From Candidatus Saccharimonadota bacterium (GTDB taxonomy: Bacteria > Patescibacteriota > Saccharimonadia > Saccharimonadales > Saccharimonadaceae), in assembly GCA_017421325.1 (NCBI GenBank), contig JAFOJO010000008.1:1-37839 (forward strand): a DNA stretch of 37,839 nucleotides. Direction: 5' to 3'. Shown in pieces: positions 1 to 37,839 of this stretch. Every line of letters begins with the position of its first letter. Position 1 is the stretch's first letter. The position numbers and the translations under genes were made by a program. Below the pieces are notes generated by a model that worked only from the letters and a program-made list of their open reading frames with translations, was not told the origin of the DNA and made no database searches.

Positions 1-1
1 T

Positions 2-649
2 ATTACGTCTAATTACTATATTTATGGCAATTCAGTTAAACCATCTGCTTGGCCAACCAATAACTACACCACGCCATACTCGGCCGAAGGCGGTGATACA
101 TATTACTACACATCTAATACCACCAGCAATGATACAAGATATAACTCTCTCCAAGCATGTAAGAACGCAAGTCATACAGAAGATGAATGTAAACGTTACT
201 TTGTTGGTAACTATTACAACTGGACTGCAGCTATAGCCTCCAATAACTCCACGAACACAGGTAGTACTGCTGGAGATATCGCTGCTAACTCTATTTGTCC
301 TAAAGGTTGGAGGCTGCCCAATGCCTCACAAACAGATAACGTATATAATGAGTTTGGCAGAATGCTATATCAAGCTGAAATAACCGCTAAGGTATCTGCC
401 GGTAACGATTCTGTAGGTTACGCAACAGGTGGTTTTAACAAATTACGCTCCAATCCTTACTACTTTGTGCGGTCTGGCAATATCTATGGCGGTACCCTGT
501 ACAATCCCGGCGCCAGCGGCTACTACTGGTCTAGTACGGTTAGCGGTAGTACCTTCGCTTACGTCCTGCGCTTTAATGGTACTGATATCTACCCAGCCCG
601 TAACCACGGCGGGGACAACGGGTGGTCTGTACGCTGTGTTGCTCGCTAA
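2..649 (+). CDS. FISUMP-domain surface protein, 3' end (partial)
   Basis: The gene enters from the left edge, so only its last 215 codons are visible. The frame is open throughout and ends in TAA. It contains the two halves of the Fibrobacter succinogenes major paralogous (FISUMP) fold: a NYYNWTAA stretch followed by ICPKGWRLP, and a closing YYWSS...GWSVRCVAR block. The residues are rich in Asn, Thr, Ser and Tyr, as in exported adhesin-like proteins. It resembles the C-terminus of the minus-strand protein at 25034-26965 (ICPAGWMLP, GFSVRCMRG), so the window holds two paralogous surface proteins. No sorting motif follows the domain. Signal peptide and promoter lie outside the window. Function beyond cell-surface exposure is unknown. 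Confidence 0.85.
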   Translation: MTSNYYIYGNSVKPSAWPTNNYTTPYSAEGGDTYYYTSNTTSNDTRYNSLQACKNASHTEDECKRYFVGNYYNWTAAIASNNSTNTGSTAGDIAANSICPKGWRLPNASQTDNVYNEFGRMLYQAEITAKVSAGNDSVGYATGGFNKLRSNPYYFVRSGNIYGGTLYNPGASGYYWSSTVSGSTFAYVLRFNGTDIYPARNHGGDNGWSVRCVAR

Positions 650-684
650 CACTCCCCGTGGGCGGCCGAGACTTAAACTTCTCG

Positions 685-712
685 AGCTTCGAACTTTATT
701 CTGAAGCTATTT
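685..712 (+). terminator. weak hairpin after the FISUMP gene
   Basis: AGCTTC (685-690) pairs with GAAGCT (703-708) around a 12-nt loop, followed by a short T stretch. It could end the upstream transcript, but the stem is short and not GC-rich. Confidence 0.3.
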
Positions 713-760
713 TAGGGTCATCTTCTTGCAGGTCTCTAGTTGTCTTTAAACTCATACCCC

Positions 761-789
761 TTGTGCTTTTCCTTAAAATGTGCTATAAT
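761..789 (+). promoter_or_regulatory. ftsK promoter, predicted leaderless start
   Basis: TTGTGC (761-766), a 17-bp spacer and TATAAT (784-789) with an upstream TGC (extended -10). Only 6 nt separate TATAAT from the ATG at 796, so the predicted transcription start coincides with the start codon. Confidence 0.75.
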
Positions 790-795
790 GGAACT

Positions 796-2997
796 ATGGC
801 TAATACAAAGCGCAAAAAAACATCCAAAAACACAAAACGCCGCACTACTCGGTCGGTCAAAGAGGTTAAGCCGGAGCATGAGCTTCCTGGCGGTTTTTGG
901 CGGCAAACCTGTGCCGTACTAATGATTGCGCTTGCGCTATTCTTTGTGATTACTTGGTTTGGCCACGGCGGCTCTGCTCTTAATGCTGTGCATGACACCG
1001 TTAGCAAGGGCATCGGCCTTGCCACTTACTTTATCCCAGTACTCTTAGTTTATCTCGCCATTAAAATTTTCCGTAGCGAAGATAACCGCGTTGCATTTCC
1101 AGTTTATTTCGCCAGTGTTCTCATGCTTCTGTGGCTTTCTGGCATTGGCGCCATTTGGAATAACGGCGGCATCGTTGGCGATTGGCTCAATGGTATTATG
1201 ACTCAGGCTCTCGACCAAGCCTTCGTCATTATTATTTATATGGTGTTAGTCTTTATCACACTTTGCTTTATCTTGCAGCTTTCTCCTATCACCATGTTCA
1301 AGGGCACCAAAAATATGGTTAAACCCGGAAAAAAGCCTGCAGATGAAGATGGTGAACCCAAAAAACGCAAACCCGGCCAACTCGAAATCAAAGTCAACTC
1401 TGGTCTTGGCTCTATGGAGCCGGCCTCCGCGTCTGCCACTTCTAAACTTTTGCATAAATCCGCCATCAAAAAGCCCGCTTCTACTCCAGAGCCTGCCAAA
1501 GAGCCTACTGCTCTTACCGCTGTTTCCGATCCAGATTGGAAAATGCCTTCTACGGACTTACTAGAGAAAAAACAATCTCCCGCCGACGCCGGCAATATCC
1601 AGCAAAACGCCTATATTATCAAATCTACTCTCGCCGAATTCGGTATCGAAGTAGAAATGGAAGGCGCCAATGTTGGCCCGCGCGTTACTCAGTACACTAT
1701 GCGCCCACCCGCTGGCGTCAACCTGAGTAAAATATTAGCTCGCGATAAAGAGCTTGCACTCAACCTCGCTGTAGACAAAATTCGTATCGAAGCCCCCATC
1801 CCGGGCACCAGAAGCGTAGGCGTAGAAATCCCCAATGCCCGCTCGGCGGATGTTCGCATGCGTGGCGTGTTAGAATCTAATGAATGGAAAAAAGCCAGCG
1901 ATCCACTCACCTTCGCAGTAGGGAAGGACATCTCTGGCCGCGCCGTAGTAGCTAACCTTGCCAAGATGCCGCACCTCCTCATTGCTGGTACCACTGGTTC
2001 TGGTAAGTCCGTGATGACTAATACTCTAATTAGCTCATTGCTCTACCGCAATGCCCCATCAGATATGAAGCTTATTATCGTAGACCCTAAGCAGGTAGAG
2101 ATGGCTCAGTATCAAGATATTCCGCACCTCCTCACTCCAATCATCACGCAAACAGACAAGGCTCTCTCCGCCATGAAATGGGCCGTCGGCGAAATGGAAC
2201 GCCGCTATACCCTCATGGCCGAAGAAAAGGTTAAAAACATTTCTGATTATAACGCCAAGATGGCCAAAGCAAACGATCCAGAAAAAGAAGGCAAAATGCC
2301 GTACATAGTAATAATTATCGATGAGATGGCCGACCTTATGATGATGGCAGGGAAAGACCTCGAAATGCTAATCGTCCGTATCGCGCAAAAAGGCCGCGCC
2401 GCTGGTATCCACCTGGTGCTTGCCACCCAGCGTCCTGAGGTCAAGGTTATTACTGGTCTTATCAAGGCCAACATCCCGGGCCGTATCGCCTTCGCTGTGG
2501 GCTCGCAGATGGATTCTCGTATTATGTTAGACCAAGGTGGTGCCGAAAAATTGCTCGGCAAAGGCGACATGCTACTCCTCACTACCGAAATGATGGGTAA
2601 GCCCCGTCGCATCCAGGGTGCCTGGGCATCCGATGAAGATATTGCTAAAGTTACCGATTTCTTGCGTGCTCAGCGCCCACCAGAATACAACGACGAAGTC
2701 GTGGCTCAGCAGGTTGCTATCAAAGGTATGGGCGGTGGCGCTGGTGATATGGGCGGTCTTGGCCGTCGCTTTGATCCTCAAGATCCAATCGTTCGTAAAG
2801 CCGTAGAAATCTCGCTATCTAAAGGTAAGTTTAGTACTGCCATGTTGCAAACTTATCTCGGTAAAGGCCACGGCTTTGTTTCTGGCCTCGCCATCTGGTT
2901 CGAAGAAATTGGCGTGATTGGCCCACAAAACGGCAACAAGCCCCGCGACCTCCTCATCACCTCTATGGAAGAGTTCGACCAATTGAGCAACTTGTAG
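796..2997 (+). CDS. ftsK: DNA translocase FtsK/SpoIIIE
   Basis: A 733-residue membrane-anchored motor that pumps chromosomal DNA through the closing division septum. A Lys/Arg-rich start precedes four hydrophobic segments (roughly residues 34-150). A charged Pro/Ala/Lys linker follows, then the RecA-like motor with Walker A GTTGSGKS (about 398-405) and Walker B IIIIDEMAD (about 505-513). The C-terminal winged-helix gamma domain (KGKFSTAMLQTYLGKG ... EEIGVIGP) would recognise polar DNA guide sequences. The frame stays open upstream to 622, but the ATG at 796 is chosen because a consensus -10 box lies 6 nt before it. A strong terminator follows directly. Length and domain order are normal for the family. 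Confidence 0.95.
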   Translation: MANTKRKKTSKNTKRRTTRSVKEVKPEHELPGGFWRQTCAVLMIALALFFVITWFGHGGSALNAVHDTVSKGIGLATYFIPVLLVYLAIKIFRSEDNRVAFPVYFASVLMLLWLSGIGAIWNNGGIVGDWLNGIMTQALDQAFVIIIYMVLVFITLCFILQLSPITMFKGTKNMVKPGKKPADEDGEPKKRKPGQLEIKVNSGLGSMEPASASATSKLLHKSAIKKPASTPEPAKEPTALTAVSDPDWKMPSTDLLEKKQSPADAGNIQQNAYIIKSTLAEFGIEVEMEGANVGPRVTQYTMRPPAGVNLSKILARDKELALNLAVDKIRIEAPIPGTRSVGVEIPNARSADVRMRGVLESNEWKKASDPLTFAVGKDISGRAVVANLAKMPHLLIAGTTGSGKSVMTNTLISSLLYRNAPSDMKLIIVDPKQVEMAQYQDIPHLLTPIITQTDKALSAMKWAVGEMERRYTLMAEEKVKNISDYNAKMAKANDPEKEGKMPYIVIIIDEMADLMMMAGKDLEMLIVRIAQKGRAAGIHLVLATQRPEVKVITGLIKANIPGRIAFAVGSQMDSRIMLDQGGAEKLLGKGDMLLLTTEMMGKPRRIQGAWASDEDIAKVTDFLRAQRPPEYNDEVVAQQVAIKGMGGGAGDMGGLGRRFDPQDPIVRKAVEISLSKGKFSTAMLQTYLGKGHGFVSGLAIWFEEIGVIGPQNGNKPRDLLITSMEEFDQLSNL

Positions 2998-2998
2998 C

Positions 2999-3022
2999 AA
3001 AAACCGTGCTTGCACGGTTTTT
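2999..3022 (+). terminator. ftsK terminator
   Basis: AAACCGTGC and GCACGGTTT form a perfect hairpin just after the ftsK stop, ending in a T run. Confidence 0.85.
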
Positions 3023-3041
3023 CTAAGTTGCGAAAATTGGA

Positions 3042-3107
3042 CGACCTGCGCAGCAGGTCGACAAGCTAGCACAGTGAGTAAAAATAAAATGCTTGCATTT
3101 TATTTTT
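3042..3107. repeat. two perfect hairpins in the ftsK-rpsF gap
   Basis: CGACCTGC/GCAGGTCG (3042-3060, 3-nt loop) is followed by AAAAATAAAATGC/GCATTTTATTTTT (3080-3107), a 13-bp palindrome with a 2-nt spacer that could act as a terminator on both strands. The rest of the gap up to the rpsF promoter shows no coding frame. Confidence 0.6.
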
Positions 3108-3206
3108 CGAACGTGCGACGCTGGATGGCTCATGCAGTGAGTCAATCAATTGCCGACGCTTAGCACTTGGTAAAAAACTGCCGTATACATCGAAAAAAAC
3201 ATTCCC

Positions 3207-3235
3207 TTGTCAACTCCCCCAATCTATGCTATAAT
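3207..3235 (+). promoter_or_regulatory. rpsF operon promoter
   Basis: TTGTCA (3207-3212), 17-bp spacer, TATAAT (3230-3235) preceded by TGC. The predicted start is near 3242. Unlike most promoters here it leaves a leader of about 70 nt. Confidence 0.8.
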
Positions 3236-3254
3236 CACCCCATAATATTAGCTC

Positions 3255-3297
3255 AGCAAACGAGCCAGCCGCTAAAAGGCAAAGAGCAGCGTTTGCT
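3255..3297 (+). promoter_or_regulatory. structured rpsF leader, possible S6:S18 autoregulatory site
   Basis: AGCAAACG (3255-3262) pairs perfectly with CGTTTGCT (3290-3297), enclosing an asymmetric region with AGCCGC and AAAAGGC that can form a GCC/GGC inner helix. A leader that binds the S6:S18 complex is known in front of rpsF in many bacteria. Position, size and the CCG inside a bulged helix fit, but the identification is inference. Confidence 0.45.
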
Positions 3298-3314
3298 TTA
3301 ACCAAAGGAGTTTT

Positions 3315-3671
3315 ATGAAAGAATACGAACTCTCTGTCGTGTTTCATCCTGATTTAGAGATGAATCTCGACCCCGCCCTCGATAAGATCAAGAAAATTAT
3401 CGAGCAGAACGGCGGCAAAATCGTCAAAGAGGAAAATGACGGCAAAAAGCGCCTCATGTATCCTATCAAGGGTCAAAATTTTGCTATCTACTACTACATC
3501 AATGTAGATTTGCCAGCCGAAGCCCCAGCCAAACTTTCGTCCACTTTCAACATCACCGACGAAATTTTGCGCTACCTACTCGTCCGTGCCGACGAACGCA
3601 AGGCTAAGCTTGCAGCCAAAGACAAAAACCCTGAAGAAGACGACAAATCAACTGAAGAAAAAGGAGAATAA
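3315..3671 (+). CDS. rpsF: 30S ribosomal protein S6
   Basis: Encodes 118 residues of S6, which pairs with S18 on the 30S platform. The N-terminus (MKEYELSVVFHPDLE) and the KRLMYPIKGQNFAIYYYINV strand are typical. The last 25 residues are an acidic/Lys tail. AAAGGAG sits at a normal distance before the ATG. It is first in the rpsF-ssb-rpsR-efp operon, the classic bacterial order, with short gaps and a Shine-Dalgarno site before every gene. The structured leader may make synthesis sensitive to free S6:S18. Confidence 0.95.
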   Translation: MKEYELSVVFHPDLEMNLDPALDKIKKIIEQNGGKIVKEENDGKKRLMYPIKGQNFAIYYYINVDLPAEAPAKLSSTFNITDEILRYLLVRADERKAKLAAKDKNPEEDDKSTEEKGE

Positions 3672-3677
3672 TTATTT

Positions 3678-4130
3678 ATGCGCGGTTTTAGTAAAGCAAT
3701 CATCACCGGTAATCTCACTCGCGACCCAGAGCTTCGCAGTACCCCCAATGGTGCTAGCGTTTGTAGCTTTTCGGTAGCAGTCAATCGTACTTACCGTGAT
3801 GCTAGCGGGGAACAAAAGGAAGATGTTTCCTTCATCGATTGTTCCGCCTGGGGCAAACTTGGCGAAATGATCAGTCAATATGCTAAAAAAGGTACTGGCG
3901 TGCTAGTTTCTGGTCGCCTCGACCAACGTAGCTGGGAAGATAAAACCACCGGCCAAAAGCGCTCCCGTGTTGAAATCGTAGTAGAAGATTTCAATTTCAC
4001 TGGTGCCGCTCGCGACAATGGCGGTAGCTCCAGCAGCTTCGGTGCCGCTAATGCGGTAGATAATACCCCTAGCGACATTCCAGACGATATCCCTGATGGC
4101 GAGATCGACCTCAGCGATGTCCCATTCTAA
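3678..4130 (+). CDS. ssb: single-stranded DNA-binding protein
   Basis: Encodes 150 residues that coat single-stranded DNA during replication and repair. The OB-fold occupies about residues 1-110, with typical blocks ITGNLTRDPELRSTPNGASV, CSFSVAVNR and GVLVSGRLDQRSWED. A Gly/Ser/Asn linker and the acidic tip ending DLSDVPF follow; the tip is the docking site for partner proteins. Its place between rpsF and rpsR is the usual one. GGAG precedes the ATG by 11 nt, overlapping the rpsF stop region, so the two are probably translated from one mRNA. Confidence 0.95.
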   Translation: MRGFSKAIITGNLTRDPELRSTPNGASVCSFSVAVNRTYRDASGEQKEDVSFIDCSAWGKLGEMISQYAKKGTGVLVSGRLDQRSWEDKTTGQKRSRVEIVVEDFNFTGAARDNGGSSSSFGAANAVDNTPSDIPDDIPDGEIDLSDVPF

Positions 4131-4154
4131 CAAACTTAAAGCGAAGGAGAATTT

Positions 4155-4352
4155 ATGAGAAGGATAAAAAACGATCCAAATTTGTATTTCGATTATCGTG
4201 ACGTCAAAACTTTAGGACGTTATATCGATACCTATGGTCGGATTGAGCCAATGTCTAAAACCGGCCTTTCCGCCAAGCAACAGCGCCAACTCGCGGTCGC
4301 TATTAAACGCGCTCGCCACTTGGCCCTTTTGCCATTCGTATCAAATAATTAA
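4155..4352 (+). CDS. rpsR: 30S ribosomal protein S18
   Basis: Encodes 65 residues, shorter than most bacterial S18, mainly because the N-terminal extension is trimmed. The core is intact: [19 protein letters not shown], then [29 protein letters not shown]18 forms a heterodimer with S6 on the 30S platform. AAGGAG precedes the ATG, and efp begins 9 nt after the stop. Confidence 0.95.
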
Positions 4353-4360
4353 GGAGTAAT

Positions 4361-4921
4361 ATGTACGGACCAACAGATCTCAAGAAAAACACTCTTATCA
4401 CCCTGGACGGTCAACCGTACAAGGTGGTGGAATATTCCCAAAAGGTGATGGGCCGCGGTGGCTCCATCGTCAATGTTAAGGTGAAAAACCTCATCACTGG
4501 CGCGCTTCTGCCTAAAACTTTCAAAGGCCAAGAAAAAATTGAACCCGCCGAAGTCACCACGCGTAAAGTCCAATATCTTTATCGCGACGACGAAAAGTTC
4601 TATTTCATGGACCCAGAATCTTTTGAACAATACGAGCTTCCTGCCGACATGGTGGGCGACATGAAAGATTTCATGAAAGATGGCGACGAAATGGAAATCC
4701 AGTTCTACAACGGCACGCCTATCAATCTGGTACTACCTAAGAATATCTGGCTAGTCGTTACCTACACCGAAAATGCTGTGAAGGGCGACACCACTAGCTC
4801 GGTCATGAAAGACGCTACGCTTGAAACCGGCGTAGTCATCAAGGTGCCAGCTTTCATCAAAGAAGGCGATATTGTATCGGTGGATACAGACACTTATGCA
4901 TACCGGGAAAGAAAAAAATAG
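4361..4921 (+). CDS. efp: elongation factor P
   Basis: Encodes 186 residues with the three beta-barrel domains of EF-P, which rescues ribosomes stalled at polyproline. Domain I starts MYGPTDLKKN; the C-terminal barrel ends in TGVVIKVPAFIKEGDIVSVDTDTYAYRERKK. The tip of the domain I loop reads MGRGGS, so residue 32 is Arg where EpmA-type EF-P has Lys. That residue is the functional, usually modified one. Arg32 recalls the EarP-rhamnosylated subfamily, but no earP is visible here. AAGGAG precedes the ATG. It is the last well-conserved gene of the rpsF operon. Confidence 0.95.
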   Translation: MYGPTDLKKNTLITLDGQPYKVVEYSQKVMGRGGSIVNVKVKNLITGALLPKTFKGQEKIEPAEVTTRKVQYLYRDDEKFYFMDPESFEQYELPADMVGDMKDFMKDGDEMEIQFYNGTPINLVLPKNIWLVVTYTENAVKGDTTSSVMKDATLETGVVIKVPAFIKEGDIVSVDTDTYAYRERKK

Positions 4922-4927
4922 ACCAAA

Positions 4928-5012
4928 GATGGGTGGCCTCGCTGGGGGGACCCCCGCCGCACGCAGGCGTGAGCCGAGCACATCTGGGGAAACTGCGAGG
5001 TCAGGGCCCATC
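4928..5012. repeat. GC-rich palindromic element H1 at the 5' end of tlyA
   Basis: GATGGG (4928-4933) pairs with CCCATC (5007-5012) and CCTCGC (4937-4942) with GCGAGG (4995-5000). A nested GGGGG/CCCCC hairpin lies at 4944-4955. The element is much richer in G and C than the flanking gene. The only in-frame start codons for the methyltransferase fall in or before it, so it encodes the first ~29 residues. Confidence 0.7.
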
Positions 5013-5657
5013 CGGGGTTACATTAAGCTATCTGACGCTGTAAATTTTTTTGACTTTGATTTTAAGGACAAAATAGTCTTAGATATTGGTTCTTCCACCG
5101 GTGGTTTTACTGAACTTGCCCTTAAACACGGCGCCAAAAAAGTGATCGCGGTAGAGAAGGGAACCAATCAGATGAAGGCGCCTCTTCGTTATGACCCTCG
5201 AGTAGAACTTCACGAAAAGACAGATATATTTGATACGGGAGTGCACAAGGAGTCTTTCGAAGGGGGTCCGGAGCTTGGCAAAGCGAGGAGTAGCGCCGCC
5301 CGCCCATGGCGATGGGCCGGGCGGACGCGCCCCGAGAAAGAGCTCCTTTGCGCTCCCGATGTTATTATAGCCGACGTATCCTTCTTAAGCTTGACAAAAA
5401 TTCTAAAGCATGCTAAAATACACCTATCTCGTAGCGATACGGATTTCTTAGTAATGCTAAAACCTCAATTTGAAGCTAAACCTTATCAACTAAACAAGGG
5501 TGTAGTTAAAAACGAAAAAATCCGCCGCGAAATTATTAAAAACTTTGAACAATGGCTCAAGCAAAACGGCTTTATCATTATTAAAAAGCGCGACAACAAT
5601 CTTGCCGGCAAAAACGGCAATCTCGAAAGATTTTATTGGTTAAGGTTGGCAAAATAA
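4929..5657 (+). CDS. tlyA: TlyA-like FtsJ-fold rRNA methyltransferase, palindrome-invaded
   Basis: Encodes about 242 residues of a TlyA/HlyA-family SAM-dependent RNA 2'-O-methyltransferase. After RGYIKL, which matches the SRGGLKL motif of TlyA, come the SAM-binding motif VLDIGSSTGGFTE, then AVEKGTNQ, the catalytic-region IIADVSFLSL and the closing VMLKPQFEA block. Two things are odd. The N-terminal S4 RNA-binding domain is absent; the first ~29 residues are Gly/Ala/Pro/Arg-rich and encoded by palindrome H1. About 34 residues (107-140) between the acidic motif and IIADVSF are encoded by palindrome H2, in frame. No Shine-Dalgarno is visible; the ATG lies 8 nt after the efp stop, so coupling is likely. 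Both insertions avoid the SAM motifs, so activity is possible. Confidence 0.8.
   Translation: MGGLAGGTPAARRREPSTSGETARSGPIRGYIKLSDAVNFFDFDFKDKIVLDIGSSTGGFTELALKHGAKKVIAVEKGTNQMKAPLRYDPRVELHEKTDIFDTGVHKESFEGGPELGKARSSAARPWRWAGRTRPEKELLCAPDVIIADVSFLSLTKILKHAKIHLSRSDTDFLVMLKPQFEAKPYQLNKGVVKNEKIRREIIKNFEQWLKQNGFIIIKKRDNNLAGKNGNLERFYWLRLAK
5247..5348. repeat. GC-rich palindromic element H2, in frame inside tlyA
   Basis: 102 nt, exactly 34 codons. AAGGAG/CTCCTT and TCTTTC/GAAAGA form the outer stem, GGGG/CCCC the middle, and CCGCCCG/CGGGCGG with CCCAT/ATGGG the apical stem. It shares TAGCGCC and the GGACGCG-CCCCGA-AAAG block with palindrome H4 at 16375-16486. Confidence 0.8.
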
Positions 5658-5724
5658 AGTAGTATTCGGGACCATAAGCTCGGCCGAACGGCCTTGAGTG
5701 CGTCCCGAATACTACTTTATTTTG
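5650..5724. repeat. long perfect hairpin H3 over the tlyA stop
   Basis: A 23-bp perfect inverted repeat (5650-5672 with 5702-5724) starts inside the last tlyA codons. The loop carries a nested GGCC-GAAC-GGCC hairpin. The T-rich end suits a terminator. The outer 14 nt, ACTACTTTATTTTG, recur as a direct copy at 5801-5814, just before the pilM promoter. Confidence 0.8.
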
Positions 5725-5760
5725 TTTAGCGGCAATGCGATAGAATCCATTACATAAAAG

Positions 5761-5790
5761 CGAAGCTCCCGAGATATGATGAATTATGCA
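5761..5790. repeat. dispersed repeat unit CGAAGCTCCCGAGATA
   Basis: The 16-nt word at 5761-5776 is exact at 18377-18392, in the right arm of palindrome H5. The following ATGAATTATGCA (5779-5790) is exact at 21991-22002. This looks like a decayed copy of an H5-type element. Confidence 0.55.
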
Positions 5791-5815
5791 ATAAAAACGC
5801 ACTACTTTATTTTGC

Positions 5816-5844
5816 TTGACAGCCAATTAACATAAGCATATAAT
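5816..5844 (+). promoter_or_regulatory. pilM operon promoter, leaderless
   Basis: Perfect TTGACA (5816-5821), 17-bp spacer, perfect TATAAT (5839-5844), then 7 nt to the ATG at 5852. This is the strongest-looking promoter in the window and it heads the pilus operon. Confidence 0.9.
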
Positions 5845-5851
5845 AATAGAT

Positions 5852-6898
5852 ATGAACTTATTGCATGGCGTGGGCGACTTTTTCTCCCTAGACATTGGGA
5901 CAAACTCGATGCGAATCGTGCAACTTTCTGGTAGTAGCCAGCACGGCTGGACTTTGCAAAAATACGCCTATGTCCCTATTACTCCGCAACTCACGCAAGA
6001 CGCTTCCGATCTTGGCAGAAAGCGTCTCGGCGAGGCTATTCTTGGTGCCGTCAATCAGGCCGGCATCAAAACCAAAAATATCGCCCTAGGCTTACCTGCT
6101 AGTAAAACCTTTACCTCCATAGTCGAAACCGAAACTTTACCCGAAAAAGAGCTCCAAAAATCTTTCAAATACGAAATCGACAAATATGTCCCTATGGCCA
6201 TGAGCGATGCCAAGGCTGACTATGTTATATTAGGCCCTAGCCCTAACGACCCAGCCAAAACCGAAGTCCTAGTTAGCTCCGTTGCGAAAGATTACGCCGA
6301 ATCCACCATGGAAATGATCGAAAAAACCGGTCTTAACATTATAGCTATGGAGCCGGAGCCACTTGCACTGGCTCGCGCTCTCAATAATCCTGGCTCTATT
6401 GACGCTACTATGATTGTAGATCTCGGGGAAGAATCCACTGATATTGTCATCATGTATAAAGACCAGCCACGTTTGGTGCGCTCTATCCCTGGTGGTGTAG
6501 ATGTTTTGATTCGCGCTATTGCTAATGGCCTCAATGTCCGCCCTGATCAAGCCCGCCAATTCTTGCTCAAATTTGGCCTTGACGAAAATCAAGTCGAAGG
6601 TCAAGTGTTCAAAATTCTTAATACCCATCTCGATGGCTACGCAGCCGAACTCGCCAAATCCGTTCGCTTCTTTCAGACTAAATACATTAATGGTAAAGTT
6701 GGCGGCATTGTGCTTTCTAGCTATGCCAACGTTATCCCACTTCTTCCAGAGTACATCGAAGCCAAAACTGGTGTTTCCACCATGCGTGGTAATCCTTGGC
6801 AATTTGTTCGCACTACGGCCGCTCAACAACGCACTCTGGCTAGTGTCTCTAGCGAATTCGCCGTAGCAATTGGCTTGTCAGAAAGGAGTAATGACTAA
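5852..6898 (+). CDS. pilM: type IV pilus assembly protein PilM
   Basis: A 348-residue actin-like ATPase that sits on the cytoplasmic side of the pilus platform and binds the N-terminus of PilN. The phosphate-1 motif is FFSLDIGTNSMRIVQL near residue 14, the phosphate-2 motif is IVDLGEESTDIVIM near 190, and the adenosine motif is GGIVLSSYA near 290. All are in family order and at normal length. A consensus promoter 7 nt upstream fixes the ATG start. Its TAA stop overlaps the pilN ATG by one base (TAATG), so the two are translationally coupled. Confidence 0.92.
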   Translation: MNLLHGVGDFFSLDIGTNSMRIVQLSGSSQHGWTLQKYAYVPITPQLTQDASDLGRKRLGEAILGAVNQAGIKTKNIALGLPASKTFTSIVETETLPEKELQKSFKYEIDKYVPMAMSDAKADYVILGPSPNDPAKTEVLVSSVAKDYAESTMEMIEKTGLNIIAMEPEPLALARALNNPGSIDATMIVDLGEESTDIVIMYKDQPRLVRSIPGGVDVLIRAIANGLNVRPDQARQFLLKFGLDENQVEGQVFKILNTHLDGYAAELAKSVRFFQTKYINGKVGGIVLSSYANVIPLLPEYIEAKTGVSTMRGNPWQFVRTTAAQQRTLASVSSEFAVAIGLSERSND

Positions 6899-8058
6899 TG
6901 GCGCGCGAAATTAACCTTGTCCCTGATATCAAGGGCGAAATGATTAAAACTTTAAAGCTTCGCAATCTTATCTATTTTATTTGCATCGCGGTAGGTATTA
7001 CCAGTCTTAGTGTCGTAGCTATCTTCTGGCTTATTTCTGGTGGACAAAAACTCGCCCTAGACGGCAAAAAAACCACGCTCGAAACGCTTTCGAAAAAGCT
7101 TAACTCATACAGCGACCTCAACGAATTCCTTACTATCAAAGATCAGGTTGGTAATATTTCCACATTAACCAGCAATAAAAAGGTTCTATCGCGTACCTTT
7201 AACGTACTCTCTGCTTTAATTCCTACCGGTGCCGATACCATTACCGTATCAGAATTAAACGTCAATCTATCAAATAATCAACCTAAGCTCTCCTTCGATG
7301 CTCAGGCTAATGCAGGGAAAGAACCATACATTGATTACAATGTCCTAGACTCTTTCAAAAAGAGTATGCAATATATGCGCTACGACTATGGTAATTATGT
7401 CGATAAAAACGGTGCCAAGATCCCAGCTTATTGTATGATCGAATCCGGTGCTGACGGTGCTACTTTCTCTGATTCGTCTAGAGGCATCTACGCTTTTTGG
7501 ACTATAGATGCCGAAGGCTGTAATCCCTCCTCCGAAACGAAAACTAGCGACTATACTACCGAAGATTATAATGGCCAACAAGTGGTTCGTATTTGGCGCA
7601 CTCCACAATATAGTGACTGGTACAAGCAAACCAAAGTCGAAGGCCAACCTTACATGAGCTTAGATGGTCAAATTTCTGGCGTAGAGCACTTCAACAGTGC
7701 TTGCATCACTTATACTGGCAACGCCAGTCAAAACAGCTCTAATCCTAAGTGGATCGAATCTAATGAAAACTGCCTTCTTGTCCCTGGTGGCACCGAAGGT
7801 ATTAACGTGTCAGACTCTTCTAACGGTCGTGGCGCTGGTGATGAATTAGTGCTCAGGTTTTCCGCAGTAATCTCTATTGCCCCAGAAGTCTACAACTTTA
7901 CCAATTCCCACGTTCTAGCTATCGCGCCGTCTGGCCGCCGCAATGTAACTGATTCCTACGTCCAAATCCAATCTATGTTTGGCGAACGCGCCCGCGATTG
8001 TGCCGAAGACGACACTGCCTGCAGTGCTAACACTAATAATGTAAATGGAGAGAACTAA
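6898..8058 (+). CDS. pilN: PilN-like pilus platform protein, enlarged
   Basis: The first residues, MAREINLVPD, are the PilN signature that docks into PilM. One membrane helix follows at about residues 22-48, then a predicted coiled coil and a ferredoxin-like periplasmic domain. At 386 residues it is about twice the usual PilN length. The extra mass after about residue 150 is rich in Asp, Asn, Ser and Tyr, has several cysteines, and matches no family I recognise. The start overlaps pilM and the end overlaps the pilO ribosome site. The extension may be a lineage-specific extracytoplasmic domain; that is inference. Confidence 0.85.
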   Translation: MAREINLVPDIKGEMIKTLKLRNLIYFICIAVGITSLSVVAIFWLISGGQKLALDGKKTTLETLSKKLNSYSDLNEFLTIKDQVGNISTLTSNKKVLSRTFNVLSALIPTGADTITVSELNVNLSNNQPKLSFDAQANAGKEPYIDYNVLDSFKKSMQYMRYDYGNYVDKNGAKIPAYCMIESGADGATFSDSSRGIYAFWTIDAEGCNPSSETKTSDYTTEDYNGQQVVRIWRTPQYSDWYKQTKVEGQPYMSLDGQISGVEHFNSACITYTGNASQNSSNPKWIESNENCLLVPGGTEGINVSDSSNGRGAGDELVLRFSAVISIAPEVYNFTNSHVLAIAPSGRRNVTDSYVQIQSMFGERARDCAEDDTACSANTNNVNGEN

Positions 8059-8059
8059 T

Positions 8060-8932
8060 ATGGCTAAAGAAGTAGCAATCGGCAAACGCGCAAAAATCTC
8101 CGAGGCTCAGCAGTACATGCTTCTGGCAGTTTTGGGTGCATCTGTTTTGCTTGGTGTTGCCATTTCTCTTACTATTCATTTCGTTAAACAGATTTCTTTC
8201 TATGCAGAAGCCATTGCCGCCGAAGAAGGATCTATAGCTTCATATTCAAATATTATCAAGACTACCGGTATTTGCAAAAGTCCAAAAGGAGACGTTTATT
8301 CCGATGAAGAGCTCAAAAAATGCGACCCAGACAGCATCGAGACTTCCGAGATCCCTGGCACTCTGCGTGCCAACATCCTTGAAAATCTTGCCGCTAACGA
8401 AGCCCTCAATTCTGTCCCTAAAGAAGCTAGCTCTTCTTGCATAAATCCTATTACCGAAAAAAATTATACCTACGCCGAACTTGATAAAATTTACAACGAT
8501 GCTAGCGGCGCTACCGAACTCACCGCCGCTAGCCAATTGATTAAAAGTTGTTCGGCTTTGCGTATCATTCCCGATGCTCTTCCTGCCTTCAAAAATGAAG
8601 AGGCCTTGCTCGCTAGCCTGAACAAATTATTTATCGATTCCGGTTGGCAGCCCGAATCGCTTAGTCCTAGCGGGTCATCATCTACGTCTACTACGTCCGG
8701 ACTTAACGCTCTCTCTGTTAGTTTATCTGTTGAGGCCGACACTAGCACTACCATGAACGTACTAAACAATATCGAGCGTTCTATCCGTGAGTTCGATATC
8801 GAACGTGCCACTATCGAGTGGGGTAGCAATAATACCCTTACTCTCCAGGCGCAAGCCACGGCCTATTATACGAATCCGTCGTCAATTGTTGAAACTACGC
8901 AAACTCTTACCGCGGAGGAGAATAAAAAATGA
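8060..8932 (+). CDS. pilO: PilO-like pilus platform protein
   Basis: Encodes 290 residues: a short cytoplasmic start, one membrane helix at about residues 19-45, then an extracytoplasmic domain with coiled-coil propensity. The protein has little motif content. The call rests on topology, the C-terminal LSVSLSVEADTSTTMNVLNNIERS segment (a PilO-like ferredoxin strand/helix pattern) and its position after pilN. The ATG at 8060 is chosen because GGAGAG lies at the right distance; an in-frame ATG at 8045 has none. The stop overlaps the next start by 4 nt (ATGA). Confidence 0.8.
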   Translation: MAKEVAIGKRAKISEAQQYMLLAVLGASVLLGVAISLTIHFVKQISFYAEAIAAEEGSIASYSNIIKTTGICKSPKGDVYSDEELKKCDPDSIETSEIPGTLRANILENLAANEALNSVPKEASSSCINPITEKNYTYAELDKIYNDASGATELTAASQLIKSCSALRIIPDALPAFKNEEALLASLNKLFIDSGWQPESLSPSGSSSTSTTSGLNALSVSLSVEADTSTTMNVLNNIERSIREFDIERATIEWGSNNTLTLQAQATAYYTNPSSIVETTQTLTAEENKK

Positions 8933-9276
8933 AAACAGACTTAGCCACATCTGTCATTGCCGCAATAGCAGGCGTATTGATAGCTTACTTTGTCACTAAT
9001 ATGTTTATCGGTCCAATTGAAGATATTACTTACACTACTGTCGATTCTAAGGTTAATGCTAACCTGTCCGATCCAGATCCAGAAGTATTCAACTACCGCG
9101 CACTCAACCCTACCGTAGAAGTTTACGTTGGCGAATGCGATGAATATAACAAATACGGTGAGTGCATCGAGGTTGAAACACCTGTCCAAAACGTAGCAGA
9201 AGGAACCGAAGAGTCGTCCGAAGGTTCAGCAGGAGAGCCCGGATCCAACACCGAGCCCAGCCAGGAGACCAACTAA
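8929..9276 (+). CDS. small single-span protein of the pil operon (PilP position)
   Basis: Encodes 115 residues with an N-terminal membrane helix (about 6-28), a short domain with PTVEVYVGECDEYNKYGEC and an acidic Ser/Glu/Gly/Pro-rich tail. It holds the place of PilP between pilO and pilB, but I see no lipobox and no clear homology to PilP. It overlaps pilO by 4 nt and its stop shares one base with the pilB ATG, so it must be co-translated. It is probably an accessory subunit of the platform. Confidence 0.75.
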   Translation: MKTDLATSVIAAIAGVLIAYFVTNMFIGPIEDITYTTVDSKVNANLSDPDPEVFNYRALNPTVEVYVGECDEYNKYGECIEVETPVQNVAEGTEESSEGSAGEPGSNTEPSQETN

Positions 9277-11039
9277 TGGCCCTCCTAACTAGGGAAGCAG
9301 AAGAGAAGATTATCAATCTTCTACTAGGCGAGGGGTTGGCCGACGCCAATCTTGTGCAGGCTGTCAAAGAAGAGGCCGAAAGAGAAAATAAACCGGTCTT
9401 AGCAGAGTTGGTCAACCGCAAGCTTATCAGTGATGACATGGTGGCCCATGCTACTGCCTTAATTATTGGCGTGCCTTATGTCGAACTCAAAAATGTCGAT
9501 ATCGACCAAGACATTCTCTCTAGAATCCCCCAGGATGCCTCCACTCGTGTACTTGCCGTGCCGCTCGGCGAAAAAGACGGTATGCTAAATGTCGCTATGG
9601 TGGATGTTACTAATGTTCAAGCTACCGACTACCTTTCCAATCTCGTCAACCAACCCATCCGAGTGTGGATGTCGTCCGAACGTGGCATCCGTAGCATACT
9701 AGATCAGTACCATGGTGATTTCTCTGGCGTTAAAGAGGCCGTTAAGGCAACCGGCGAAGAAGCCGCTGCTAACGCCGGGTCCAATGTTAAAACCATCGTT
9801 CAAGACTCGCCTATCTCTAAAGCTCTTACTACTATCCTAAGTTACGCCGCTAAAACCAAAGCCTCTGATGTTCATATCGAACCGCTCGAGAATTCGCTTA
9901 TTATTCGTTGTCGCATCGACGGTGTTTTAAGAAAAATTATGGAACTTCCCAAAACAGTTGCTCCTGCACTGGTATCGCGCATCAAGATTCTTTCAAATCT
10001 TAAAATCGATGAGCACCGTATCCCTCAAGACGGCCAATTTACCGTTTTGGTAGACAATCAAGAAATCGATCTTCGCATTGCCATCTCCCCGGTCACCTGG
10101 GGCGAACAGGTAGTTATTCGTTTGCTCGACAAAAAAGGTGTTTCTATGGAAATCGAAAAAATGGGTATGAGCGGCCGCGCTCTACGTGATGTATTAGAGG
10201 GAATCAAGAAACCTAATGGCATGATCTTAACTTCTGGCCCTACCGGCTCTGGTAAATCTACTACTCTGTATGCCTTGATTCAGAAAATCAAATCTGAGGC
10301 TATCAACATCGTTACCTTGGAAGACCCAGTCGAGTACAAAATGGACGGCATCAACCAGATTCAGGTTAATGTGGATGCCGGCCTCACCTTTGCTAGTGGT
10401 CTTCGCAGCATCCTTCGTCAAGACCCCGATGTGGTAATGGTAGGTGAGATTCGCGATTCCGAAACTGCTTCGCTGGCCGTGCAAGCTGCCCTTACTGGCC
10501 ACCTTGTATTTTCCACCCTTCACACCAACTCTGCTGCTGGTATTTTGCCGCGTCTTCTAGATATGGGCATCGAACCATTCCTCTTGGCTTCTACTTTAAA
10601 CGTAGTGATTGGCCAGCGCTTAGTCCGCCGTGTTACCGAAAAACGCGAAATGTACAAATCTTCCGATATCGAAACCAAAAGCATTAACGATATTGTTGGC
10701 GATATCCTTCCCGCTACCAAAGAAGATGTTGCGGCGGTCAGCGAAGACCTAGGCTACCCAGGTTTACCAGTTAAAAACGACGAATTCTATATGCTAGCTA
10801 AAGGCATGGATACTAAGGAAACTCCCGGTGGATACTCTGGTCGTGCTGGTCTTTATGAAACTATCGTTGTGGATGAGGATATCCAAAAACTAATCATTTC
10901 CCATGCTACCGCCAACGAAATTATGCGGCTAGCAAAGTCAAAGGGAACCGTTACTATGCGTCAAGATGGTGTCTTAAAAGCACTGTCAGGTATCACAACT
11001 ATGGAGGAAGTCAACCGCGTTGCTAGTGATTTGTCGTAA
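9276..11039 (+). CDS. pilB: type IV pilus extension ATPase PilB
   Basis: A 587-residue hexameric motor for pilus extension. An MshEN/GspE N-terminal domain covers about residues 10-150. The ATPase core has Walker A GPTGSGKST (about 320-328), an Asp box around LEDPVEYKMDGINQ, Walker B DVVMVGEIRD, and the His box LTGHLVFSTLHTN. The tetracysteine zinc motif that most PilB/GspE proteins carry after the His box is missing; that stretch has no cysteine. A diverged loop (RLVRRVTEKREMYKSSD...) takes its place. The start shares one base with the previous stop. The pilT promoter lies directly after the stop. Confidence 0.93.
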   Translation: MALLTREAEEKIINLLLGEGLADANLVQAVKEEAERENKPVLAELVNRKLISDDMVAHATALIIGVPYVELKNVDIDQDILSRIPQDASTRVLAVPLGEKDGMLNVAMVDVTNVQATDYLSNLVNQPIRVWMSSERGIRSILDQYHGDFSGVKEAVKATGEEAAANAGSNVKTIVQDSPISKALTTILSYAAKTKASDVHIEPLENSLIIRCRIDGVLRKIMELPKTVAPALVSRIKILSNLKIDEHRIPQDGQFTVLVDNQEIDLRIAISPVTWGEQVVIRLLDKKGVSMEIEKMGMSGRALRDVLEGIKKPNGMILTSGPTGSGKSTTLYALIQKIKSEAINIVTLEDPVEYKMDGINQIQVNVDAGLTFASGLRSILRQDPDVVMVGEIRDSETASLAVQAALTGHLVFSTLHTNSAAGILPRLLDMGIEPFLLASTLNVVIGQRLVRRVTEKREMYKSSDIETKSINDIVGDILPATKEDVAAVSEDLGYPGLPVKNDEFYMLAKGMDTKETPGGYSGRAGLYETIVVDEDIQKLIISHATANEIMRLAKSKGTVTMRQDGVLKALSGITTMEEVNRVASDLS

Positions 11040-11045
11040 CGCTTG

Positions 11046-11054
11046 TGCTATAAT
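11046..11054 (+). promoter_or_regulatory. internal promoter for pilT, leaderless
   Basis: TGC-TATAAT (TATAAT 11049-11054) sits in the 21-nt gap between pilB and pilT, 6 nt before the pilT ATG. No strong -35 is visible; the extended -10 may suffice. pilT-pilC could therefore be expressed independently of pilM-pilB. Confidence 0.7.
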
Positions 11055-11060
11055 AATACT

Positions 11061-12143
11061 ATGGAAAACAGTGGGCAATCAAATACGTTAAGAATAGAAA
11101 ATCTACTCGAAGAATGTGTACGTCGTAATGCTTCAGATCTTCATCTCCAATACGGCTTGCCGCCAATTTTGCGCGTAGACGGTGTTTTGGCGCCCGTTGC
11201 TGGCACTACCGCCATGAACGAAGACATTGTACGCAATCTAATTTTTGCCACCCTCGACGAAGATCAACAAAAAATCCTCTTGAAAGATAAGGAGTTCGAC
11301 TATTCCTTCGCCTTCGGCGATATCGCCCGCTTTCGTGTAAACGCTTTTCATGAACGTGGCAAGTTGGCTGCCGCCTTCCGCCTCATCCCTAATAAAATCA
11401 AGGGCATCAACGAGCTTGGCATGCCCGCCATCGTTGAAACTTTTGCTGATTTTCCACGTGGCTTGGTGTTAGTTACCGGCCCTACTGGCTCTGGTAAATC
11501 TACTACTCTCGCCGCCTTGGTAGACAAAATCAATCGTGAGAAATCTACTCATATTATTACTATCGAAGATCCAATCGAATTTACACACAAATCTATTCGT
11601 TCCGTCATTGCCCAGCGCGAAGTCCATTACGATACCTTTAGTTTTGCTGCGGCTCTGAGGTCTGTTCTTCGTGAAGATCCGGATGTAGTATTAATTGGTG
11701 AGATGCGCGACCTCGAAACCATCCAGGCTGCCATTACTATTGCCGAAACTGGTCACTTAGTCTTTGCAACGCTACACACCAACTCTGCCGCTCAGTCTAT
11801 CGACCGTATGATTGACGTCTTCCCGGCTCATCAGCAGCCTCAGGTACGTTCGCAGCTCTCTAATATGCTGATGGCTATTTGCGCTCAGCGCCTAGTGCCA
11901 GCTATTGGTGGTGGTCGTGTCGTAGCTGCCGAGATTATGGTGGCTAATTCCGCCATCCGTACTCTTATCCGCGATGGCAAAACCCATCAAATCGACACCG
12001 CCATCCAAACCGGTGCCGACCAAGGCATGCAGACTATGGATCGTACTTTAGCTAAGCTCATTCAAACCGGCGTAATTTCTTACGATTCCGCCCGCGAATA
12101 CGCCGTAGATATCAACGAATTGAACCGGCTAGTAAAAGGTTAA
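11061..12143 (+). CDS. pilT: type IV pilus retraction ATPase PilT
   Basis: A 360-residue hexameric ATPase that powers pilus retraction, and thus twitching and DNA uptake. The start ENLLEECVRRNASDLHLQYGLPP is a typical PilT N-terminus. Walker A GPTGSGKST is at about residues 140-148, followed by IEDPIEF, VLIGEMRDLET (Walker B) and the His box ETGHLVFATLHTNSA. Near the C-terminus AIRTLIRDGKTHQI is a variant of the AIRNLIRE signature needed for retraction. The upstream TTG frame is rejected because the -10 box lies inside it. Confidence 0.95.
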   Translation: MENSGQSNTLRIENLLEECVRRNASDLHLQYGLPPILRVDGVLAPVAGTTAMNEDIVRNLIFATLDEDQQKILLKDKEFDYSFAFGDIARFRVNAFHERGKLAAAFRLIPNKIKGINELGMPAIVETFADFPRGLVLVTGPTGSGKSTTLAALVDKINREKSTHIITIEDPIEFTHKSIRSVIAQREVHYDTFSFAAALRSVLREDPDVVLIGEMRDLETIQAAITIAETGHLVFATLHTNSAAQSIDRMIDVFPAHQQPQVRSQLSNMLMAICAQRLVPAIGGGRVVAAEIMVANSAIRTLIRDGKTHQIDTAIQTGADQGMQTMDRTLAKLIQTGVISYDSAREYAVDINELNRLVKG

Positions 12144-12144
12144 A

Positions 12145-13350
12145 ATGAAACGCTTTAAATACAAAGCCAAGGAGAAGCAAACCGGTAAAGCCATCAAAGG
12201 CTTTATCCAGGCCGAAAACGAGCAAACCGCCGGCAAGCTTTTGATTGAACAAGGTTATGTACCTCAATCTGTTGTAGAGGAAGGATCTGGACTTTTTGGC
12301 GTCAAAAATCGCGTCACCAATAAAGACCGCATTACTTTTACTCGCCAGCTTTCCACCCTGATCGGTGCCGGCCTACCTTTGGCCACTTCGCTTCGTACGG
12401 TAATTGAACAGACTCAAGGCCGTGGCATGAAGGCTATCGCCGAAGAAATTCTCACCAATGTAGAATCTGGCAAGAGCCTGTACGATGCTTTTTCTGCTCA
12501 CCCAGAAGTTTTTAACGGCGTCTATCTTGCGCTCATTCGTGCTGGCGAAACTTCCGGTACTCTAGATCTAGCCCTAAAACGCTTAGCTGACCAAGAAGAA
12601 AAAGATGCTGCCATGCTTAGCAAAATTCGCGGCGCCCTGGTTTATCCGGCTATTATTTTAGTAGTAATTATCGCTGTGCTTGCTTTTATGATGGTTGCCG
12701 TAGTGCCGCAGGTCAAGAACCTTTACGAAGATATGGGGGAAGAGCTCCCTGGCCTTACTCAAGGCCTAGTTAACCTTACAGACTTTTTTGCTGGCTTTTG
12801 GTGGCTAGTGCTTATCATTGTTGCCGCCATTGGTGGCGGGATTTTCTACTTTGTCAAGAAAACTCCAATGGGGCGCAAAGTTATGGATGCGTTCAAGATT
12901 CACGTACCAATCTTTGGCGGGCTCTTCCGCAAACTGTATGTTTCACGGTTCGCTCGTACTGCCGAGATGATGCTTGCCACCGGTGTACCGATGTTGGATT
13001 CCATCACCATTGCCACCGGTGCGGTTAACAACGTAGTGGTAGAAGAAGAATACAGTAAATCTCTTGAAATTATTAAAGGTGGCAAACCTCTGTCTGAAGC
13101 CCTGAAAGAACGCGAATACATGCTGCCACTTGTACCACAAATGGCTTCCATTGGTGAACAGTCTGGTAAAATCGACGAAATGCTCGGCAAAGCCGCCCAA
13201 GTTTACGAAAACGAGCTCGACGAACAAATCAATAGCATCTCTACCATGATTGAGCCTATCCTCATGGTGATCATGGCCGGCCTGATTGGCGTAGTAGTTG
13301 GTGGTACGCTGCTCCCAATCTACTCCCTCGTTAACTCCGTCGCCACGTAA
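12145..13350 (+). CDS. pilC: type IV pilus inner-membrane platform protein PilC
   Basis: A 401-residue polytopic protein that couples the PilB/PilT motors to pilin movement. It has two GspF repeats: the first around TFTRQLSTLIGAGLPLATSL, the second around KLYVSRFARTAEMMLATGVP. Three hydrophobic segments sit near residues 165-190, 215-240 and 370-395. AAAGG overlaps the pilT stop and the ATG follows by one base, so translation is coupled. Two hairpins after the stop end the operon. Confidence 0.94.
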   Translation: MKRFKYKAKEKQTGKAIKGFIQAENEQTAGKLLIEQGYVPQSVVEEGSGLFGVKNRVTNKDRITFTRQLSTLIGAGLPLATSLRTVIEQTQGRGMKAIAEEILTNVESGKSLYDAFSAHPEVFNGVYLALIRAGETSGTLDLALKRLADQEEKDAAMLSKIRGALVYPAIILVVIIAVLAFMMVAVVPQVKNLYEDMGEELPGLTQGLVNLTDFFAGFWWLVLIIVAAIGGGIFYFVKKTPMGRKVMDAFKIHVPIFGGLFRKLYVSRFARTAEMMLATGVPMLDSITIATGAVNNVVVEEEYSKSLEIIKGGKPLSEALKEREYMLPLVPQMASIGEQSGKIDEMLGKAAQVYENELDEQINSISTMIEPILMVIMAGLIGVVVGGTLLPIYSLVNSVAT

Positions 13351-13381
13351 CCGAAAAAGGGAACTAAACCTTATTTATCAA

Positions 13382-13448
13382 ATACTCCCGTAGCGGGAGT
13401 ATCTCGGCTACCATAAAAATATTCCCCCGTACGGAGGAATATTTTTAT
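13382..13448. terminator. double hairpin between pilC and the converging pilin
   Basis: ATACTCCCG/CGGGAGTAT (13382-13402) is followed by ATAAAAATATTCC/GGAATATTTTTAT (13413-13448). The second has A/T-rich arms and can work in both directions. Confidence 0.8.
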
Positions 13449-13464
13449 GACAAACTAGTCAATC

Positions 13465-14127
13465 CTACTGGTCATCGATACAGTAAACACCTGCGCCTTC
13501 TAGGCGATACATCACGGCAAAGTGGCGAGATGTGTCACTTTCTACAAATTCGCCATCACACTTAGCGCCAGGGAATACATAGACTATATGAGCATTGTAA
13601 TCTGTACCTATAGTATATCTGTTATTGGTGCCATCCTTTTTAATTTTTGCTGCACCGTAATTCCCGGTCGTAGGAGCCTGACCGTCCCCCATATTTTTGG
13701 ATATGAACATGCTATAGTATACGCCATCCGGGTCTTGGAATGTGTTGGTAGTAGCATCCGTACCGGAATTCATATATCTCTGAATGAAGTTCTCCGCAAC
13801 TGATGGATTAGCCGAAGCTCCAGCATTTGCGTTTGCAGCGCAGCTATCCGTAAAAGTGCCGTCCGCACAAGCCGCCCAGTAGCTATCACCCTCCGGCAGG
13901 GCAGTTAAATTGCTACCTGCGGACATATTGTTTGTTTGATATTGAACCAAGGATGTGTCTACCCGAGACATATCGTTACGGCGTTGGGTATCACGCTGCG
14001 ATCTTTGGAGCGCCGGTAAAGCTACGAATACCATCAAGAAGATAAGGCCTGCAATTGCGAGTACCAATACCACCTCAATAATCGTAAACCCAGCTTTAGC
14101 CTGTTGGTTTTGATTTTTTCTAGGCAT
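13465..14127 (-). CDS. type IV major pilin-like protein
   Basis: A 220-residue prepilin with a short basic leader, the peptidase site KAG|FTIIEV (Glu5 present) and the hydrophobic helix FTIIEVVLVLAIAGLIFLMVF. The globular part ends in two cysteines around EGAGVYCIDDQ and CDGEF, probably a disulfide loop. GAAAGGA precedes the ATG. It is divergent to a broken paralogue at 14332-14948, with near-identical helix and C-terminus. A 10-bp site (AACGATTGTT) lies 38 bp upstream of its start and at the same distance upstream of the paralogue. Confidence 0.92.
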   Translation of the reverse strand: MPRKNQNQQAKAGFTIIEVVLVLAIAGLIFLMVFVALPALQRSQRDTQRRNDMSRVDTSLVQYQTNNMSAGSNLTALPEGDSYWAACADGTFTDSCAANANAGASANPSVAENFIQRYMNSGTDATTNTFQDPDGVYYSMFISKNMGDGQAPTTGNYGAAKIKKDGTNNRYTIGTDYNAHIVYVFPGAKCDGEFVESDTSRHFAVMYRLEGAGVYCIDDQ

Positions 14128-14152
14128 ATTATCCTTTCATTTATTAGTTAAT

Positions 14153-14294
14153 GTTATGTCATACAACAATCGTTGCGTGACATAACCTTTATTTCAGAAT
14201 ATCAAATAATTTTTAAAAAAGCAATAGCTTTTTAAGATATTTTTAATGTTTTGGCAAATTATTTACCCCTGTTGCGAGTACTATAACGATTGTT
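14153..14294. promoter_or_regulatory. mirrored control region of the divergent pilin pair
   Basis: A hairpin GTTATGTCA...TGACATAAC (14153-14186) encloses CAAC/GTTG. The word AACGATTGTT occurs once on each strand (14165-14174 minus, 14285-14294 plus), each 38 bp before the start of its gene. This looks like a duplicated promoter or operator. I see no consensus -10/-35 pair. Confidence 0.5.
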
Positions 14295-14331
14295 CTACGA
14301 CGTAAAGCTAAAAATCTAGAAAGGATTTAAT

Positions 14332-14948
14332 ATAACAAAACGAAATATCAACTCTGAAAAAGCTTTATCATCGAAGTCGTACTCTTATTGGCTATAGCGG
14401 GTTTGATCTTCCTTATGGTGTTCGTAGCGCTCCCAGCCTTGCAGCGCTCTCAACGCGATACTCAACGCCGCAATGATCTATCACGTGTTGACACCTCATT
14501 AGTTCAATATCAAACCAACAACCAAGGCACGAACGGTGGTTTCAACTTGCCAGCCGGACCAAATTATTTTGACGCGGCTACGGGGCATACAACTGGACGC
14601 AGAAGTGCTGCAAAAGAATTTGTACATAGGTATATGAATTCTGGCGTTGACGAATCGGAAATTAACACTTTTCAGGATCCTGACGGTACACTGTATAATC
14701 TTTATATATCAGAAAATCTCTCCAGCAGTAAGTCGTTTTCCACCCATGTTGGTGCTGCCAAACTTCAATCTACTGGTGAAAAATCTTATACTATAGCTTC
14801 AGATTTTGACGATCACATTATTTACATTATTCCGGGTGCAAGATGCAATGGGGGATCCGTGACTGTAGACACCGTCCGTCACTTTGCCGTACTTTATCGT
14901 CTAGAGGGCGCCGGCACTTACTGTATCGATGATCAGTGGAAAGAATAA
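14332..14948 (+). pseudogene. broken type IV pilin paralogue
   Basis: The body from about 14364 translates as IIEVVLLLAIAGLIFLMVFVALPALQR-like pilin and ends EGAGTYCIDDQWKE, close to the pilin at 13465-14127. The 5' end is damaged. GAAAGGA is followed at the right distance by ATA, not ATG. The first codons (ITKRNINSEK) are in a different frame from the helix, and the G-F-T of the peptidase site is lost, consistent with about 4 nt deleted near 14360. In the body frame a TGA stands at 14355. No prepilin peptidase substrate can be made without recoding. It may serve as a donor for recombination with the intact copy. Confidence 0.8.
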
Positions 14949-14954
14949 ACATCA

Positions 14955-14985
14955 AAAAAATACTCCCTATAGGGAGTATTTTTTG
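14955..14985. terminator. bidirectional terminator between two pilin loci
   Basis: A-rich arm plus TACTCCC, TATA loop, GGGAGTA plus T run: a perfect hairpin serving the converging pseudogene and the pilin at 15010. Confidence 0.85.
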
Positions 14986-15009
14986 GAATAACAAAGTCGA
15001 TATATTATA

Positions 15010-15489
15010 TTAAGTATTCGCGCAATAAGTTCCAGCGCCCTCTAATTTATATAACACCGCAATATTCCTCGGATTAGAAGATCCCACGATCTCCGCGCCA
15101 TTGCAAGTGGCCTTCGTAAATATATGTAATATGTGGTCCATTGTATCGGGTTCGGTATACGTACACCTTTCATCCCTTTCGGTATCACATTCGGTAATTT
15201 GTAGTCTATATTCACTACCGTCAGGGTCCACAAAAGCATCGTCTAAATATTTCGTTCTGAACTCTCCGTTCCAATCCGTCGGCAGTGCGCCCCTATTATT
15301 GGTTTGATATTTTTTTACTGTCTCCAAAAAACTTAGAATATCATCTCGACGTCTAGAATCCCGCTGTTGACGTTGTAGCTGCGGCAGGGCAACAAATACC
15401 ATCAAGAAGATTAGCCCCGCAATCGCTAAAACCAGCGCCACTTCAATAATTGTAAACCCATTTTTCTTTTGATAGTCACCCTTTTTCAT
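15010..15489 (-). CDS. type IV pilin-like protein, short paralogue
   Basis: A 159-residue prepilin. The leader MKKGDYQKKNG is followed by FTIIEVALVLAIAGLIFLMVF with Glu5. It shares DPDGSEYRL and LEGAGTYC with the larger pilin but is about 60 residues shorter. GGAG stands before the ATG, and a TATAAT (15506-15511) is 16 nt upstream, so this mRNA has a short leader. It may be a minor subunit or an alternative major pilin. Confidence 0.9.
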   Translation of the reverse strand: MKKGDYQKKNGFTIIEVALVLAIAGLIFLMVFVALPQLQRQQRDSRRRDDILSFLETVKKYQTNNRGALPTDWNGEFRTKYLDDAFVDPDGSEYRLQITECDTERDERCTYTEPDTMDHILHIFTKATCNGAEIVGSSNPRNIAVLYKLEGAGTYCANT

Positions 15490-15549
15490 ATTTCTCCTTA
15501 TGCTTATTATAGATTATTCTCGCAAAAACTCAACCCCACCATATTATTA

Positions 15550-15558
15550 TGCTACAAT
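15550..15558 (+). promoter_or_regulatory. pilD promoter, leaderless
   Basis: TGC-TACAAT (TACAAT 15553-15558), 6 nt before the ATG at 15565. It follows the recurring local pattern. Confidence 0.65.
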
Positions 15559-15564
15559 TAACTT

Positions 15565-16374
15565 ATGCAAATTTTATTCTTTATCATACTTTTTATCCTC
15601 GGGGCTTGTTTTGGCTCATTTCTATGTTGCCAGGCTCGCCGTTTGCACCTTAAATCTACCAAAGGGAAGAGCAAAAAGCTTAGCTCCCGCTCGGTCTGCT
15701 TAAATTGCGGTTATCAGCTCAAATGGTATGATAATATCCCGGTTTTTTCTTGGCTCTTTCTCCGTGGCAAGTGCCGTAAATGCAAACAGAAAATCGGCTT
15801 CGCCGAAATCCTCTCTGAACTTGGTCTAGGCCTGGCTTTTCTAGCCCTCGGCACCACTATAGATCTAGCTACCGCTAGCATACTAGAATGGGCTATCCTC
15901 CTCGCCACCCTAATACTCACTATAATCCTAGCTTTTCTCGCTATTTACGACGGTCTCTACGGCGAGCTACCCACCACCTACTTGACAATATCTATCGTAT
16001 GTGCTATAATAGTATTATGCCTGAAAGAGTGGCTTGCTCTTTCAATTTCTCCTTTTTCCGCCGAAAATATTCTCGCCCCCTTAGCTTCCGCCGCTATCCT
16101 TGGTGGGATTTATCTCTTACTCTATCTATTTTCCAAAGGCAAATGGGTCGGTGATGGTGACTGGCTACTTGGTACTGCCCTCGGCCTTGCCCTGGCCAGC
16201 CCCTGGCTCGCCCTAATTACTCTATTCCTCGCCAACGTCCTGGCTTGCCTAGTTATGGCCCCAGTCGTAAAGAAAAATAAGCATAAAAAAATCTACTTCG
16301 GCCCCTTTATGGTCATCGCTTTCATCATCACCCTCACCTTCGCCGACTTTTTCTATTACGCGATAGGTGCATAG
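15565..16374 (+). CDS. pilD: prepilin peptidase / N-methyltransferase PilD
   Basis: A 269-residue polytopic aspartic protease that cleaves prepilin leaders. FILGACFGSFLCCQARR is the N-terminal family signature. Two CxxC pairs (C45/C48 and C70/C73) form the zinc-binding cytoplasmic loop. The catalytic aspartates are in LAIYDGLYGELP (D129) and GDGD (196-199). Eight or so hydrophobic segments fit the family. Its substrates are probably the pilins next door and the minor pilin at 16511. Confidence 0.93.
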   Translation: MQILFFIILFILGACFGSFLCCQARRLHLKSTKGKSKKLSSRSVCLNCGYQLKWYDNIPVFSWLFLRGKCRKCKQKIGFAEILSELGLGLAFLALGTTIDLATASILEWAILLATLILTIILAFLAIYDGLYGELPTTYLTISIVCAIIVLCLKEWLALSISPFSAENILAPLASAAILGGIYLLLYLFSKGKWVGDGDWLLGTALGLALASPWLALITLFLANVLACLVMAPVVKKNKHKKIYFGPFMVIAFIITLTFADFFYYAIGA

Positions 16375-16486
16375 GTAGCCAGAAGGTACTTTTCGGGGCA
16401 TTTCGGAGGCTGCTGCCGAGAATTAGCGCCCGAGCCCCGTAAAGACGGGCGCGAGGGACGCGGCCCCGAAAAGTATTTCTGGCTAC
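16375..16486. repeat. GC-rich palindromic element H4
   Basis: A 112-nt rod between pilD and the minor pilin. The outer arms GTAGCCAGAA...CTTTTCGGGGC pair with GCCCCGAAAAG...TTCTGGCTAC, with one small mismatch. Inside, GCGCCCG/CGGGCGC forms an apical stem. It shares TAGCGCC and GGACGCG-CCCCGA-AAAG with H2 in tlyA. Confidence 0.8.
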
Positions 16487-16495
16487 TTTCTAGTA

Positions 16496-16504
16496 TGCTA
16501 TAAT
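16496..16504 (+). promoter_or_regulatory. minor pilin promoter, leaderless
   Basis: TGC-TATAAT (TATAAT 16499-16504), 6 nt before the ATG at 16511, just outside palindrome H4. Confidence 0.7.
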
Positions 16505-16510
16505 AGACTT

Positions 16511-17278
16511 ATGGTAAAACACGTGGGCAAACGAGGTGATACTTTAATCGAGGTCATGTTGGCCGTAGGTATTTTTTCCATGGTTGCCGTAGCGGTGGTA
16601 GCTGTCATGAGTGGCGGTACTTCTAGTGCGCAGACAGCCCTGGAGACTACCCTTGCTCGCGAAGAAATCGACGCCCAAGCCGAAGCTCTGCGCTTTGTTC
16701 AATCTTCCTATATCGCCGAAAAAGATGATAAAAACGGTGCCTTCTCGCAGCTTTGGCAAACCATTACCGATTCTAGCCATGTCATTACTGACGTAAACGA
16801 CATTCATGATGTTGCCAGTTATTCGGTAAATAGTTGTGAGGATTTATACACTAAGGGCGACAACGGTATCTATAGCCAAAAAGCATTCGTCATTGATACT
16901 CGTGCTCTTGGTGGTCTCACTGCGGCGAGTGATGGGGCAGGAATTAGTGCTGCCATCGGCAAAACCTATATCTCTACCGTTCCAGATACTAGTGCCGAGG
17001 CCGAAATGTTCCGGCAGGCCTCTACCTACCCGCGCCTAGTTTATAGCGATGACGATAGTTTAATTAATTCCGGTTCGAGCCAAACTTTGCAGGGCGTAGA
17101 GGGCATCTATGTTATTGCCGTTAAAGATCCGAACACCACCAAAATTGCCGGCGAAGACAAATCCGCCTACTACGATTTTTACATCCGCACTTGCTGGTAT
17201 GGTACTGGCGATAAGACTCCATCTACCATCTCTACCGTCATGCGCCTTTACGACCCTGGCATTGTCAAAACCAAATAA
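16511..17278 (+). CDS. minor pilin / pseudopilin-like protein
   Basis: A 255-residue protein with a prepilin N-terminus: a basic leader, KRG|DTLIEV with Glu5, then the helix MLAVGIFSMVAVAVVAVM. The remainder is extracytoplasmic, with VIAVKDPN and a FYIRTCWYGTGD stretch near the end. Such long, singly encoded pseudopilins often form the priming tip complex in pilus or competence systems. Which of these roles applies here cannot be told. Confidence 0.85.
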   Translation: MVKHVGKRGDTLIEVMLAVGIFSMVAVAVVAVMSGGTSSAQTALETTLAREEIDAQAEALRFVQSSYIAEKDDKNGAFSQLWQTITDSSHVITDVNDIHDVASYSVNSCEDLYTKGDNGIYSQKAFVIDTRALGGLTAASDGAGISAAIGKTYISTVPDTSAEAEMFRQASTYPRLVYSDDDSLINSGSSQTLQGVEGIYVIAVKDPNTTKIAGEDKSAYYDFYIRTCWYGTGDKTPSTISTVMRLYDPGIVKTK

Positions 17279-17279
17279 C

Positions 17280-18218
17280 CTACTTTGTTTCTGAGTGAAA
17301 TTTTTCGTGAATTTCTTTTAAGTGTGCATCCGTTACGTGCGTATAAATCTGCGTAGTGGAAATATCTGCGTGCCCTAGCATCGACTGCACGCTACGTAAA
17401 TCCGCCCCGTTCATGAGTAAATCCGTGGCAAAAGAATGTCTTAAAGTGTGCGGCGACACGTGCTTAGTAATGCCAGCTAGCCTTGCATATTTTTCTACAA
17501 TCCTTTCCACGCTCCGTGCCGTAATCCGCCGGTAATTGCCCGACGTATCCACCGCTTGGGTATTGCGCGAATTGTTCAGAAACAGCGCCGGTAGGGAATC
17601 GGTGCGTGCATCTAAATAATCTTGCACCCTATCCGCCGCGGATTGGCTAATAAATATCGGCCGGTCTTTACTACCTTTGCCTCGCACCATAAACTCTCGC
17701 CGCTCTAAGTTAATTGAACCTCTATCCAGCCCCACCAGCTCTGATACCCGTAGCCCCCCAGAATACAATAATTCTATTATCGCCCTATCGCGCAATCCAG
17801 ATTCCGTAGAAGTATCTATCTGCTCCAACATATCTTCTACTTCATCAAAATGTAAAAATGTCACCTGTTTTCTAATTACGTGCGGTAAGTCCACCAGGGA
17901 AGGGTCTAGCGATTTTATTTCCCGCCGGGTCAGGTATTTCAAAAATCCGCGGAGGGCTATCAAATGATACGTTTGCGTAATAGTTTTGAGATCATCCTCC
18001 CCGTTTTCCGACCCATATCTATTCAGCCGTAATCTATATTTGCGCAATAGCTCTCTATTTATATCTGTAGGTTTGATATCATCTTTATTCAAAATCTCCT
18101 GCGAAATCTCTAAAAACCGCTCCAAATACAGCCGGTAGTTATCTATCGTTTTTTTACTTCTACCACTTTCAATTTCCAAGTGCTCCAAAAAATCTTCAAT
18201 CAAGTCGGAAATATACAT
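17280..18218 (-). CDS. XerC/XerD-type tyrosine recombinase
   Basis: A 312-residue site-specific recombinase. The SAM-like N-terminal DNA-binding domain spans about residues 1-90. The catalytic domain shows Arg157 in LLYSGGLRVSEL, the GKGSKDR lysine loop (181-186), His257 and Arg260 in HTLRH, His283 in MLGHADISTTQIY, and the nucleophile Tyr292. A lone Xer with these residues usually resolves chromosome dimers at dif, working with FtsK, which is also in this window. No dif site is recognised. The ATG is fixed by TATAAT 6 nt upstream. Integrase of a mobile element is a less likely alternative. Confidence 0.9.
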   Translation of the reverse strand: MYISDLIEDFLEHLEIESGRSKKTIDNYRLYLERFLEISQEILNKDDIKPTDINRELLRKYRLRLNRYGSENGEDDLKTITQTYHLIALRGFLKYLTRREIKSLDPSLVDLPHVIRKQVTFLHFDEVEDMLEQIDTSTESGLRDRAIIELLYSGGLRVSELVGLDRGSINLERREFMVRGKGSKDRPIFISQSAADRVQDYLDARTDSLPALFLNNSRNTQAVDTSGNYRRITARSVERIVEKYARLAGITKHVSPHTLRHSFATDLLMNGADLRSVQSMLGHADISTTQIYTHVTDAHLKEIHEKFHSETK

Positions 18219-18224
18219 AACTAC

Positions 18225-18233
18225 ATTATAGCA
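18225..18233 (-). promoter_or_regulatory. xer gene promoter, leaderless
   Basis: On the minus strand TGC-TATAAT (TATAAT at 18225-18230), 6 nt before the ATG at 18218. Confidence 0.7.
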
Positions 18234-18274
18234 TAAGGCAACAAGCCGTTATGGTCGAGGAACCACCTCATTGC

Positions 18275-18404
18275 GCGATTCATTAGTATCGAGGGACATA
18301 AAGAAAAAATCTGCCTAGACAGATTTTTTCGCCGTAGGGGCGTAGTGGCGTGATATAATCGAAGATTATCACGCCACGAAGCTCCCGAGATACTAATGAA
18401 TTGC
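18275..18404. repeat. nested palindromic element H5 with ackA terminator
   Basis: The outer arms 18275-18290 and 18389-18404 pair over 16 bp (one G-T). Inside are AAAAAATCTG/CAGATTTTTT (18304-18329), which reads as the ackA terminator on the minus strand, and GTGGCGTGATA/TATCACGCCAC (18345-18377), an 11-bp perfect stem. The right arm carries the dispersed 16-nt word also at 5761. Confidence 0.75.
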
Positions 18405-18408
18405 AGAC

Positions 18409-19602
18409 TTACTTTGTTAATCTGTAAGCATCACGTATAATCATCACTTCTTCATTAGTGGGCTCAACGTATACTGGCACCGTTGAATCTTCGGTGGTAA
18501 TAATGCCACTAGTAATTTCTTTAAAGCTAGCAATTGCATCATTTACTTCTTTGTTGATTTTAATTCCTAGCGGTGCCAAGCCTTCTATGATCGATTCGCG
18601 AGTTTCCGCCCCGTTTTCCAGCACCCCAGCCGTAAACACGATAGCATCTACCTCTCCACCTAGCTCTAGGTAGTACTCAGCAATATATCTGTCGATCCGA
18701 TCCACATACATATCAAGTGCTAGGCGTGCATTTTCGTTGCCTTCTTCAATGGCTTTTTCCACGTCGCGGTTGTCGTTAAAACCACATACACCCTTTAGTC
18801 CAGACTTCTTATTCAGCGCCTCGTCAATCTCTTCATATGTCATACCGGCTTCATCTATCATATACTTAATGATAGACGGGTCAATCGATCCAGACCTCGT
18901 ACCCATCATTAGCCCATCTAGCGGCGTTAGGCCCATAGTGGTGTCGTAGCTCTTGCTATCTTTAACCGCCGTAATACTAGCCCCAGACCCTACGTGGCAC
19001 ACAATCAAATTTACTTTCTCTTTACCTAGCTTCTTTTGCATCGTCTCGGTAATGTATTTGTGGCTAGTTCCATGAAAACCATATTTTCTCACGCCATATT
19101 TTTCATACCACTCTATCGGTACTGGGTACATAAACTGCACCTTTGGAATAGTCTGGTGAAATGCCGTATCAAACACCGCCACCTGAGTAGCGTTAGGTAG
19201 TGCTTTTTGCATTGCCTTAATCCCAGCGATATTGCCAGGGTGATGTAAGGGTCCAAGCTTTGTTAGGTCTTTAATGTCTTTCAGCACCTGATCGTCAATT
19301 ATTACCGATTTTGCATATTTTTCACCGCCGTGCAAGACTCTATGCCCCACACCGCGGATTTCTTCCAAATCTTTCACCGCGCCATAGTTCAGCAATTCTT
19401 CCAGCATAATCTTCGCCGCCTCGGCATGGTCTTTAATAGGCTTAGCGGTTTCAGTTTTCTTACCTTCGTATTTGATAGTGTAGAAACTATCTGGCGCTCC
19501 AATTTTTTCTACATAGCCGCTAATAATAGATATTTCTGCTGGCATATCATAAAGCTGAAATTTCAAAGATGACGACCCAGCGTTAACGCATAATATTTTC
19601 AT
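18409..19602 (-). CDS. ackA: acetate kinase
   Basis: A 397-residue enzyme of normal length that makes ATP from acetyl phosphate (reversibly), a main substrate-level phosphorylation step in fermenters. It starts MKILCVNAGSSSLKFQLYDM, the first ASKHA motif. FDTAFHQT, YGFHGTSHKY, HVGSGASITAV (catalytic His/Arg region) and MGTRSGSIDP follow, and the end holds the PTNEEVMIIRDAYRL block. GGGAG lies before the ATG and TATAAT at 19626-19631 gives a leader of about 18 nt. No phosphotransacetylase gene is next to it. Confidence 0.96.
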   Translation of the reverse strand: MKILCVNAGSSSLKFQLYDMPAEISIISGYVEKIGAPDSFYTIKYEGKKTETAKPIKDHAEAAKIMLEELLNYGAVKDLEEIRGVGHRVLHGGEKYAKSVIIDDQVLKDIKDLTKLGPLHHPGNIAGIKAMQKALPNATQVAVFDTAFHQTIPKVQFMYPVPIEWYEKYGVRKYGFHGTSHKYITETMQKKLGKEKVNLIVCHVGSGASITAVKDSKSYDTTMGLTPLDGLMMGTRSGSIDPSIIKYMIDEAGMTYEEIDEALNKKSGLKGVCGFNDNRDVEKAIEEGNENARLALDMYVDRIDRYIAEYYLELGGEVDAIVFTAGVLENGAETRESIIEGLAPLGIKINKEVNDAIASFKEITSGIITTEDSTVPVYVEPTNEEVMIIRDAYRLTK

Positions 19603-19651
19603 TTTTTCTCCCTTTATTGATATATATTATACCACAGATAGGGAATAGGTT

Positions 19652-20380
19652 TTATAATACCTTTTCTAAAAATTCTTTCACTCTGAGCGTTTTCGGGTGT
19701 TCAAAAAATTCCTTCGGCGTGCCTTCTTCAATAATTCGCCCCTCATCTACAAACACTATCCGCGTGGCAATTTCTTTAGCAAAATTCATTTCATGCGTTA
19801 CTATCATCATTGTCATACCGGCTTTTGCTACTTCGCGAATTAAACTTAGCACATCGCCAATAGATTCTGGGTCTAGCGCCGAAGTTGGTTCGTCAAATAG
19901 CATTACTTTTGGGTTTAGCATCATGGCGCGCACTATCGCTATGCGCTGCTTTTGTCCACCAGATAAACTCGCCGGATAGGCCTCGGCCTTACCTAGCAAA
20001 TCTATATGTTTCAGTAGCCCCCGTGCCTTTTTCTCGGCCGCTTCTTCGTTCATCAATTTCAAAATTACCGGCGCCAAAGTCAAATTTTTCATCACCGTTA
20101 AATTATTTATCAAATTAAAATGCTGAAACACCATACCAATATCTTGGCGAATTTTCTGAATATTCTTGTCCGTTATTAGCGTATCACTAAAATATACTTC
20201 ACCCGCCGTTGGCTCTTCTATCCTATTGATACAGCGTAAAAACGTGGATTTTCCCGAACCACTAGGCCCCAGCACCACTACGCGCTCCCCAGCTCCTAGC
20301 TCAAAATTCACACCCCTCAGCACTTTGTTCTCGCCAAATTCTTTTTTCAAATCCTTCACTCTGATGATTTTTTCGTCCAT
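19652..20380 (-). CDS. polar amino-acid ABC transporter ATPase (GlnQ/HisP type)
   Basis: A 242-residue ATPase energising amino-acid import. Walker A is GPSGSGKST (38-46), the Q-loop is MVFQHFNL, the signature is LSGGQKQR (139-146), and Walker B is VMLFDEPTSALDP. The H-loop is IVTHEM. The ATG at 20380 is preferred over an upstream one because GGAG lies 8 nt before it. It overlaps nothing vital and is last in the substrate-binding protein-permease-ATPase operon. Confidence 0.94.
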   Translation of the reverse strand: MDEKIIRVKDLKKEFGENKVLRGVNFELGAGERVVVLGPSGSGKSTFLRCINRIEEPTAGEVYFSDTLITDKNIQKIRQDIGMVFQHFNLINNLTVMKNLTLAPVILKLMNEEAAEKKARGLLKHIDLLGKAEAYPASLSGGQKQRIAIVRAMMLNPKVMLFDEPTSALDPESIGDVLSLIREVAKAGMTMMIVTHEMNFAKEIATRIVFVDEGRIIEEGTPKEFFEHPKTLRVKEFLEKVL

Positions 20381-20390
20381 TTTTTGTCTC

Positions 20391-21089
20391 CTACGCTCTT
20401 CTTTCACTTTTTCTTAAAGTTTTTTCAATTCGTTTTATCACAAACGTAATTAGGTATATCACCGCCAGGTAGAACAGCGCCGCCACAAACATCGGCACTA
20501 TATAGCTTGCCATATTTTGTCCCGAGCCAATGTCCTTTGCCGCCATGTTTAAGTCGTACATTCCTACCATACTTACAATTGCCGTCTCTTTTATTACTGT
20601 AATAATTTCATTACCCAGCGCCGGAATAATATTTTTAATCGCCTGTGGCGCCACTATCCGCCGGAAAATCGTAAAGCGCGATAGCCCTAGCGCCATCCCT
20701 GCCTCTGTCTGCCCCACATCTACCGATTGTATCCCGCTCCGGATTACCTCCGCCGTATAAGCCGCCGAATTAAACCCAAATGCTAAGATTGCAATAATAA
20801 TCTGCGGAAACCCCCGTATCGCAAATATCACAAAGAACATAATAAACAGCTGCAACGCCATCGGCGTGCCGCGGATAATCGTTACGTACACTCGGCAAAT
20901 AAATTTCGGCAGCACCATCCACTTAGATTTTTTCGCTGTATCTATTAGCGCAATTATCGTGCCCAGCACCAACCCAATAATAATTGCAAAAAATGATATC
21001 TGCATCGTGAGCAAAAACCCATGCAGCAGGGAATCGATATACTGCGGTGTGGTAAATAGTTCTACTAGCTTGTTGAAAAAGTTATCCAT
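20391..21089 (-). CDS. polar amino-acid ABC transporter permease
   Basis: A 232-residue permease of the HisMQ/GlnP family with about five membrane segments. The EAA coupling loop is visible as EAGMALGLSRFTIFRRIVAPQAIKNIIPALGNE. The N-terminal LLHGFLLTMQISFFAIIIGLVLGTI is typical. It begins 8 nt inside the end of the substrate-binding gene, so the two are co-translated. A single permease would homodimerise. Confidence 0.93.
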   Translation of the reverse strand: MDNFFNKLVELFTTPQYIDSLLHGFLLTMQISFFAIIIGLVLGTIIALIDTAKKSKWMVLPKFICRVYVTIIRGTPMALQLFIMFFVIFAIRGFPQIIIAILAFGFNSAAYTAEVIRSGIQSVDVGQTEAGMALGLSRFTIFRRIVAPQAIKNIIPALGNEIITVIKETAIVSMVGMYDLNMAAKDIGSGQNMASYIVPMFVAALFYLAVIYLITFVIKRIEKTLRKSERRA

Positions 21090-21957
21090 TGGTTAATCCC
21101 ATATATTTTAATATTAATTTATCAATTTCGCTTTTGCCATCCTCACCCGGCTCTAGCATCTCGGCCAGCACTTCATTAAAGGCATTGAGAAGCTCTGCCC
21201 GCTGTTTATTTACCGCTATAGCATAAGATTCTTCCACCGGATAATCTTCTTCTGTCGTTTCTCCCTGATAATACAGCGGCAACGCTGCTAGATTTGGATT
21301 TTTCTCCACGATAAACTGCGCCGCTAGTTCGTCTGCCACTGTATAATCTATAATATGTGCTCCTATTGCATCTGCCGCCAGCTGATGCGAATCAAATCCT
21401 TTTACCACTGTACCCGTATCTTTTAATACTCCCTCGTCTATCTCGTCAGACATAAAAAGGTACCCGGTGCTCCCCATTTGTGTGCCCAAAGTTTTGCCGG
21501 CCAGCGCCCCCCACACTACATGTTCATCACGCATTTCGGGCGCACTATCTTTGTTGAAGATCACATACTGTACCGAGGTGTAATAGGGGATTGTGAAATT
21601 TACCTTCTCCGCCCGTGCCGGCGTAATAGTCAGCCCCGCTGCCCCTGCATCGGCCAGTATTCCATTTTCTACGTTATCTATAATTAAATCGAATTCTACA
21701 TTTTTTATGTCTATTTTTGCATTTAATTTTTCCGCTACGCGATTAATTATCTCTATATCTACCCCTACAATCTTGCGATTATCATAATATTCAAACGGCG
21801 CAAAAAACGCATTAGTCTCCACGATATAATCATAGGTTTCTATACTTTGCACAAATAGATAAGTCATTAGGCCTATTACCGCCACCGCCAGCACGGCTAA
21901 CATTTTCGGCCAAGAAAACACTTTCCGCCATTTACTGTTTTTAGACCTCCGTGTCAT
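21082..21957 (-). CDS. amino-acid ABC transporter substrate-binding protein
   Basis: A 291-residue family 3 solute-binding protein. It has a basic start, one membrane helix (about 18-37) and no lipobox cysteine, so it is probably tethered by the helix rather than lipidated. The binding fold shows FAPFEYYDNRKIVGVDIEIINRVAEKL, GLTITPARAEKVNFTIPYY and a VKGFDSHQLAADAIGAH hinge region. ATG 21957 is chosen because TATAAT stands 6 nt upstream. A second promoter and a structured RNA (22049-22200) lie further upstream. The ligand cannot be read from the sequence. Confidence 0.92.
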   Translation of the reverse strand: MTRRSKNSKWRKVFSWPKMLAVLAVAVIGLMTYLFVQSIETYDYIVETNAFFAPFEYYDNRKIVGVDIEIINRVAEKLNAKIDIKNVEFDLIIDNVENGILADAGAAGLTITPARAEKVNFTIPYYTSVQYVIFNKDSAPEMRDEHVVWGALAGKTLGTQMGSTGYLFMSDEIDEGVLKDTGTVVKGFDSHQLAADAIGAHIIDYTVADELAAQFIVEKNPNLAALPLYYQGETTEEDYPVEESYAIAVNKQRAELLNAFNEVLAEMLEPGEDGKSEIDKLILKYMGLTNG

Positions 21958-21963
21958 AATCCC

Positions 21964-21969
21964 ATTATA
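21964..21969 (-). promoter_or_regulatory. proximal leaderless promoter of the ABC operon
   Basis: TATAAT on the minus strand, 6 nt before the ATG at 21957. The -35 region is poor. It is separate from the upstream promoter of the structured RNA. Confidence 0.6.
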
Positions 21970-22048
21970 CCGCAAAATTCTTAAGGTTTAATGAATTATG
22001 CAAAAGTACATTTCTACTTGTGGTGCCACTTGTAAACGGGGTATATTA

Positions 22049-22200
22049 CAAAAATGGCACCGCAAGGGGTGCAATAAACCGAAGACTTGTATCAACCAAA
22101 GGCTAATATAGACGTCAGGTTGCCTCGCGGTACCATTTCCACGTCTAAAAAGCCCCTGGTTATAAAAATTGTTGATACTCTTGCATCTTCGATTTATTGC
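22049..22200 (-). ncRNA. structured RNA / leader copy 1 with terminator switch
   Basis: Read on the minus strand, a promoter (TTGACT at 22232-22237, TATAAT at 22207-22212) starts RNA at about 22200, exactly at a 15-bp closing stem (22186-22200 with 22071-22085). Further helices are AACCAGGGGCT/AGCCTTTGGTT and TAGACGT/ACGTCTA, with an apical CC-GCGA-GG GNRA loop. The core ATGGTACCGCGAGG (22123-22136) can instead pair over all 14 positions with CCTTGCGGTGCCAT (22054-22067), which is followed by five T. The same design recurs at 27009-27158. TGGTACCGCG equals a T-box core, but no Stem I is seen. It may control the amino-acid transporter downstream or be a free small RNA. Confidence 0.7.
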
Positions 22201-22206
22201 ATTTTA

Positions 22207-22237
22207 ATTATACTGCAATCATCTCCCCCCAAGTCAA
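22207..22237 (-). promoter_or_regulatory. promoter of structured RNA copy 1
   Basis: TTGACT (22232-22237), 19-bp spacer, TATAAT (22207-22212) on the minus strand. The predicted start falls at the base of the closing stem. Confidence 0.65.
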
Positions 22238-22260
22238 CAAAAACGCAAAAACAAAAATGT

Positions 22261-22367
22261 AATTTGAGAATAAAAGCCACCAGAACGGTATTTTCTCTTG
22301 CCGAAGTGCGGTTATCCACCGAGCGAGGCAAGAAAAATGCCGTTATTGGCGGCTTTTAACTCAAATT
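22261..22367. repeat. long palindromic element H6 abutting tRNA-Arg
   Basis: A 107-nt rod: AATTTGAG/CTCAAATT, TAAAAGCC/GGCTTTTA, AACGG/CCGTT and a CTTGCC/GGCAAG stem with A/T-rich flanks. It begins at the base after the tRNA CCA end. T runs follow it on the minus strand, so it may also terminate the tRNA transcript. Confidence 0.75.
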
Positions 22368-22443
22368 TGGTGACTTCGGTGCGACTTGAACGCACAACCT
22401 TCTCCTTAGGACGGAGCCGCTCTATCCATTGAGCTACGAAGCC
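22368..22443 (-). tRNA. tRNA-Arg (anticodon CCT)
   Basis: A complete cloverleaf on the minus strand: acceptor GGCTTCG/CGAAGTC, D arm GCTC/GAGC, anticodon loop GTCCTAA giving CCU (reads AGG), and T arm GTGCG-TTCAAGT-CGCAC. The discriminator is A and CCA is encoded (22368-22370). The anticodon stem has one outer G-A mismatch and loop position 32 is G, both slightly unusual. Confidence 0.93.
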
Positions 22444-22458
22444 AACTAAAAACTAATA

Positions 22459-22467
22459 TGCTATAAT
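22459..22467 (+). promoter_or_regulatory. promoter of the SurA-like gene
   Basis: TGC-TATAAT (TATAAT 22462-22467) lies 10 nt before the ATG at 22478, so any leader is only a few nucleotides long. Confidence 0.65.
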
Positions 22468-22477
22468 ATATTATATC

Positions 22478-23494
22478 ATGAAGTTACTCTCTAAGAAAGA
22501 AGATAAGAAAACCGAAAAAGAAAAGGTGGAAGAGCGCCGCGAGGAAATTCTCGCCAAGGGTCGCAAATTTAAATATCCTTTTCAATGGACTCGTCACCGC
22601 ATCGTTGTTAACACTATTTTAATTGCCTTGGTAGTTTTTGCCATGATTTTTGTGGGCGGTTGGCTTGCGCTTTATCGCATCGGCATGACAGATGAATTAC
22701 TGTTTAATATTACCAAAGTCGTACCGCTTTCGGTCGCCTCGGTAGATGGCGAGCCTGTTCGTTTTTCCGATTATCTCATGTTTTACCGTAGCAGCATGAC
22801 TTCTATCGAACGCCAATCTGGCAGCCAGTTCGACGAAAATTCTTTCAACGAGCTTCGCGCCGAGTACAAGCGCTCCGCTCTTACCGAAGCTGAAAAATAC
22901 GCTTACGCCACTAAGCTCGCCAGGGAATTAGATATCACCGTATCGCCAGAAGAAGTTGCCACCGAGTTTGATCGCCACCTTAAAATCGGCGGCGTAGACC
23001 GCAGTGAAGAGGGCTTTATTAAAATCATCAAAGATAATTTCGGTTTAGATAAAAGCGAGTATGAACGTATGCTTTACCTTACGCTCATCAAGGCCAAAGT
23101 CGAAATGGAGATCGACAAAACTGCCAACCAAACCGCCGCTCAGGTAGAAAGTATCCTCGCCTCAAACGGCAACGATTACCAGGCCGTCGTAGATCAGCTA
23201 GGCGACAAGATCATTTACGAAGAAACCGGCGGCCTAGTAGATAGCAAGAATATCGACGGCGGCCGTGCCTCCGAAGCTATGAAGTTAGAACCAGACCAAA
23301 GTAGTGGCCGTTTTGTCTCCATGAATGGCGACGGCTATTATTTTGTTAAGCTCATTAACAAGACTGATACCGAAGTTAACTTCGTCTCTATCAAAGTTCC
23401 ATTCACCGAGTTTGCCAAACAATTCGAAGGCCTTAAGGCAGACGGCAAAATCTCCGAATATATCAATCTTACTGCCGAAGATACCACTGAATAA
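22478..23494 (+). CDS. membrane-anchored SurA/PpiC-like chaperone
   Basis: Encodes 338 residues. A Lys/Glu-rich cytoplasmic start is followed by one membrane helix (about 42-66), then an extracytoplasmic domain beginning SVASVDGEPVRFSDYLMFYR. That is the opening of the SurA N-terminal chaperone fold, and its helices (TEAEKYAYATKLARELDITVSPEEV) match too. A parvulin-like region follows (GGLVDSKNIDGGRASEAMKL, DGYYFVKLINKTD), so a peptidyl-prolyl isomerase domain is possible but diverged. It probably helps fold exported proteins such as the surface proteins and pilus parts here. Confidence 0.75.
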   Translation: MKLLSKKEDKKTEKEKVEERREEILAKGRKFKYPFQWTRHRIVVNTILIALVVFAMIFVGGWLALYRIGMTDELLFNITKVVPLSVASVDGEPVRFSDYLMFYRSSMTSIERQSGSQFDENSFNELRAEYKRSALTEAEKYAYATKLARELDITVSPEEVATEFDRHLKIGGVDRSEEGFIKIIKDNFGLDKSEYERMLYLTLIKAKVEMEIDKTANQTAAQVESILASNGNDYQAVVDQLGDKIIYEETGGLVDSKNIDGGRASEAMKLEPDQSSGRFVSMNGDGYYFVKLINKTDTEVNFVSIKVPFTEFAKQFEGLKADGKISEYINLTAEDTTE

Positions 23495-23506
23495 TTTTGT
23501 CAAAAT

Positions 23507-23899
23507 CTAGCTTAGTTTTTTCGCGGAAGGGTGCTGGTTTGCCAGCCGCTTGTCAAATGTCCACAGTGGTTCGGTACCGTTCACTTCGGCATAAAAAGTC
23601 GCCATGCAGTCCACAAACGACAATGCTGGGTGCTCTAAATAAAATGGCAAAGCTTTGTCTAATACCTGGCGATTTACACGGATATTTGGAAGAGAAAAAA
23701 TATGTAGCAAAGTTCCTACAATATTTTCTCTCGGCATTTCATAACACTGTAAATTAAATACCACTTCCGCCAGCACTAAATCCGAAATGTGAAAAATCTG
23801 CTCCTGATCCTTTAGTAATTCTTCTACCATTTTACTTTGCTTGGGTATATCTTCCAGTATATACCTAAGCATAATATTGGCATCCAGCGAACTATTCAT
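23507..23899 (-). CDS. PIN-domain toxin (VapC-like)
   Basis: A 130-residue PIN-fold ribonuclease. The four acidic residues expected at the metal site are present: Asp6 (SLDANIMLRY), Glu45 (DLVLAEVVF), Asp97 (FVDC) and Asp116 (WTFDKRL). The start overlaps the stop of the antitoxin by 4 nt (ATGA), the normal layout for a toxin-antitoxin pair. The RNA target cannot be told from sequence. The preceding plus-strand gene converges on it with almost no spacer. Confidence 0.9.
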   Translation of the reverse strand: MNSSLDANIMLRYILEDIPKQSKMVEELLKDQEQIFHISDLVLAEVVFNLQCYEMPRENIVGTLLHIFSLPNIRVNRQVLDKALPFYLEHPALSFVDCMATFYAEVNGTEPLWTFDKRLANQHPSAKKLS

Positions 23900-24198
23900 A
23901 AAGTCCCCCGGAGGCGTTCCTCATAGTATTTTTTCGCTCCGTCGCTTCTTAGCCATTCTTCACGCATTTGCCCAGTAGTCTTGCCAGCATTTTTTCTAGC
24001 TTTTTCTTTCACATAGTCTGGCACAAGGGCATGAATTTCGGCTGAAATTTCCTCAACAGTTTTACTTTTTTCTATTGTCACGGCACCTCTCTTCTGTTCA
24101 AAAATAACTTTCTGCCCCGGCTTTACCCCTAGCATTTCTCGCACTGATTTCGGTATGGTGATCTGCCCGGTTTTAGTTAATGTGGCTGAGTATATCAT
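23896..24198 (-). CDS. AbrB/MazE-type antitoxin
   Basis: A 100-residue protein. The N-terminal swapped-hairpin DNA-binding domain reads TKTGQITIPKSVREMLGVKPGQKVIFE, and the C-terminal half is Lys/Arg/Glu-rich, suited to binding and blocking the PIN toxin. AAGGAAG lies before the ATG, with TTGACA-N17-TATATT further up. Six regularly spaced ATTAAT-like sites cover the promoter from before the -35 to the start codon, so strong autorepression by antitoxin or toxin-antitoxin complex is expected. Confidence 0.9.
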   Translation of the reverse strand: MIYSATLTKTGQITIPKSVREMLGVKPGQKVIFEQKRGAVTIEKSKTVEEISAEIHALVPDYVKEKARKNAGKTTGQMREEWLRSDGAKKYYEERLRGTL

Positions 24199-24301
24199 AT
24201 TAATTCTTCCTTTGCTACATTAATTTTAGTTTCTTACATTAAATATAGCAAACTTCATTAATTTTGTCAATATGCATTAACTTTTCCAGTACACCATTAA
24301 T
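24198..24301 (-). promoter_or_regulatory. antitoxin promoter under a 19-bp-spaced operator array
   Basis: Promoter on the minus strand: TTGACA (24265-24270), 17-bp spacer, TATATT (24242-24247). Read on the plus strand, CATTAA words start at 24218, 24237, 24256, 24275 and 24295, with a sixth variant TATTAAT at 24198. The spacing is 20, 19, 19, 19 and 20 bp, just under two helical turns, so bound dimers would line up on one face. Confidence 0.8.
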
Positions 24302-24328
24302 TCCACCATTTAGCCGCTGTTTAAAATA

Positions 24329-24337
24329 TGTTACAAT
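24329..24337 (+). promoter_or_regulatory. promoter of the DUF5674 gene, leaderless
   Basis: TGT-TACAAT (TACAAT 24332-24337), 6 nt before the ATG at 24344 and just beyond the antitoxin operator array. Confidence 0.65.
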
Positions 24338-24343
24338 AATCTT

Positions 24344-24688
24344 ATGAAAATATTACAAAACCCCATCTCCAGACAAGGCCTCATCAAAGAATCCACCAAT
24401 TTTATTGATGACAACGCCATTAAGGGCGCCGTAGATATTAAAAGGGAATTGCTAGCGGTAGATTCGCCCATGCATTACGATTGTGAACAACTACTTCTAG
24501 AAAATGGTTCCGATCAAAAAGATATTTGGGGTATTAACCTCTATTTAGATAGCGACGATATTGATGACTTAGTAGAATTTGACTCTATGATCAATATCCG
24601 CCCCGCCCAAGGCAACCGCAGTCGTAGCGTCGAGGATCCAACAGTTCAAGCCAAAATCAAAGCAGTAGTCTCCAAATGGCTAAAGTAA
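24344..24688 (+). CDS. DUF5674-like conserved protein
   Basis: A 114-residue protein of unknown function. The pattern ELLAVDSPMHYDCEQLLLENGSDQKDIWGINLY followed by FDSMINIRPAQGNRSRSVEDP is one I associate with DUF5674, common in CPR bacteria. No membrane segment or known catalytic motif is visible. The start is set by the promoter 6 nt upstream. It overlaps the next gene by 13 nt, so the two are a translational pair. Confidence 0.75.
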   Translation: MKILQNPISRQGLIKESTNFIDDNAIKGAVDIKRELLAVDSPMHYDCEQLLLENGSDQKDIWGINLYLDSDDIDDLVEFDSMINIRPAQGNRSRSVEDPTVQAKIKAVVSKWLK

Positions 24689-25029
24689 ATTATATTCATA
24701 GCGCCGAAGCTCGCAAAGATTGGCAAACTCGCCCCATCGCTTACCAAATGGGCAATATCGGCAGCGAAGTTTCGCGTTCGCTCAAATGGACGGAGAAGGG
24801 GAACCAAGCTCGCGCCGACAAAGCTATAGACCGCGCGCTAGAACTTTTTGATTTTACAATAGAAGCCAACATCAAAAACCACGCTCGTCTCACCGAAATT
24901 TTAAAAGCTCGCGAAGAATTTTGCGATTACTTTTTCGGCGATAATTCCTATCATACCGACTCTACAAAGATGCAAAAATACTACGATGGTTTTGCTATCA
25001 TGTACCGCCTTTCATCTGCCGATAATTAA
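24676..25029 (+). CDS. conserved hypothetical helical protein
   Basis: A 117-residue, mostly helical soluble protein. IAYQMGNIGSEVSRSLKWTEKGN and RADKAIDRALELFDFTI recall a small family seen in many CPR and phage-rich genomes, with no assigned function. LKAREEFCDYFFGDN follows. It begins inside the end of the DUF5674 gene and is presumably co-expressed with it. It converges with the surface protein gene 4 nt beyond its stop. Confidence 0.7.
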   Translation: MAKVNYIHSAEARKDWQTRPIAYQMGNIGSEVSRSLKWTEKGNQARADKAIDRALELFDFTIEANIKNHARLTEILKAREEFCDYFFGDNSYHTDSTKMQKYYDGFAIMYRLSSADN

Positions 25030-25033
25030 TAGA

Positions 25034-26965
25034 TTATTGGCTGCCACGCATACACCGCACAGAGAACCCCGTATTCTTATCGCCGCCGCCACGATTGGCG
25101 CCAGCACCATTGGAGGCCAGATAGTATGCAAAGCTATTACTGTATTGAGTACCAGACCACCAGCATCCGAGATCGCCAACATAGTGCTGGGAACCGGAGA
25201 GGAAGAGGCCTGTAGTAGCCAACATTCCAGGATTCGCCCCATTATTCCACAATGTTGCCGCTGTTATGTCAGAAGTATAGGTAGGCAACATCCACCCTGC
25301 CGGGCATATATCTCCTACCGAGTTATCTGTATCATTACTGCAAGAAGAAGTTCCAACCGTATTATTAGTTCTAGCCGTAGCTGCTGGCCAGTTATAATAG
25401 TATTCATTATTCTTTGAGGCCATATATGGCTGACAATAATCATTTTTCCAACCACTATTGCCAGTATCTGCTGGTAGTGTATATTCTGCTGTTACGTTAG
25501 AAGTACTAGTACTTAATACGGTGCTACCAGCCAATCTTAGATTACTCAACATATAACAATAATTACCAAACTTAGCTACTGTATAGGATTTCTTGTCTCT
25601 TTCATCTGTCACATTAGCACCAGTAGTAGGGCAGTATTTACTTTCATTGTTTGGGTTGTTTGGTATGGTAGTGTCTAGGTCTAAGTCTTGCATAGCAGTA
25701 TAGCTTCCAAGTATGCCTTTAGCGGTAAATGTCTCGCCTACATTGCCAGCTGTGTAAGTGGTAGTAAGTAATGTAGAGCTTCCTAGTGTACCGGCATAGG
25801 ATAATCTCTCCCAACTATCTAGTTTATAATGCGCAGCTGGTACCACGGTAATGTTGTATTTAGCACCTTCAGCTGGAGCAGGTATTACTACATCACTAGT
25901 AGAAGTAGCATAGAGTGGTACGAATTTATCAGTCGTATTGGCTTTTACTACAATAATGGTTTCTATACCGTCTCCTACTTTGAAGGTTAAGTCTGTAGGT
26001 GGATCTCCCCACATAGCATATAGCTCTAGGCTGTTAGTGGCTGCAGTTTGGTCTAAAGTATATGCTCCTCCAGCTGAGTATTTAGTATTTGGGCTTTCAC
26101 ATTGAGTATTGTCTGCTATTGCTACTGTACACCAACCAGTGAATATATAGCCACTACGTGTAGGGATATTATCACTAATAGTAGCTATTTCACCATATAC
26201 ATCACTAGCTACATTAGCTGGCATGTTCTCTACGGTATCTAATGTGTTCTTATTATATGTAATGCTATATGGTGTATTATTAGCTACCATTTGTATCACA
26301 AAGGTACCTTCATATGTGCTAGCTTTAGTACTAGTAGTAGCTCTAGCTCCTATAGCTACCGTATATGTTTCATCTTCTGTGTTAGCGTTACCAGTGATGT
26401 CTAATACATCTCCTGTAGTACTAGGTGCTGGGTAGTAGTTTACTGTATTATTAGTGCAAGTAGTAGCATCTTCTCCGTCTGTACAATATCTACTGGGTAG
26501 ATAGCCCCATTGGTTATTATAAGTAGTACTATCTTCTCCAGAAAAGGTAGCTAGGTTAATAGCTGTACTAATAGGCGCTATACTATTACCATTTGTGTCA
26601 CTTAGTGTTCTATCTTCTACTGTTTCTGCAGCAATCTTTAATGTATATCCTGTGTAATTATTGGTCCTAGCACCAATACTTAGATTGCTGGAGCTAGCAA
26701 AGGTACCATTAGGAGATACTGGCTTTAAGTTTAGAGACAGTGTATTAGAGCCTACTGTGAGAGAAAGGGTGCTAGTGGTGGCGGAAACCACTCCACTAAA
26801 TGACACTGAAATAATTGCAGTCATGACTAGCATTAACAATACCATAGAGCAAAATAAGCGAGGTCGTAGTGCCAACGGAAGAAGTGAAAAGCCGTTGGCA
26901 CTAAAACACCGCTTATTATTACTTTTACCCGCACCTTCTATATTATTTATTTGTGATAACCTCAC
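25034..26965 (-). CDS. secreted FISUMP/InlB-repeat surface protein
   Basis: A 643-residue exported protein. A long basic N-terminus and hydrophobic stretch (about 38-60) end in VVSA, a likely signal peptidase site. An Ser/Thr-rich beta domain follows. An InlB B-repeat/Flg_new module (YSITYNKNTLDTVENMPANV ... GYIFTGWC ... LELYAMWG) lies near residues 230-320. A FISUMP domain with RDKKSYTVAKFGNYCYMLSNLRL, ICPAGWMLP and GFSVRCMRG forms the C-terminus. The start is GTG, set by AAGGTGG 6 nt upstream. No cell-wall anchor is seen. Structured RNA copy 2 sits just upstream and may control it. An adhesin role is inference. Confidence 0.85.
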   Translation of the reverse strand: MRLSQINNIEGAGKSNNKRCFSANGFSLLPLALRPRLFCSMVLLMLVMTAIISVSFSGVVSATTSTLSLTVGSNTLSLNLKPVSPNGTFASSSNLSIGARTNNYTGYTLKIAAETVEDRTLSDTNGNSIAPISTAINLATFSGEDSTTYNNQWGYLPSRYCTDGEDATTCTNNTVNYYPAPSTTGDVLDITGNANTEDETYTVAIGARATTSTKASTYEGTFVIQMVANNTPYSITYNKNTLDTVENMPANVASDVYGEIATISDNIPTRSGYIFTGWCTVAIADNTQCESPNTKYSAGGAYTLDQTAATNSLELYAMWGDPPTDLTFKVGDGIETIIVVKANTTDKFVPLYATSTSDVVIPAPAEGAKYNITVVPAAHYKLDSWERLSYAGTLGSSTLLTTTYTAGNVGETFTAKGILGSYTAMQDLDLDTTIPNNPNNESKYCPTTGANVTDERDKKSYTVAKFGNYCYMLSNLRLAGSTVLSTSTSNVTAEYTLPADTGNSGWKNDYCQPYMASKNNEYYYNWPAATARTNNTVGTSSCSNDTDNSVGDICPAGWMLPTYTSDITAATLWNNGANPGMLATTGLFLSGSQHYVGDLGCWWSGTQYSNSFAYYLASNGAGANRGGGDKNTGFSVRCMRGSQ

Positions 26966-27008
26966 TTCTATCCACCTTTCTGTTTTATCGTGCAGTACCT
27001 ATCCATTA

Positions 27009-27158
27009 CAAAAATGGCACCGCAAGGGTGGAACAACTTACTACCCAACCAGCATGGAACCGTTTAGATAGATAGCAACCTTACGGCGCCATCTCAAATC
27101 TAAACGATCCTATCCAAAAATAAAAACGTGCTGGCAATTAAATAGTAAGTTGTTCCAC
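27009..27158 (-). ncRNA. structured RNA / leader copy 2 with terminator switch
   Basis: The minus-strand promoter TACAAT (27163-27168) starts RNA at about 27157, at a 16-bp perfect closing stem (27143-27158 with 27028-27043). Inner stems are CCAGCA/TGCTGG, CGTTTAGAT/ATCTAAACG and AGATGGC/GCTATCT with an apical CC-GUAA-GG GNRA loop. The core ATGGCGCCGTAAGG (27079-27092) can pair over all 14 positions with CCTTGCGGTGCCAT (27014-27027), followed by five T. Stem sequences differ from copy 1 while pairing is kept, and the 3' block of about 25 nt is nearly identical. The surface protein GTG lies 44 nt beyond. Confidence 0.7.
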
Positions 27159-27260
27159 TCTCATTGTATCGTGCTTTCAAAATATCCGCAAGTGCAATGT
27201 AGGAATATCTCTCGATGATACCAAAGCCGGCGCTTTAACTGTCGGCTTTCCCTTTTATTG

Positions 27261-27266
27261 TATAAT
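27261..27266 (+). promoter_or_regulatory. promoter of the gene at 27273, leaderless
   Basis: TATAAT, 6 nt before the ATG at 27273. Confidence 0.65.
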
Positions 27267-27272
27267 GGATAC

Positions 27273-27575
27273 ATGTATTTATCGAAAGCAGAGCGACAAG
27301 AAATAATGGCTTCATACGGCTATGAGAACTCTACCGAAATTAATCATTACGAAGTTAGGCCTGATACTTGGATTTATCTTTTTGAATATAAAGGCAAAAA
27401 ATACATTTTAGTTGCAACTGATTATTTCGGCGATTATGATTTTGACGTTTTTCCGCATCTACTTAAATTTGAGAGCGATAGGCTCGAATTTGTTCTTCAG
27501 CGTGAAATACCGGTTAAAGATGGCCCTTCGAGAGAAAAGGCATCCGGAACCCTCTTATTTGAGTATACGGACTAA
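27273..27575 (+). CDS. hypothetical protein (100 aa)
   Basis: A small acidic, aromatic-rich soluble protein (WIYLFEYKGKKYILVATDYFGDYDFDVFP). I do not recognise a family. The strand-rich pattern suggests a compact beta or alpha/beta fold. The start is set by the promoter 6 nt upstream; an in-frame ATG at 27258 lies before the -10 box and is rejected. It marks the left edge of the AT-richer accessory region and stands alone, facing a small minus-strand gene. Confidence 0.65.
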   Translation: MYLSKAERQEIMASYGYENSTEINHYEVRPDTWIYLFEYKGKKYILVATDYFGDYDFDVFPHLLKFESDRLEFVLQREIPVKDGPSREKASGTLLFEYTD

Positions 27576-27609
27576 AATTAGCCTAGTTATATCTCATAGC
27601 AACAGATGA

Positions 27610-27629
27610 AAAACGCCTCCTAAAGAGGC
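27610..27629 (-). terminator. terminator of the small gene at 27691-27852
   Basis: Read on the minus strand: GCCTC-TTTAG-GAGGC followed by GTTTTT. A second hairpin CGGCGAGA/TCTCGCCG lies at 27655-27673, also downstream of that gene. Confidence 0.7.
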
Positions 27630-27690
27630 TGTCTATGCTTGCTGGTGCGGGTACGGCGAGAAGATCTCGCCGGGCTCCACTCCACAGAAA

Positions 27691-27852
27691 CTAATCATCG
27701 ATATCCCATCCATCATCTTCTTCATCCAGGACTGTATGTTTTTTCCGCCACCCCTTAATATCATCTTCCCATTCAGCTTCTCTGGCTGCATCTTCTAGTG
27801 AGCCTACCTTTTCGTCTGAGGGGTAAAGTGTATTCCAATGCCAGCTACTCAT
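27691..27852 (-). CDS. small acidic protein (53 aa)
   Basis: A complete short frame starting MSSWHWNTLYPSDEKVGSLE and ending EEDDGWDIDD. It is rich in Trp, Asp and Glu and has no cysteine or membrane segment. I recognise no family. Three signals support it: TATAAT (27859-27864 on the minus strand) exactly 6 nt before the ATG, a T-tailed hairpin after the stop, and an otherwise empty stretch. The strong negative charge and small size recall inhibitors or DNA mimics, but that is only a guess. Confidence 0.65.
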   Translation of the reverse strand: MSSWHWNTLYPSDEKVGSLEDAAREAEWEDDIKGWRKKHTVLDEEDDGWDIDD

Positions 27853-27935
27853 GCCTTGATTATACTACGTATAAGTTACTTATGGGCGGAATTTTCCGCC
27901 ACCTTACTGACAGAGAACGTCTAATTATGGGTTAT

Positions 27936-27944
27936 TGGTACAAT
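27936..27944 (+). promoter_or_regulatory. promoter of the gene at 27953
   Basis: TGG-TACAAT (TACAAT 27939-27944), 8 nt before the ATG at 27953. It fits the local leaderless pattern. Confidence 0.6.
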
Positions 27945-27952
27945 ATAGACAT

Positions 27953-28393
27953 ATGGCATACAATGAGAAGAGTAGAGAAAATCTAAAGCCATTTACTGGC
28001 CCGAATGATCCTAGACGGCAAAACGGGCGTAAGAAAGGGCAAATTAACCGAAAAACAGCAATCCGTAATTTATTAAACCAGGAAATAGACCCGCGTTTTC
28101 TGATCAATGATAAGGCTAGAGAAAGATTAAAAGAGCTTAAAGGCAAGACCTGCCTAGAGGCTATACTCTACACTTTAACTAATCAAGCTCTTGGCGAAAA
28201 CACTAGGGCTAGCGACATTATTCTTCGTGAGCTTCGTCATATTGAGAGAGAAGATCCACCATCTGTGCCTTTTAGACGTGATATCCAAATTTCAGTAGTA
28301 AATTCTGATGAGGAGATAAAGCGTCTTGAACGCTTACAAAAGTCTTTAGAGGATAGATACGGGGAAAATTATGAAGACCTACTTGCCAGATAG
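27953..28393 (+). CDS. DUF5681-like basic protein, possibly phage-derived
   Basis: A 146-residue basic N-terminus with helical C-terminus. FTGPNDPRRQNGRKKGQINRK resembles the NGRPKG motif of DUF5681 proteins, which often occur next to terminase genes in prophages. The rest (LRHIEREDPPSVPFRRDIQISVVNSDEEIKRLERLQ) is charged and helical. No large terminase or capsid gene is nearby, so a lone remnant or host-adopted DNA-binding protein is possible. A strong terminator follows. Confidence 0.6.
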   Translation: MAYNEKSRENLKPFTGPNDPRRQNGRKKGQINRKTAIRNLLNQEIDPRFLINDKARERLKELKGKTCLEAILYTLTNQALGENTRASDIILRELRHIEREDPPSVPFRRDIQISVVNSDEEIKRLERLQKSLEDRYGENYEDLLAR

Positions 28394-28454
28394 CTGTTGC
28401 CGTATGACCAATATGCTCAGATATGTTTTACAGTGATTCTGCAGCGATATAATA

Positions 28455-28483
28455 ATAAAGCCCCGGCAAAACCGGGGCTTTAT
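28455..28483. terminator. bidirectional terminator
   Basis: ATAAAGCCCCGG/CCGGGGCTTTAT with a CAAAA loop: a 12-bp perfect stem between converging genes. Confidence 0.88.
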
Positions 28484-28507
28484 AGCATGATGGTTTACTC
28501 CTTGTAG

Positions 28508-28837
28508 CTACTCGTAATTTTTGCGGAATATCCAATGAACCTTGAAGCTTTCGTTGTATGCAGGTTTATGATAGGATACTGTCCAACCAGCGTCTATGTA
28601 GGGCGACTCAAAATCAAGCCAATGGTATGTGAAGAAATCTTCAGAAGGAATGTTTGTGCCATCTAATTGCATCTTTTCGGTAGCCCTAGAAATGACTTCG
28701 TCCTGGAAGATTATTATGTCGGCATCACAATACCTTTCAGCCAATATTTCATTGACTGCCTCATAGACCTCGTCAGGTATGACTTTTGTCAAATGTTGTT
28801 TTTGTGCTTCTTTCGGAGTAATAGGTGCTACGCTCAT
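28508..28837 (-). CDS. hypothetical protein (109 aa)
   Basis: A soluble alpha/beta protein of unknown family. A helical first half (ITPKEAQKQHLTKVIPDEVYEAVNEILAERY) leads to a strand-rich, Tyr/Trp-rich second half (FTYHWLDFESPYIDAGWTVSYHKP). The last part resembles proteins of unknown function in phage and plasmid genes. An unusually strong AGGAGGTGAG site precedes the ATG and a perfect TTGACA/TATAAT promoter lies 44 nt before it. High expression is therefore expected. Confidence 0.7.
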   Translation of the reverse strand: MSVAPITPKEAQKQHLTKVIPDEVYEAVNEILAERYCDADIIIFQDEVISRATEKMQLDGTNIPSEDFFTYHWLDFESPYIDAGWTVSYHKPAYNESFKVHWIFRKNYE

Positions 28838-28887
28838 ATAGTTCTCACCTCCTAGCTACTATATTTTATAAAGATAGCGTCTCTTAT

Positions 28888-28916
28888 ATTATATCCCAAT
28901 TTTGTAATTTTGTCAA
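28888..28916 (-). promoter_or_regulatory. consensus promoter of the gene at 28837
   Basis: Minus strand: TTGACA (28911-28916), 17-bp spacer, TATAAT (28888-28893). The leader is about 44 nt and ends in a full Shine-Dalgarno site. Confidence 0.88.
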
Positions 28917-29367
28917 AAAATTCACCAAGAAAAAGGGCCGAACTATTGCTCGACCCAAGGCAGGGTGGCGAAAAAGGTATTCGATACTTACTTATAAGTT
29001 TTTATCATCGATATTTCTCACTTAGGTCATATCTAACGAGATTATATTTGTCGAACTGTCAAAAATTTTTCGGTAAAGCCTGACTTAAGCGTGGCCGCTT
29101 GCAACTAACGACCCACTTGGTCCAATTAGCCCAAATACGCGCTGACCATCGCAACAGAACTCAACCTAAGGCTCTGTGTCATGCTCATACCTACGCACAT
29201 GGTTGTCGGAGCACCATAGTGAAAGAAGTTGCAACTATGCTAAAGGAAGATTTAATAGGCGGGAATTGCCCATCGTATCTGTTATTCTTTCATTAAGGTA
29301 TGACTATATTTTATATCATATTTTGAGTGGAAAAAATAAGGCGATCCCTATATGGAATTGGATGTAG
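28917..29367. other. gene-free stretch with a GC-richer island
   Basis: No convincing gene on either strand; all frames are short or broken. From about 29081 to 29280 the base content rises above the flanks. AAGCG-TGGC-CGCTT can form a small hairpin at 29087-29100, and the 9-mer TTGCAACTA occurs at 29099-29107 and 29229-29237. It could be a decayed insertion or an unrecognised RNA gene. I could not match it to tmRNA, RNase P, SRP or 6S RNA. Confidence 0.4.
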
Positions 29368-29373
29368 TATAAT
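29368..29373 (+). promoter_or_regulatory. promoter of the gene at 29380, leaderless
   Basis: TATAAT, 6 nt before the ATG at 29380. Confidence 0.65.
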
Positions 29374-29379
29374 TAATAT

Positions 29380-30378
29380 ATGGCATTTTTGGAACCAGAA
29401 CAATTATTTGCGGTTGCAATTAATGCGCAGCGTGATGTTGATATGCCGATAGATGATAGTAGTCCTGATTACATGATAAATGTCGCGCTGTCACCTTCTT
29501 TTATTGATGCAATGTATATAGATAAATTTTGTGAAGAAATTTTTAATTCTAATGATTACTCACTTGAAAACCAATACACTGTAGCGATTGACGTCATCGA
29601 AGATACGATTACGCATAGATGGGTCAAACATCTAAAACCTTTAGCAACGAATTGCAAAAAATCATTCATAGATTATAGCGAAAGAAAATTCCAAAGTTCC
29701 ACATGCGTGATAAAGACATTGGCAAATATTCTTAGTGTTATGGTTGCTTTTGAAAACATGTATGCCTACGAACCAGTCAGCAACCATGACCAATTAGCTC
29801 ATCAGAAAGAAAAATTCATCACGAAATTAGAAAGCAATTCAACCGTAGAGCAGCTGATAGAAACCATAGAACCAGAAGATCTTCGTGGAGACGCAATCGC
29901 CATCGCAACTGTAAACTATTACAAGAAAATATGCGATAAGTTTGGAAAAGGAGACATCGGTAAGCTCTTCGTCAAAAGCAAACAATCGCTTAAAAATAAT
30001 AAGAAAAACGACAGCATATCAACAACTAATAAACCTGCAAAGCAATCTAATACGCAAAAGAAAAAACCAGATAACCCTACAACTCACAGTTTTATCAAAG
30101 GCATGGCTGAATTAGCAGGTGGCGGAATTTTGCTTCTAATTGGCTCTTCTGTTTCAAGTGGCTTTTTTGTTGCTGCTGGCACTTTGGGTATCGCGAAAGG
30201 ATTGTATACCTTATTCATCTCATCTTCTACGGCAATATGGAGAAAAATACCGAAACCAAATATACCCACCAGAGATAAAACTAAATTTCGAATATTATTG
30301 GGAATAACACTTTTTATAGTCGTTTGGTTTATCGTGTTGCTAGTATTAAATATAATGTTAGACCATGAGGTACTATGA
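29380..30378 (+). CDS. hypothetical membrane protein (332 aa)
   Basis: A soluble helical N-terminal domain of about 200 residues begins MAFLEPEQLFAVAINAQRD. A Lys/Asn/Ser-rich linker follows, then two glycine-rich hydrophobic segments (about 230-275) and a last membrane helix (about 302-326). I recognise no family. The N-terminal half has a helical-repeat look and might bind a partner in the cytoplasm. The stop overlaps the next start by 4 nt (ATGA), so the two proteins are made together. Codon use and base content differ from the pilus region. Confidence 0.7.
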   Translation: MAFLEPEQLFAVAINAQRDVDMPIDDSSPDYMINVALSPSFIDAMYIDKFCEEIFNSNDYSLENQYTVAIDVIEDTITHRWVKHLKPLATNCKKSFIDYSERKFQSSTCVIKTLANILSVMVAFENMYAYEPVSNHDQLAHQKEKFITKLESNSTVEQLIETIEPEDLRGDAIAIATVNYYKKICDKFGKGDIGKLFVKSKQSLKNNKKNDSISTTNKPAKQSNTQKKKPDNPTTHSFIKGMAELAGGGILLLIGSSVSSGFFVAAGTLGIAKGLYTLFISSSTAIWRKIPKPNIPTRDKTKFRILLGITLFIVVWFIVLLVLNIMLDHEVL

Positions 30379-30851
30379 AGAAATTACAAGATAAGTTAGG
30401 CAAAGGATATGATAAATGGTTTGCTGTTCTAACGATAGCACTTTTAGGATTAATAATCTGGTCATTTGACACATGTAATTATTATAATTATAGACAAAAA
30501 CAAGAAGATGCTTACTGGAAGATTGACAGCGCCTGTAGTGCTGGACCAACTGAAGACTACGGGTGGGTTTTTGATGAGACGGCTTGCCGTACAGCAATAG
30601 AAAATGGAGAGAAAAACAATGTCAAAACTCAATCATGCAAAGGTACTTATCTTCGTCATTTTAAAAATCAACCTTCAGAAGAATATGTCTTTTACGATTT
30701 GTCACCAGTGAAGAAAGCATATCGTAGCAACGAATATGGTCATTATATCCCGTCAGTTGGTTGGGATTCCAGAGAAAACTGTGTCGATGAAATAAATCTT
30801 GGCATAGAAGATGGCAAAACTGGCGGTAAGCCTACTGGCAAAAAGTATTAA
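30375..30851 (+). CDS. single-span hypothetical protein with extracytoplasmic Cys
   Basis: A 158-residue protein. A basic start and one membrane helix (about 15-31) are followed by a domain with five or more cysteines (DTCNYYNY, DSACSAG, ETACRTAI, TQSCKG, ENCVDEI), as expected for a disulfide-stabilised domain outside the membrane. No lipobox and no known family. It overlaps the 332-residue membrane protein by 4 nt and probably acts with it. Confidence 0.7.
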   Translation: MKKLQDKLGKGYDKWFAVLTIALLGLIIWSFDTCNYYNYRQKQEDAYWKIDSACSAGPTEDYGWVFDETACRTAIENGEKNNVKTQSCKGTYLRHFKNQPSEEYVFYDLSPVKKAYRSNEYGHYIPSVGWDSRENCVDEINLGIEDGKTGGKPTGKKY

Positions 30852-30895
30852 ATCTTATAAAGTTGGTTTTAGCTTAAATATACATGTTTAAAAAC

Positions 30896-30942
30896 TAAAA
30901 TACTTTTTGTAAAAGTAGTAGGGGCCATTCCCATTATATTTT
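30896..30942. repeat. 47-nt repeat R1
   Basis: About 80% identical to R2 at 34010-34056 in the same orientation, ending in the shared TTCCCATTATATTTT. On the minus strand both contain TATAAT-GGGAA-CG/TGG-CCCC, a possible promoter. R1 follows the stop of the gene at 30375-30851. Confidence 0.6.
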
Positions 30943-31023
30943 TATAGGGGTGTAGAGTCCCCCAAGCGAGTATAAAGTAACTACGTAACAAAGTGAAGTA
31001 GAATTAAGGTGTACTATAGGTTA

Positions 31024-31032
31024 TGATATAAT
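31024..31032 (+). promoter_or_regulatory. promoter of the gene at 31106
   Basis: TGA-TATAAT (TATAAT 31027-31032), leaving a leader of about 67 nt with AAAAAGGA before the ATG. The preceding 170 nt hold repeat R1 and no gene. Confidence 0.55.
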
Positions 31033-31105
31033 TAAAGTATTCGAAGTTTTATCTAGTTTTAGACGATGTTTTTATATCTCTGAACCTAAAAAGGAATACT
31101 AAAAT

Positions 31106-31690
31106 ATGAAGTGTAGAAGTATAGGTGGTTGTGCTGAACTATTGTGTAGTAGTTATAGCGATCGTTCTGCTAAATTAGTTTTAGCAAGCGAATATATAGT
31201 CAAAGAGACGATGGCGATTAAGGCCGGTGACGATGTAACTATAATGAATGACGATAATGTAGAATATTATTCCATATTGAATAAAAAGGGCTTGGGATCA
31301 TGGAAAAGTGCAACTGCACACACTCTCTTGTATTTTTTGGCTGGTCCAATTGGAACTCTGGGTGCTACTGCTATCGATGTTGCTGCAGGTGGAAAATATA
31401 AAAGACAGCTTATATTTGTTAAATTTAAGAGTGGTGAAAAAATTCTTATACTTGTTGAAGATGGCAAGAAATATTTATTGCGAAGCAAAAGAAAGATTAG
31501 TGCAGATAATATAAAGGATGCTGATATACAGTGGATTAAAAGAAGGCTTGAAGAATATTCAAACCCTACATCCATAAAAGTTCTAGGGAAGAATAAAGAT
31601 CTAAATAATAATTCTAGTCCAGATGAGTCTACTAAAGAAAGTCTAGTAGACAACAAAGACGATGATGGATGTGGTGATGATATGCTATAA
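31106..31690 (+). CDS. hypothetical protein with a hydrophobic segment
   Basis: A 194-residue protein of unknown family. The middle carries a hydrophobic stretch, AHTLLYFLAGPIGTLGATAIDVAAGG, that could be one membrane span or a hairpin. Small strands on both sides (KAGDDVTIMNDDNVEYYSIL, QLIFVKFKSGEKILILVEDGKKYLL) look like a PH- or SH3-like beta fold split by the hydrophobic part. The tail is Asn/Asp/Ser-rich and acidic. A Shine-Dalgarno site precedes the start. The next gene, also membranous, follows after 47 nt. Confidence 0.65.
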   Translation: MKCRSIGGCAELLCSSYSDRSAKLVLASEYIVKETMAIKAGDDVTIMNDDNVEYYSILNKKGLGSWKSATAHTLLYFLAGPIGTLGATAIDVAAGGKYKRQLIFVKFKSGEKILILVEDGKKYLLRSKRKISADNIKDADIQWIKRRLEEYSNPTSIKVLGKNKDLNNNSSPDESTKESLVDNKDDDGCGDDML

Positions 31691-31737
31691 ATGGAATATT
31701 GATACGTATAATAAAAATAATAATTTAAGGAAAAATA

Positions 31738-32289
31738 ATGTTGATATTTCTTATTGGTATAGGTATAGGATATGCTTTGGCACGATTAATACTCTATAGT
31801 CATATGAAATGGCAAGAAAAACATGATGTTAAAGAAACTATTTCGCACCAAGATATACTATATGGGTCTTGGGAATATTCCATTTTTTATGGGGCGCTAT
31901 TAGTACTTTTCCCTCTGGATAGGGAATGGGGGGCCTGGTGGCTTATTGTGAAAAATTTGGTATGGTTAGTGATAATTTTTATAGGGGAATATATGAAGCG
32001 AGGTAAAAGACAGCTTAAAGGTTATATGGAAGAGGCTCGCAAAGGAAATGATTTACCCATAGACGAAATGTCACTGCCAGAGATAAAATTTTGGATTAAA
32101 ACTTTAACTAAAGATAAGAGAAAACTAGAACGGGTATTGAAAAGAGCCAAGAAGAATAACTTTAAGAAGATAATTAAAAGTTCTGAGAAAGCCCTAAAAG
32201 ATATCAATAATGATCTGGAAGCGTTAACTATCGCCAGAATAAAAAAAGGAAGTAGCGCTAGAACCAAATTAAACCGCACACGAAATTAA
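31738..32289 (+). CDS. hypothetical membrane protein with coiled-coil tail
   Basis: A 183-residue protein. The N-terminus is itself a membrane helix (MLIFLIGIGIGYALARLIL), and two more hydrophobic segments lie near residues 49-60 and 66-86. From about 90 on it is Lys/Glu-rich and helical (KTLTKDKRKLERVLKRAKKN), a likely cytoplasmic coiled coil. AAGGA precedes the ATG. Its end overlaps the end of the minus-strand nuclease gene by 21 nt. No family recognised. Confidence 0.65.
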   Translation: MLIFLIGIGIGYALARLILYSHMKWQEKHDVKETISHQDILYGSWEYSIFYGALLVLFPLDREWGAWWLIVKNLVWLVIIFIGEYMKRGKRQLKGYMEEARKGNDLPIDEMSLPEIKFWIKTLTKDKRKLERVLKRAKKNNFKKIIKSSEKALKDINNDLEALTIARIKKGSSARTKLNRTRN

Positions 32290-33936
32290 TACATTCAAAA
32301 TAGTATTGTAGTCATTTAAAGATAGCGATATGCTGTATTCTTTTGCAATATCTCTCCATTTTTGAGCATATTCACACCTATAAGAGTCGTTTGGCGGGTA
32401 GTATTCTGATGGTCCGCTATCGCCTTTTTTTCTGTTTTCGGATGCAGATACGGCAACATAAACTCCTTTTTCCATGGCAGACAAACTAGAACCGTAGGAT
32501 CTCTTTTGCTCATGGCTCCACTCCGAACCACCATGAGAGTTTACATATTTTAATGGGATAATATGATCTATATCTAGATCATTACTCGTACCATCATCCC
32601 CTTGATATGGATTTCCAGTTAGCGTTTCTCCAGTGTATGGATCTACCCAGGATCCATAAATAACCGTGCATCCATTTGAAGATGTTTTAACTGCAACTGA
32701 CGATGTTTGTTGCAGTATTCTTGCCCTAATATTGCATCCACTTCCAACATCCCAGTTTGGTTCGTATTCATTTCTAGAATACTGAGCACTTGTTGCTTCT
32801 GCAATTATTATCCCGGACATTATATCATTATTCAAAGATGTGCTCGACTCATCCTCAGATTCATTTTTTGTGGCTCCTGAATCATTCAGTTCGGTTATTT
32901 CAATAGTAAAAGTAACACTAGGAGAATTTGTTAAATTAACATTATTACTGCTTTTGACTGAGCTATTCATGAAGAAAGCAACGACAGAAATAATAGTAAT
33001 TAACCAAATTACTATCCAATATGACAAATAGTTACTAGTCTTTTTATTTCGTTTTTCCTTTATTGCGGCATAATATGGCGGGATTAGTATTTTAATAATA
33101 TTATCTTTTTTGAGAAGAGATTTGAAAAACTTTTGAACTGGAATTTTTTTATTGTTCTTCTTATTTTTCTGGTCAATGATATAAACTTTGATGGCAATTG
33201 CGGACGCTCCTAAGGTAATAATCGACATAGTGCAGACAACAACCAATGTTACCAAAGAAATAAACAAGGTTTCTCTTTTCACATTTATTTCGAGCGTAAT
33301 CTCTTCTCCACTGTTACTCTCTACTATAAGTTTTATCTTATTATCGCCCTCATCAAGTTCTATAGGTTCTTTTATTTGCTCACCATTCTTTTCAATCTTC
33401 AGTGAGGCATTTTCGGATGAAAATTGATAAGCAAAATCGAGACCTCTTTGCCAATAGTTTCTAGATTTTGCAGTATATGTATTATTTGAAAAAACGATAG
33501 GACTATCACTATTATCTACCCAAACCCTTAATTCTACCGTCTCATTCGTTTTTTGCTCTTCCGATCCTGGGCCTTCTGTTTTTTGAGTTGTAGATTCAGA
33601 AGTATTGGTTGGCTGCATAGAATCCGTTGCTGATGGGTTTTCGCTTGGCGTTGTGCTTTCGTTTTGCATTGCGTTGCCACCAGTGGATTCGAATGAACTA
33701 TTGCATGGATTTTCTTTTAACTCATCATTTGGATGAGCGGCATACCAGACGCCTTTCACATTTTGCTTTGCTTCATGCCAATGCCCATTATGCTGTCCGT
33801 AAGTCTTCCCATTACAAGTTACTATAGAATCTGTGTATAAATTCCCCTTTGTAGCTAAAGCTTCGGAGCTAAATACGAAGAATGATAGAAGTAACAACGC
33901 TATTAGATTGAGTTTTGCTGTAGCTTTTTTTATCAT
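32269..33936 (-). CDS. predicted surface-displayed HNH (GmrSD/DUF1524-like) nuclease
   Basis: A 555-residue exported membrane protein. It has a signal peptide (1-28, LIALLLLSFFVFSSEALA), a short His-rich motif GQHNGHWH (48-54), a Ser/Thr/Glu-rich stalk (85-133) and a beta domain (135-222). Two membrane helices (224-249 and 305-323) enclose a Lys-rich cytoplasmic loop. The C-terminal domain (394-552) has GSGCNIRARILQ, YGSWVDPYTGE, LDIDHIIPLKYVNSHGGSEW and the SASENRKKGDSGPSEYYPP block, the DUF1524/HNH pattern of secreted actinobacterial nucleases (D455, D457, H458, N501). By the positive-inside rule this nuclease domain faces outward. ATG 33936 is chosen for its AAAGGA site and signal peptide. 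It is last after a run of tiny membrane proteins. Confidence 0.82.
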   Translation of the reverse strand: MIKKATAKLNLIALLLLSFFVFSSEALATKGNLYTDSIVTCNGKTYGQHNGHWHEAKQNVKGVWYAAHPNDELKENPCNSSFESTGGNAMQNESTTPSENPSATDSMQPTNTSESTTQKTEGPGSEEQKTNETVELRVWVDNSDSPIVFSNNTYTAKSRNYWQRGLDFAYQFSSENASLKIEKNGEQIKEPIELDEGDNKIKLIVESNSGEEITLEINVKRETLFISLVTLVVVCTMSIITLGASAIAIKVYIIDQKNKKNNKKIPVQKFFKSLLKKDNIIKILIPPYYAAIKEKRNKKTSNYLSYWIVIWLITIISVVAFFMNSSVKSSNNVNLTNSPSVTFTIEITELNDSGATKNESEDESSTSLNNDIMSGIIIAEATSAQYSRNEYEPNWDVGSGCNIRARILQQTSSVAVKTSSNGCTVIYGSWVDPYTGETLTGNPYQGDDGTSNDLDIDHIIPLKYVNSHGGSEWSHEQKRSYGSSLSAMEKGVYVAVSASENRKKGDSGPSEYYPPNDSYRCEYAQKWRDIAKEYSISLSLNDYNTILNVLISCAV

Positions 33937-34009
33937 TTTAAATCCTTTATTGAAATTATACCAAACATGCATTAAACCTGATAGGGGAATGGGTACTGCC
34001 AAAATTAAA

Positions 34010-34056
34010 TAAAATATTTTTATAAAACTACTGGGGGGTCGTTCCCATTATATTTT
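34010..34056. repeat. 47-nt repeat R2
   Basis: Partner of R1. It begins where the small membrane protein gene ends and carries a minus-strand TATAAT that could supply an extra promoter for the nuclease gene at 33936. Confidence 0.6.
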
Positions 34057-34258
34057 AGAGCCCGTCATAGTAGTCTTCGTCTTCTATGTTATCTCGTTCA
34101 AAGATGTCTTCAGCCTGCTCATCTTCTTCGCTCAACTCTTTGGTTCTTTTATCTATTTTTTCAGCGTGTTCGATCCCTTTACTTATTCTTCTCACTACCA
34201 TGACAATAAAGAATATAATTATTGCTATAGCTAAACCTGTCCCAATTATAAACCCCAT
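34055..34258 (-). CDS. tiny membrane protein (67 aa)
   Basis: One membrane helix (GTGLAIAIIIFFIVMVVRR, about 6-24) and an acidic helical tail (EDEQAEDIFERDNIEDEDYYDGL). AAGGAAGG precedes the ATG. It is the last small gene before the nuclease. No family recognised. Topology by charge is N-out, C-in. Confidence 0.6.
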   Translation of the reverse strand: MGFIIGTGLAIAIIIFFIVMVVRRISKGIEHAEKIDKRTKELSEEDEQAEDIFERDNIEDEDYYDGL

Positions 34259-34275
34259 CTTATTTACCTTCCTTT

Positions 34276-34545
34276 TTATTGTTTTCTTTTTCGCCCATTT
34301 TGCTTCCTTTGTTTCTTTTCGGCTCTCTTATCTTTTATGTTATCAACTAGTTTTATAACCCAATTTCCCCATATAAGTATGCCCGGCCATATTATGGGCC
34401 CTATGACAACCGCAAGAATTGCTTGTGGACTAGGGTCGCCTTGCCCACCACATCCACAATCTTTTCCATCAGGACAAGTAGCTATACATACATTATAATC
34501 GTGCTGGTCGTTTAGGTCTGACTCGAATCTATCATAATAATCCAT
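34276..34545 (-). CDS. tiny membrane protein with Cys cluster (89 aa)
   Basis: The N-terminal part has CIATCPDGKDCGCGG, five cysteines in about 15 residues. This is followed by a Pro/Gly-containing hydrophobic stretch (AILAVVIGPIIWPGILIWGNWVI) and a strongly basic tail (KDKRAEKKQRKQNGRKRKQ). The cysteines could bind metal or form disulfides outside the cell. AAGGA precedes the ATG. No family recognised. Confidence 0.65.
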   Translation of the reverse strand: MDYYDRFESDLNDQHDYNVCIATCPDGKDCGCGGQGDPSPQAILAVVIGPIIWPGILIWGNWVIKLVDNIKDKRAEKKQRKQNGRKRKQ

Positions 34546-34563
34546 ATCTATTATCCTTTCTTA

Positions 34564-34854
34564 TTAATACTTTCCCGCTTCTCCAGTTTCCCAAATAATA
34601 TACGTATCTTTTTCTTTACTCTCGTCTTTTGCATCTAAAATATCTCCAGTCTGAACATACTTATAATGAATATCTCCATCGCTACCAATATATGTATCAC
34701 AATACCCACCAATACCCTTTGCCATAGCTGTTCCTTCTGCTATTTCTTCGCATTTTTCTTTTTCCTCTGCAAAAGATAGGTCTTTATTAAACACCCCTGC
34801 GTTTGATAGTAATAAACCCACTATGACCGCTATAACTATACCTATACCGAACAC
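34564..34854 (-). CDS. tiny membrane protein, start uncertain (96 aa or more)
   Basis: One membrane helix (FGIGIVIAVIVGLLLS) and an extracytoplasmic domain with two cysteines and SDGDIHYKYVQTGDI. The GTG at 34854 has no Shine-Dalgarno site. The frame is open and protein-like back to about 34914 (EIISVISDYKKSNPDTQTT) without ATG, GTG or TTG. Either the real start is a rare codon such as ATA at 34913/34910, behind the upstream gene's end, or the 5' end is damaged. Confidence 0.55.
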   Translation of the reverse strand: MFGIGIVIAVIVGLLLSNAGVFNKDLSFAEEKEKCEEIAEGTAMAKGIGGYCDTYIGSDGDIHYKYVQTGDILDAKDESKEKDTYIIWETGEAGKY

Positions 34855-34916
34855 CCACGCTAAAATAGTAGTTTGTGTGTCGGGGTTTGACTTTTTGTAA
34901 TCGCTTATTACGCTTA

Positions 34917-35195
34917 TTATTTCTTACCCTTCTTTTTACTTGGTTGCTTGCTTTCTTGCTTTGCTTGTTCTGCTTTCCAATTCTTGTATAAAAAATACAT
35001 TTTTAGTTTGGCAATAACCCACAATACAACCACAAGAGAGATATTAAAGCCAACTATCGCCACACACACGTTTCGTGCCGTAGAGTTTATAGGCAATGCA
35101 ACGCCGACCAAAAGTGCTAGTATAGTTATACCGCCAATAGCTAGGCTTATCGTCATAGTTGTTTTGTATATTTTATTCTCTTTTTCTGGGGTCAT
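34917..35195 (-). CDS. small two-span membrane protein (92 aa)
   Basis: Two membrane helices (about 14-35 and 44-62) and a Lys/Gln-rich cytoplasmic tail ending KKKGKK. AAGGA precedes the ATG, which shares one base with the stop of the frameshifted gene upstream if that gene is read through (TAATG). The same Lys-rich ending (KKKGKE, NKKGKK) is found in the two genes upstream, hinting at related or co-acting proteins. Confidence 0.65.
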   Translation of the reverse strand: MTPEKENKIYKTTMTISLAIGGITILALLVGVALPINSTARNVCVAIVGFNISLVVVLWVIAKLKMYFLYKNWKAEQAKQESKQPSKKKGKK

Positions 35196-35436
35196 TATTC
35201 CTTGCCTTTCTTTTTAGTTTTACTTTCGTCCTCTGCTAGCGACCTTTCAAGGTCTATAAACTCACTAGCCCCAATGTTTGCTAAATATAAACCCCCCACG
35301 TAAATAGATTAAACAGTATCATAGGTATAGTTCCTATGCCGAAAAGTTCGCCCGTAAAAAGTAAGGTCATAATTGCGTAGGCTATCATAGCGACGACCCA
35401 AACGTAGGGGGCTATTTTTAGTAACGCTAGTTTCAT
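35195..35436 (-). pseudogene. small membrane protein with a poly-G frameshift
   Basis: The ATG at 35436 opens MKLALLKIAPYVWVVAMIAYAIM, a membrane helix, and the frame ends at TAG (35281-35283) after 51 codons. The frame breaks at a run of six G (35292-35297, C on the plus strand). With one extra G it continues as LANIGASEFIDLERSLAED and ends KTKKKGKE at a TAA that overlaps the next ATG. Restored length is about 80 residues. The ATG overlaps the previous gene by 4 nt. Phase variation, a programmed shift, decay or a base-call error are all possible. Confidence 0.65.
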
Positions 35437-35732
35437 TTTTTACCTTTCTTATTATTTTCTTGCTCTAACTTTTCTACCTTGTCGGCGAGTTTTTTATTCT
35501 GCTCTAACAATTCCTTTAACTGTTCCTTTAACGCACTATCATTATTTCCTTGGTTTACGGGCGTCCTTTTAGAGTGCCTTACTGCTAACACAATAACTAT
35601 TATTAAAACTATCAGAATAGCCCCTACGCCTATGCCTACATTTTTAATCATTTCATTTTCGGACTTTTGGGCGGACTTAATCGCTTGGGACGTAGACCAA
35701 TCTGCCATAGTTATTAGTGTCGTTTTTCCCAT
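35433..35732 (-). CDS. small membrane protein with coiled coil (99 aa)
   Basis: A polar start (TMADWSTSQAIKSAQKSENEMIKN) leads to one membrane helix (GIGVGAILIVLIIVIVLAV, about 32-51), then a predicted coiled coil with leucine spacing (LKEQLKELLEQNKKLADKVEKLEQ) and a basic end. AAAGGA precedes the ATG. The stop overlaps the next start by 4 nt. It is first of the cluster of tiny membrane proteins that runs to the nuclease gene. Confidence 0.65.
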   Translation of the reverse strand: MGKTTLITMADWSTSQAIKSAQKSENEMIKNVGIGVGAILIVLIIVIVLAVRHSKRTPVNQGNNDSALKEQLKELLEQNKKLADKVEKLEQENNKKGKK

Positions 35733-35759
35733 AATTTCCTTTCGTTTTTTAGTTAATTA

Positions 35760-35961
35760 TTATTGTTTTTTACCTACACAATATGGGCACCTTGTTCCTC
35801 TAGATACATTCTTGACTGTGGCCTCCCATTCGTGGCCCTTTTCGCAAATCCACCATACCTTTTTCCCGCTACCAGAGGAAACATCTTCAAAATTAAGTCC
35901 GTCTTTATAGTTACGCTCATAGTTCCATAGTTTTGCTAATTCTGGATAATTTTTTTAGCAT
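35760..35961 (-). pseudogene. zinc-ribbon (DUF4379-like) fragment with poly-A frameshift
   Basis: The frame YPELAKLWNYERNYKDGLNF continues to DVSSGSGKKVWWICEKGHEW and RCPYCVGKK, the treble-clef zinc-ribbon seen in mobile-element endonucleases and DUF4379 proteins (Cys, His, Cys, Cys). It has no start codon of its own. An ATG at 35961 followed by a seven-A run (35950-35956) would join it if one A were removed, giving about 66 residues. It precedes the tiny membrane proteins in the same direction. Confidence 0.6.
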
Positions 35962-36020
35962 AGATCTTGCACTAATTATATCTGAGATAATTATAGCATA
36001 TTTGCATTATTGAGAAAAGA

Positions 36021-36029
36021 TGCTATAAT
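36021..36029 (+). promoter_or_regulatory. promoter of the gene at 36051
   Basis: TGC-TATAAT (TATAAT 36024-36029). The predicted mRNA starts within AAATAGGACAG (36035-36045), an 11-mer repeated at 36988-36998 after another -10-like box. Confidence 0.6.
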
Positions 36030-36050
36030 ATAATAAATAGGACAGCTAAA

Positions 36051-36824
36051 ATGAATCTAAAAATATTGCCATCAGAAAAAGCCGCTGTGGTCGAATCAAT
36101 TTTTAAGATAAGGGATAAAAAGGGGCCTGGGGAAGATTATTTTATCCTCTCAGTTAGTGACGGTGTAAAAGAACTACAGACCAACGGCAAGGCAAAAGAA
36201 TGTGGGATTGGATGTCAGCAATATACAGAGATTGTCCAGGAGTTATCCGAAGATTTAATTGAGGCAGATTGGGTAACAGGAAAAGGTAAATTAGATGGTG
36301 CGGCCGGAAATATTTTTGCTTATCACGATGAAAAGTGGATTAGGGAAAAATTCCACGAATATATAATGAGGTTTGGGCTCGATATAGAAAGCGCTGAGGG
36401 CTACTTTTTTATACATCTCGACTACAAAACAATAAAAACGATTAACGATAATTGCATAGCCAAATATTCTTGTACCTTATGCTACGACGATCTGCAGTAT
36501 TGTTTTTATGTTAAATGTAAAGAGACCGGGGAGGAGTATATCGTTGGCGGGCTTCAAAAAGATATGCAACCTTTTGAAGTATTATTATTTGCATTCCAAA
36601 ACCACCATAAACACGCTTCGAGAACTGGTCTAAACAAAAGTGGTCGTGCAATATTAAACATTAAGAAAAAACCAATCTATTCAAGAGTATATAATACAAA
36701 GAGCGTGGTAAGAAATGAGCTTTCGCCATTTGTGACACTAACGAGCGACCACATAAAAATCCACACTAAGGCAAACCTTACAAAAAAACAGCTTGATGAC
36801 ATAGAAAGAACTTTGTCGCAGTAG
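36051..36824 (+). CDS. hypothetical protein (257 aa)
   Basis: A soluble protein with mixed strands and helices and scattered cysteines (KECGIGCQQY, KYSCTLCYDDLQYC). I recognise no family. The last third is Lys/Asn-rich, with SDHIKIHTKANLTKKQLDDIE at the end. There are no membrane segments. It is the only plus-strand gene between the tiny-protein operon and the primase-like gene. A short leader with an AGGA before the ATG is likely. Confidence 0.65.
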   Translation: MNLKILPSEKAAVVESIFKIRDKKGPGEDYFILSVSDGVKELQTNGKAKECGIGCQQYTEIVQELSEDLIEADWVTGKGKLDGAAGNIFAYHDEKWIREKFHEYIMRFGLDIESAEGYFFIHLDYKTIKTINDNCIAKYSCTLCYDDLQYCFYVKCKETGEEYIVGGLQKDMQPFEVLLFAFQNHHKHASRTGLNKSGRAILNIKKKPIYSRVYNTKSVVRNELSPFVTLTSDHIKIHTKANLTKKQLDDIERTLSQ

Positions 36825-37061
36825 TATTACAATCAAATTGCTCTAATTTTGCAAATAAACCCTAGGATACTGCAATTAATTTGCATTTTGGTTCAAATTT
36901 TATAATGCTTTAACAGGTTAGATAAATTTTTTTTGTGTGACTTTTCCAAACTCCAACGACGGATTCTTGCTAATCAGATATAGTGGCAAATAGGACAGTG
37001 CAAAAAGCCACTTGATCAATAGCTGTCCAGATCGAGTGGCTTCCGAAAAGGAGGCATTCAT
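36825..37061 (+). other. leader with alternative hairpins before 37062
   Basis: A possible -10 TATAGT (36979-36984) starts a leader with AAGCCACTTGATC (37005-37017) pairing with GATCGAGTGGCTT (37030-37042). GGACAG (36993-36998) can pair with CTGTCC (37023-37028), crossing the first stem. A strong AGGAGG follows. The first 150 nt of the stretch hold nothing I recognise. Confidence 0.5.
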
Positions 37062-37199
37062 ATGATAAAAAAAGAACTTATTTGAAAATTTAAAGAAGCG
37101 TATGAACAGAAATTTGACAAAGAACTATCGAGTGAAAAGGCTGAAGAATATTTGGAAGATCTAGTTTTACTATTAAAAACCATTAACAAAAAGGATTAA
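37062..37199 (+). pseudogene. small helical protein gene with in-frame TGA
   Basis: A strong AGGAGG precedes ATG, then MIKKELI, TGA (37083-37085), then KFKEAYEQKFDKELSSEKAE and on to LKTINKKD with TAA at 37197. The part after TGA keeps the pattern of a small helical family common in CPR and mobile elements (FKxxYxxKFxxELSxExAxE). The codon is probably a nonsense mutation (for example from CGA or GGA). A seven-codon leader peptide is the alternative reading. Confidence 0.55.
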
Positions 37200-37200
37200 T

Positions 37201-37839
37201 ATGCCTATTTCAAAGAAAAACAAACCATCACTCGAAACGATGGTGAAAAATATCCATAAAAAAACACGTAATCAAGTGCGTAACTACTTTAATAATCGCG
37301 GTATTAACGATGAAAGTATGGATAAATATATACTCGGTTTAATAAAGCAAGGTGACGATACAAGATATATGATTCCTGTTCTAGATAGAGATGGTAAAGT
37401 GGCCTACGTTAAACTTAGGCGGACTCCCTCTGATGAATCTACTGAGACCGTAGCAAAAGTAATGGGATCGAAAACGCCAATCCCAAAATATGAAATCTAC
37501 CCACTTGGTACAAAACCAGTACTCGTTGGTGAAGACCAATTAATAAAAAGTACCTCGGTTGATGTCTTAATATGTAATGGAGAACTAGACCGTATTATCG
37601 CCATCCAAGATGGTGTTAAAATGCCAGTGGTCACCGGTGGGTGTAGCGCACAAGAATTCAAAGACGAATGGATCAATGCGCTGAAGAATATGCGCAATAT
37701 CTACATTTGCCTTAAAAATGATAGTGATATTGAGGAGCTTGCAGATCGTCTTTCTAATATGATCCCGTCAGCATCTATTTATAAGATATCACTACCTTTT
37801 GACGAAAGAGAAAAAGATCTTACGGATTATTTTGTAGAA
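37201..37839 (+). CDS. TOPRIM/primase-like protein, cut by the window end
   Basis: 213 codons are visible and the frame is open to the edge. The N-terminal part (SLETMVKNIHKKTRNQVRNYFNNRGI) is helical; the ILGLIKQGDDTRYMIPVLDRDGKVAYVKLRR section matches the RNA polymerase-like part of mobile-element primases. DVLICNGELDRIIAIQDG holds the TOPRIM glutamate; VVTGGCS and IYICLKNDSD provide the glycine loop and DxD. Phage or plasmid replicative primases and helicase-primases are the likely relatives. It begins one base after the TAA of the broken small gene. Confidence 0.75.
   Translation, partial: MPISKKNKPSLETMVKNIHKKTRNQVRNYFNNRGINDESMDKYILGLIKQGDDTRYMIPVLDRDGKVAYVKLRRTPSDESTETVAKVMGSKTPIPKYEIYPLGTKPVLVGEDQLIKSTSVDVLICNGELDRIIAIQDGVKMPVVTGGCSAQEFKDEWINALKNMRNIYICLKNDSDIEELADRLSNMIPSASIYKISLPFDEREKDLTDYFVE

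Follow-up and report, generated by a model that had tools for sequence, protein, structure and literature searches.

A putative family of cis-acting 5'-leader transcription attenuators in Saccharibacteria, associated with surface-protein genes

Introduction

Two stretches of about 150 nucleotides in the genome of a Candidatus Saccharimonadota bacterium, a very small and host-dependent organism, raise the question of what RNA they encode and what that RNA would do for the gene downstream. Both lie on the minus strand of the window, the whole 37,839-nucleotide stretch of DNA analysed here (contig JAFOJO010000008.1), with copy 1 at 22049-22200 and copy 2 at 27009-27158. An earlier note, made from the sequence alone, had described them as two copies of a selected RNA that matched no family known to its author and can take two exclusive folds, and had suggested a riboswitch, an attenuator or a protein-controlled leader. 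We present a computational analysis by which they probably represent a new family of cis-acting 5'-leader transcription attenuators.

Results

Copies 1 and 2 are members of the same structured RNA family. They were found on the strand and at the positions that had been given for them, and they fold far better than dinucleotide shuffles, with copy 1 reaching -55.9 kcal/mol (z -5.8) and copy 2 reaching -67.1 kcal/mol (z -8.3). Their parts are as follows.

22207-22212, minus strand: copy 1 -10 hexamer, TATAAT, 6 nt before the base of stem P1
22187-22200, minus strand: copy 1 P1 5' strand (fold and alignment)
22161-22170, minus strand: copy 1 U-rich asymmetric internal loop
22123-22136, minus strand: copy 1 strand A, ATGGTACCGCGAGG, with the apical CC-GCGA-GG of hairpin H1; complementary to strand B
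22071-22085, minus strand: copy 1 P1 3' strand (fold and alignment)
22054-22067, minus strand: copy 1 strand B, CCTTGCGGTGCCAT, invariant in 43 copies
22050-22054, minus strand: copy 1 T5 tract, the predicted terminator end
22017-22029, minus strand: copy 1 strand C, GTGGCACCACAAG, A-like, which can pair with B in a read-through RNA
27163-27168, minus strand: copy 2 -10 hexamer, TACAAT, 6 nt before the base of P1
27143-27156, minus strand: copy 2 P1 5' strand (fold and alignment)
27111-27130, minus strand: copy 2 U-rich internal loop
27079-27092, minus strand: copy 2 strand A, ATGGCGCCGTAAGG
27030-27043, minus strand: copy 2 P1 3' strand (fold and alignment)
27014-27027, minus strand: copy 2 strand B
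27010-27014, minus strand: copy 2 T5 tract
26991-26999, minus strand: copy 2 weak C-like strand, GGTACTGCA, with G-U pairing to B
25034-26965, minus strand: gene behind copy 2, a 643-aa exported protein with a FISUMP domain (TIGR02145, 42.2 bits, above the cut-off)

The elements that had drawn attention to the two loci are present in both: closing stems that differ in sequence and nevertheless pair, an apical CC-GNRA-GG (GCGA in copy 1, GTAA in copy 2), and a 14-nt core, strand A, complementary to an identical 3' strand B followed by T5. The 18-mer CCTTGCGGTGCCATTTTT of this 3' strand gave 43 exact matches in the 861-kb focal genome (40 contigs) against none for a reversed control pattern, which excludes chance, and covariance model R1 recovered 43 full copies and one partial copy of the leader RNA. 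All 43 share one layout, consisting of a -10 hexamer, a long hairpin of variable sequence, the apical strand A, and then B with T5. Two of the leaders, L015 and L026, are identical on different contigs and are probably a single locus assembled twice; statistics on stems, spacing and T tracts were taken over 41 distinct aligned focal copies.

The closing stem P1 has 14 bp, with 98.9% of cells paired over the 41 copies, and its 5' strand has 41 different sequences among them. Both-sided changes occur at 13 pairs, the covariation score is 0.858 versus 0.240 in partner shuffles, and pairing drops to 27-48% with slid partners. The claim of a selected RNA is thereby upheld, while the count of two copies is not. 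The same data bear on the idea of a DNA-level element, either a transposon end or a recombination or gene-conversion site in which hairpins are incidental. The dispersal of many copies that share one and the same 3' core would suit such an element, as would the many copies that adjoin contig ends in the manner of repeats. However, the stem sequences all differ and still pair, G-U pairs are kept, which is relevant to RNA and not to DNA, and every copy has a promoter at fixed spacing and is oriented toward a gene. Shared termini or target duplications were not seen in the alignments inspected, and the closing-stem strands, where a transposon end would have shared terminal sequences, differ in every copy. 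We consider a DNA-level element very improbable.

A -10 box had been proposed to place the RNA 5' end at the stem base, and the survey bears this out: the distance from the end of the hexamer to the base of P1 is exactly 6 nt in 41 of 41 copies, with an extended -10 (TG) in 35 of the 41. From this fixed spacing, the predicted 5' end of the leader RNA is the first base of P1, which in copy 1 is position 22200. Between P1 and strand A, all 41 focal copies have a loop with at least four U. The GNRA loop at the tip of H1 is exposed (probability unpaired 0.99-1.0), and the GG, CC and GG of strand A are mostly paired within H1 in the focal copies. A long imperfect inverted repeat (window 22258-22368, minus strand) lies between a tRNA-Arg gene and copy 1.

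Further homologues with covariation, which the earlier note had expected from a covariance-model search, occur in several Saccharibacteria genera. Model R1, run on 151 genomes of the family, had matches in 17, which represent 12 of the 61 genera. These relatives keep one design in other letters, for example a P1 of GTCTTAA../..TTAAGAC with ACGGCACCGCATAAG as strand A and a strand B inside GACACC-TTGC-GGTGTC-GTTTTT. With model R2, six other species of the genus each had about 11-17 copies and others had few or none; two more families of the order had a single copy each. Outside the order the model found none among 287 genomes from the phylum, under strict filters by which weak matches can be lost. 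In a pattern scan, several relatives among the matches listed were Saccharibacteria of sheep, goat and cattle gut, and the non-Saccharibacteria matches among those listed were taken as chance. Viral contigs gave 10 exact matches to this loose pattern, a number similar to that expected by chance. Two loci, L289 (G153) and L067 (G116), look like leader remnants that have B and C together with a much shortened hairpin and no normal A.

Strand A has the general form ATGGYRYCGYRAGG in focal copies, its first two positions being less constant, and could pair with B over 11-14 bp. The T tract that follows has five residues in 40 copies and six in one (n=41). At A positions 5, 6, 7, 10, 11 and 12 only C to T or A to G changes occur in focal copies, giving G-U pairs with the invariant B; the search expression had fixed the R/Y classes, yet every copy matched it. 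Exceptions to these G-U-preserving changes are found at position 2, with a few at position 1, and at position 10 a G-U pair is preferred. Across genera, in a set of 30 sequences drawn from the focal genome and its relatives, 8 of the 14 A:B pairs are changed on both sides, with 24 such cells versus 6.6 in shuffles. Where relatives have several copies, cis A:B pairing exceeds trans pairing in all five genomes compared, by most in G157 (12.3 versus 8.4 of 13) and by smaller margins in G172, G162, G164 and G159. Each A best fits its own B in relatives whose B differs, indicating that A:B pairing takes place in cis. RNAalifold on whole alignments recovered A:B as the sole helix, since a nested structure cannot hold both P1 and A:B and the central part of H1 cannot be aligned. 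Strand A often reads ATG-GCA-CCG-TAA or ATG-GCA-TCG-TAA/TGA (Met-Ala-Pro/Ser-stop) with no ribosome-binding site; ATG-GCA-CCG-TAA was rejected as a mini-ORF on that ground and because start or stop is gone in many copies.

H1 and A:B had been put forward as two exclusive folds. Equilibrium probabilities are 0.96 for P1 and 0.03 for A:B, and folding with a nested A:B costs 9.4 kcal/mol on average, so that H1 is dominant at equilibrium and A:B needs kinetics or a factor. Moreover, P1 should close before B emerges, and A:B would therefore depend on a factor or on H1 closing slowly, unless it forms as a pseudoknot. Strand B also has a local alternative, a 5-bp hairpin GCACC/GGTGC before T5, predicted at more than 0.5 in 24 of 41 copies, which in these models is a candidate for a competing terminator.

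A different reading is that H1 and A:B coexist in a single pseudoknotted RNA, in which the tip of H1 kisses B in a stable structure that is not a switch and that serves as 5'-end protection, a protein platform or a constitutive pseudoknotted terminator. Such an arrangement would account for the position of A at the H1 tip in every copy at a constant distance of about 65 nt, for the exposed GNRA loop, for an RNA 5' end within a stem, and for the long one-sided U-rich loop of all 41 focal copies, which could serve as a hinge. By contrast, GG, CC and GG of A are mostly paired within H1 in focal copies, and in 12 of 13 copies from other genera A pairs with an upstream strand D, similarly placed within the hairpin (mean helix score 6.3 versus 4.4 for shuffled upstream sequence); both point to exclusive folds. 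Furthermore, P1 itself has an alternative partner in G164, where in 6 of 7 copies the copy-specific P1 3' strand together with ACCC pairs over 9-15 bp with segment E, a short way upstream of the ribosome-binding site, in cis (10.2) more than in trans (7.2). In these G164 loci (L161-L167) this segment is a repeat of the 5' end of the leader in the same copy (GGGTGTT...), and can thus pair with that copy's P1 3' strand. The pseudoknotted RNA is a minority reading that we judge unlikely. Three lines drawn from sequence comparison, namely the cis fit of A to B, D:A pairing, and the downstream competitors C and E, favour exclusive folds, and the proposal of two such folds stands with covariation in both P1 and A:B and with competing partners for A and P1 in relatives.

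Strand C scores 8.1 with B in the focal genome versus 4.5 for shuffled sequence, and in G159 B:C pairing extends over 14 bp in 11 of 12 copies. B:C pairing shows no cis preference, and so does not decide on trans action. The latter would make the leader a free small RNA of about 150 nt, ended at T5, that acts on other members of the family, for instance through B on the C of read-through mRNAs. Each copy does have its own promoter and terminator-like end, and B, which does not vary among focal copies, is complementary to the C of many mRNAs. However, the copies are co-directional with an ORF and typically lie 20-240 nt upstream of its start, and where B varies within the genome of a relative, A follows its own B (cis over trans). 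We regard a trans-acting small RNA as quite improbable, somewhat more so than the pseudoknot.

The focal downstream ORFs encode one family of proteins, which are exported and have a hydrophobic segment at the N terminus. A FISUMP gene lies behind 33 of the 44 focal leaders, within 2.3 kb on the same strand, and TIGR02145 matches 49 places in the focal genome (pieces merged), 33 of them behind a leader; most exceptions among both leaders and FISUMP genes are at contig ends. The end of a FISUMP-domain gene at the contig start (window 167-643, plus strand) is probably a further family member cut by the contig end. Leader genes are mostly FISUMP-type surface proteins in the six relatives in the genus, and vary in other genera (T4SS-pilin-like, OmpA-like, DUF4352 and others). 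In some 5' UTRs of the family, two other structured inserts of about 150-170 nt, conserved between copies, are seen between strand C and the ribosome-binding site, one type in L003, L011, L020 and L030 and the other in L014, L025 and L039.

The ABC-transporter gene (SBP_bac_3) that follows copy 1 carries a TATAAT of its own at 21969-21964, close ahead of a likely ATG at 21957, and copy 1 was therefore rejected as its leader. The 3' flank of copy 1 is like the 5' UTR of other family members until the match stops, and copy 1 is an orphan leader; it retains the beginning of the first insert type. An association with transport or surface genes had been anticipated, and the surface half is borne out (33 of 44 before FISUMP), whereas the transport half falls away with an orphan copy and an independently promoted transporter.

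Sister species with 30-54 FISUMP matches, including G153 and G168, gave no leader matches. The FISUMP genes inspected in these two genomes mostly have a short or absent 5' leader, with the -10 box almost at the start codon, which indicates that the family can be expressed without the leader. A diversity-generating retroelement at L171 (G000:C40) comprises a template repeat, a reverse transcriptase and a 785-aa FISUMP-type variable protein (6338-6637, plus strand; 6646-7791, minus strand; 9010-11389, minus strand), and 25 of 27 mismatches in the variable-protein gene are at template adenines. Leader genes as DNA-level targets of this retroelement were rejected, as a whole-genome template-repeat search gave the variable-protein gene as the single target.

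Discussion

The helices, their covariation, the promoter spacing, the T tract and the association with genes are computational observations, and among a riboswitch, an attenuator and a protein-controlled leader it is attenuation that fits them best. The leader is promoter-proximal and co-directional with its gene. It has a terminator-like helix with a U tract (A:B covariation, T5 or T6 in 41 of 41 copies) and a conserved helix that excludes it (P1 covariation, D:A, and E with the P1 3' strand in G164).

In the attenuation model that we prefer, transcription would start at the first base of P1, and the nascent RNA would fold into H1, a long hairpin (P1-P2-P3) that has strand A at its tip. Just after the P1 3' strand, strand B would be made, followed by U5, and the alternative A:B helix would then act as an intrinsic terminator. 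H1 and A:B share A and cannot coexist as nested helices, which leaves RNA polymerase a choice between stopping at about +150 and reading through into the gene. We infer that A:B with U5 stops transcription, that H1 permits read-through, and that the choice between them is regulated. After read-through, downstream C (with B) or, in one species, E (with the P1 3' strand) could capture the 3' strands. In the focal genome the leader would in this way govern the FISUMP surface-protein family.

Since a single leader type stands at more than 40 loci, a shared factor, or a shared low probability of read-through, would set the expression of the whole surface repertoire. A bolder extension, which we offer as speculation and think unlikely to hold, is a shared but individually barcoded RNA switch over more than 40 surface proteins whose members are turned on singly or stochastically, that is, surface-protein choice by a new class of sensing RNA in Saccharibacteria. 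The leader would be an RNA family specific to this lineage, present at dozens of loci of a minimal genome and linked to the surface proteins by which the cells likely meet their hosts. It offers a testable handle on the control of a large surface repertoire, through RNA 3' ends at the T5 tract and through A and B mutants, and it contributes an RNA family whose two competing helices are both visible by covariation.

In comparison with catalogued RNAs, the view that the RNA belongs to no known family agrees with Rfam 15, whose sole match in the window was a tRNA gene, with no credible match over either copy at E up to 10 and none over leader copies in 20 related or focal loci. No regulatory RNA described in Saccharibacteria, this leader included, was found in the open-licence papers searched. 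The core UGGNACCG resembles, as we take it and as a lead only, the T-box sequence, and T-box RNAs are likewise about 150 nt long with a terminator competing with another fold. However, C stands at the first T-box position in 12 of 42 focal copies, and neither aminoacyl-tRNA synthetase genes nor amino-acid genes lie downstream. T-box RF00230 gave no Rfam match at E up to 10 in the window copies, nor any in the 20 loci, and T-box membership was rejected on the missing match and the wrong genes.

The leader shares with attenuation riboswitches and leaders a promoter-proximal position, a shared strand that is alternatively paired, a terminator-like hairpin with a U tract, and a gene directly downstream. 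It differs from them in having no recognised conserved ligand pocket: the conserved bases are confined to A, B and the U-rich loop, no ligand, protein or unpaired pocket was recognised, and nearly all of the conservation falls on A and B, two strands that pair with one another. It differs also in that the sequence of the antiterminator-like hairpin varies freely and in that up to 44 copies occur in one 0.86-Mb genome. With trp-type attenuators that use leader peptides, it presumably has in common a chain of exclusive strand-sharing helices (the P1 3' strand with the P1 5' strand or E; B with A or C). By contrast with these, it has no conserved leader ORF or regulatory codons, and the occasional ATG-GCA-CCG-TAA in A is unconserved and lacks a ribosome-binding site. 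The leader is not a member of any catalogued family that was tested, and it would work in the manner of an attenuator.
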